NCBI GenBank assembly: GCA_012519695.1
Contig: JAAYPT010000020.1
Location: forward strand, 1 to 37,897
Direction of reading: 5' to 3'
From: Clostridiales bacterium
GTDB taxonomy: Bacteria > Bacillota > Clostridia > Lachnospirales > Lachnospiraceae
Length of the DNA: 37,897 nt
Below, one piece after another: positions 1-37,897 of the stretch (the stretch's first letter is position 1; every line of letters begins with the position of its first letter). The notes beneath the pieces were generated by a model. It ran no database searches. It saw only the letters and a program-made list of their open reading frames with translations, and was not told the DNA's origin. A program made the translations under genes and the position numbers.

Positions 1-525
1 ATTATTCGAGAAAAGGGAACAGACCGTAGCAAGTTTTGGCGAGGAGAAGTGGACAAGTATACCTGGGTAGATTTTGGTTCCTCTTATCTTCCAAGTGATA
101 TGAACGCAGCATATTTGTGGGCACAGTTAGAAGTGGCTGATGAAATAAATGATAAAAGACTGCATTTGTGGAATACTTATTACAAAGAACTAGGAACATT
201 GGCAGAAGAAGGAAAGATAGAACTTCCGGTAGTACCAAAGGAATGCAAACACAATGCCCATATGTTTTATATAAAAACAGACGATATCGAGCAGCGTAGT
301 ACCTTAATTGCATTTTTAAAGGAAAGAGGCGTAGGCGCAGTATTTCACTACATTCCGCTTCATACCGTGGCAGCAGGAAAGAAGTATGGCGAATTTCACG
401 GAGAAGACCGCTATACTACCAAGGAAAGTGAGCGATTATTGAGACTGCCACTTCATTACAATGTAAGTGAAGAAGATGTGCATTATGTATGTAAACAGAT
501 TAAGGAGTTTTATAAAAGAGGCTAA
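1..525 (+). CDS. wecE: dTDP-4-amino-4,6-dideoxygalactose transaminase, C-terminal part (5' end outside window)
   Basis: The reading frame is open from base 1, so only the last 174 residues are present. They closely resemble the C-terminal half of E. coli WecE/RffA, a PLP-dependent sugar aminotransferase (DegT/DnrJ/EryC1 family, aspartate aminotransferase fold) that makes dTDP-Fuc4N from the 4-keto sugar using glutamate. Recognisable stretches are WVDFGSSYLPSD, AAYLWAQLE, NAHMFYIK, FHYIPLH and YTTKESERLLRLPL. The PLP-binding lysine would lie upstream of the window and cannot be checked. The stop codon is two bases before the next start, so it is in one transcription unit with the glycosyltransferases that follow; this suggests an amino-deoxysugar in a surface polymer. 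The exact sugar product is inferred from family similarity only. Confidence 0.88.
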   Translation: MIREKGTDRSKFWRGEVDKYTWVDFGSSYLPSDMNAAYLWAQLEVADEINDKRLHLWNTYYKELGTLAEEGKIELPVVPKECKHNAHMFYIKTDDIEQRSTLIAFLKERGVGAVFHYIPLHTVAAGKKYGEFHGEDRYTTKESERLLRLPLHYNVSEEDVHYVCKQIKEFYKRG

Positions 526-527
526 TC

Positions 528-1481
528 ATGAAAAAACTTTCATTTGTAATTCCGTGTTATAACTCAGAACACACGGTAGGACATGTAGTAAACGAGATAG
601 AAGAAGCATTTCAGGGAAATGACCGATATGAGTACGAAATTGTTTTAGTAAATGATGCATCTCCCAAGGATGATACCATTGGAGCAATTCGAAAGATTGC
701 CAAAGAAAATCCAAGAGTCATTGCAGTAAATCTGTCTAAGAACTTTGGACAGGACAGTGCCCTTATGGCAGGATATTCCATTGCCAAGGGAGATTATATT
801 GTTTCCTTAGACGATGATGGACAAAATCCGGCAAAAGAAGCGTGGAAACTTCTGGACAAGATGGAAGAAGGCTGGGATGTTGTTTTTGGAAAATATAAAG
901 TAAAAAAACACAGCAAATTTAAAAACTTTGGAAGTAAAGTAAATGATCTTATGGCAGACGCACTTTTAGACAAGCCAAAGGACTTAAGATTATGTAGTTA
1001 TTTTGCCATGGATCGTTTCGTAGTAGAACAAATGTTGATGGATAGAAACTCTTTTCCTTATATCTGGGGATTGATTTTACGTTCTACCAATAAAATGACC
1101 AATGTGTATATTGAACATCGCATAAGAGAAGAAGGAAAATCTAACTTTACATTGATGAAATGTTTAAAAGTATGGTTCAATGGCTTCGTAGCGTTTTCCG
1201 TAAAGCCACTTCGATTTTCCGCTTTGGTAGGAGTATTAGTTGCTATGTTTGGTTTCTTATATGGAATCTATGTGGTAGTAAAAGCAGTTTGCTTTGCAGA
1301 ACCGGTAGTAGGCTGGAGTTCTCTTATGGTAGCGTTATTGCTGATAGGCGGAATAATATTGATTATGCTGGGATTGTTAGGTGAATATATTGGACGCATG
1401 AATTTAAGTATTAATAATACACCACAGTATATTATCCGCGATATTTATCGACAAACGGATGGCGACTTAAGGAAAAATTAA
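528..1481 (+). CDS. GtrB/DPM1-like polyprenyl-phosphate glycosyltransferase (GT2) with two C-terminal membrane segments
   Basis: A 317-residue protein with an N-terminal GT-A domain. The start shows the GT2 pattern SFVIPCYNSE, and the metal/nucleotide-binding acidic cluster lies in SLDDDGQNP near residue 90. The C-terminal third carries two strong hydrophobic helices (about 230-255 and 262-290), followed by GEYIGRM, as in GtrB, ArnC and dolichol-phosphate mannose synthase relatives. These enzymes load one sugar from a nucleotide donor onto undecaprenyl phosphate at the cytoplasmic face, for later transfer outside. It starts two bases after the wecE stop. A GtrA-type membrane protein, the usual partner that flips such lipid-linked sugars, is encoded about 6 kb downstream (7731-8165). 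The sugar and acceptor are unknown. Confidence 0.88.
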   Translation: MKKLSFVIPCYNSEHTVGHVVNEIEEAFQGNDRYEYEIVLVNDASPKDDTIGAIRKIAKENPRVIAVNLSKNFGQDSALMAGYSIAKGDYIVSLDDDGQNPAKEAWKLLDKMEEGWDVVFGKYKVKKHSKFKNFGSKVNDLMADALLDKPKDLRLCSYFAMDRFVVEQMLMDRNSFPYIWGLILRSTNKMTNVYIEHRIREEGKSNFTLMKCLKVWFNGFVAFSVKPLRFSALVGVLVAMFGFLYGIYVVVKAVCFAEPVVGWSSLMVALLLIGGIILIMLGLLGEYIGRMNLSINNTPQYIIRDIYRQTDGDLRKN

Positions 1482-1501
1482 GAGACTTTAAATGTTTTGA
1501 G

Positions 1502-1533
1502 AATCTTCTTAGTGTAAACTAGGATGGAAGATT
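1502..1533 (+). other. Two-tier hairpin in the gap before the sugar phosphotransferase
   Basis: The arms AATCTTC (1502-1508) and GAAGATT (1527-1533) are perfect complements. They enclose a second stem, TAGT (1510-1513) with ACTA (1518-1521), around a GTAA tetraloop. No T-run follows, so it is not a standard terminator. It ends 15 bases before the start codon at 1549, so it could influence translation or mRNA stability within the operon. Confidence 0.4.
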
Positions 1534-1548
1534 GTTGAGGGATATACT

Positions 1549-2967
1549 ATGTACAAGAAACAGAAGACAGGATGGGTGAAACATCTGGACTTTCTCATAA
1601 TTGACCTGATTTGTCTGGAAATGGCATTTCTGGCATCCTTTGGGATAAAGTTTGGAGATAGAGCACTCGTATCCTCTATTGTAAAAGAATATTATGTCAG
1701 ATTAGCGATTGTGCTACTGTTGATGGATTTATGTATTGTATTTTTGTTAGAGGCATATACCGGAATCCTGAGAAGAAACAAAGTACAGGAACTGCGGGCG
1801 GTAATTGTTCATTGCAGTATTGTTTTTGCAGCAGTTACAGTGTACTTGTGGGGGACAAAGCAGTCAGAAATTTATTCCCGACAGGTAATTATGGTATTCT
1901 GGGGATTGGCTGTTTTCTTCGAATACTTTGCACGGTGTGCCTGGAAGATTTATATTCGTCAGAAAATGATACGAGGAAAGCGTTTTTCCCAACTGATTGT
2001 AATTACAGAAGACCGATATGCAACAGAATGTGTCCACGAGTTTCAAAGGGATCGTTATAAAGAATTTGAAGTTGCGGGAATTATTATCGTTGACAAAGAT
2101 CGAATCGGAGAAGAAATATATGGAGTTCCGGTTGTTGCAGATGCAGATACCTGTTTGGAATATGTAAGAGCCAATGTGGTAGATGAAGTGTTCATTAACG
2201 GAAATACCAGAGAAAGCAGCGAAGCACTTGCCAATGAATTGCTGGAGCTTGGTGTTACAGTGCATTTTAGTTTAGTACATGAATCACAGCTTATGCCAAA
2301 TAAAATGGTAGAACGCTGCGGAAGATATATGGTGCTTACTTCCAGTATGAAGATTGCATCCACCAGACAGTTGTTTGTAAAACGTGCCATAGATATTATA
2401 GGAAGTTTAATCGGATTATTGTTTACGGGAATTGCATTTATTATTTTTGCACCGATTATTAAGATTCAGTCTCCGGGTCCTATCTTCTATTCTCAAATCA
2501 GAATCGGAAAAAATGGACGTAGATTTAAGTTTTATAAATTCAGAACCATGGTAGTAGGTGCAGATGCTATGAAAAAAGACCTGATGGAGCAAAATGAGAT
2601 GGAAGGTCTTATGTTTAAAATGGAAAACGATCCTAGAATTTTTGGAATCGGAAGATTTATGCGTAAGTATTCCATAGATGAGTTGCCACAGTTTTGGAAT
2701 GTATTAAAAGGTGAAATGAGCTTAGTTGGGACAAGACCACCGACAGAGGAAGAATTTGAACAATATGAGTTACACCACAAAGCTCGTTTAGGAATAAAGC
2801 CTGGACTTACCGGAATGTGGCAGGTAAGCGGAAGAAGCGATATCAAGAACTTTGAAGAAATTGTAGCATTGGATACACAATATATATCAAACTGGTCATT
2901 AGGTGTGGATATTCGTATTTTGTTCCGCACAGTTCTGGTAGTATTGACCGGGAAGGGATCCGTATGA
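1549..2967 (+). CDS. Undecaprenyl-phosphate sugar phosphotransferase (polyprenyl glycosylphosphotransferase, WcaJ/PssY type)
   Basis: A 472-residue priming enzyme that would transfer a sugar-1-phosphate from a nucleotide sugar to undecaprenyl phosphate, starting a repeat unit at the inner membrane face. The N-terminal half has several hydrophobic segments (roughly 15-32, 48-70, 83-102 and 108-128) and a soluble nucleotide-binding-like region (about 150-260). The C-terminal bacterial sugar transferase domain begins near KRAIDIIGS (about 280) with its membrane re-entrant helix, then shows FYKFRTM, SIDELPQFWNVL, MSLVGTRP and KPGLTGMWQVSGRS, the hallmark motifs of the family. The length is normal for the long WbaP/WcaJ class. 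Its last four bases overlap the next start codon (ATGA), implying translational coupling. The sugar (glucose, galactose or an amino sugar) cannot be told from sequence. Confidence 0.92.
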   Translation: MYKKQKTGWVKHLDFLIIDLICLEMAFLASFGIKFGDRALVSSIVKEYYVRLAIVLLLMDLCIVFLLEAYTGILRRNKVQELRAVIVHCSIVFAAVTVYLWGTKQSEIYSRQVIMVFWGLAVFFEYFARCAWKIYIRQKMIRGKRFSQLIVITEDRYATECVHEFQRDRYKEFEVAGIIIVDKDRIGEEIYGVPVVADADTCLEYVRANVVDEVFINGNTRESSEALANELLELGVTVHFSLVHESQLMPNKMVERCGRYMVLTSSMKIASTRQLFVKRAIDIIGSLIGLLFTGIAFIIFAPIIKIQSPGPIFYSQIRIGKNGRRFKFYKFRTMVVGADAMKKDLMEQNEMEGLMFKMENDPRIFGIGRFMRKYSIDELPQFWNVLKGEMSLVGTRPPTEEEFEQYELHHKARLGIKPGLTGMWQVSGRSDIKNFEEIVALDTQYISNWSLGVDIRILFRTVLVVLTGKGSV

Positions 2968-3728
2968 CAGATATTTCAATTACCATTGTTGCTTATAATG
3001 ACGAAGAAGATGTAAGAAATGCGGTATGTTCTATTATGGAACATACCGCTGTAACTATTCAAAAGAAAATTTATATTGTAGACAACAGTACCAATAAGAA
3101 TCAATTGGAAAACTTTTGTAACCAATGGGATGAAGTGTATTATCGAAAACCAAAAGAAAATATTGGATTTGGAAAAGGACATAACTATGTACTTCCGGAA
3201 CTGGATTCTAAGTACCATGCCATTGTAAATCCCGATATTCTCTTAAAAGAAGATAGTTTTCAGATTCTCTTGGATTTTATGGAAAAACATCAGGTGGGAA
3301 TGGTAGTTCCGCGAATGACGGATGAAAACGGGAATTTTCAGGCAGTTTATCGTAGAGAACTTACCGTATTTGATATGGGAATTCGTATGTTTTTATCTTC
3401 TCATTTCAAAAAGCGGCAGGCATATCATACCATGCAGGATATGGATTGCACCAAGCCCTTCCAGGTACCCTTTGCACAGGGCAGTTTTTTAGTGATTCAA
3501 ACAGAGTTGTTTCGTCAGTTTGGTGGATTTGATACCAGATATTTCATGTATATGGAAGATGCAGACTTGTGTAAGCAAGTGAATGCTTGCAGTAGTTTGT
3601 ATTACTGTCCAGATACTACAGTAATTCATAAGTGGGAACGTGCCTCCAAGAAAAATGGAAAGTTACGACGGATTCATATAGCTTCCATGTTTCGATATTT
3701 CGGTAAGTGGGGGTGGAAATTATGGTAA
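2964..3728 (+). CDS. GT2 glycosyltransferase, WbbL-like (rhamnosyltransferase family)
   Basis: A 254-residue soluble GT-A glycosyltransferase. It opens with the GT2 strand SITIVAYNDEEDV, has the acidic donor-binding motif at NPDI (about residue 90), and the late family motif GGFDTRYFMYMEDADL (about 193-208), where the ED pair is expected to contain the catalytic base. This arrangement is typical of the WbbL/RfbF rhamnosyltransferase group, but donor and acceptor are not provable. The start overlaps the sugar phosphotransferase stop by ATGA, and its own stop overlaps the following glycosyltransferase start, so three polymer-assembly genes are coupled. Confidence 0.87.
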   Translation: MTDISITIVAYNDEEDVRNAVCSIMEHTAVTIQKKIYIVDNSTNKNQLENFCNQWDEVYYRKPKENIGFGKGHNYVLPELDSKYHAIVNPDILLKEDSFQILLDFMEKHQVGMVVPRMTDENGNFQAVYRRELTVFDMGIRMFLSSHFKKRQAYHTMQDMDCTKPFQVPFAQGSFLVIQTELFRQFGGFDTRYFMYMEDADLCKQVNACSSLYYCPDTTVIHKWERASKKNGKLRRIHIASMFRYFGKWGWKLW

Positions 3729-4450
3729 GAACAGAGAAAATATCTGTTGCAATGATAAGTTATAATGGAAAAAAGTACATAAAAGAACAACTGGACTCCA
3801 TTTTTTTTCAATTAGAAACACAAGACGAAGTAATCGTTTCTGATGATGGTTCCAATGACGGAACTCTTAACATATTGGAAAAATATCAGAAAACAGAGCC
3901 ACGTCTACGGGTAATCAAAGGTCCGCAAAGAGGGATTAAGAAAAATGTAGAAAATGCGTTAAAGCATTGTAAGGGTGATATTATTTTTCTGGCAGATCAG
4001 GATGATATCTGGAAACCAAACAAGGTTGAACGGGTTTTGCAGGTGATGAAAGAACAAAATGGTGCACTGGTAATACACGATGCGGAAGTATTTCACGACA
4101 ATCCCAAAGAGATTACCATGGAATCCTTTTTGACATTCCGAAATGCCGGGGCAGGCGTATGGAAAAATATCTGGAAAAATGGATATATTGGGTGTTGTAT
4201 GGCGTTTCGTAAAGAGGTGCTGGAAAAGGTACTTCCTATTCCTGATTCTATAGAAATGCATGATCAGTGGATAGGAATACTGAGTGATTTTTATTTTGGA
4301 AAGTCTGTATTTTTAAAAGAAGCATTATTAAGTTATCGCAGACACGGAGAGAACAGCTCTGCCATGAAACACTATGGAATCCCAAAGATGATACGCAATC
4401 GCGTGGTTTTTCTATTGCGTTTTTTAGGAAGGATTCTCCATATTTGCTAG
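3722..4450 (+). CDS. GT2 glycosyltransferase, alpha-1,3-rhamnosyltransferase-like
   Basis: A GT2 enzyme of 242 residues from the ATG at 3722. An in-frame GTG at 3707 would add five residues, but the purine-rich GGGGGTGGAAAT lies just before 3722 and makes the ATG the better start. Motifs are ISVAMISYNG at the N-terminus, SDDGSNDGT near residue 40, the DQDDIW donor/metal motif near 90, and EMHDQWIG near 180, as in clostridial and streptococcal rhamnosyl/galactosyltransferases acting on surface polysaccharides. It overlaps the preceding gene by 7 bases. It is the last gene of this polysaccharide run; a 137-base gap with a possible promoter follows. Confidence 0.85.
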   Translation: MVRTEKISVAMISYNGKKYIKEQLDSIFFQLETQDEVIVSDDGSNDGTLNILEKYQKTEPRLRVIKGPQRGIKKNVENALKHCKGDIIFLADQDDIWKPNKVERVLQVMKEQNGALVIHDAEVFHDNPKEITMESFLTFRNAGAGVWKNIWKNGYIGCCMAFRKEVLEKVLPIPDSIEMHDQWIGILSDFYFGKSVFLKEALLSYRRHGENSSAMKHYGIPKMIRNRVVFLLRFLGRILHIC

Positions 4451-4492
4451 AAATAGAGAAAAGTTTTAATAAAATTTTAAGAAAAATTACAG

Positions 4493-4521
4493 TTGTTAAA
4501 TGAAAAAAAATATTATAAGAT
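4493..4521 (+). promoter_or_regulatory. Possible sigma-A promoter upstream of the LCP gene
   Basis: TTGTTA (4493-4498) and TAAGAT (4516-4521) are separated by 17 bases in an A/T-rich gap. Each box matches consensus at four positions. The predicted start would give an LCP mRNA leader of about 60 bases. Confidence 0.4.
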
Positions 4522-4587
4522 AGGTCTTGTATATTGTAAAAATAAGGGAATTACAAGGATGAGTATAAGCGTGAGAAAGGTGAAGAT

Positions 4588-5766
4588 ATGTCAGATAATA
4601 GAAGAAATACAAGAAACGGAAATGTAGATCCAAGACGTCAGCAGCCTAAAGTGAGCAAGAAGGCAATGCGAAAAAGAAAGAAAAAGAGAAAAATAGTTTT
4701 ACTTATTGTAGAATTGATTATACTGATTGTGGTTTTGATAGCTTTATGGGCATGGTCAAAGTTAGATAAGATTCAGACAGATGAAAATTTCGGAAAAGAC
4801 GTAGCAAATAAAGAATTAACAGATGACACCAAGGATATTCTGGGAGAATATACTACAATTGCATTATTTGGTTTGGATAATCGTTCTAATGGTAATTATA
4901 AGAGCGGAAACAGTGATGTTATTATGCTGGCGCGAATTGATAATGAAACAAAGGAAGTAAAACTGGTATCCGTATATCGTGATACGATGTTAAATATGAT
5001 GGATGACGATGATGCAGAGGCATATAGTAAGGCAAATGCAGCATTTAATATGGGTGGACCGGATCAGGCAGTCCGCATGTTGAATGTCAACCTGGATTTG
5101 GATATCAAAGAGTACGTTGCATTTGACTTTAATGCAGTAGCAGAAGCAGTTGATTTGTTAGGCGGTGTTGAGGTAGAAATCAGCACAGAAGAAGCAGTTG
5201 CAATGCATGGATATCAGGAAGAAGTTGCTGAGATGATAGGTAAGAAGTCTAAGGAATTAAATGTTGGTGGAACTTATAACTTAGATGGTGTTCAGGCAGT
5301 TTCTTACGCAAGACTGCGTTATGTAGGAAACGGTGACTTCCAAAGAACGGAACGTCAGAGACTGATTGTGAATAAAATGGTAGAAAAGGCATTATCATCT
5401 GATATGGGAACTGTAAATGAGTTGATAGATACTGTATTCCCACAGATTAAGACCAGTCTTTCCAAGACGCAGATATTAAGCCTTGCAAAGGATGCAATGA
5501 ACTATTCCATGGGAGATAATGCAGGATTCCCATTTGATCAGGAAACAGGAAGCTTTAAGGTAAGTTACCAGAGCAAGAAGGCAAGTTGTGTAATTCCGGC
5601 AGACTTGGCAAGCAATGTAAAACAGTTACATGAGTTCTTATATGGAACAACCGACTATGTAGTAACAGACAGTGTACAGAATATCAGTGATGAAATTGAA
5701 AAAAGAACAGGCGTAGAGGCTCCGGAAAAAGATGAGTCAGACAGTAGTAGTACAAGCGGCAATTAA
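4588..5766 (+). CDS. LytR-CpsA-Psr (LCP) family cell-wall polymer ligase
   Basis: A 392-residue protein with a basic cytoplasmic N-terminus (about residues 1-34, rich in K and R), one transmembrane helix (about 35-58) and an extracellular LCP domain (about 90-275). LCP hallmarks are TIALFGLDNRS, SDVIMLARID, KLVSVYRDT and YARLRYVGNGDFQRTERQR, which includes the arginines that bind the pyrophosphate of the lipid carrier. The C-terminus ends in a Ser/Thr/Asp-rich tail. LCP enzymes transfer undecaprenyl-pyrophosphate-linked polymers (teichoic acid, capsule or rhamnose polysaccharide) to peptidoglycan MurNAc, which fits the glycosyltransferases just upstream. AAGGTGAAG precedes the ATG. The gene likely has its own promoter but sits in the same functional block. 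Confidence 0.93.
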   Translation: MSDNRRNTRNGNVDPRRQQPKVSKKAMRKRKKKRKIVLLIVELIILIVVLIALWAWSKLDKIQTDENFGKDVANKELTDDTKDILGEYTTIALFGLDNRSNGNYKSGNSDVIMLARIDNETKEVKLVSVYRDTMLNMMDDDDAEAYSKANAAFNMGGPDQAVRMLNVNLDLDIKEYVAFDFNAVAEAVDLLGGVEVEISTEEAVAMHGYQEEVAEMIGKKSKELNVGGTYNLDGVQAVSYARLRYVGNGDFQRTERQRLIVNKMVEKALSSDMGTVNELIDTVFPQIKTSLSKTQILSLAKDAMNYSMGDNAGFPFDQETGSFKVSYQSKKASCVIPADLASNVKQLHEFLYGTTDYVVTDSVQNISDEIEKRTGVEAPEKDESDSSSTSGN

Positions 5767-5804
5767 ATTGATGGCAAGGAAAAGAGATAGCAGGAGGAAA
5801 TAGT

Positions 5805-7631
5805 ATGTGTGGAATTGTAGGATATATAGGTGAATCCCAAGCAGCTCCGATTTTACTGGACGGATTGTCAAAATTGGAATACAGAGGATATGATTCCGCA
5901 GGAATTGCAGTATTTGACGGAGAAAATATTCAAATACAAAAAGCAACAGGCAGACTGAAAGTGTTAAGCGAGTTGACACACGACGGAACTACTATGCCGG
6001 GAACTATCGGAATTGGTCATACCAGATGGGCAACTCATGGCGCACCATCAGATGTGAATGCACATCCGCATTATAATAAAGACAAGACCATTGCAGTTGT
6101 GCATAATGGAATTATCGAAAATTATGTTAAATTAAAGACACGTTTACAGGAAAAAGGATATACTTTTGTTTCCGAAACCGATACAGAAGTATTAGCACAT
6201 CTTTTAGATTACTATTATACAGGAAATCCGATTGAGACTATTACCAAGGTAATGCATCGAGTAGAAGGTTCTTATGCTTTGGGAATTATTTTCAAGGATC
6301 ATTCTGATACGGTATATGCAGTACGAAAAGACAGTCCTTTAATTGTAGGAAAAGGAAAAGAAGGTAATTTTATCGCATCAGATGTGCCGGCGGTTTTGAA
6401 ATATACCAGAGAGGTGTATTTTATTCAGAATGAAGAGATAGCTGCGCTGACAGAGGATACAGTTACATTTTTCAATATTGACGGAGAAGAGATTCAGAAA
6501 GAATCCAGTACGATTGAATGGGATATCAATGCGGCTGAAAAAGGTGGATATGAGCATTTTATGTTAAAAGAAATGTACGAACAGCCAACAACTGTTCGTG
6601 ATACCATTAGCCCAAGAATTAAAGATGGAAATATTGTAATTGAAGAATTGGGAATGACCGATGAGGAAATTCGTAAAATCAGACGAATTCATATTGTAGC
6701 CTGTGGTTCTGCATATCATACAGGAGTTACGGCAAAATATGTGATTGAAGATATGGCAAGAATTCCCGTTGAAGTAGATGTTGCATCAGAGTTTAGATAT
6801 CGTAATCCAATATTAGAAGAGGATTCACTGGTAATTATTATCAGCCAGTCCGGAGAAACAGCAGATTCTCTGGCAGCATTGCGAGAAGCCAAAAAGCGTG
6901 GAGTGAAAACACTTGGTATTGTAAATGTAGTAGGAAGCTCCATTGCCAGAGAAGCAGATAGCGTTATGTATACCTGGGCAGGACCGGAAATTGCGGTAGC
7001 TACCACCAAAGCATATAGTGCACAGTTGGTAGCAGAATATTTATTAGCTATTAAATTTTCACAGGCACGAGGAACTATAACAGAAGAACAGATTCAAAGT
7101 ATGCTCTGTGATTTGCAAAAACTTCCGGAACAGATTGAAATGCTTTTAAATAATAAAGAAAAAATTCAACGTTTTGCTAATCGATATGTTGCTGCAAAAG
7201 ATGTATTTTTCGTAGGAAGAGGAATTGATTATGCTATTTCTATGGAAGGTTCTTTGAAATTGAAGGAAATATCTTATATTCACTCTGAAGCTTATGCGGC
7301 AGGAGAATTAAAGCATGGAACAATTTCTTTGATTGAAGAAGGAACTTTGGTTGCAGCAGTGGTAACACAGGAAGATTTGTACAAAAAGACCATTAGCAAT
7401 ATTGTAGAGTTAAAGTCGAGAGGTGCGTTTGTATTGGCAGTAACCAATACCGGACATACCGAGCTGGAAAATTCCGCAGATTATGTAATTTATATTCCAC
7501 AGACCAATAAATATTTTACCAACTCCTTAGCAATTATTCCGTTACAGTTGTTCAGTTATTATGTAGCGGTAGGTAAGGGATGTGACGTAGATAAGCCTAG
7601 AAATCTGGCAAAATCCGTGACTGTTGAGTAA
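5805..7631 (+). CDS. glmS: Glutamine--fructose-6-phosphate aminotransferase (isomerizing)
   Basis: A full-length (608 aa) GlmS, which makes glucosamine-6-phosphate from fructose-6-phosphate and glutamine, the first step to UDP-GlcNAc for peptidoglycan and surface glycans. The mature N-terminus MCGIVGYIG carries the nucleophile Cys2 of the class II glutaminase domain (about 1-215), with HTRWATHG and VVHNGIIENY. Two SIS sugar-isomerase domains follow (about 285-420, with VACGSAYHTG and SQSGETADS; and about 455-590, with GRGIDY, SLKLKEISYIHSEAY and ELKHGT). It ends in the typical KPRNLAKSVTVE. AGGAGG is well placed before the ATG. Only 38 bases separate it from the LCP gene, so there is no room for a glmS ribozyme, and none is seen; expression is probably linked to LCP transcription. 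Confidence 0.97.
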   Translation: MCGIVGYIGESQAAPILLDGLSKLEYRGYDSAGIAVFDGENIQIQKATGRLKVLSELTHDGTTMPGTIGIGHTRWATHGAPSDVNAHPHYNKDKTIAVVHNGIIENYVKLKTRLQEKGYTFVSETDTEVLAHLLDYYYTGNPIETITKVMHRVEGSYALGIIFKDHSDTVYAVRKDSPLIVGKGKEGNFIASDVPAVLKYTREVYFIQNEEIAALTEDTVTFFNIDGEEIQKESSTIEWDINAAEKGGYEHFMLKEMYEQPTTVRDTISPRIKDGNIVIEELGMTDEEIRKIRRIHIVACGSAYHTGVTAKYVIEDMARIPVEVDVASEFRYRNPILEEDSLVIIISQSGETADSLAALREAKKRGVKTLGIVNVVGSSIAREADSVMYTWAGPEIAVATTKAYSAQLVAEYLLAIKFSQARGTITEEQIQSMLCDLQKLPEQIEMLLNNKEKIQRFANRYVAAKDVFFVGRGIDYAISMEGSLKLKEISYIHSEAYAAGELKHGTISLIEEGTLVAAVVTQEDLYKKTISNIVELKSRGAFVLAVTNTGHTELENSADYVIYIPQTNKYFTNSLAIIPLQLFSYYVAVGKGCDVDKPRNLAKSVTVE

Positions 7632-7636
7632 AAAGC

Positions 7637-7664
7637 TTGCAAAAAAAACAAAATACGGTAGAAT
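7637..7664 (+). promoter_or_regulatory. Sigma-A promoter for the GtrA-like gene
   Basis: TTGCAA (7637-7642), a 16-base spacer and TAGAAT (7659-7664). The predicted start near 7671 falls inside the long inverted repeat 7665-7698. Confidence 0.6.
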
Positions 7665-7698
7665 GGGAAAGTTGATGTGGGGAAACGTCGACTTTCCT
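7665..7698 (+). repeat. Long inverted repeat spanning the predicted transcription start of the GtrA-like gene
   Basis: GAAAGTTGATGT (7667-7678) pairs with ACGTCGACTTTC (7685-7696) around a GGGGAA loop. The pairing extends one G-C and one G-T outward, giving about 14 pairs with a few G-T wobbles. No T-run follows, so it is not an ordinary terminator. It lies directly after the -10 box, so it could be an operator or a 5'-end hairpin. Confidence 0.65.
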
Positions 7699-7730
7699 AA
7701 GTTTCGTAAGGATAAATGAGAGAGGATATT

Positions 7731-8165
7731 ATGAAAAAGATTTTAATGCAGTTTTGCAAGTTTAGCATGGTAGGCGTAGTAGCGTTCCTGATAGACTATG
7801 GTTTGCTATTTGCGTTTACTGATTTATTACACATGCATTATCTGGTTTCGTCCATGTTGTCATTTTCTGTGGCAACGGTATTTAATTACATATATAGTAC
7901 CAAGTATGTATTTGAATGCAGAGAAGAGCAGCGTAAGGCAGGACAGTTTACAGTATTTTTATTATTAAGTGCATGTGGACTTTTGTTAAATTCCATGTTA
8001 ATGAAGACATTTGTAGAGAATATGGCATTTCATTATATGGTAGCTAAATTATTCTCGGCAGTAATTGTTTCTATCTGGAATTTTATATCAAGAAAAATAT
8101 TTCTGGAAGAAGGTATCAAAGAAAGACTTTTTGCCAGAAGACAAGAGTTATTGCGTGATCGTTAG
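7731..8165 (+). CDS. GtrA family membrane protein (putative lipid-linked sugar flippase)
   Basis: A 144-residue protein with four predicted membrane helices and the GtrA signature: FCKFSMVGVVAFLIDYG at the start, then FNYIYSTKYVF (about 55-65), and WNFISRKIFL near the end. GtrA proteins are thought to flip undecaprenyl-phosphate-linked sugars made by GtrB-type enzymes, such as the one at 528-1481. The ATG at 7731 is chosen because GAGAGGA ends about six bases before it; an upstream in-frame ATG at 7716 would add five residues and has a weaker site. The gene stands alone between its own promoter and a terminator. Confidence 0.88.
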   Translation: MKKILMQFCKFSMVGVVAFLIDYGLLFAFTDLLHMHYLVSSMLSFSVATVFNYIYSTKYVFECREEQRKAGQFTVFLLLSACGLLLNSMLMKTFVENMAFHYMVAKLFSAVIVSIWNFISRKIFLEEGIKERLFARRQELLRDR

Positions 8166-8177
8166 CGCGTAGAAGAA

Positions 8178-8202
8178 GAGTCCGACAAGCGGACCCTTTT
8201 TT
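8178..8202 (+). terminator. Rho-independent terminator after the GtrA-like gene
   Basis: GTCCG (8180-8184) pairs with CGGAC (8190-8194) around ACAAG, and is followed by CC and six T residues. Confidence 0.8.
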
Positions 8203-8237
8203 CATTTTCTTAACAAAAACATATATTTTTAAAGTAT

Positions 8238-8280
8238 TTATCACAGATTTGTCACAAATCTATCGTAAACTCCTTAATAT
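8238..8280 (+). promoter_or_regulatory. Three 11-base-phased repeats and -10 box upstream of htrA
   Basis: TTATCACA (8238-8245), TTGTCACA (8249-8256) and a weaker CTATCGTA (8260-8267) recur every 11 bases. They are followed by TAATAT (8275-8280), a possible -10 box with no clear -35. Within them, AGATTTG (8245-8251) and CAAATCT (8255-8261) form a perfect inverted repeat. Helical phasing of direct repeats over the -35 region is characteristic of OmpR/PhoB-type response-regulator activation; the regulator is unknown. Confidence 0.45.
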
Positions 8281-8320
8281 AAAAAGAAAAGAAAGCAAAA
8301 GAGGAAAGGAGAGTTGCGTT

Positions 8321-9763
8321 ATGGAACAAAATAATAACAACAACAGCAACAATAACAATACTTCAGATTCTTTATATTCATATAGTTATATCAGCGAAGA
8401 TAATCAGGAAAGAAATCCGAACTATTATGAGAAACAGGAGTCTGGCAACCAAAATTATACGAATTCAGGAGCTTATACAAATACCTATACAGACGCAAAT
8501 GCATACAACAATCCGCAGCAGGGAAAGAAGCCGAAAAAGGCAAAAATAAAAAAGAAACATGGATTTGGAGGAACGGTAGGAAAAGCAGCAGCGGTTGCAT
8601 TAGTATTTGGAATGGTATCAGGTGCTACATTTTATGGAACTGGGTATGCTATTGATTATGCCAACGGAAAAGTAACCACAACAAGCAAAAAGACTGTGAC
8701 ACAGACAAGCAGTAATACCAAGAGCAGTGGAAGCATTTCTGCAACAAATGTAAGTACAGCAACAACCGTAAATGATGTTTCGGATATTGCAGAAAATGTA
8801 ATGCCGTCCATTGTTTCTATTACAAATATGGGACAGCAGACAGTAAACTTCTTTGGACAACAGGTAACACAGGATGTAGAAGGAGCTGGAAGTGGTATTA
8901 TTATTGGACAAACTGATGATGCAATATACATTGCAACAAATAACCATGTAGTAGCAAACTCCACACAGTTGACAGTAAACTTTATTGATGATCAAAGCGT
9001 TGCAGCAGAAATCAAAGGAACAGATACCAGCACAGACCTTGCAGTAATTTCCGTAGCAGTAAGTGATATTCCAAAAGATACACTTAGCAAGATAAAAGTA
9101 GCAACACTTGGAGATTCCGATAGTCTTAAGGTTGGCGAAGGTACTGTAGCAATCGGAAATGCATTAGGATATGGACAGTCTGTAACCACCGGTGTTATCA
9201 GTGCTTTGAACCGTGAAGTAACCGTACAGGACGAAAATACAGGAACATCTGTTACCAATGACTTGATTCAGACAAGTGCAGCAATCAACCCAGGAAACAG
9301 TGGTGGTGCATTACTGAATATGAAAGGCGAAGTAATCGGTATTAACTCTGTAAAATACTCCGATGAACAGGTAGAAGGAATGGGATTTGCAATTCCAATT
9401 TCTCAGGCAGAACCAATTATCAATGATTTGATTAATCGTGAAGTAGTAGATGATTCTAACTCCGCATACTTAGGAGTTGCCGGTCAGGATGTTACTTCCG
9501 ATATAGCAAAAGCATATGGAATGCCGGAAGGTATTTATGTTACTCAGGTAAAAGAAGGAACAGCGGCAGAAGCAGCTGGTATTCAAAAAGGTGATATTAT
9601 CACAAAGTTTGATGGCAAGAAAGTAAGCTCCATGGAAGCACTGAGAGATAACATGCAGTATTATGCAGCAGGAACCACAGTAGAGGTAGTAGTTCAGACG
9701 AACCAAAACGGTGAATGGCAGGAACAGACATTGTCAGTAACACTGGGCAAGAAAAATGGCTAA
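8321..9763 (+). CDS. htrA: HtrA/DegP-like membrane-anchored serine protease with PDZ domain
   Basis: A 480-residue S1C protease. The N-terminal cytoplasmic tail (about 1-85) is unusually rich in Asn, Tyr and Ser and ends in a Lys-rich stretch. A membrane anchor follows (about 90-115), then a Ser/Thr linker and the trypsin-like domain. The catalytic triad is visible: His about 209 in TNNHVV, Asp about 239 in STDLAVI, Ser about 327 in NPGNSGGAL. One PDZ domain occupies about 385-478 (AYLGVAGQDV, then AGIQKGDIITKFDGKKV). The ATG at 8321 is preceded by AAGGAGAG at the right distance; the longer frame from a TTG at 8249 would run through the promoter repeats and is rejected. Such proteases degrade or refold misfolded envelope proteins and are commonly under two-component control, which fits the phased repeats upstream. 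Confidence 0.95.
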   Translation: MEQNNNNNSNNNNTSDSLYSYSYISEDNQERNPNYYEKQESGNQNYTNSGAYTNTYTDANAYNNPQQGKKPKKAKIKKKHGFGGTVGKAAAVALVFGMVSGATFYGTGYAIDYANGKVTTTSKKTVTQTSSNTKSSGSISATNVSTATTVNDVSDIAENVMPSIVSITNMGQQTVNFFGQQVTQDVEGAGSGIIIGQTDDAIYIATNNHVVANSTQLTVNFIDDQSVAAEIKGTDTSTDLAVISVAVSDIPKDTLSKIKVATLGDSDSLKVGEGTVAIGNALGYGQSVTTGVISALNREVTVQDENTGTSVTNDLIQTSAAINPGNSGGALLNMKGEVIGINSVKYSDEQVEGMGFAIPISQAEPIINDLINREVVDDSNSAYLGVAGQDVTSDIAKAYGMPEGIYVTQVKEGTAAEAAGIQKGDIITKFDGKKVSSMEALRDNMQYYAAGTTVEVVVQTNQNGEWQEQTLSVTLGKKNG

Positions 9764-9770
9764 ATTTTTC

Positions 9771-9823
9771 TTTTAAAATCCCTCGAAGTGTGGTAGGATA
9801 GGAATATATGCAGGAGGGATTTT
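9771..9823 (+). promoter_or_regulatory. Extended -10 promoter flanked by a perfect inverted repeat, upstream of arcC
   Basis: TGG-TAGGAT (9791-9799) is an extended -10 element with a weak TTTTAA 17 bases upstream (9771-9776). It is flanked by AAAATCCCTC (9775-9784) and GAGGGATTTT (9814-9823), exact complements 29 bases apart. The right arm contains part of the arcC Shine-Dalgarno sequence. Confidence 0.5.
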
Positions 9824-9824
9824 C

Positions 9825-10748
9825 ATGAGAAAGAAAAAAATTGTAATTGCATTAGGACATGATGCATTAGGAACCACATTACCAGAACAAAAGAGCGCAA
9901 CTAAGAAAACAGCCAAGGCGGTAGTGGATTTTATAAAAGATGATTATCAGGTAGTAATTTCTCATAGCAATGGACCACAGGTTGGAATGATTCATACTGC
10001 AATGGCAGAATTTTGCAGAATCTATCCAGAATACACAGCAACTCCAATGTCTGTGTGTTCTGCTATGAGTCAGGGATATATTGGATACGACTTACAGAAT
10101 GCTATTCGTACAGAACTTTTAAACAGAGGAGTTTATAAGCCTGTTTCAACTATTTTGACACAGGTATGTGTAGATCCTTATGATGAAGCTTTTTATCACC
10201 CAACCAAGGTGATTGGTCGTGTTATGAATGAAGCAGAGGCAGAAGCAGAAGAAAAGAAGGGCAATCATGTAGTTAAGACAGAGGAAGGCTATCGTAGAAT
10301 CGTAGCTGCTCCAAAGCCAATGGATATCGTAGAGATAGACGCAATCCGTGCATTAGTGGATGCAGATCAGATTGTAATCGCTTGTGGTGGAGGCGGAATC
10401 CCTGTACTTGCACAGGATAATAATCTTAAAGGTGCCAGTGCTGTTATTGAGAAAGATTTTGCAGCAGGCAAATTAGCTGACATGGTAGATGCTGAAATGT
10501 TAGTTATTTTAACCGGAGTAGATAAAGTTTGCTTAAACTTCGGTACAAGCGAAGAACAGCAGTTAGATGAAATGACTGTAGAAGAAGCTAAGAAATACAT
10601 GACAGAAGGCCAGTTTGAAGAAGGAACCATGCTTCCAAAGATAGAGACTGCAATTGAATTTATTGGTAATTCCGCAGTTAGAAAAGTACTCATTACCAAG
10701 TTGGATGGGGCATCCGGAGAGAGTCATGGAACCGTTATCCATAAATAA
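9825..10748 (+). CDS. arcC: Carbamate kinase-like enzyme
   Basis: A 307-residue amino-acid-kinase-fold protein. Carbamate kinases interconvert carbamoyl phosphate plus ADP with ATP plus carbamate. Family features are SHSNGPQVGM (about 46-55), the mid-domain IACGGGGIPV (about 183-192), KDFAAGKLA and LVILTGVDKV. The first glycine-rich loop reads ALGHDALG where most carbamate kinases have ALGGNAL. No arginine deiminase, ornithine carbamoyltransferase or antiporter gene is adjacent, so the usual arginine-fermentation operon is absent here; it could serve purine, agmatine or citrulline breakdown instead. AGGAGGG is seven bases before the ATG, and an intrinsic terminator follows immediately. Confidence 0.88.
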   Translation: MRKKKIVIALGHDALGTTLPEQKSATKKTAKAVVDFIKDDYQVVISHSNGPQVGMIHTAMAEFCRIYPEYTATPMSVCSAMSQGYIGYDLQNAIRTELLNRGVYKPVSTILTQVCVDPYDEAFYHPTKVIGRVMNEAEAEAEEKKGNHVVKTEEGYRRIVAAPKPMDIVEIDAIRALVDADQIVIACGGGGIPVLAQDNNLKGASAVIEKDFAAGKLADMVDAEMLVILTGVDKVCLNFGTSEEQQLDEMTVEEAKKYMTEGQFEEGTMLPKIETAIEFIGNSAVRKVLITKLDGASGESHGTVIHK

Positions 10749-10755
10749 AAAGTTA

Positions 10756-10795
10756 AGAAACCGTAGAAAATTAAAACTTACGGTTTCTCTTTTTT
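10756..10795 (+). terminator. Rho-independent terminator after arcC
   Basis: AGAAACCGTA (10756-10765) pairs perfectly with TACGGTTTCT (10779-10788) around an A/T-rich 13-base loop, followed by C and six T residues. Confidence 0.9.
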
Positions 10796-10803
10796 GATTT
10801 ATT

Positions 10804-10812
10804 TGTTATAAT
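10804..10812 (+). promoter_or_regulatory. Extended -10 promoter at the head of the pyk leader
   Basis: TGT-TATAAT is a perfect extended -10 element; no good -35 box is visible. The predicted start near 10819 would give a leader of about 308 bases before pyk, beginning almost exactly at the hairpin 10820-10840. Confidence 0.6.
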
Positions 10813-10819
10813 ATGGACT

Positions 10820-10840
10820 GTAGTGTCTCTGTGACATTAC
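10820..10840 (+). other. 5'-terminal hairpin of the pyk leader
   Basis: GTAGTGTC (10820-10827) pairs with GACATTAC (10833-10840), with one G-T wobble, around TCTGT. It would be the extreme 5' end of a transcript from the promoter at 10804-10812, where it could protect the RNA. Confidence 0.45.
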
Positions 10841-10857
10841 GAATAAGTTGATATTCC

Positions 10858-10886
10858 TTGAAAATTCAAGGGTTTGAGCGTAGTAT
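10858..10886 (+). promoter_or_regulatory. Second promoter in the pyk leader
   Basis: TTGAAA (10858-10863), a 17-base spacer and TAGTAT (10881-10886). The -35 box lies inside the inverted repeat CCTTGAA/TTCAAGG (10856-10871). The predicted start, seven bases past the -10 box, is 10893, the first base of the structured element that follows. Confidence 0.55.
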
Positions 10887-10892
10887 AGGAAA

Positions 10893-11020
10893 GTGTCAAA
10901 AGGGACATACTGCAAAGCAGTATTGCCATATTGCACCGAATTGCATCTGAAAAACGAGTTTTTCAAGTGCAATTTAGTGCAATAATCACACATCACTTTG
11001 TGATGTGTGCCCTTTGACAC
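10893..11020 (+). ncRNA. Candidate structured RNA element: closing stem enclosing three hairpins
   Basis: The ends are complementary: GTGTCAAAAGGG (10893-10904) with CCCTTTGACAC (11010-11020), allowing one bulged A. Inside are three hairpins. Hairpin 1 is ATACTGC-AAA-GCAGTAT (10907-10923). Hairpin 2 is nested: TTGCAC (10931-10936) with GTGCAA (10977-10982) encloses TTGCA (10941-10945) with TGCAA (10968-10972), which encloses TGAAAAA-CGAG-TTTTTCA (10948-10965). Hairpin 3 is CACACATCAC-TTT-GTGATGTGTG (10987-11009) and abuts the closing stem. No ORF of note or T-run terminator is present. I do not recognise a known riboswitch, T-box, 6S, SRP or RNase P RNA in it. It may be an independent or leader RNA for pyk, or a MITE-like dispersed repeat whose ends are the closing stem; no clear target-site duplication is seen. 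Confidence 0.5.
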
Positions 11021-11034
11021 GTTAAATAGTTACG

Positions 11035-11106
11035 TTGCAAAATTTGAATTTTAGGAGTATTCTAAATCAGTTATCAAATTTTGATAGATAGATTGCAATG
11101 ATGCAA
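11035..11106 (+). promoter_or_regulatory. pyk-proximal leader with alternative stems
   Basis: CAAAATTTGA (11038-11047) pairs perfectly with TCAAATTTTG (11074-11083), enclosing TTTAG/CTAAA. TTGCA at 11093-11097 can pair with TGCAA at 11102-11106, just before the pyk ribosome binding site, or with the TTGCAA at 11035-11040. These pairings are mutually exclusive in part. The remaining bases up to 11126 hold the Shine-Dalgarno sequence (AGAGAGG). Confidence 0.4.
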
Positions 11107-11126
11107 AAGCAAAGAGAGGTAGAAAG

Positions 11127-12560
11127 ATGAAAAAAGAAAATCTGAGAAAAACAAAAATTGTCTGCACAATGGGACCTTCTACAGAAAAGGATGGCGTTTT
11201 AGAACAGTTAATGCTTGCCGGTATGAACGTTGCAAGATTTAACTTTTCACATGGTGATCATGATGAACAGATGGGACGTTTAGTAGAGTTAAGAAGACTT
11301 CGTGAGAAGTTAGGACTTCCAGTGGCTGCACTTCTGGATACTAAGGGACCAGAAATCCGTTTAAGAGAGTTCAAAGAAGGAAAAGTAAACTTAGTAAAGG
11401 GACAGACCTTTACCTTAACTTCTGAAGAAATCCAGGGTGATGAGACAAAAGTTTCTATCAGCTATAAAGAATTGGTAAACGATGTAAAGGTAGGAGATAC
11501 TATCTTAATCGATGATGGTTTAATTGAATTAAAAGTTAAAGATTTAACAAAGACAGACATCGTTTGTGAAGTTGAAAATGGTGGAAAAGTTTCTAACAAG
11601 AAAGGTGTTAACGTACCAAACGTAGACCTTACAATGCCTTTCATCAGTGAAAAAGACCACTCTGATATCGTATTTGCAGTAGAGCAGGATTACGATTTTA
11701 TCGCAGCATCTTTCGTTCGTACAGCAGATGACGTACTTCAGATTCGTAAGATTTTAAAAGAGAATGGAAATGATACAATTAAAATCATTTCTAAGATTGA
11801 AAATATGCAGGGTGTAAATAACATCGATGAAATCATCGAAGTATCTGACGGAATCATGGTAGCTCGTGGAGACATGGGTGTTGAAATTCCATTAGAAGAC
11901 GTACCTGTTATTCAGAAAATGATTATTAAGAAAGCAACTAAGGCTGGAAAGCAGGTTATCACTGCAACACAGATGTTAGATTCTATGATTAAGAATCCAA
12001 GACCTACAAGAGCAGAAGCAACAGACGTTGCAAACGCTATTTATGACGGAACAAGCGCAATCATGCTTTCCGGAGAAACCGCTGCTGGTGATTACCCTGT
12101 AGAAGCTGTTAAGACAATGGTTCGTATTGCAGTTCGTACAGAACAGGATATCAACTACAGATCAAGATTCAAACAGAGAGAGACTTTGGACAACCCAGAT
12201 ATTACAAATGCAATCTCTCATGCAACTTGTACAACAGCACATGACTTAAATGCAGCAGCTATTATCACAGTATCTAAGTCTGGTAGAACAGTACAGGATG
12301 TTTCTAAGTATCGTCCAGCTTGCCCAATCATCGGAGGAAGTACTTCTGAAAAAGTTTGCCGTCAGTTGAACCTTGCTTGGGGCGTTGTTCCAGTATTAGT
12401 TGATGTAAAAGAAGACATTGATGAATTATTTGATCATGCACTTGAAACTGCTGAAAAAGCTGGAGTTATCGAAAAAGGTGATATCGCAGTTTTAACAGCT
12501 GGTGTTCCACTTGGTGTATCCGGAACAACTAATATGATTAAGGTGCGTGTAGCAGACTAA
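11127..12560 (+). CDS. pyk: Pyruvate kinase
   Basis: A 477-residue pyruvate kinase, converting phosphoenolpyruvate and ADP to pyruvate and ATP in the last step of glycolysis. Motifs are TKIVCTMGPST at the start, ARFNFSHGDH (substrate-binding loop), LDTKGPEIR, SKIENMQG (containing the active-site Lys), MVARGDMGVEIP (containing the metal ligands), and TATQMLDSM followed by PRPTRAEATDVANA. The B domain lies at about 70-170 and the allosteric C domain at about 345-475. It ends at the normal C-domain boundary, without the extra phosphohistidine-like domain seen in Bacillus and some clostridial enzymes. GAGAGG precedes the ATG. Codon use differs a little from neighbours (more AAC, ATC and CGT), as expected for a highly expressed glycolytic gene. 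Its long structured leader (10813-11126) suggests RNA-level control. Confidence 0.97.
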   Translation: MKKENLRKTKIVCTMGPSTEKDGVLEQLMLAGMNVARFNFSHGDHDEQMGRLVELRRLREKLGLPVAALLDTKGPEIRLREFKEGKVNLVKGQTFTLTSEEIQGDETKVSISYKELVNDVKVGDTILIDDGLIELKVKDLTKTDIVCEVENGGKVSNKKGVNVPNVDLTMPFISEKDHSDIVFAVEQDYDFIAASFVRTADDVLQIRKILKENGNDTIKIISKIENMQGVNNIDEIIEVSDGIMVARGDMGVEIPLEDVPVIQKMIIKKATKAGKQVITATQMLDSMIKNPRPTRAEATDVANAIYDGTSAIMLSGETAAGDYPVEAVKTMVRIAVRTEQDINYRSRFKQRETLDNPDITNAISHATCTTAHDLNAAAIITVSKSGRTVQDVSKYRPACPIIGGSTSEKVCRQLNLAWGVVPVLVDVKEDIDELFDHALETAEKAGVIEKGDIAVLTAGVPLGVSGTTNMIKVRVAD

Positions 12561-12593
12561 TAGATAGAGCCGAAAAGGCAAAGGAGTAATTGT

Positions 12594-13973
12594 TTGCAAC
12601 GAATAAGTGACCAGAAAAAATGTGAGTGGCTGGAAAGAGCATGCTATTGCGTGTTCTTTCTGGCAGCATTTTTTTTATGTAGAATAATTAAATATAGTGA
12701 TGGCGATGATGCCTATTTTTACCAGATGGCGCACAGTATGGGATTTTTTGAATACCTGAAGATGCGCTATATTACATGGGAGGGAAGAATGACCTCCGAA
12801 GCTATGACCTACATTTCCATGTATTTGGGAAAGACATTTTGGAACATAGCAAATGCCGGAATGCTTACATTATTGGTGGCAGGTCTGGTGAAGATTACGA
12901 AGAAAATTAGCGGCGCAATGGAACCACAGAAGGAATGTGCATTGACATTTTTTATGTGTACAGGAATTTTAATGATGGGAATACCGGTAATTGGATATGC
13001 AGGATTTTGGATTACAGGTTCCACATTTTATTTGTGGTCTGTTGTGGCAGGTATCTGGGCAGCAGTTCCTATAGCAGAACTGGCATTTTCTCCAAAGACA
13101 GTTAGCTGGAAGAGTTATCTGTATGCAATTCCATGTGGATTTATTGCATCCATGGGATTGGAACAGATAGCGGCAGTGGTAATTACCTTTGGCGTATTGG
13201 CAGTGGCATATCATTTTTGGAAAGAGAAAAAGGTGCATGTATGGACTGCGGTAGAAACAGTGATAATGATAGTTGGCTTACTGTTGCTTTTTGTTTCACC
13301 GGGAACAAGTGCCCGTGGCGGACAGGAATTAGAATGGATGCCGGAGTTTGATACCATGAGTGTGCCGCATCATATATTTATTACAGTACAGTGGATATTA
13401 AGCGGATTTGCTAATTACCACAAAGTATTTGTAAGTGCAATACTAATCATTGCATTGGTATATTATTTGCAGAAAGAAAAAGAAACCAAACAAAAAATTA
13501 TTTTTAGTATTTTGACAGCAGCAGGTGTCCTTAGTACTTGGGTAAGTATTTTAGGAATTAATGTGTTTTCGGAATTGGGGATGGGAATTTCAGAGGGAAT
13601 GGTACCGGTGGAAAAAACCGCTACCTTAGCATCCTTAAGCGGAATACAGATATTTGCCTGTATCTGGCAGATAGGAATATTAATTTTGCTAGGTGTCTTT
13701 TTGTGGAAAGCAGGAGAAACTTTATTAGAAAAATGTGTAATGGTATTGATGCTGTTAGCGTCTCTTGCAAGTGCCGCCGTTATGTATTTTTCTCCTACAA
13801 TGTATGTTTCAGGTGCAAGAGTTATGTTTGTGACAGCAGTGCTCTTGTGGCTTTTGACAGGAATATTGTTTGCAAAAGTAAAAAATTACAGACTGCAATC
13901 AGTAATAACAGGGTATGTTGCAGTGGCAGGCGTAGCAAACGTAATTGCTTATGCCGTGAATTTTATAAAATAA
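12594..13973 (+). CDS. Polytopic membrane protein, possibly a GT-C-like or DUF6056-type protein
   Basis: A 459-residue protein of mostly hydrophobic sequence with about 10-12 predicted membrane helices. The start is TTG at 12594, chosen because AAGGAG lies seven bases before it and the frame continues cleanly from there. After the first helix comes a periplasm-facing loop with [11 protein letters not shown] and a later [10 protein letters not shown]; an acidic loop after TM1 is common in polyprenyl-sugar-dependent (GT-C fold) glycosyltransferases and related families of unknown function. I cannot assign a reaction. The gene follows pyk by 33 bases with no terminator between and is 13 bases before the amidase lipoprotein, so it may be read with both. 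A link to surface glycan modification is a guess. Confidence 0.75.
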
Positions 13974-13986
13974 AGGGGAAGCGCAA

Positions 13987-15057
13987 ATGAAAAAAAGAGG
14001 TTTCTTGGTACTGTTGATAATGATAGCAGTATTATTGGCAGGTTGTGGAAAAGAGAAAAAAGTAGAACAAACAAGTCAAAAACAGGAAGAAGTTCCGACG
14101 CAAGAGGAAACAAAAGAAATCACCGAAACAGAAGAAGACAAGGGACAAGGAAGTATTGTACAACAAAATCAGCAACAGGAAAATGTTGCGCCATTGCCTA
14201 CCTTGAATCCGGATACCGTAGTATATACCGAAGAAGAAGTGTTAACTACGGACAAAGTAAATGTGCGTACACTTCCATCCAAAGACAGTGAAGTATATGA
14301 GGTTGCAGGAAGAAGAACGAAGTTTCTGCGTACGGCAGATGACGGAACATGGAGTGCAGTACAAATTGAAAATCAGGAATACTATATTGCATCAGAATAT
14401 TTGAAATTAGCCTCAGAAATGACAACAGGTGGACATCTGATTGTGATTGATGCCGGACACCAGGCAAAGGGAAATAGCGAACAAGAACCCATAGGTCCCG
14501 GAGCATCAGAGACAAAGGCAAAGGTTGCAGGTGGAACAACAGGAACCACAACCGGACTAAAAGAATATGAACTGAATTTGCAGGTATCATTAAAGCTACA
14601 GGCAGAATTAGAAGCCAGAGGATATGAAGTTATTATGGTGCGTACTACGAATGATGTAAATCTTAGCAACAGTGAGCGGGCAGCCATAGCAAATAATGCC
14701 GGTGCAGATGCATTTATTCGTATTCACGCAAATGGTTCGGATAATAGTAGTGAAAACGGAATTTTAACGATTTGTCCAACAGCTTCCAATCCATATATGG
14801 GAAATCTTTATAGTCAAAGCCGTGCCCTTTCTGATTGTGTGTTAGATGGAGCAGTAAATGCGACTGGAGCCAATAAAAAATATGTCTGGGAAACAGATAC
14901 CATGAGTGGAATCAACTGGTGTACAGTGCCGGTAACGATTGTAGAAATGGGATTTATGACCAATCCTACAGAAGACCAGAACATGGCAACTGACAGTTAT
15001 CAACAGAAACTGGCACAGGGAATTGCAGATGGAATAGATGCATATTTTGGAAATTAG
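13987..15057 (+). CDS. Lipoprotein N-acetylmuramoyl-L-alanine amidase (Amidase_3) with SH3-like domain
   Basis: A 356-residue exported zinc amidase that would cut the MurNAc-L-Ala bond of peptidoglycan. The N-terminus is a lipoprotein signal with lipobox LLAGC (Cys about 20), followed by a Glu/Gln/Thr-rich linker (about 22-80). A bacterial SH3 domain occupies about 88-138 ([17 protein letters not shown]). The amidase domain (about 150-355) shows the expected zinc and catalytic residues: His in VIDAGHQ, Glu in EYELNLQ, His in FIRIHANG and Glu in VEMGFMTNP. An insert rich in Gly and Thr (about 160-190) follows the first ligand. The preceding gene is 13 bases upstream, and a terminator ends the unit. 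Confidence 0.93.
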
Positions 15058-15069
15058 AATCACAAGAAT

Positions 15070-15096
15070 GGCAGTCTGATAATGGACTGCCTTTTT
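15070..15096 (+). terminator. Rho-independent terminator after the amidase gene
   Basis: GGCAGTC (15070-15076) and GACTGCC (15085-15091) form a perfect stem followed by five T residues. Confidence 0.9.
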
Positions 15097-15138
15097 CTGT
15101 TGCAAGGATAGTCAAGAACGTGAGAACGGGAGAAAAAT

Positions 15139-15831
15139 ATGAGAACATACGATAATCATTGGATAAAAGAACAATTAGAGGCTTTAAGAGAACCGGAATA
15201 TCAAAGGTTTACGGCAAGCCTTTTGCCCGGGGTAGAATCCATTTTAGGAGTAAGACTTCCGAAACTTCGTGAACTTGCCAAAAAACTTGCCAAAGACAAC
15301 TGGAAAGAATATTTGGAAGAAGCACAGGATGACTCCATGGAGGAAATTATGCTGCAAGGAATGACCCTGGGATATGCAAAGGGAAATTTACAGGAAAAAG
15401 AGACATTTCTGCGGGCGTTTATTCCGAAAATTGATAATTGGTCGGTATGTGATAGTTGTTGTAACAGCATAAAAATAGCAAAAGAACAGCCGGAAGAAAT
15501 GTGGGAGTTTTTGCAGGAATATTTACATTCCGAAAAAGAATTTGAAATTCGTTTTGCACTGGTACAGTTGTTAGATTACTATGTAAAGGAAGAATACCTG
15601 CAACGTGTATTAACAGAAATTGATAAAATTTCCAGTGAAGCATATTATGTGGAAATGGCACAGGCATGGGCAGTATCTATCTGCTATCGCGAATTTCCCA
15701 AAGAGACAGAATCTTTTTTGAGACAGAATCATTTAAATGACTTTACCCATAATAAAGCCTTGCAAAAAATAACAGAATCACTAAAAGTCGGTAAAGCACA
15801 AAAAGAATACATTCGGAGTCTGAAACGATAA
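15139..15831 (+). CDS. AlkD-like DNA alkylation repair protein
   Basis: A 230-residue, all-helical HEAT-like repeat protein of the AlkC/AlkD DNA glycosylase superfamily, which removes alkylated purines. Recognisable stretches are LLPGVESILGVRLPKLRELAKKL (only the outline is given here: Pro-Gly-Val near residue 29 then Gly-Val-Arg-x-Pro near 37), the IDNWSVCDSC segment near 98, and FEIRFALVQLLDYYV near 136. The Asp of IDNW corresponds to the conserved acidic catalytic-site position in AlkD as far as can be judged. GGGAGAA precedes the ATG. It is monocistronic: a terminator lies upstream and the prfB promoter starts six bases after its stop. Confidence 0.85.
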   Translation: MRTYDNHWIKEQLEALREPEYQRFTASLLPGVESILGVRLPKLRELAKKLAKDNWKEYLEEAQDDSMEEIMLQGMTLGYAKGNLQEKETFLRAFIPKIDNWSVCDSCCNSIKIAKEQPEEMWEFLQEYLHSEKEFEIRFALVQLLDYYVKEEYLQRVLTEIDKISSEAYYVEMAQAWAVSICYREFPKETESFLRQNHLNDFTHNKALQKITESLKVGKAQKEYIRSLKR

Positions 15832-15836
15832 TTACA

Positions 15837-15865
15837 TTGACGAGCGTTTGGGAAAACTTTATAAT
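15837..15865 (+). promoter_or_regulatory. Strong sigma-A promoter for prfB and the SPFH operon
   Basis: TTGACG (15837-15842), a 17-base spacer and a consensus TATAAT (15860-15865). The predicted start is near 15872, giving a leader of about 38 bases. Confidence 0.9.
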
Positions 15866-15909
15866 AAAACTAATATTGGAAATTTTGCCCATAAGAAAGA
15901 GGTGACATA

Positions 15910-17044
15910 ATGGTTGAATTAGACCAGTTCAAAACAACATTGAACACATACAAAGAACCGTTAGTTGAAGTGAGGGATTCACTTTGACCTGGCTAACAAA
16001 GAAAAGAAAATCCAGGAATTAGAAAGAGAAATGGAAGTTCCTGATTTTTGGGATAATACAGAAGTATCCCAACAGAAAATGAAGGAGTTAAAGAGCTTGA
16101 AGGATGACGTGGAAACATATGCTCATTTGACGCAGCAATATGACGATATTGAAACATTGCTGGAAATGGGATACGAGGAAGAAGATGCATCATTGATTCC
16201 GGAGATTCAGGAAGCATTAGAAGAATTCAAGCAGACCTTTGAAAATATCAGAATTAAGACGTTATTGTCCGGGGAATACGATGGAGAAAATGCCATTGTG
16301 TCCTTGCATGCCGGAGCAGGAGGAACAGAATCCTGTGACTGGAATGCGATGCTGTATCGTATGTACAAACGTTGGGCAGAGGCCAAGGGATTTACCGTAG
16401 AAGTATTAGATTCCTTAGATGGTGACGAAGCCGGAATTAAGTCCATTACTTTTGAAGTATGCGGAGAAAATGCATACGGCTACCTTAAGTCAGAAAAAGG
16501 AGTACATCGTTTAGTGCGTATCTCTCCATTTAATGCGGCAGGAAAACGTCAGACTTCCTTTGCATCCTGTGATGTAATGCCGGATATTGAAAAAGAATTA
16601 GATATTGAAATTAAGGATGACGACTTGCGGATTGATACTTATCGTTCCAGTGGAGCCGGTGGACAGCATATCAATAAAACATCTTCTGCAATTCGAATTA
16701 CCCATCTTCCTACCGGAATTGTAGTGCAATGCCAAAATGAGCGTTCCCAGCATATGAACAAGGATAAAGCAATGCAAATGTTAAAGGCAAAGCTGTACTT
16801 GTTAAAACAGGAAGAGAACGAGAAAAAAGCAGCAGATATCCGTGGAGAAGTAACAGAAATTGGCTGGGGAAATCAGATTCGTTCCTATGTTATGCAGCCA
16901 TATACCATGGTAAAAGACCATAGGACAAATGCAGAGACTGGAAATGTGGATAGTGTTATGGATGGAAATATAGATTTGTTCATTAATGCATATTTGAAAT
17001 GGAAAAGTCTTGGTTGTCCGGAAAAAATGGGAGAGAACGAATGA
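15910..17044 (+). CDS. prfB: Peptide chain release factor 2 (with programmed +1 frameshift)
   Basis: RF2 recognises UGA and UAA stop codons and releases the peptide from the ribosome. The first 25 codons (15910-15984) end at an in-frame TGA (15985-15987); skipping one base at CTT-T-GAC continues in the next frame at 15986 with DLANKEKKIQEL, giving a protein of about 377 residues. The main frame has AGAGGTESCDWNAML, the SPF tripeptide that reads the stop codon (RISPFNAAG), and the catalytic GGQ (SSGAGGQHINKTSSA). GAGGTG is placed before the ATG. It is transcribed from a strong promoter and overlaps the next start by ATGA, so RF2 autoregulation could affect the downstream operon. Confidence 0.96.
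15971..15988 (+). promoter_or_regulatory. RF2 autoregulatory frameshift site
   Basis: The sequence contains a Shine-Dalgarno-like GAGGG (15972-15976), then the slippery CTT codon (15982-15984) and TGA stop followed by C. This matches the conserved RF2 recoding site: low RF2 levels slow termination at UGA and permit the +1 shift. Confidence 0.93.
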
Positions 17045-17799
17045 AAGGCTTAGTACTGTTTGGAGTAGTTCTGCTATGTGTGATAATTGCAGTTGTAATA
17101 TTAGTAGAATACATTAAGAGAAAAATGCGTGGATTTTCCAGAGAAATATTTGGAACAGATTCCTTCACAGAAGGGTGGAAGATGCAGGAAGAAGAACTAT
17201 CTGTGATTCCTGCATCCGTATCTGGAATGACACGAATACTGGAACCGCAGATACAAAAGGACTTTCCGGAGTTTAATTGGGTTCAGTTTAAAAATAAAGC
17301 AGAAGAAGTGTTACGGGTATCATTATTGGCAATTACAACACAAAGTATGGAACAAATGTCAGATGCCTCAGAAGCATTAAAAGAACAGGTAGAAGGCAGG
17401 ATTTTGGAAAATCAGACAGCAGGTGTTAGAGAGGTCTATGAGCGAATTCGCATTCATCAGACAGAGATTGCCAAGTACGAAAAGAAGAACGGACGTTGTA
17501 TTGTTACACTGCAAAGTGCCGTAGAACACATTCATTATAAAGAAAAAGACGGAAAAATTCTGTCAGGAAAAAAAGACTTGTTAGAGCAAACAAAATATAA
17601 TATGGAACTAATGTATATTCAAAACGAAAATATGGCAAACAATAGCCATGGAGTAGGACTTACCTGCCCAAATTGCGGTGCCCCTATTCAGACGCTTGGA
17701 ATCAAATGTTGTGAATACTGTGGAAGTGAAGTGGTACCAATCAATATGCAGGTTTGGTCTTTGCAACATTTTTATGAAGTTACATACCAAAGGGTGTAA
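17041..17799 (+). CDS. Membrane-anchored Tim44-like protein with C-terminal zinc ribbon
   Basis: A 252-residue protein with an N-terminal transmembrane helix (about 3-22), a basic segment, and a soluble domain (about 60-195) resembling the Tim44-like fold (FPEFNWVQFKNKAEEVL, a conserved pattern of that family). It ends with a four-cysteine zinc ribbon (C209PNC212 and C224EYC227). Tim44-like domains bind membranes or substrates; the function here is unknown. The ATG at 17041 is chosen over an upstream in-frame ATG at 16999 because GGGAGAG precedes it and it overlaps the prfB stop as ATGA. It heads the SPFH/YdjGH-like gene run and is 33 bases before the next gene. Confidence 0.72.
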   Translation: MKGLVLFGVVLLCVIIAVVILVEYIKRKMRGFSREIFGTDSFTEGWKMQEEELSVIPASVSGMTRILEPQIQKDFPEFNWVQFKNKAEEVLRVSLLAITTQSMEQMSDASEALKEQVEGRILENQTAGVREVYERIRIHQTEIAKYEKKNGRCIVTLQSAVEHIHYKEKDGKILSGKKDLLEQTKYNMELMYIQNENMANNSHGVGLTCPNCGAPIQTLGIKCCEYCGSEVVPINMQVWSLQHFYEVTYQRV

Positions 17800-17832
17800 T
17801 GTATAAATAAAACAAAAATCAGGAGGTTCGTT

Positions 17833-19152
17833 ATGGGATTAATTAAAGCAGCAGCAGCGGCAGTCGGAGGAGCATTAGCAGATCAGTGGTTAGAGGTTTA
17901 TGAACCAGATGATATGGGAGACCAGACCGTCTTTACCAGAGGAGTAATGATTCGAAAAGGTGAGAACAAAAAAGGAACAGACAATACCGTATCCAATGGT
18001 TCTGTGATCCATGTATATGACAACCAGTTTATGATGTTAGTAGATGGTGGTAAGATTGTGGATTACACTGCTGAACCGGGATATTATAAGGTAGACAATT
18101 CCTCTTTACCATCTTTATTCAATGGACAGTTAAAGGATACTTTAAAAGAATCCTTTGGCAGAATTAAGTTTGGTGGACAGACACCTACCCAGCAAAAAGT
18201 ATTTTACATTAATTTGCAGGAAATCAAAGGAATTAAGTTTGGAACCAGAAATCCAATCAATTATTTCGACAGTTTCTATAACGCAGAGTTATTCTTGCGT
18301 GCGCATGGAACGTATTCTGTAAAAATCGTAGATCCACTTCGTTTTTATGCAGAAGCAATTCCAAGAAATAAAGATCATGTAGAAATTACAGATATCAATG
18401 AACAGTATATTTCCGAATTTTTAGAAGCATTGCAGACAGCAATCAATCAGCTGTCCGCAGATGGTATGCGTATTTCCTTTGTACCGTCTAAGGGACGTGA
18501 ATTAAGCAAATACATGTCTCAGATTCTGGATGAAGACTGGAATCAAATGCGTGGTATGGAAATACAGGCAGTTGGTATTGCAAGCATTTCTTATGATGAT
18601 GAATCAAAAGAATTAATCAATAGTAGAAATGAAGGTGCAATGTTGAGTGATCCGGCAATTGCACAGGGCTATATGGTGAAAAATCTTTCACAGGGGGTAA
18701 AAGATGCAGGTTCCAATAGTGCAGGAGCAATGACTGGATTTATGGGAGTTGGAATGGGAGCAAATGCCATGAGTGGTATGATGAATGGATTTTCACAGAT
18801 GAATCCAAATGGACAGCCACAGGCACCAGTGCAGCCACAGCAGCAAAATACCAATGACTTCCATGTAGGCGGAGCTGTTCCGGTTCAGCCACAGGCGCAA
18901 AGTCCGGCAGGAGAAGCAGAGTGGGCTTGCGAATGTGGAGCAACCAATACAGGAAAATTCTGCTCTGAATGCGGAAAACCAAAGCCAATTATTCAGACAG
19001 AGTGGACATGTGCGTGTGGAGCAGTAAACAGTGGAAAGTTCTGTTCCGAATGTGGAAAACCAAAGCCGGTAGATAATGGAGAGTGGACATGTGCATGCGG
19101 AGCAACCAATACAGGAAAATTCTGCTCCGAATGTGGAAAACCAAGAGCATAA
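17833..19152 (+). CDS. SPFH-domain protein (YdjI-like) with three C-terminal zinc ribbons
   Basis: A 439-residue protein. The N-terminal 300 residues match the YdjI-type SPFH/virion-core-like family: MGLIKAAAAAVGG at the start, QWLEVYEPDDM, and a mid region with INLQEIKGIKFGT and NYFDSFYNAELFLRAHGTY. A Gly/Met/Asn/Gln/Pro-rich low-complexity linker (about 295-360) leads to three 27-residue units, each with a CxCG...CSECGKP ribbon (from about 363, 390 and 417). SPFH proteins form scaffolds on membranes; in B. subtilis YdjI works with YdjG and YdjH and recruits the PspA-family YdjF. Neighbours here encode YdjG- and YdjH-like proteins but no PspA homologue. AGGAGG precedes the ATG. Confidence 0.9.
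   Translation: MGLIKAAAAAVGGALADQWLEVYEPDDMGDQTVFTRGVMIRKGENKKGTDNTVSNGSVIHVYDNQFMMLVDGGKIVDYTAEPGYYKVDNSSLPSLFNGQLKDTLKESFGRIKFGGQTPTQQKVFYINLQEIKGIKFGTRNPINYFDSFYNAELFLRAHGTYSVKIVDPLRFYAEAIPRNKDHVEITDINEQYISEFLEALQTAINQLSADGMRISFVPSKGRELSKYMSQILDEDWNQMRGMEIQAVGIASISYDDESKELINSRNEGAMLSDPAIAQGYMVKNLSQGVKDAGSNSAGAMTGFMGVGMGANAMSGMMNGFSQMNPNGQPQAPVQPQQQNTNDFHVGGAVPVQPQAQSPAGEAEWACECGATNTGKFCSECGKPKPIIQTEWTCACGAVNSGKFCSECGKPKPVDNGEWTCACGATNTGKFCSECGKPRA
18919..19152 (+). repeat. Three tandem 81-bp units coding for zinc ribbons
   Basis: Units begin at 18919, 19000 and 19081 (the last is cut to 72 bp by the stop codon). Units 1 and 3 share a nearly identical run from GGAGCAACCAATACAGG onward, suggesting recent duplication or gene conversion. 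Confidence 0.9.
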
Positions 19153-19175
19153 GAGAAAGGTAAGGGAGAGTACCA

Positions 19176-20255
19176 ATGGCAGTAGTAAGTTATAAGTGTC
19201 CTCACTGTGGCGGTGAGTTGATTTTTAGCCCGACTACGCAGAAATATAAATGCGAATACTGTCTTTCTGATTTTTCCCAAGAAGAATTAGAAGCATTAAA
19301 GCCAGAGGAAGGCAGTGAAGAAAAAGCGGTAAACTTTGAGGAAGATACACAAGAAGAAAATACCACAGAAAAAGAAACACAGGAGGAGGCAGTGATTTAT
19401 CACTGCCCAAGCTGTGGTGCGGAAATTGTAACAGATGAGACAACAGCAGCAACATTTTGCTATTATTGTCATAATCCGGTGGTGTTGTCAGGAAGGGTAT
19501 CCGGCGAGTTTTTGCCGGATAAAATTATTCCGTTTGCTATTGATAAAAAGCAGGCAACAGAGAAGTTTTTAGACTATGTACATAGTAAGAAGTTTGTACC
19601 AAAGGCATTTTTCAACAAACAACAGATTGAAAAGATTTCCGGTGTATATTTTCCATATTGGATGGTAGATATGGATATGGAAGGCTCTATGCAGGCAGAG
19701 GGCAGAAATGTCCGTGTATGGCGAAGTGGAGATACAGAGTATACCGAGACAAAGGTATACCGTGTAGAACGTGAAGGTGATGTTCATTTAGAGGACATTA
19801 CCAAGAATGCATTAAAGAAGTCCAACGCTAAGCTGGCAGAGGGAGTACTTCCTTATGATGTCAGCAAGGTACAGAAGTTTCATATGGGATTTCTGTCCGG
19901 ATTTTTAGCAGAAAAGCGTGACATTGAAAGAACAGAGCTAAACAAACAGGTGCAGCAGGAAGCCAATGAGTATGGCGAAAAGATTTTGCGAGGAACGGTA
20001 AAAGGATATTCTTCCATATCGGTAAAAAGCTGTCATTTGAATCAGACACAGGAAAATTGGGATTACACCATGCTTCCTGTCTGGACCGTTACCTATAAAG
20101 GAAAAAATGGAAAAATGTATTATTATTCCATGAATGGTCAGGATGGAAAAGTATACGGAGAACTTCCGATTGATTACAAAAAAGTATGGATACTGGGTGG
20201 AATTGTTTTCGGATTAGTATTAATTTTGGCATTGATTGGGGGATATCTGTTATGA
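19176..20255 (+). CDS. YdjG-like protein: two TFIIB-type zinc ribbons and a C-terminal membrane helix
   Basis: A 359-residue protein. The first zinc ribbon is at about residues 8-31 (CPHCG ... CEYC), an acidic Glu/Thr-rich linker follows (about 37-72), and a second ribbon lies at about 76-98 (CPSCG ... CYYC). The body (about 110-320) contains GVYFPYWMVDMDM and LPVWTVTYKGKNGKMYYYSMNG, typical of the YdjG family, and a single membrane helix closes the protein (about 335-357). In B. subtilis YdjG is a membrane partner of YdjH and YdjI in a PspA-linked envelope-stress complex; the same role is inferred here from gene order. GGGAGAG precedes the ATG, and its stop overlaps the next start (ATGA). 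Confidence 0.85.
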   Translation: MAVVSYKCPHCGGELIFSPTTQKYKCEYCLSDFSQEELEALKPEEGSEEKAVNFEEDTQEENTTEKETQEEAVIYHCPSCGAEIVTDETTAATFCYYCHNPVVLSGRVSGEFLPDKIIPFAIDKKQATEKFLDYVHSKKFVPKAFFNKQQIEKISGVYFPYWMVDMDMEGSMQAEGRNVRVWRSGDTEYTETKVYRVEREGDVHLEDITKNALKKSNAKLAEGVLPYDVSKVQKFHMGFLSGFLAEKRDIERTELNKQVQQEANEYGEKILRGTVKGYSSISVKSCHLNQTQENWDYTMLPVWTVTYKGKNGKMYYYSMNGQDGKVYGELPIDYKKVWILGGIVFGLVLILALIGGYLL

Positions 20256-21112
20256 GAATGAGAAAAAAGCAAAGTACATATTTTGAGGGGAAAAAAGTTA
20301 TATTGGCATTGCTGCTTACCTGTATCTTTGTGATGGGAAGCGGATTTTCAGCAAATGCAGCTGAGTCAACAGGTAAAAATTATAGTACTGACAGACAAAT
20401 AGCAATCAATCTTTCAAATCATGAAGTAGATAGTTCACTTGAAAATAGTCAGGTGACAGATCAGGCAGGTTTATTAAGTCAGTCTGAAATAGAAGAAATA
20501 GAATCCCAGATAGAAAAGATGGAAGAAAAAACCGGCTGGGATGTAATGGCGGTTACTACAGATGATGCCCAGGGAATGAATGCAACCTATTATGCAGAAA
20601 AGTGGTTTGATGATTATACTACTTGCGATGATGGAATCATCTTTTTCATCGATATGGATAATCGGGAGCTTATCATGCGAACCTTTGGAGAAGCAATTGA
20701 TTGTATCAACGATGCCAAAAGAGACAAAATTTTGGATGCAGGTTTTGAAAAAGTAAGCGATGAAGAATATGGAAAAGCCTTTGAAGCGATGCTGAAAAAA
20801 ACGGCAAAATATGCATACCGTCAGATTACACCGGTAGAAGCAGGAATTGCTTTTGTAATAGCAATTGCAGCAGGCGGACTGACTATTGGATGTATTATCG
20901 GTTCTTATCGTTTGAAATTTGGTGGTTATAAATATTCAATTGAGAAAAATGGAAGTGTAAAATTAAGAAAAAAAGAAGATGCTTTTGTAAATCAGTTTGT
21001 TACCCACAGACATATTCCGAAATCAGACGGAAGTGGTGGAAGTGGCGGAAAAACAACCACACATGTTGGCGCTGGAGGAAGAGTATCCGGTGGCGGAAGT
21101 AGAAAATTTTAG
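20252..21112 (+). CDS. TPM-domain membrane protein (YdjH-like)
   Basis: A 286-residue protein with a signal peptide or anchor (about 15-36, ending ANAA), an extracytoplasmic TPM domain (about 65-190: VTDQAGLLSQSEIEEIE, TTDDAQGMNATYYAEKWFDDY, DGIIFFIDMDNRELIM), a membrane helix (about 205-228) and a short tail ending in Gly/Ser-rich repeats (SGGSGGK, GGRVSGGGSRKF). TPM domains occur in YgcG, photosystem repair and YdjH proteins. The ATG at 20252 overlaps the YdjG-like stop as ATGA; a longer frame from 20186 overlaps the upstream gene for no gain. It is the last gene of the run; no clear terminator follows. Confidence 0.88.
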   Translation: MRMRKKQSTYFEGKKVILALLLTCIFVMGSGFSANAAESTGKNYSTDRQIAINLSNHEVDSSLENSQVTDQAGLLSQSEIEEIESQIEKMEEKTGWDVMAVTTDDAQGMNATYYAEKWFDDYTTCDDGIIFFIDMDNRELIMRTFGEAIDCINDAKRDKILDAGFEKVSDEEYGKAFEAMLKKTAKYAYRQITPVEAGIAFVIAIAAGGLTIGCIIGSYRLKFGGYKYSIEKNGSVKLRKKEDAFVNQFVTHRHIPKSDGSGGSGGKTTTHVGAGGRVSGGGSRKF

Positions 21113-21132
21113 TAATAAAATAGAAAAAGGTG

Positions 21133-21161
21133 TTGCATTGCATGCATAAATATGCTAACAT
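21133..21161 (+). promoter_or_regulatory. Probable promoter and inverted repeat upstream of the ACT-domain gene
   Basis: TTGCAT (21133-21138), a 17-base spacer and TAACAT (21156-21161). The spacer contains GCATA-AA-TATGC (21144-21155) and an overlapping TGCATGCA, either of which could be an operator. Confidence 0.45.
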
Positions 21162-21213
21162 CTTTCCTATGAGCACAAATGTATTTCACAGACAAACACA
21201 CCAGGAGGGCAAA

Positions 21214-21657
21214 ATGCAAGAAAAAACAAAATATTTTGTTCTGAAGAAAAAAGCTGTTCCTGAGGTATTGTTGAAGGTGGTTGAAGCGAAGAGGCTTTTG
21301 GAATCAGAGCGGGCTGAATCTGTACAAGAAGCAACGGATATGGTTGGAATCAGCAGAAGCTCTTTTTATAAGTATAAAGATGACATCTTTCCATTTCATG
21401 ACAATGCCAAAGGAAAGACGATTACCATGGTGATACAGATGGATGATGAACCGGGACTTTTGTCAGTTGTTCTTAGAATTGTAGCAGATTTTCATGCAAA
21501 CATTCTTACGATTCATCAGAGTATACCCGTTAATGGAATTGCTTCGCTGACCTTAAGCGTTGATGTGCTGCCAGATACAAAGAATGTGTCCCAGATGGTG
21601 GAAAACATTGAGCAACAGGAAGGCATACATTATTTAAAAATTTTAGCCAGGGAGTGA
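21214..21657 (+). CDS. pheB: ACT-domain protein, UPF0735/PheB family
   Basis: A 147-residue protein starting at the ATG preceded by GGAGGGC; a 28-codon upstream extension would run through the promoter and is rejected. The N-terminal half has a helix-turn-helix-like stretch with ATDMVGISRSSFYKYKDDIFPF (about 37-58 in outline, with SRSSFYKY as its core), and the C-terminal half is an ACT domain (about 68-147, with DDEPGLLSVVL). ACT domains bind amino acids. PheB-type proteins were first named from B. subtilis next to pheA, but their function is not settled. Placement four bases before homoserine dehydrogenase suggests a regulator of threonine/methionine synthesis. Confidence 0.88.
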   Translation: MQEKTKYFVLKKKAVPEVLLKVVEAKRLLESERAESVQEATDMVGISRSSFYKYKDDIFPFHDNAKGKTITMVIQMDDEPGLLSVVLRIVADFHANILTIHQSIPVNGIASLTLSVDVLPDTKNVSQMVENIEQQEGIHYLKILARE

Positions 21658-21661
21658 CAAC

Positions 21662-22864
21662 ATGATCAAGATAGCAATTTTAGGTTATGGAACTATCGGT
21701 TCCGGAGTAGTAGAAGTATTAAACACAAATAGAGAAAGCATTGCCAAGCGTGCAGGCGATGAAATTGAAGTAAAGTACATATTAGATTTACGGGATTTCC
21801 CGGGAGATCCAATGGCAGATAAAGTAGTTCATGATTATGATATAATTGCCAATGATGAAGAGGTACAGGTAGTAGTAGAAGCAATGGGTGGCGTAGAGCC
21901 GGCATACACATTTGTAAAACGTGCCTTAATGGCAGGAAAAAATGTAGCTACTTCTAATAAAGCATTAGTGGCAAAACACGGAGCAGAACTTCTTGCAATT
22001 GCCAAAGAGAAGGATATTAACTTCTTATTTGAAGCAAGTGTAGGCGGAGGAATTCCGATTATCCGTCCTTTGAATTCTTCTTTAACAGCAGATGAAATTG
22101 AAGAAATTACCGGAATCTTAAATGGTACAACTAATTATATGTTAAGCAAAATGACCTTTGAAGGACTTGAATTTGATGATGTGTTAAAAGACGCACAGTC
22201 CAGAGGATATGCAGAGGCAGATCCAACCGCAGATATTGAAGGTTATGATGCTTGTCGTAAGATTGCTATTTTAACTTCCTTGGTATGTGGACAGCAGGTA
22301 GATTTTGAAGAGATTTATACAGAAGGAATTACCAAGATTACTGCAACTGATATTAAATATGCAAAAGCGATGGGAAGAATCATTAAATTGTTAGCTACAA
22401 GTAAGAAAGTTGGCAATAGCTATTATGCAATGGTAGCTCCATTTATGTTGTCTCAGCAACATCCATTGTACAGCGTAAACGATGTATTTAATGCAATTTT
22501 TGTACACGGAAATGTATTAGGAGATGCAATGTTTTACGGAAGTGGAGCAGGAAAGCTTCCAACTGCCAGCGCAGTAGTAGCAGATATTGTGGATATTGCA
22601 AAGCATTTACATAGAAATATTATGATTTCCTGGAGTTCTAAGAAGTTAGAATTGGTAGATTGTAAAAAGGCAAGTAGCCGTTTCTTCGTAAGAGCAACAG
22701 ACAGCGAAGAAGAGGTAAAAGCAATATTTGGAAATGTGGAATTTGTGAAAGTTCCGGAAATTACAGACGAAGTTGGATTCGTAACAGATGTATTGACGGA
22801 AGAAGAGTTTGAAGAGAAGTCAGCAAAACTCAAAAATATGCGTCAACGCATTCGTGTAGAATAG
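21662..22864 (+). CDS. hom: Homoserine dehydrogenase
   Basis: A 400-residue NAD(P)-dependent enzyme that reduces aspartate semialdehyde to homoserine, the branch point to threonine and methionine. The Rossmann start is ILGYGTIGSGV, with TSNKALVAKHG near 98, and the catalytic domain shows EASVGGGIPII, ILNGTTNYML and GYAEADPTADIEGYDACRK. A C-terminal ACT-like regulatory region (about 330-395) is present but somewhat shorter than in the 430-residue Bacillus enzyme, so feedback inhibition may be altered. AGGGAGTGA precedes the ATG. It is in one unit with pheB. Confidence 0.96.
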   Translation: MIKIAILGYGTIGSGVVEVLNTNRESIAKRAGDEIEVKYILDLRDFPGDPMADKVVHDYDIIANDEEVQVVVEAMGGVEPAYTFVKRALMAGKNVATSNKALVAKHGAELLAIAKEKDINFLFEASVGGGIPIIRPLNSSLTADEIEEITGILNGTTNYMLSKMTFEGLEFDDVLKDAQSRGYAEADPTADIEGYDACRKIAILTSLVCGQQVDFEEIYTEGITKITATDIKYAKAMGRIIKLLATSKKVGNSYYAMVAPFMLSQQHPLYSVNDVFNAIFVHGNVLGDAMFYGSGAGKLPTASAVVADIVDIAKHLHRNIMISWSSKKLELVDCKKASSRFFVRATDSEEEVKAIFGNVEFVKVPEITDEVGFVTDVLTEEEFEEKSAKLKNMRQRIRVE

Positions 22865-22885
22865 AAATGAAAAATGAATTCCATA

Positions 22886-22919
22886 TTACAAAAAAGCATA
22901 GAATATAATATAATATAAT
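22886..22919 (+). promoter_or_regulatory. Promoter for lysC with overlapping -10 boxes
   Basis: TTACAA (22886-22891), then TATAAT at 22909-22914 after 17 bases. TATAAT also occurs at 22904 and 22914, so three -10 hexamers overlap at 5-base steps, which could allow start-site slippage. Confidence 0.6.
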
Positions 22920-22967
22920 GTGTTTTATGTTAAAGAAGTAGGAGAATAGGGAATTCGGGAGAAAGAT

Positions 22968-24173
22968 ATGCTGATTGTAAAAAAGTTCGGTGGAAGTTCT
23001 GTTGCCGACAAAGAAAGAATTTTTCATGTTGCAAAAAGATGTATCGAAGAATATCAGAATGAAAATGACGTAGTGGTGGTTTTGTCCGCAATGGGCAAAA
23101 CCACAGATCATTTAATTGAGATGGCGAAGGATATTAATCCCAATCCATCTAAACGTGAATTGGATATGTTGCTTGCAACAGGTGAACAGACTTCAGTAGC
23201 GTTAATGTCCATGGCAATGTCCGCGTTAGGAGTGCCATCGGTTTCTTTAAATGCATTTCAAGTTGTAATGCATACATCATCCAATTATGGAAATGCTCGT
23301 TTTAAGCGAATAGATACAGAACGGATTCAACATGAGTTGGAATCTCGCAAAATTGTAATTATAACTGGTTTTCAGGGAGTCAATAAGTATGATGATATTA
23401 CCACATTGGGGCGTGGCGGTTCCGATACCACAGCAGTTGCCTTAGCGGCAGCACTTCATGCAGATGCATGTGAGATTTATACAGATGTGGAAGGTGTCTA
23501 TACAGCAGACCCAAGAATTGTGCCGCAAGCTAAGAAGCTAAAAGAAATTACTTATGATGAGATGTTAGAGTTGGCAACACTTGGAGCAAAGGTTCTACAC
23601 AATCGTTCTGTGGAAATGGCAAAGAAGTATGGAGTTCAGCTGGTAGTTCGTTCCAGCCTGAATAATGCAGAAGGAACCGTTGTGAAGGAGGAAACAGACG
23701 TGGAAAGTATGCTGATTAGTGGTGTGGCAGTAGACAAAAATGCTGCACGAATTGCAATCATCGGAGTAGAAGATACACCGGGAATCGCATTTAAGATATT
23801 TGATTTATTGGCAAAGCATAATATTAATGTAGATGTAATTCTTCAGTCCATTGGACGCGATGGCAGTAAGGATATTTCTTTTACAGTAGCAAGAGATGAT
23901 TTAAAAGAAGCAGTTGCTATTTTAGAAGAGAATAAAAACCGTATTACCGCAAAAGAAATTAAGTTTGACGATACAGTTGCCAAAGTATCTATTGTAGGTG
24001 CAGGCGTACAGTCAAATCCGGGTGTGGCAGCACAGATGTTTGAAGCCCTTTACAATGTGGGAATCAATATCCGAATGATTGTTACCTCTGAGATTCGTAT
24101 TACCGTGTTAATCAACGAAGAAGATGTGGAAAAGGCAATGCGGGCGGTACACGATAAATTTATGGAAGAATAA
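22968..24173 (+). CDS. lysC: Aspartokinase (monofunctional, with two ACT domains)
   Basis: A 401-residue aspartate kinase, phosphorylating aspartate at the entry to lysine, threonine and methionine synthesis. The N-terminal kinase motif is VKKFGGSSVAD, followed by LATGEQTS, TLGRGGSDTTAVALAAAL and YTDVEGVYTADPRI. The paired ACT domains lie at about 265-400 (IGVEDTPGIAFKIFDLLAKH; VGAGVQSNPGVAAQMFEALY, cited in outline). The length matches LysC/AskII-type regulated aspartokinases, so control by lysine or threonine is expected; the effector cannot be read from sequence. It has its own promoter, 103 bases after hom, and a strong shared terminator. GGGAGAAAG precedes the ATG. Confidence 0.96.
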   Translation: MLIVKKFGGSSVADKERIFHVAKRCIEEYQNENDVVVVLSAMGKTTDHLIEMAKDINPNPSKRELDMLLATGEQTSVALMSMAMSALGVPSVSLNAFQVVMHTSSNYGNARFKRIDTERIQHELESRKIVIITGFQGVNKYDDITTLGRGGSDTTAVALAAALHADACEIYTDVEGVYTADPRIVPQAKKLKEITYDEMLELATLGAKVLHNRSVEMAKKYGVQLVVRSSLNNAEGTVVKEETDVESMLISGVAVDKNAARIAIIGVEDTPGIAFKIFDLLAKHNINVDVILQSIGRDGSKDISFTVARDDLKEAVAILEENKNRITAKEIKFDDTVAKVSIVGAGVQSNPGVAAQMFEALYNVGINIRMIVTSEIRITVLINEEDVEKAMRAVHDKFMEE

Positions 24174-24196
24174 ACCACGAGAAACTCGGGTAAATG

Positions 24197-24243
24197 AAAT
24201 CCTTATGTATGGAGAAACAATTTCCAATACATAAGGATTTTTT
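24197..24243 (+). terminator. Bidirectional terminator between lysC and the DUF2752 gene
   Basis: AAATCCTTATGTAT (24197-24210) pairs perfectly with ATACATAAGGATTT (24227-24240), with T-runs on the + side. The A-run on the left arm gives a short T-run for the opposite strand. The convergent gene ends at 24242. Confidence 0.92.
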
Positions 24244-24682
24244 AAAGAGTATAGTTTGCAAGAAGGTCAATCTGCCATACAAGCAACAATACATTTTTTA
24301 CAATAAAATTTAGAACTACAATGGCAAGGGCAATCCATAGATATATGTCACGATAGTGTAGTCCGATTTTTAATTTATGTTTTGAAACACGTTCCACTGT
24401 CTGACTGATAAGAAACCATCCACCAAGAAGAAAGGCGTAAGGCACAATGGGATGACAGACAAAAGAATTCCATAAGTGTCCATGAAAAAAAGCAGAGATA
24501 GCACGAGTACCTCCACAACCGGGGCAATAGATACCAAAAAGCATGTGTATGAGACAAGGCCCATTTGCTTGAAAAAGTGAAGGGATTTTCTTCAAAAGTA
24601 TATAAATAATAAATAAAATGATGACAAAAAACCAGCCAATGTAAAAAAGGGCGGTTTCTTCCTTTTTTCGTTCACGTTTCAT
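24242..24682 (-). CDS. DUF2752 family membrane protein
   Basis: A 146-residue protein with three predicted membrane helices. The family signature is clear: CLIHMLFGIYCPGCGGTRA (about 43-61), with the CPGCGGTRA core, then SFVCHPIVPYAFL. DUF2752 proteins have no established biochemical role; the cysteines could bind metal or be redox-active. It is the only convincing reverse-strand gene of the window, with its own consensus promoter and AAAGGA eight bases before the ATG. Confidence 0.9.
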   Translation of the reverse strand: MKRERKKEETALFYIGWFFVIILFIIYILLKKIPSLFQANGPCLIHMLFGIYCPGCGGTRAISAFFHGHLWNSFVCHPIVPYAFLLGGWFLISQTVERVSKHKLKIGLHYRDIYLWIALAIVVLNFIVKNVLLLVWQIDLLANYTL

Positions 24683-24715
24683 ATAAATTTTCCTTTAATC
24701 GTTATTACCATTTGC

Positions 24716-24744
24716 AGTATAACGGTTCTTTTTTTATTTGTCAA
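24716..24744 (-). promoter_or_regulatory. Consensus promoter for the DUF2752 gene (reverse strand)
   Basis: Read on the reverse strand, TTGACA (24744-24739), a 17-base spacer and TATACT (24721-24716). Confidence 0.88.
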
Positions 24745-24755
24745 AAAGGTATTTC

Positions 24756-24784
24756 TTGAAACCGATTTCCAAATCCGCTATAAT
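24756..24784 (+). promoter_or_regulatory. Consensus promoter for tex
   Basis: TTGAAA (24756-24761), a 17-base spacer and TATAAT (24779-24784). It is divergent from the DUF2752 promoter, with 11 bases between the two -35 boxes. Confidence 0.9.
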
Positions 24785-24832
24785 GGGAAAAGAGTGCATT
24801 TGCATAGAATTGAAAAGCAAGGGAGAACTAGA

Positions 24833-27130
24833 ATGGATATAATTGCAAAACTGGCAGAAGAATTGAATATTCGTAAGAATCAGGCAGAAGCTGCCGTAAA
24901 ATTAATTGACGAAGGAAACACCATTCCTTTTATTTCCAGATATCGTAAAGAAGCTACTGGAGCATTAAACGATGAGGTGCTTCGTAATCTGTATGAAAGA
25001 CTGAACTATTTGCGTAACCTGGAAGAGAAAAAGGGACAGGTATTAGCAAGTATAGAAGAACAGGGAAAATTGACAGAAGAGCTGAAACATCAGATTTTAG
25101 CAGCAGAGACATTGGTGGTAGTAGAAGACTTGTATCGTCCATATCGACCAAAGCGTCGTACGCGTGCAACGATTGCCAAAGAAAAAGGATTAGAGCCGCT
25201 GGCAAATATAATTATGCAGCAGGAAACAGATAAGACATTAGAAGAAGAGGCGAAAGCATTCTTAAATCCGGAAAAAGAGGTAAACACAACACAGGATGCT
25301 ATTAATGGTGCCATGGACATTCTTGCGGAAAGTATTTCCGATGAAGCAGATTATCGAAAATATATCCGAAAAGTCACCATGGAAAGAGGGAAAATCACAT
25401 CCACAGCCAAAGATCCAAAAGCAGAATCTGTATACGAAATGTATTATGAATTTGAGGAAGGTCTTGCGAAACTGGCAGGACATCGAATACTTGCATTGAA
25501 TCGTGGTGAAGCAGAGAAAGTCCTTACTGTGAAAATCGAAGCTCCAACAGAAGATATTTTAAGATACTTAGAAAAGAAAGTCATTGAAAAGGACAACCCT
25601 AATACAACACCTGCTTTGAAGGCGGTAGTAGAAGACAGCTATAAACGTCTGATTGCGCCTGCCATTGAACGAGAGATTCGTAATGAATTAACAGAAAAGG
25701 CAGAAGATGGAGCAATTAAAGTATTTGGTAAGAACTTAGAGCAACTCTTAATGCAGCCACCAATTGCAGGAAAAGTAGTACTTGGATGGGACCCGGCATT
25801 CCGTACCGGATGTAAACTTGCGGTAGTAGATTCCACGGGAAAAGTATTAGATACCGTAGTCATTTACCCAACAGCTCCTCAGAATAAAGTAGAAGAGTCT
25901 AAAAAGATATTAAAACAGTTAATTCAAAAATATGATATATCCCTTATTTCGGTAGGAAATGGAACAGCATCCCGTGAATCCGAAATGGTAATTGTGGATT
26001 TGCTAAAAGAGATTCCAAAACCGGTACAGTATGTAATTGTAAACGAAGCAGGAGCTTCTGTGTATTCAGCAAGTAAGTTGGCAACAGAAGAGTTTCCTAA
26101 TTTTGATGTAGGACAAAGAAGTGCTGCATCCATTGCAAGACGTTTACAAGATCCATTAGCAGAGTTGGTAAAGATTGATCCAAAATCCATCGGAGTCGGA
26201 CAGTATCAGCATGATATGAACCAAAAGAAGTTAAGCGAGACATTAGGCGGTGTAGTAGAAGATTGCGTAAATAAGGTTGGTGTAGACCTTAACACAGCAT
26301 CTGCCTCTCTGTTAGAATACATTTCCGGAATCAGTAAAGTCATTGCAAAAAATATCGTAGCATATCGAGAAGAAAACGGACGATTCCTGACTCGTGCGCA
26401 ACTATTAAAAGTGGCAAAATTAGGTCCAAAGGCATACGAGCAGTGTGCAGGATTTATGCGAATTGCAGATGGTAAAAATCCACTAGACGGAACCAGTGTG
26501 CATCCGGAAAGTTATGATGCAACCAAGAAGTTGTTGGAAAAATTGGGCTACACCATGGAAGATGTTAAAAATCGTAATGTAGAGGGAATTTCTAAGAAAA
26601 TCGCAGATTATGATGCATTAGCAGAAGAATTAGGAATCGGTGCACTTACACTGGAGGATATTGTAAGAGAATTGGAAAAACCGGCGCGTGACCCTCGTGA
26701 AGACATGCCAAAACCGATTTTGCGAAGTGATGTGTTAGAAATCAAAGATTTAAAACCGGGTATGATTCTAAAAGGAACGGTTCGAAATGTAATTGACTTT
26801 GGTGCCTTTGTAGATATCGGAGTGCATCAGGATGGACTGGTACATCTTTCTGAAATCTGTGACCGTTTTATCAAGCATCCATTAGAGGCAGTCAGCGTAG
26901 GTGATATTGTAGACGTACAGGTGCTTTCCGTAGATGAGAAAAAGCAACGTATTCAGCTTACCATGAAAATCGGTGGTGGCAAGTCAGAGGCGCAGAAGAA
27001 AGAAGAACGCAAAGAAAAGCAAAAAACGACGAAGCCGACACAAAAGCCGAAAAACGGACAACGTAATCGTAGAAATAACGATAGAGTACGCAAAGGAAAT
27101 AATTTCTTTGATGGAATTATCATTGAGTAG
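24833..27130 (+). CDS. tex: Tex family transcription accessory / RNA-binding protein
   Basis: A 765-residue Tex protein (bacterial relative of the Spt6 core). Domains in order: helical N-terminal region (about 1-190, with PFISRYRKEATGALND), central part with the YqgF-like nuclease fold (about 320-450, with LGWDPAFRTGCKLAVVD in outline), helix-hairpin-helix pair (about 480-560, with VDLNTASASLLEYISGIS in outline), and an S1 RNA-binding domain (about 640-710, GMILKGTVRNVIDFGAFVDIG in outline). The tail is strongly basic and Gln/Asn-rich. Tex is implicated in RNA surveillance and transcription fidelity. The ATG at 24833 is preceded by AGGGAGAA; a 13-codon upstream extension has no such site. The riboflavin transporter promoter starts directly after its stop. 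Confidence 0.95.
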   Translation: MDIIAKLAEELNIRKNQAEAAVKLIDEGNTIPFISRYRKEATGALNDEVLRNLYERLNYLRNLEEKKGQVLASIEEQGKLTEELKHQILAAETLVVVEDLYRPYRPKRRTRATIAKEKGLEPLANIIMQQETDKTLEEEAKAFLNPEKEVNTTQDAINGAMDILAESISDEADYRKYIRKVTMERGKITSTAKDPKAESVYEMYYEFEEGLAKLAGHRILALNRGEAEKVLTVKIEAPTEDILRYLEKKVIEKDNPNTTPALKAVVEDSYKRLIAPAIEREIRNELTEKAEDGAIKVFGKNLEQLLMQPPIAGKVVLGWDPAFRTGCKLAVVDSTGKVLDTVVIYPTAPQNKVEESKKILKQLIQKYDISLISVGNGTASRESEMVIVDLLKEIPKPVQYVIVNEAGASVYSASKLATEEFPNFDVGQRSAASIARRLQDPLAELVKIDPKSIGVGQYQHDMNQKKLSETLGGVVEDCVNKVGVDLNTASASLLEYISGISKVIAKNIVAYREENGRFLTRAQLLKVAKLGPKAYEQCAGFMRIADGKNPLDGTSVHPESYDATKKLLEKLGYTMEDVKNRNVEGISKKIADYDALAEELGIGALTLEDIVRELEKPARDPREDMPKPILRSDVLEIKDLKPGMILKGTVRNVIDFGAFVDIGVHQDGLVHLSEICDRFIKHPLEAVSVGDIVDVQVLSVDEKKQRIQLTMKIGGGKSEAQKKEERKEKQKTTKPTQKPKNGQRNRRNNDRVRKGNNFFDGIIIE

Positions 27131-27159
27131 TTGACAGAATGAAAAAGTGCGAGTACAAT
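27131..27159 (+). promoter_or_regulatory. Promoter for the ribU riboswitch transcript
   Basis: Consensus TTGACA (27131-27136) starts immediately after the tex stop codon, with a 17-base spacer and TACAAT (27154-27159). Confidence 0.9.
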
Positions 27160-27183
27160 ACGTTTTAGAAAACAAAATAAAGT

Positions 27184-27317
27184 TCTTCAGGGCAGGGTGA
27201 CTTTTTAAAAGAATTCCCGACCGACGGTGATACCACAATGTGGGCAAGTCCGTGAGCCATAATGGTAGGATATTGGTGCGAATCCAAAACCGACAGTACA
27301 GTCTGGATGAGAGAAGA
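27184..27317 (+). ncRNA. FMN riboswitch (RFN element) controlling ribU
   Basis: Conserved RFN blocks appear in order: CTTCAGGGCAGGGTGA, CCCGACCGACGGTGAT, AAGTCCGTGAGC, CCGACAGTACAGTCTGGATG and the closing GAGAGAAG. One peripheral stem (CTTTTTAAAAG) is longer than usual, and CCAC-AAT-GTGG forms a small added hairpin. A terminator lies downstream, so FMN binding is expected to stop transcription. Confidence 0.95.
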
Positions 27318-27344
27318 AGTGATATAGAACGATATGTAGATACA

Positions 27345-27377
27345 AGCCCTGAGAAGATTAATTCTCAGGGCTTTTTG
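27345..27377 (+). terminator. Riboswitch-controlled terminator before ribU
   Basis: AGCCCTGAGAA (27345-27355) pairs perfectly with TTCTCAGGGCT (27362-27372), followed by T residues. Confidence 0.92.
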
Positions 27378-27413
27378 TATACACAAGTAATGGTAAGAAA
27401 AGGAGCGATAAAA

Positions 27414-28037
27414 ATGGATACTGTAAACACAACAACGGTAAGAAATGGGAAAAGAGTAAATGTTTGGAAGATGACAATGACAGCTATGTTGTCAGCAATT
27501 GCATTTATCTTAATGTTTTTAGATTTCTCTACACCATTTATGCCGAACTTTATAAAAATGGATTTGTCAGAACTTCCCGCATTAGTAGGAACTTTTGCAA
27601 TGGGACCCATTAGTGGAGTGGTAATTTGTCTCATTAAGAATTTGCTTCACTTATTTATGACAGATACCGCAGGAGTAGGAGAACTTTCTAACTTTATTTT
27701 AGGAGCAGCATTTGTACTTCCGGCAGGTTTGATTTACAAGAAATGGAAGGGAAAAAAGAGCGCAGTTTTCGGAGCATTACTGGGAGCACTTCTGATGGCA
27801 TTAATTAGTATCGTATCTAATTATTTTATTGTATATCCGGTGTATTACAATTTTCTCCCGAAGGAAACAATCTTAGCAGCATATCAGGCAATTTTTTCAG
27901 GAGTAGATAACATTCTGGAGTGTTTGATTATCTTTAATGCGCCATTTACCTTTGTAAAGGGATTGTTCAGTGTAATTATCACATTGGTGATTTACAAGCC
28001 GTTATCTCCATTTTTAAAAGGAAACTATAGAAAATAA
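27414..28037 (+). CDS. ribU: Riboflavin ECF transporter substrate-binding subunit
   Basis: A 207-residue, six-helix S-component of an energy-coupling factor transporter, which captures riboflavin for uptake with shared EcfA/EcfT subunits encoded elsewhere. RibU features are the N-terminal MTAMLSAIAFILMFLDFS in outline, KMDLSELPALVGTFAMGP, CLIKNLLHL and the loop with NYFIVYPVYY. The ATG at 27414 has AAGGAG upstream; longer in-frame starts lie inside the riboswitch and terminator and are rejected. Control by the FMN riboswitch supports riboflavin as substrate. Confidence 0.95.
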   Translation: MDTVNTTTVRNGKRVNVWKMTMTAMLSAIAFILMFLDFSTPFMPNFIKMDLSELPALVGTFAMGPISGVVICLIKNLLHLFMTDTAGVGELSNFILGAAFVLPAGLIYKKWKGKKSAVFGALLGALLMALISIVSNYFIVYPVYYNFLPKETILAAYQAIFSGVDNILECLIIFNAPFTFVKGLFSVIITLVIYKPLSPFLKGNYRK

Positions 28038-28065
28038 AAAGCAAAAATAAAAAGAGAATATAGAA

Positions 28066-28183
28066 ATCTTCAGGGCAGGGTGCAATTCCCTACCGGCGGT
28101 AAAGCCCGCGAGCACTAAGGTGCAGATTCGGTGAGCTACAAAGCAACTCCGAAGCCGACAGTATAGTCTGGATGAAAGAAGAT
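28066..28183 (+). ncRNA. FMN riboswitch (RFN element) controlling ribD-ribE-ribBA-ribH
   Basis: A canonical RFN aptamer: ATCTTCAGGGCAGGGTG, CCCTACCGGCGGTAAAGCCC, GCGAGC, GATTCGGTG, CCGAAGCCGACAGTA, AGTCTGGATGAAAGAAGAT. The two ends pair as the closing stem. A terminator hairpin follows 32 bases later, and ribU ends 28 bases before it, so this switch can also be reached by read-through from ribU. Confidence 0.96.
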
Positions 28184-28215
28184 GACAGGCATGAAAACTT
28201 ATGCGTGTTTTACTT

Positions 28216-28254
28216 ACCCTGAGATTTGGTTTTTACCGGTCTTAGGGTTTTTTT
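28216..28254 (+). terminator. Riboswitch-controlled terminator before ribD
   Basis: ACCCTGAGA (28216-28224) pairs with TCTTAGGGT (28240-28248), with one G-T wobble, followed by seven T residues (28248-28254). Confidence 0.88.
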
Positions 28255-28277
28255 ATGCAATAGCTAGGAGAATGAAA

Positions 28278-29393
28278 ATGCAGGAAAAAGAAAAATATAT
28301 GCAACGAGTGTTAGAACTTGCTGCACAAGGAATGGGAAAAACATCCCCCAACCCTATGGTGGGATGTGTGGTAGTAAAGAATGGAAAGGTGATTTCCGAA
28401 GGATTCCATGAACAATACGGTGGATTTCATGCAGAGCGAAACGCTTTGCTAAAATGTGGAACAGAAGCAGAAGGCGCAGACTTATATGTGAACTTAGAAC
28501 CCTGTTGTCATCAGGGAAAGACACCGCCATGTACAGACATTATTATAGAAAAAAAGATAAAGCGCGTATTTGTAGGGTGTCTGGATTCTAACCCATTAGT
28601 GGCAGGAAAAGGAATTAAAATTTTAGAAGAACATGGAATTGAAGTAGAAACCGGAATTTTAGAAAAAGAGTGCCGGGCACTCAACGAAGTGTTTTTTCAC
28701 TACATAGAGACTGGTATGCCGTTTGTGGCAATGAAATATGCCATGACATTAGATGGAAAAATTGCATGTGAAACGGGAGATTCCAAGTGGGTAACAGGAG
28801 AATGTGCCAGAAATAAAGTGCAGCAGTTGCGCAATCAATACCGTGGAATTATGGCAGGAATCGGAACCGTTCTGGCAGATAATCCGATGTTGAACTGTCG
28901 TATCCCACAGGGGAGAAATCCTATTCGTATTATCTGTGATTCACAGGTGCGAATACCGGAAAACAGTCAGATAGTAACAACTGCCCCAGAACAGGAAACC
29001 ATCCTGGCATATTGTCAGGGCGATTCAGAAAAAATAGAGCGATTAAAGCAACAGGGACTCCATATGTTACCTGTTTCCAAAAATAAACAAGGACAACTAA
29101 ATTTAAAAGAGCTGATGCAAAAATTAGCAGAGCAAAAAATAGACAGTATTTTATTAGAAGGTGGAGGAACCTTAAATGCCTCCATGTTATCAGAAGAGTT
29201 AGTACAAAGAGTATATGCATTTATTGCTCCTAAATTAGTAGCGGGAGCAACGGCAAAGTCCCCGATAGAAGGGAACGGAATAGAGAAAATGCAGGATGCG
29301 ATTAAGCTTCAAAATGTAGAAACCATGACATATGGGGAAGATATCTGCATTACAGGAAGGGTAGGTGAGAAAACGTGTTCACTGGAATTGTAG
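28278..29393 (+). CDS. ribD: Bifunctional riboflavin deaminase/reductase
   Basis: A 371-residue enzyme carrying out the second and third steps from GTP to riboflavin. The N-terminal cytidine-deaminase-like domain (about 1-145) has the zinc motifs HAERNAL and PCCHQGKTPPC. The C-terminal reductase domain (about 146-370) has MKYAMTLDGKIA, SKWVTGE, GIGTVLADNPML and LEGGGTLN. The ATG at 28278 has AGGAG seven bases upstream; an in-frame ATG at 28182 lies in the riboswitch and is rejected. Its last 19 bases overlap ribE. Confidence 0.96.
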   Translation: MQEKEKYMQRVLELAAQGMGKTSPNPMVGCVVVKNGKVISEGFHEQYGGFHAERNALLKCGTEAEGADLYVNLEPCCHQGKTPPCTDIIIEKKIKRVFVGCLDSNPLVAGKGIKILEEHGIEVETGILEKECRALNEVFFHYIETGMPFVAMKYAMTLDGKIACETGDSKWVTGECARNKVQQLRNQYRGIMAGIGTVLADNPMLNCRIPQGRNPIRIICDSQVRIPENSQIVTTAPEQETILAYCQGDSEKIERLKQQGLHMLPVSKNKQGQLNLKELMQKLAEQKIDSILLEGGGTLNASMLSEELVQRVYAFIAPKLVAGATAKSPIEGNGIEKMQDAIKLQNVETMTYGEDICITGRVGEKTCSLEL

Positions 29394-30022
29394 AAGAAAC
29401 AGGAACCATAGAGTCTATCCGAAAACAAGGTGTTTCGGCAATGATTCAGATTGGCTGTGACAAAGTGCTGGAAGGCACAAAGTTAGGAGATAGTATAGCA
29501 GTTAACGGTGTATGCCTTACTGTAGTAAAACTGGAAAAATATGGTTTTTGGGCAGATGTTATGACAGAAACCATGCACCGCAGTAGTTTATCCCAGATAA
29601 AGGCAAAAGACCATGTGAATTTGGAAAGAGCAATGGCGGCAGATGGAAGATTCGGAGGACATATCGTTTCCGGACATATTGATGGAACCGGAAGTATTGT
29701 TCAAATTCGTCCGGAAGAAAATGCAGTTTGGTACACCATAGAAGCGACACCGGAAGTATTACGCTACATCGTGGAAAAAGGCTCCATTGCCATAGATGGT
29801 ATCAGTCTTACCGTAGCGAAGGTATCAGAAAAAAACTTTCAGGTATCCATTATTCCACATACCAGACAAGAAACCACATTGTCAGAAAAACAGATAGGAA
29901 ATATCGTAAATTTAGAATGTGACATCATAGGAAAATATGTAGAACGCTTTGTGGGTGGAGCCAAGAAACAGCAAGAAAGTAAAGTCACAGAAGAATTTTT
30001 ACAAAAATATGGATTTTGTTAA
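29375..30022 (+). CDS. ribE: Riboflavin synthase
   Basis: A 215-residue synthase that dismutates two 6,7-dimethyl-8-ribityllumazine molecules into riboflavin. Two lumazine-binding repeats are visible: MFTGIVEETG with GVCLTV (about 1-95), and GHIVSGHIDGTG with IDGISLTV (about 97-195). It starts with GTG at 29375, inside the ribD end; AGGTGAG lies upstream and the MFTGIVEE start is invariant in this family, so the GTG start is secure. Confidence 0.96.
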   Translation: MFTGIVEETGTIESIRKQGVSAMIQIGCDKVLEGTKLGDSIAVNGVCLTVVKLEKYGFWADVMTETMHRSSLSQIKAKDHVNLERAMAADGRFGGHIVSGHIDGTGSIVQIRPEENAVWYTIEATPEVLRYIVEKGSIAIDGISLTVAKVSEKNFQVSIIPHTRQETTLSEKQIGNIVNLECDIIGKYVERFVGGAKKQQESKVTEEFLQKYGFC

Positions 30023-30046
30023 TGTTATTCGTCAGGAGGAGAAAAA

Positions 30047-31249
30047 ATGAAGAACACAACAGATAGTATTGAACAGGCATTGGAAGATATTCGCCAGGGA
30101 AAAATTGTTATGGTCATTGATGACCCGGACAGAGAAAACGAAGGAGATTTTATTTGTGCAGCAGAATTTGCCACACCGGAAAATGTAAATTTTATGGCAA
30201 CGCATGGAAAAGGCTTGATTTGTATGCCTATGAGTAAAGAATTGTGTCAGCAGCTGGGATTAAAACAGATGGTAGAACAGAACACAGATAATCATCAGAC
30301 GGCATTTACCATATCCATTGATGAAGTAGATACAGACACGGGAATTTCAGCTTATGAACGTTCCAAGACAGCGTTAGCTACGGTAAAAGAGGGAGCAAAA
30401 CCGGAGGATTTTCGCAGACCGGGGCACATGTTTCCATTAGAAGCCAGAGAAGGCGGTGTGTTGAAAAGAACAGGACACACAGAAGCAACGGTAGATTTGG
30501 CAGTACTTGCAGGATTAAAACCTTGTGGACTTTGTTGCGAAATCATGAGAGAAGACGGAACCATGATGCGCACCACAGAATTATTGCAGTTGGCAGAAAA
30601 GTTCGGCTTAACCGTGATTACCATTGCAGATTTAGTTCGCTATCGTATGGAACGCGACAGCTTAGTGCGATGCGAGGCTCATGCAAAGCTTCCGACAAAA
30701 TATGGAGAATTTGAAATATACGGATATGAAAATAAGTTAAATGGAGAGCATCATGTAGCACTGGTTATGGGAGATATTTCAGACGGAGCACCGGTACTTT
30801 GCCGTGTACATTCCGAGTGCCTTACCGGAGATGTTTTCGGTTCAGGAAGATGTGATTGCGGAGAACAGTTAGATACAGCCATGAAGGTTATTGCAAAAGA
30901 AGGAAGAGGCATATTGCTTTATATGCGACAGGAAGGAAGAGGAATCGGACTGATTAACAAGCTAAAAGCATATGAACTTCAGGAGCAAGGTTTAGATACC
31001 GTAGAGGCAAATATCCGTTTGGGATTTGCTCCGGATCTTCGCGACTATGGCATCGGAGCACAGATATTAAATGATTTAGGAGCACATAAGTTGCGTCTTT
31101 TGACCAATAACCCGAAAAAAATCAGTGGCTTATCCGGCTATGGGATTACCATAGAAGAACGAGTGCCGATTCAGATGCCTGCGAAGAAAACAGATTTATT
31201 TTATCTAAAGACCAAACAAGATAAAATGCAGCATATGACTACATATTAG
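30047..31249 (+). CDS. ribBA: Bifunctional DHBP synthase / GTP cyclohydrolase II
   Basis: A 400-residue fusion supplying both branches of riboflavin synthesis. The N-terminal DHBP synthase domain (about 1-200) has [21 protein letters not shown] and [10 protein letters not shown]. The C-terminal GTP cyclohydrolase II domain (about 205-395) has the zinc cysteines in [19 protein letters not shown] and the catalytic [18 protein letters not shown] precedes the ATG. An 80-base gap separates it from ribH. Confidence 0.97.
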
Positions 31250-31256
31250 AAAACAA

Positions 31257-31272
31257 TGTGAAAAAAATCACA
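31257..31272 (+). promoter_or_regulatory. CRP/FNR-like palindrome between ribBA and ribH
   Basis: TGTGA-N6-TCACA is a perfect match to the CRP/FNR-type half-site arrangement. It is followed by a weak hairpin, AAGTAC-AAAA-GTATTT, with T residues (31273-31291). The A-only centre and lack of a nearby promoter make regulation uncertain. Confidence 0.3.
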
Positions 31273-31329
31273 AAGTACAAAAGTATTTTTTAATAAAAAG
31301 CAAGATAAAAAAAGAAAAGAGGAAGAAAA

Positions 31330-31791
31330 ATGAAAGTATTAGAAGGAAATGTAGTAGCACAGGGAATCAAAGTAGGAATTGTAGCAGCAAGATTTAACGA
31401 ATTTATTGTATCAAAATTAATCGGCGGAGCACAGGATGCCTTAGTTCGCCATGGAGTTTCCGATGATGATATTACCTTAGCATGGGTACCGGGAGCATTT
31501 GAAATTCCGGTAATTGCTCAGAAGATGGCAGAAAGCGGAAAATATGATGCCATTGTTTGTGTGGGAGCAGTAATCAAAGGCTCTACCAGCCATTATGATT
31601 ATGTGTGTGCAGAAGTCAGCAAAGGAATTGCAACCGTAGGATTAAAAACAGAAGTACCGGTAACCTTTGGAGTACTGACTACGGATAATATTGAGCAGGC
31701 AATCGAACGTGCAGGTACAAAAGCAGGAAACAAGGGATACGATGCAGCATGCACCGCAATAGAAATGGTAAATTTAATCAAGAATATGTAA
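31330..31791 (+). CDS. ribH: 6,7-dimethyl-8-ribityllumazine synthase
   Basis: A 153-residue lumazine synthase, joining the ribityl pyrimidine and dihydroxybutanone phosphate; family members form icosahedral or pentameric assemblies. Motifs are [39 protein letters not shown] and [19 protein letters not shown] precedes the ATG. It is the last gene of the riboswitch operon and is followed by a strong terminator. Confidence 0.97.
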
Positions 31792-31822
31792 AAAGTAAAA
31801 TAGAAAAATAAGTTTAACAGAA

Positions 31823-31867
31823 AGTCTGACTATGAAACAGAAAAGATGTTTGATAGTCGGGCTTTTT
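31823..31867 (+). terminator. Rho-independent terminator after ribH
   Basis: AGTCTGACTATGAAACA (31823-31839) pairs with TGTTTGATAGTCGGGCT (31847-31863), with one mismatch and two G-T pairs, followed by a T-run. Confidence 0.92.
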
Positions 31868-31891
31868 GTGTTGGGGACTTTTAATCTTCCG

Positions 31892-31920
31892 TTGACCTAT
31901 TTTTGTAAAAAGGTTATACT
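31892..31920 (+). promoter_or_regulatory. Sigma-A promoter for the YcxB-like/tsaE-tsaB-rimI unit
   Basis: TTGACC (31892-31897), a 17-base spacer and TATACT (31915-31920). Confidence 0.9.
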
Positions 31921-31953
31921 ATATGCGAAGAAAATAGAAATGGAGAAATACAG

Positions 31954-32451
31954 ATGAGCACAGAATTTGATGTGACAATTACTTGGAAAGATATGTACCG
32001 ATTTAATCTGTATCATGCTTACCATGGATTTCAGGGAATATTTGCAACGGTAATAGGAATTTTGGTACTGGTAGTGGCAGGTTTAACAGCAGGAAAAGTA
32101 GATACCATGTATACTGTGTTGTATGCAGTTTTCGGAGTAGTATTTTTGGTATATGTACCGGGAAGTTTATACATCCGTTCCAAACAGCAGATATTGTTAT
32201 CCGATGTGCTGAAACAGGCACTTCATTATAAAGTTGACGAAGAAGGCATACATGTATCTCAAAATGATCAGACAGCAGACCTTTTGTGGAATCAGATTTA
32301 TAAAATTGTTTCAACAAAAAGTAACTTGCTTATTTACAGTAGCAGAGTAAATGCCTATGTGATTCCAAGAGATGTAATAGGCGCAGAATATGAAACAGTA
32401 GCAAGTCTTGCAAAAGACCATTTAGAAAAATATCGTCTGAAGTTAAAATAG
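31954..32451 (+). CDS. YcxB-like membrane protein
   Basis: A 165-residue protein with two adjacent membrane helices (about 30-50 and 55-75) followed by a small beta-rich cytoplasmic domain (about 85-160) of the YcxB type: EEGIHVSQNDQTADLLWNQI in outline, where the Trp and following IYKIVST are typical, and YVIPRDVIG near the end. The function of this family is unknown. It is the first gene of a unit continuing ten bases later with tsaE. The promoter is 34 bases upstream. Confidence 0.78.
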   Translation: MSTEFDVTITWKDMYRFNLYHAYHGFQGIFATVIGILVLVVAGLTAGKVDTMYTVLYAVFGVVFLVYVPGSLYIRSKQQILLSDVLKQALHYKVDEEGIHVSQNDQTADLLWNQIYKIVSTKSNLLIYSSRVNAYVIPRDVIGAEYETVASLAKDHLEKYRLKLK

Positions 32452-32460
32452 GAGAAATAT

Positions 32461-32892
32461 ATGATAAAAGAAACATTTTCCCCGGAAGAAACATTTTTGT
32501 TTGGAAAAGAATTAGGTGAAATTGCAAAACCGGGAGAAGTATATACACTAATAGGAGACTTAGGTGTAGGAAAAACAGTACTAACTCAGGGAATTGCAAA
32601 GGGACTGGATATCGACGAACCAATTAACAGTCCGACCTTTACAATTGTTCAAGTATACGAGGAGGGCAGAATGCCCTTTTATCATTTTGATGTATATCGA
32701 ATTGGCGATATTGAAGAAATGGATGAGATTGGTTACGAAGACTATTTTTACGGTCAGGGACTTACCATGATTGAATGGGCAAATCTAATAGAAGAAATTT
32801 TGCCGGATCATTATAAAGAGATAAAAATAGAAAAAGACTTAGAAAAAGGTTTTGATTATCGTAGAATTACAATAAATGAGGTAGAAAAATGA
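32461..32892 (+). CDS. tsaE: tRNA t6A biosynthesis ATPase TsaE
   Basis: A 143-residue P-loop protein needed with TsaB and TsaD for N6-threonylcarbamoylation of A37 in ANN-decoding tRNAs. The Walker A motif is GDLGVGKT (about 33-40); other family landmarks are SPTFTIVQ, FYHFDVYR and MIEWANL. GGAGAA precedes the ATG, and the stop overlaps the tsaB start as ATGA. Confidence 0.96.
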   Translation: MIKETFSPEETFLFGKELGEIAKPGEVYTLIGDLGVGKTVLTQGIAKGLDIDEPINSPTFTIVQVYEEGRMPFYHFDVYRIGDIEEMDEIGYEDYFYGQGLTMIEWANLIEEILPDHYKEIKIEKDLEKGFDYRRITINEVEK

Positions 32893-33605
32893 GAATATTA
32901 GGATTGGACAGTTCTGGATTAGTAGCAAGTGTTGCGCTGGTTGAGGACGATAATATGTTAGCGGAATATACAGTAAATTATAAAAAGACACATTCCCAGA
33001 CATTACTGCCTATGTTAGATGAATTAGCAAAAATGATAGAGTTGGACTTAAATACCATAGATGCCATAGCAATTTCCGGCGGTCCGGGCTCCTTTACCGG
33101 ACTTCGTATCGGTTCAGCAACAGCCAAAGGACTAGGACTTGCTTTGAAAAAGCCATTAATCCAGATACCTACCGTAGATGGGCTGGCATATAATCTGTAT
33201 GGATGCAAGGATATGGTGTGTCCGTTAATGGATGCAAGAAGAAATCAGACTTATACAGGCTTGTATCGCTTTGATGCAGAAGGCATGCATGTGCTAGAGC
33301 CACAGTGCGCAGTGGGAATTAATGAGATTCTTGCAAAAATAAATGATTTGGGACAAGCCGTAGTGTTTTTAGGAGATGGTGTACCTGTATTTCGTGACTA
33401 TATCAAGGAAAACTGCAAGGTACCGTATTCCTTTGCACCGGCGCATATGAACAAACAGCGGGCGGGTGCAGTAGCAGCCCTGGGAGAAAAATATTATCAA
33501 GAAGGCAAAGTGCAGACGGCAGAAGAACACAGACCGGATTATTTAAGGCTTTCACAGGCAGAACGAGAACGTATGGAGAAAGAAAAAGCCAATGGACAAG
33601 CCTAG
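32889..33605 (+). CDS. tsaB: tRNA t6A biosynthesis protein TsaB
   Basis: A 238-residue ASKHA-fold protein that scaffolds TsaD and TsaE. Landmarks are LGLDSSGLVASVAL at the start, THSQTLLPMLDEL and the strongly conserved ISGGPGSFTGLRIG (about 62-75). It overlaps tsaE by four bases and rimI by 14 bases, so the three are translated together. Confidence 0.95.
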   Translation: MRILGLDSSGLVASVALVEDDNMLAEYTVNYKKTHSQTLLPMLDELAKMIELDLNTIDAIAISGGPGSFTGLRIGSATAKGLGLALKKPLIQIPTVDGLAYNLYGCKDMVCPLMDARRNQTYTGLYRFDAEGMHVLEPQCAVGINEILAKINDLGQAVVFLGDGVPVFRDYIKENCKVPYSFAPAHMNKQRAGAVAALGEKYYQEGKVQTAEEHRPDYLRLSQAERERMEKEKANGQA

Positions 33606-34053
33606 TGTTATAGTGACAAAAATGCAAAAAAATGACATAGGGCAAGTAGCTGAAATCGAATCACAGGTATTTTCGATGCCATGGTCAAAACAAGGCTTCC
33701 TGGATGCATTAAACCAGGATACCATATTTGTAGTAGCAAAGCACCAACAAAAGGTATTAGGATATTGCGGAATGTACTGTTCCTTTGAAGAAGGCGAGAT
33801 TACCAATGTTGCAGTCAGTCCACAAGTACAGAAGCAAGGGATTGGGAAAAAGATAATTTCAGGTTTACTGGAGTTGGCAAAAGAAAAGAAAATTACTCGT
33901 ATCGTATTAGAAGTGAGAGTATCCAACGCGCCAGCCATTCAATTGTATGAGAAATTCGGATTTCAAAGTGTGGGGGTTCGAAAAGGATTTTATGAAAAAC
34001 CGCGAGAAGATGCTAGGATTATGGTACTGGAACAGATTTCCTCTTTTCAATAA
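33592..34053 (+). CDS. rimI: Ribosomal-protein-alanine N-acetyltransferase (GNAT)
   Basis: A 153-residue GNAT acetyltransferase; RimI acetylates the N-terminal alanine of ribosomal protein S18. The acetyl-CoA loop is visible in VAVSPQVQKQGIGKKI (about 66-81), followed by LEVRVSNAPAIQLYEKFGF, a segment typical of RimI. The ATG is inside the tsaB end. Its placement next to tsaB is common in Firmicutes. Confidence 0.93.
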   Translation: MDKPSVIVTKMQKNDIGQVAEIESQVFSMPWSKQGFLDALNQDTIFVVAKHQQKVLGYCGMYCSFEEGEITNVAVSPQVQKQGIGKKIISGLLELAKEKKITRIVLEVRVSNAPAIQLYEKFGFQSVGVRKGFYEKPREDARIMVLEQISSFQ

Positions 34054-34073
34054 GACGCTGTACCACCTATAAT
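34045..34073 (+). promoter_or_regulatory. Possible promoter before the small zinc-site protein
   Basis: A consensus TATAAT (34068-34073) with a weak TTTCAA 17 bases upstream (34045-34050), at the end of rimI. Confidence 0.5.
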
Positions 34074-34097
34074 AGAAATCGATTAGGAGGATAACAG

Positions 34098-34325
34098 ATG
34101 AGAACGGAAAACGGAGAGATCAGATGCAACTGCTGTAAGAAAAAAATACAGAAAAGTGGAGAAATTTCAACAGAGGAATTTTTTCATGTAGAAAAAGTGT
34201 GGGGATATTTTTCAAAGAAAGATGGAGAAAAGCAGGAGTTTGATATTTGCGAGGAATGTTATGATAAGTGGACATCTTCTTTTAAAATTCCTGTGCGAAA
34301 ACAAGAAGTGACAGAATTCATTTGA
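34098..34325 (+). CDS. Small protein with two cysteine pairs (putative zinc binding)
   Basis: A 75-residue protein that I do not recognise as a named family. It has CNCC near residue 10 and CEEC near 52, enough for one zinc site, with WGYFSKKDGE between. The start is well supported by GGAGGATAA before the ATG. Its stop lies 11 bases before the RNase Z start. Such small ribbons often act as adaptors; a role in tRNA handling is only suggested by location. Confidence 0.75.
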   Translation: MRTENGEIRCNCCKKKIQKSGEISTEEFFHVEKVWGYFSKKDGEKQEFDICEECYDKWTSSFKIPVRKQEVTEFI

Positions 34326-34336
34326 AAGGAAATATT

Positions 34337-35242
34337 ATGCTAGATGTATGTTTATTAGGAACAGCTGGAATGATGCCCCTTCCATATCGATGGCTTACGT
34401 CATTAATGACAAGGTATAATGGAAGTAGTTTACTTATTGATTGTGGAGAGGGCACACAAATTGCTATAAAAGAAAAAGGATGGAGTACAAAGCCGATTGA
34501 TGTGATGTGTTTTACCCATTATCACGCAGACCATATCAGCGGGCTGCCGGGACTTTTACTTAGTATGGGAAATGCAGACAGAACAGAACCATTGACCATG
34601 ATAGGACCAAGGGGATTGGAAAAAGTAGTAAATTCCCTTCGTGTGATAGCACCGGATTTACCATTTCAGCTGGAGTTTATTGAATTGACAGAACCATTAG
34701 AAAAAATGGAAATAAAGGGATATCATATTACAGCATTCAAGGTAAATCATAAAATCACCTGCTATGGATATACCGTAGAAATACCAAGAGCCGGACAATT
34801 TCAGCTGGAAAAGGCACAAGAACTGGGGATTCCGAGAAATTATTGGAGTAAACTGCAAAAAGGTGCTACGATAGAATTAGAAGGAAAAACCTATACACCG
34901 GATATGGTATTAGGCGAGCCGAGAAAAGGAATCAAAGTAACCTACTGTACCGATACAAGACCAACACCGGCTATTACGGAACAAGCAAAAAATGCCGATT
35001 TATTAATTATAGAAGGCATGTATGCGGAAAAAGAAAAGTTGGCAAAAGCAAAGCAATATAAGCACATGACCTTTTATGAGGCAGCACAAATTGCAAAAGA
35101 TGCAGAAGTATCCGAGATGTGGTTAACACATTTCAGTCCATCTTTGGTAAGGGCAGAAGAATATATGGGCGAGGTGCGAAAAATCTATCCCAATGCTCAC
35201 CTTGGAAAAGATGGAAAAACAGTAGAACTAGATTTCCAGTAG
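34337..35242 (+). CDS. rnz: Ribonuclease Z (metallo-beta-lactamase fold)
   Basis: A 301-residue MBL-fold nuclease expected to trim the 3' ends of tRNA precursors. Metal ligands are present in FTHYHADHISGLPGLL (about 63-78), the later NH of KVNHK (about 142), the Asp of YCTDTRP (about 210) and the His of WLTHFS (about 266). The PGKF-like substrate segment reads RAGQFQLEKAQELGIP. The usual HEAT tetrad of RNase Z is replaced by IEGMY, keeping only the Glu. The ATG at 34337 has AAAGGAAAT upstream; an upstream TTG at 34322 would add five residues. Confidence 0.88.
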   Translation: MLDVCLLGTAGMMPLPYRWLTSLMTRYNGSSLLIDCGEGTQIAIKEKGWSTKPIDVMCFTHYHADHISGLPGLLLSMGNADRTEPLTMIGPRGLEKVVNSLRVIAPDLPFQLEFIELTEPLEKMEIKGYHITAFKVNHKITCYGYTVEIPRAGQFQLEKAQELGIPRNYWSKLQKGATIELEGKTYTPDMVLGEPRKGIKVTYCTDTRPTPAITEQAKNADLLIIEGMYAEKEKLAKAKQYKHMTFYEAAQIAKDAEVSEMWLTHFSPSLVRAEEYMGEVRKIYPNAHLGKDGKTVELDFQ

Positions 35243-35269
35243 AAAACAAAGGATGAAGGAGGGGATTCT

Positions 35270-35815
35270 ATGAAAAAGAATCTGCGTACAATTATTATTG
35301 TGGTATTATGTGCAGGGTTATGTATTGGATATTATTATTATTTATCCAATCGTGACAAAGGGAAAGAGACAAATCTTACAGAGGTAGAACAGGTAATTAC
35401 AAAAGATTTGGATAAGTCCTATCCAAAAACAGCAAGAGAAGTAGTAAAATTTTACAATCGAATCTTGAAGTGTTATTACAACGAAGAACACACCGAGAAG
35501 GAATTAGAGCAACTGACAGAGCAGGCAAGAAAATTAATGGATCAAGAACTTCAGGAAAAAAATCCGGAAGATACTTATCTCACAGCAGTAAAGGCAGACA
35601 TAAAGTCTTATGCAGATGAAGATAAAACCATTACTAGTTATACAATAGACAGCACTAACGAAGTAACATATAAGACAGTAAACGGGCAGGAGTGCGCCTA
35701 TGTAGGTGTGTCTTATTTTGTTCAAGAAAAAAAAGGTGCCAATAAAGCGAGCCAGACCTATGTGCTCCGCAAGGATGCAAATGGAAACTGGAAAATTTTG
35801 GGATTTTACCAATAA
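35270..35815 (+). CDS. Membrane-anchored protein of unknown function (DUF6715-like)
   Basis: A 181-residue protein with one N-terminal helix (about 6-26, ending in a Tyr-rich YYYYL), and an extracytoplasmic part with a helical first half (about 40-110) and a beta-rich second half ending NGNWKILGFY, similar to small proteins of unknown function in this family of bacteria. I cannot give a function; the DUF6715 label is from memory and unverified. GGAGGGG precedes the ATG. It lies between rnz and tsaD in the same transcription direction, with gaps of about 30 bases. Confidence 0.75.
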   Translation: MKKNLRTIIIVVLCAGLCIGYYYYLSNRDKGKETNLTEVEQVITKDLDKSYPKTAREVVKFYNRILKCYYNEEHTEKELEQLTEQARKLMDQELQEKNPEDTYLTAVKADIKSYADEDKTITSYTIDSTNEVTYKTVNGQECAYVGVSYFVQEKKGANKASQTYVLRKDANGNWKILGFYQ

Positions 35816-35846
35816 GTAATAAAGAAGTTATAGGAAGGAAAGAAAT

Positions 35847-36878
35847 ATGACAAGCAGTAAACAGGATGTAGTAATACTGGCAATCGAAAGCTCATGCGAC
35901 GAAACAGCAGCGGCAGTAGTGCGTAATGGAAGAGAAGTGTTGTCAAATGTAATCTCATCTCAAATTGCATTACATACGTTGTATGGAGGCGTAGTGCCGG
36001 AAATTGCATCCAGAAAGCATATAGAAAAAATAAATCAGGTAATCGAAGAAGCACTAAAAGAAGCAGATATGACATTAGAAGAAATGGATGCCATAGCAGT
36101 TACCTATGGACCAGGATTGGTAGGCGCACTTTTAGTTGGAGTAGCAGAAGCAAAGGCGATTGCATATGCGGCAAAAAAGCCTTTAATTGGTGTGCACCAT
36201 ATTGAAGGTCATATCAGTGCCAATTATATCGAAAATAAAGAACTAGAACCTCCATTTTTATGCCTTGTAGTATCAGGAGGACATACGCATCTTGTAAAAG
36301 TTGCAGATTATGGAAAATACGAGATATTAGGAAGAACCAGAGATGATGCAGCAGGCGAAGCCTTTGATAAAGTAGCCCGTGCAATCGGATTGGGGTATCC
36401 GGGAGGACCAAAAATTGAAAAGGTATCCAAAGAAGGCAATCCGGAGGCAATTGCATTCCCAAGAGCGAAAGTAGCAGAAGATCCGTATGATTTTAGTTTC
36501 AGCGGTGTAAAATCCGCAGTTTTGAATTACATAAATGGATGTAAAATGAAAAATATTCCCATTGTACAGGCAGATATAGCAGCATCTTTCCAAAAAGCAG
36601 TGACAGATGTGTTAATTGACCATGCAATGATGGCAGTAGATGAATTTGGAATAAAGAAATTTGCTATTGCAGGAGGGGTTGCCTCCAATGGAACCTTGCG
36701 TAATGGAATGAAAGAAGCCTGTCAGAAAAAGGGAGTGGAGTTTTATCATCCATCACCTATTTTCTGTACTGATAACGCAGCTATGATAGGTGCAGCAGCC
36801 TATTATGAATATATAGCGGGAAAAAGAGATGGTTGGGACTTAAATGCAGTTCCTAACTTAAAATTAGGAGAACGATAG
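35847..36878 (+). CDS. tsaD: tRNA t6A transferase TsaD
   Basis: A 343-residue enzyme that transfers threonylcarbamoyl from the TsaC-type adenylate to A37 of tRNA. Motifs are [15 protein letters not shown] at the start, the metal-binding HxxxH in HHIEGH (about 117-122), [28 protein letters not shown] in outline, and [22 protein letters not shown] precedes the ATG. Its partners tsaE and tsaB are 3 kb upstream. ispD follows after eight bases. Confidence 0.96.
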
Positions 36879-36886
36879 GAGGCAGT

Positions 36887-37612
36887 ATGGCAAAGCCAAA
36901 ATACGCAGCCATAGTTCTTTCTGCCGGAAGAGGAAAACGTATGAACAGCACCGTGCCAAAGCAATACTTATTGCTAAATGGAAAACCGGTGCTGTATTAT
37001 TCTCTTTTAGCATTTGAAAAGAGTATGGTAGATGAGATAATACTGGTAACAGGAAAAGAAGAAGTTTCTTATTGCCAAAAAGAAATTATTGAAAAATACA
37101 ATATAAAAAAAGTGAAGGCGATAGTATCAGGAGGAAAAGAACGCTATCACTCTGTTTTTTGCGGATTACAAGCCTTGGAAAAAGAAGAAAGTACTGCACA
37201 ATACGTTATGATTCATGATGGCGCAAGACCGTTTATTGATGATGCAATCATAGAAAGGTGCGCCCAAGGAGTGGAAAAGTATAAAGCTTGTGTAGCGGGA
37301 ATGCCTGTAAAAGATACGATAAAAATAGCAGATGAAGATTTATTTGCCGTTCAAACTCCAAACAGAAGCAATGTATGGATGGTGCAGACCCCACAAACAT
37401 TTGAAAGAACAATGATATGGGATGCATATAAAACGATTATTGCAGAAGAACAGTCAGGAAAAACAATTTCTGTAACAGACGATGCTATGGTAGTAGAAAA
37501 AATGACAGATTACAAAGTAAAAATGATTTTAGGGTCGTATGAAAATATCAAGATAACTACTCCGGAAGATTTACAGATTGCGCAGTTATTCTGCGATAAA
37601 AGGCAGTATTAA
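36887..37612 (+). CDS. ispD: 2-C-methyl-D-erythritol 4-phosphate cytidylyltransferase
   Basis: A 241-residue nucleotidyltransferase of the non-mevalonate isoprenoid pathway, activating MEP with CTP. The signature loop is LSAGRGKRMNSTVPKQYL (about 11-28), with GGKERYHSVFCGL, HDGARPF and QTPQTFE following, and DDAMVVE near 205. The neighbouring TarI family is similar, but no teichoic-acid partner gene is adjacent, so IspD is preferred. AGGAGG precedes the ATG. No terminator is visible before the tRNA promoter. Confidence 0.9.
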   Translation: MAKPKYAAIVLSAGRGKRMNSTVPKQYLLLNGKPVLYYSLLAFEKSMVDEIILVTGKEEVSYCQKEIIEKYNIKKVKAIVSGGKERYHSVFCGLQALEKEESTAQYVMIHDGARPFIDDAIIERCAQGVEKYKACVAGMPVKDTIKIADEDLFAVQTPNRSNVWMVQTPQTFERTMIWDAYKTIIAEEQSGKTISVTDDAMVVEKMTDYKVKMILGSYENIKITTPEDLQIAQLFCDKRQY

Positions 37613-37676
37613 TCGTGCTGTATTTAGTAGTGCATTTATAAAAAAGAAAAAAAGTAGAAAAAATTCAAAAATTCTA

Positions 37677-37705
37677 TTGACAGTTACGAATTATTTTGTT
37701 AGAAT
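37677..37705 (+). promoter_or_regulatory. Consensus promoter for tRNA-Ser
   Basis: TTGACA (37677-37682), a 17-base spacer and TAGAAT (37700-37705), 31 bases before the tRNA. Confidence 0.92.
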
Positions 37706-37736
37706 CATATCTGCGCTGTAAAAAGCGGGACAATCC

Positions 37737-37822
37737 GGAGAGGTGTCCGAGTGGTTTAAGGAGCTGGTCTTGAAAACCAGTGATTCCGAAAGGGACCGTG
37801 GGTTCGAATCCCACCTTCTCCG
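37737..37822 (+). tRNA. tRNA-Ser (anticodon UGA)
   Basis: An 86-nt class II tRNA. The acceptor GGAGAGG pairs with CTTCTCC (one G-T), discriminator G. The anticodon stem CTGGT/ACCAG holds TGA at 37771-37773. A long variable arm (GATTCCGAAAGGGACC region) and a T-loop GGTTCGAATCC are present, as expected for serine. CCA is not encoded. The 75 bases after it show no recognisable gene. Confidence 0.97.
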
Positions 37823-37897
37823 TTTAAAGAACCATTTCCGCAAGCGCAAATAGTGATGCGAATCACGAAAGAGATTGAATATTAGTTATAGATATTC

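Follow-up and report, generated by a model that had tools for sequence, protein, structure and literature searches.

A structured repeat upstream of pyk in a Lachnospiraceae genome is probably an old copy of a MITE-like element family with a folded core

Is the highly structured element of 128 nt upstream of pyk (pyruvate kinase) in a Clostridiales bacterium from the Lachnospiraceae a regulatory RNA or a mobile repeat? The element lies in contig JAAYPT010000020.1 (assembly GCA_012519695.1), from which we analyzed a stretch of 37,897 nt (the window). The initial annotation proposed either a structured RNA or leader, or a MITE-like dispersed repeat whose closing stem would be its terminal inverted repeats (TIRs). 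We consider a mobile origin probable (roughly 80%): the element would be an ancient member of a family of short, MITE-like transposons that are non-autonomous and share a core of 130 nt, which folds as a four-way junction on either strand.

The core spans positions 10893-11020 and comprises a closing stem and three hairpins, just as had been described. On the plus strand, the left arm of the closing stem (10893-10904) pairs with the right arm (11010-11020) through 11 base pairs, with one bulged A. Inside the stem are hairpin H1 (10907-10923, CTGC/GCAG type), a long central hairpin with small mismatches (H2, 10929-10984), and hairpin H3 (10987-11009, CATCAC/GTGATG type). A 366-nt fold adds an outer imperfect stem, whose left arm (10861-10883, perhaps an eroded TIR) pairs with a right arm at 11031-11052; these limits are approximate. 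The predicted minimum free energy of positions 10880-11035 is -62.9 kcal/mol, versus a mean of -31.3 kcal/mol for shuffled sequences (z = -9.07; 0/200 shuffles were as good). The opposite strand of the core folds equally well (z = -11.06; 0/200), and the core is also stable as single-stranded DNA (z = -8.61; 0/200).

Like the structured RNAs in Rfam, the element has a strong fold that is supported by covariation, but in the window it matches no Rfam family at gathering score, which bears out the initial impression that it belongs to no recognized RNA family. In evalue mode, positions 10780-11130 gave 11 matches, all of them well under the families' thresholds and mostly to microRNA models. The element is also without a gathering-score family at 14 related loci. 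The only such matches in the window and these loci lie elsewhere and are tRNA genes and two FMN riboswitches. The riboswitches are in the window (27179-27322 and 28062-28187), on the same strand and about 0.7 kb apart, and the window has a tRNA gene at 37737-37822 on the plus strand. A literature search, mainly of open-access papers, found nothing that describes this element family.

The element is flanked by pyk (11127-12560 on the plus strand, with Pfam domains PK and PK_C) and, upstream, by a gene of the amino-acid-kinase family, which may encode a carbamate kinase. By eye, the kinase gene is followed on the plus strand by a terminator-like inverted repeat with a T run (10757-10796), which is absent from the scan output, and then by TATAAT (10807-10812), with a weak -35 box. 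The TATAAT is conserved in two close relatives (G005 and G023). If it is the -10 box of a pyk promoter, then the element would fall in the 5' leader of pyk, and the conserved TATAAT suggests that it does. Our scan for consensus promoters omits this promoter and gives two other plus-strand candidates that are closer to the element, at 10858-10886 and 11014-11043.

Among 29 genomes from the genus (one pyk locus per genome, with two loci shortened by contig ends), the core is found at pyk in three: our genome (G000), G005, and G023. Their Pyk proteins are 94-100% identical. The copy in G005 has 91% identity to ours and the same direction. The copy in G023 is reversed between collinear flanks (84% identity over 127 nt), and its predicted fold is weaker (-51.7 kcal/mol, versus -59.9 and -63.6 kcal/mol in the other two). 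The outer arms vary in sequence among the three species, yet they pair in each predicted fold. None of these three close genomes has an empty pyk site. Neither position nor orientation before pyk is conserved, and the element is not a widely conserved regulator of pyk. For the proposal of a structured RNA or leader, the compensatory changes are there in abundance, but the conserved location before pyk is lacking.

The element has relatives elsewhere in the same genome. BLASTN found three clear but weaker copies, and a covariance model (R1, built from 16 copies) found six diverged copies. The window copy scores 119.2 bits and is itself one of the training rows of the model. The six copies end 44-115 nt ahead of a predicted start codon, and the genes that follow them are pyk, asnA, and gyrA (here the copy lies in the gap after gyrB), together with genes for a PucR-type regulator, a glycogen debranching enzyme, and a glycosyltransferase. 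Covariance-model matches (E <= 1e-4) are present in 18 of the 29 congeneric genomes. The richest of these has 108 matches, or about 54 copies if each was matched on both strands; most copies are matched twice because the core is nearly palindromic. The core is 128-133 nt long across 79 matches, in a search that favors full-length copies.

In a family-wide sample, at least 3 of 150 genomes had matches, and in an order-wide sample, searched with a second covariance model, at least 3 of 392 did (our genome is included each time); these are lower bounds because samples of more than 40 genomes were searched with stricter filters, with 8 or 22 candidates each. The matches in G137 (family-wide) and G225 (order-wide) are weak and carry no weight in our conclusions. 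A DNA pattern run over genome contigs picked out 53 stretches, all from records titled Lachnospiraceae; several of these are presumably mouse-gut isolates. BLASTN with the window copy, together with one exact pattern, found no copy in phages, plasmids, or viral contigs.

In many copies, the 130-nt core lies inside elements of about 195 bp that have separate TIRs. The closing stem is the base of this inner core and not a TIR, contrary to what had been proposed. In type A elements, TTTGAGTTTCCCCATTTT is found at both ends, and the total length is 193-197 bp in 50 of 65 pairs of TIRs. Exact flanking repeats of 8-12 bp accompany 33 of the 65 pairs (exactly 8 bp in 20); another 16 have repeats in this size range that differ at one base, while 13 have no repeats and 3 have repeats of 4-7 bp. 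Type B elements have GGGGCTGTCGCACTAA ends, which we take to resemble those of IS1182. Some type B rows lie inside palindromic sequence, and 12 of 38 appear, by eye, to lie inside a type A frame. A third kind of end, GGGATTTTGCAATGGAAT, is seen in one of our genome's own copies (C18). Among 92 sorted copies, 38 are type B, 19 are type A, and 35 are other, but this is not a census, as the loci were chosen by their match to the core, the ends, or a scan pattern. There is no type B core among the 16 rows of R1 (although row L018 includes a few end bases of type B), and the model gives many type B copies 84-107 bits. This implies that the core is truly shared by unrelated types of TIRs.

Not all copies are shared with close relatives. 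The C18 copy, in the leader of asnA, corresponds to an empty site in both G005 and G023. Another copy (C108) is absent from G005 and is a decayed remnant in G023, and C62 is absent from both, with the site rearranged. The copy between gyrB and gyrA is common to our genome and G023. In sum, the family has dispersed copies, TIRs (in types A and B and in C18), target duplications in type A with a mode of 8 bp, and empty sites for other copies in our genome, much as the idea of a MITE-like dispersed repeat would have it. Given the many copies and the empty sites in relatives, a mobile repeat explains the element better than an RNA that is specific to pyk. Of the signs of a mobile repeat, many copies and the lack of a conserved position before pyk hold for the family, but target duplications are found in type A and not at the window copy, which has no recognizable TIR either.

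ERIC, BOX, RUP, Correia, and RPE are bacterial MITEs or short palindromic repeats. Our elements are likewise short, apparently non-coding, dispersed, and palindromic, with target duplications in the well-preserved copies. They appear to differ in that a folded core is common to elements with unrelated TIRs and outlives the ends.

Type A elements, which do not include the window copy, are mostly found 10-13 bp upstream of the -35 boxes of sigma-A promoters. We considered 62 distinct insertions (the 65 pairs minus L144, L135, and L122). Pairs of -35 and -10 boxes that match the consensus at 9 or more of 12 bases begin 11, 12, or 13 bp from the end of the element in 25, 17, and 9 of the 62, and 10 bp away in 4, versus at most 3 at every other offset up to 130, where one insertion may count at several gaps. 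With at least 8 matches required, 53 of the 62 insertions have a promoter at a gap of 10-13 bp and 9 have none. The promoter is on the H3 side in 24 of the 53 and on the H1 side in 21; in 8, the direction of the element is unreadable.

This resembles the p-MULT elements (TnGBS, ISLre2, and ISKra4), and in its choice of promoters p-MULT3 and ISKra4-type elements in particular. As described in PMC3942029, p-MULT elements have direct repeats of 8-9 bp, insert at a constant spacing ahead of the -35 boxes of sigma-A promoters, and use both orientations where their ends are almost perfectly complementary. The published distance is 13-17 bp (PMC3942029), whereas for type A it is 10-13 bp. Also, type A shows no gene within its ~195 bp, and no transposase is linked to it. 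The main text of PMC3942029 contains no word beginning with "mite". Type A is likely to be a short, non-autonomous addition to these promoter-targeting transposons.

What moves type A? ISLre2-type genes were found in 2 of the 14 genomes that we searched. Around them, there were no type A ends in one genome and a single 15-base site (up to 3 mismatches) in the other. The ISLre2 ends differ, which makes these elements poor candidates for the autonomous form of type A. A 1,410-bp pair of TIRs at L144 was rejected, as a false pair that spans host genes. Type A, like the other best-preserved types, is presumably mobilized by a DDE transposase that acts in trans; for p-MULT3/4 elements, the characteristic enzyme is a Mutator-type DDE transposase.

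The fold of the core is strongly conserved. Across 77 distinct copies, 97.5% of 3,458 cells are paired, and changes on both sides occur in 36 of the 45 pairs; none of 500 shuffles was as high, and controls with slid partners were 37-48% paired. Because the copies were aligned with the structure as a guide, the pairing looks somewhat better than it is, and the shuffles take no account of how the copies are related, but the difference is wide. Two-sided changes are seen in 8/8 pairs of the closing stem (helix 1) and 10/10 pairs of H3 (helix 5); H1 corresponds to helix 2 (97.5% of cells paired) and H2 to helices 3 and 4. Together with the 0/200 shuffles, this covariation rules out chance palindromes with near certainty. 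At orthologous sites (7 comparisons at 5 loci), the relative's fold was equaled by 0-4 of 1,000 simulations with random substitutions in each comparison, in a test that is biased towards copies that the model still finds (copies that have decayed, for example C108 in G023, are outside the seven). The core is still folded at sites without recognizable TIRs, such as pyk. The central hairpin also has a mismatched neck that is seen repeatedly: of the 35 copies classed as "other", the TCT/GAG form is the closest for 17 and its reverse complement for 6, and 12 are too diverged.

Nine loci have both flanks alike between genomes. Five loci seemed inverted, but on inspection by eye, two of these (L148/L230 and L095/L231) appear to be insertions that occurred independently, and a third (L049/L158) has only one orientation and contains a nested copy of type B. 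We put L112/L219 aside as well. Of the six usable loci, two are inverted: pyk and L050/L066. At L050/L066 (G011 versus G015), the reversal affects the core but not its central hairpin, whose direction with respect to the flanks is the same in both. Because the core there is less alike than the flanks (115/130 identical, versus 95-98%), this reversal is possibly due to replacement by another copy.

Given these inversions, could the element be a phase-variable switch (an inverton) that controls pyk? The in-place inversion in G023 would fit, but the fold is alike in both orientations, inversion is seen between species only, and outward promoters at the edges of the core exceed control spacings on one side of type A only (3/19). 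We consider an inverton very improbable. A host-used, cis-acting RNA deserves more weight. In this view, the fold would be transcribed as part of the 5' leader and would set the stability, processing, or translation of the pyk mRNA, and asnA, gyrA, and further genes would have acquired the same module in front of them. The location of all six copies in our genome shortly before start codons is consistent with this, as is the better retention of the fold at pyk and gyrBA than under random substitution. But either orientation is used, even at the single site before pyk; close species differ in which copies they have; most type A copies are upstream of the promoter and so outside its transcript; and only 3 of 29 genomes in the genus have the core at pyk. 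On balance, we think this explanation is unlikely.

Alternatively, the covariation might be purely mutational: template-switching between the arms of the palindrome during replication would copy changes from arm to arm and flip segments, so that the fold persists without selection. This would account for the clustered two-arm changes in the gyrBA copy, the outer arms at pyk that differ yet still pair, the inversion at pyk, and the reversed core of G011/G015 with its unreversed central hairpin. However, pure correction between arms should erase the mismatched neck of the central hairpin, which recurs, and the length of the core is nearly constant (in a search that, again, favors full-length copies). 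We view this as a tentative explanation that is more likely to be wrong than right.

We return to the MITE-like family, which is our preferred explanation. In the best-preserved types, the core is carried inside separate TIRs and would be moved by a transposase in trans. The window copy would have been inserted upstream of pyk before the three close species split; we infer this insertion from its kin, because the copy itself lacks a recognizable TIR and a target duplication, and close relatives show no empty site at pyk. Its outer repeats can no longer be recognized as TIRs, whereas the core is still folded, and the copy lies inverted in one species. That the fold is kept after the ends are worn is not what is expected of a dead transposon. 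Two processes may keep the arms complementary. One is selection on the fold, acting either at the host site or, at an earlier stage when the ends were still intact, for mobility; the other is mutation that uses one arm as the template for its partner. At its present site, the window copy is most likely a tolerated large hairpin in the leader, with a possible effect on the stability or processing of the pyk mRNA.

What seemed to be an unknown riboregulator of a central metabolic gene is thus reassigned to a family of mobile elements, which is a caution that covariation alone is not proof of a functional RNA. The family also provides a natural setting in which to weigh selection on structure against mutation templated by the palindrome. 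More speculatively, and we doubt it, the 130-nt core might be an independent genetic unit: a structured module that has hitchhiked into several unrelated transposon families, whose fold on both strands is independent of its carriers and which flips in place. If so, selection would act on the fold itself, for instance as a DNA cruciform that is recognized by a shared factor (of the host or of transposition), or as a strand-symmetric RNA.

A few other loci are worth recording. A weak, GC-rich, structured match from another genus (L036, 1501-1639; 34.7 bits) has GCTTCGCTTTTGCG repeats alongside and is probably a different repeat. Two type A elements, L167 and L171, are 111 and 121 bp long and have lost most of the core. 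Finally, genome G003 has two pairs of type A ends that are about 1.5 kb apart (L165, 265-1789, and L166, 215-1795), which are known from their ends alone.
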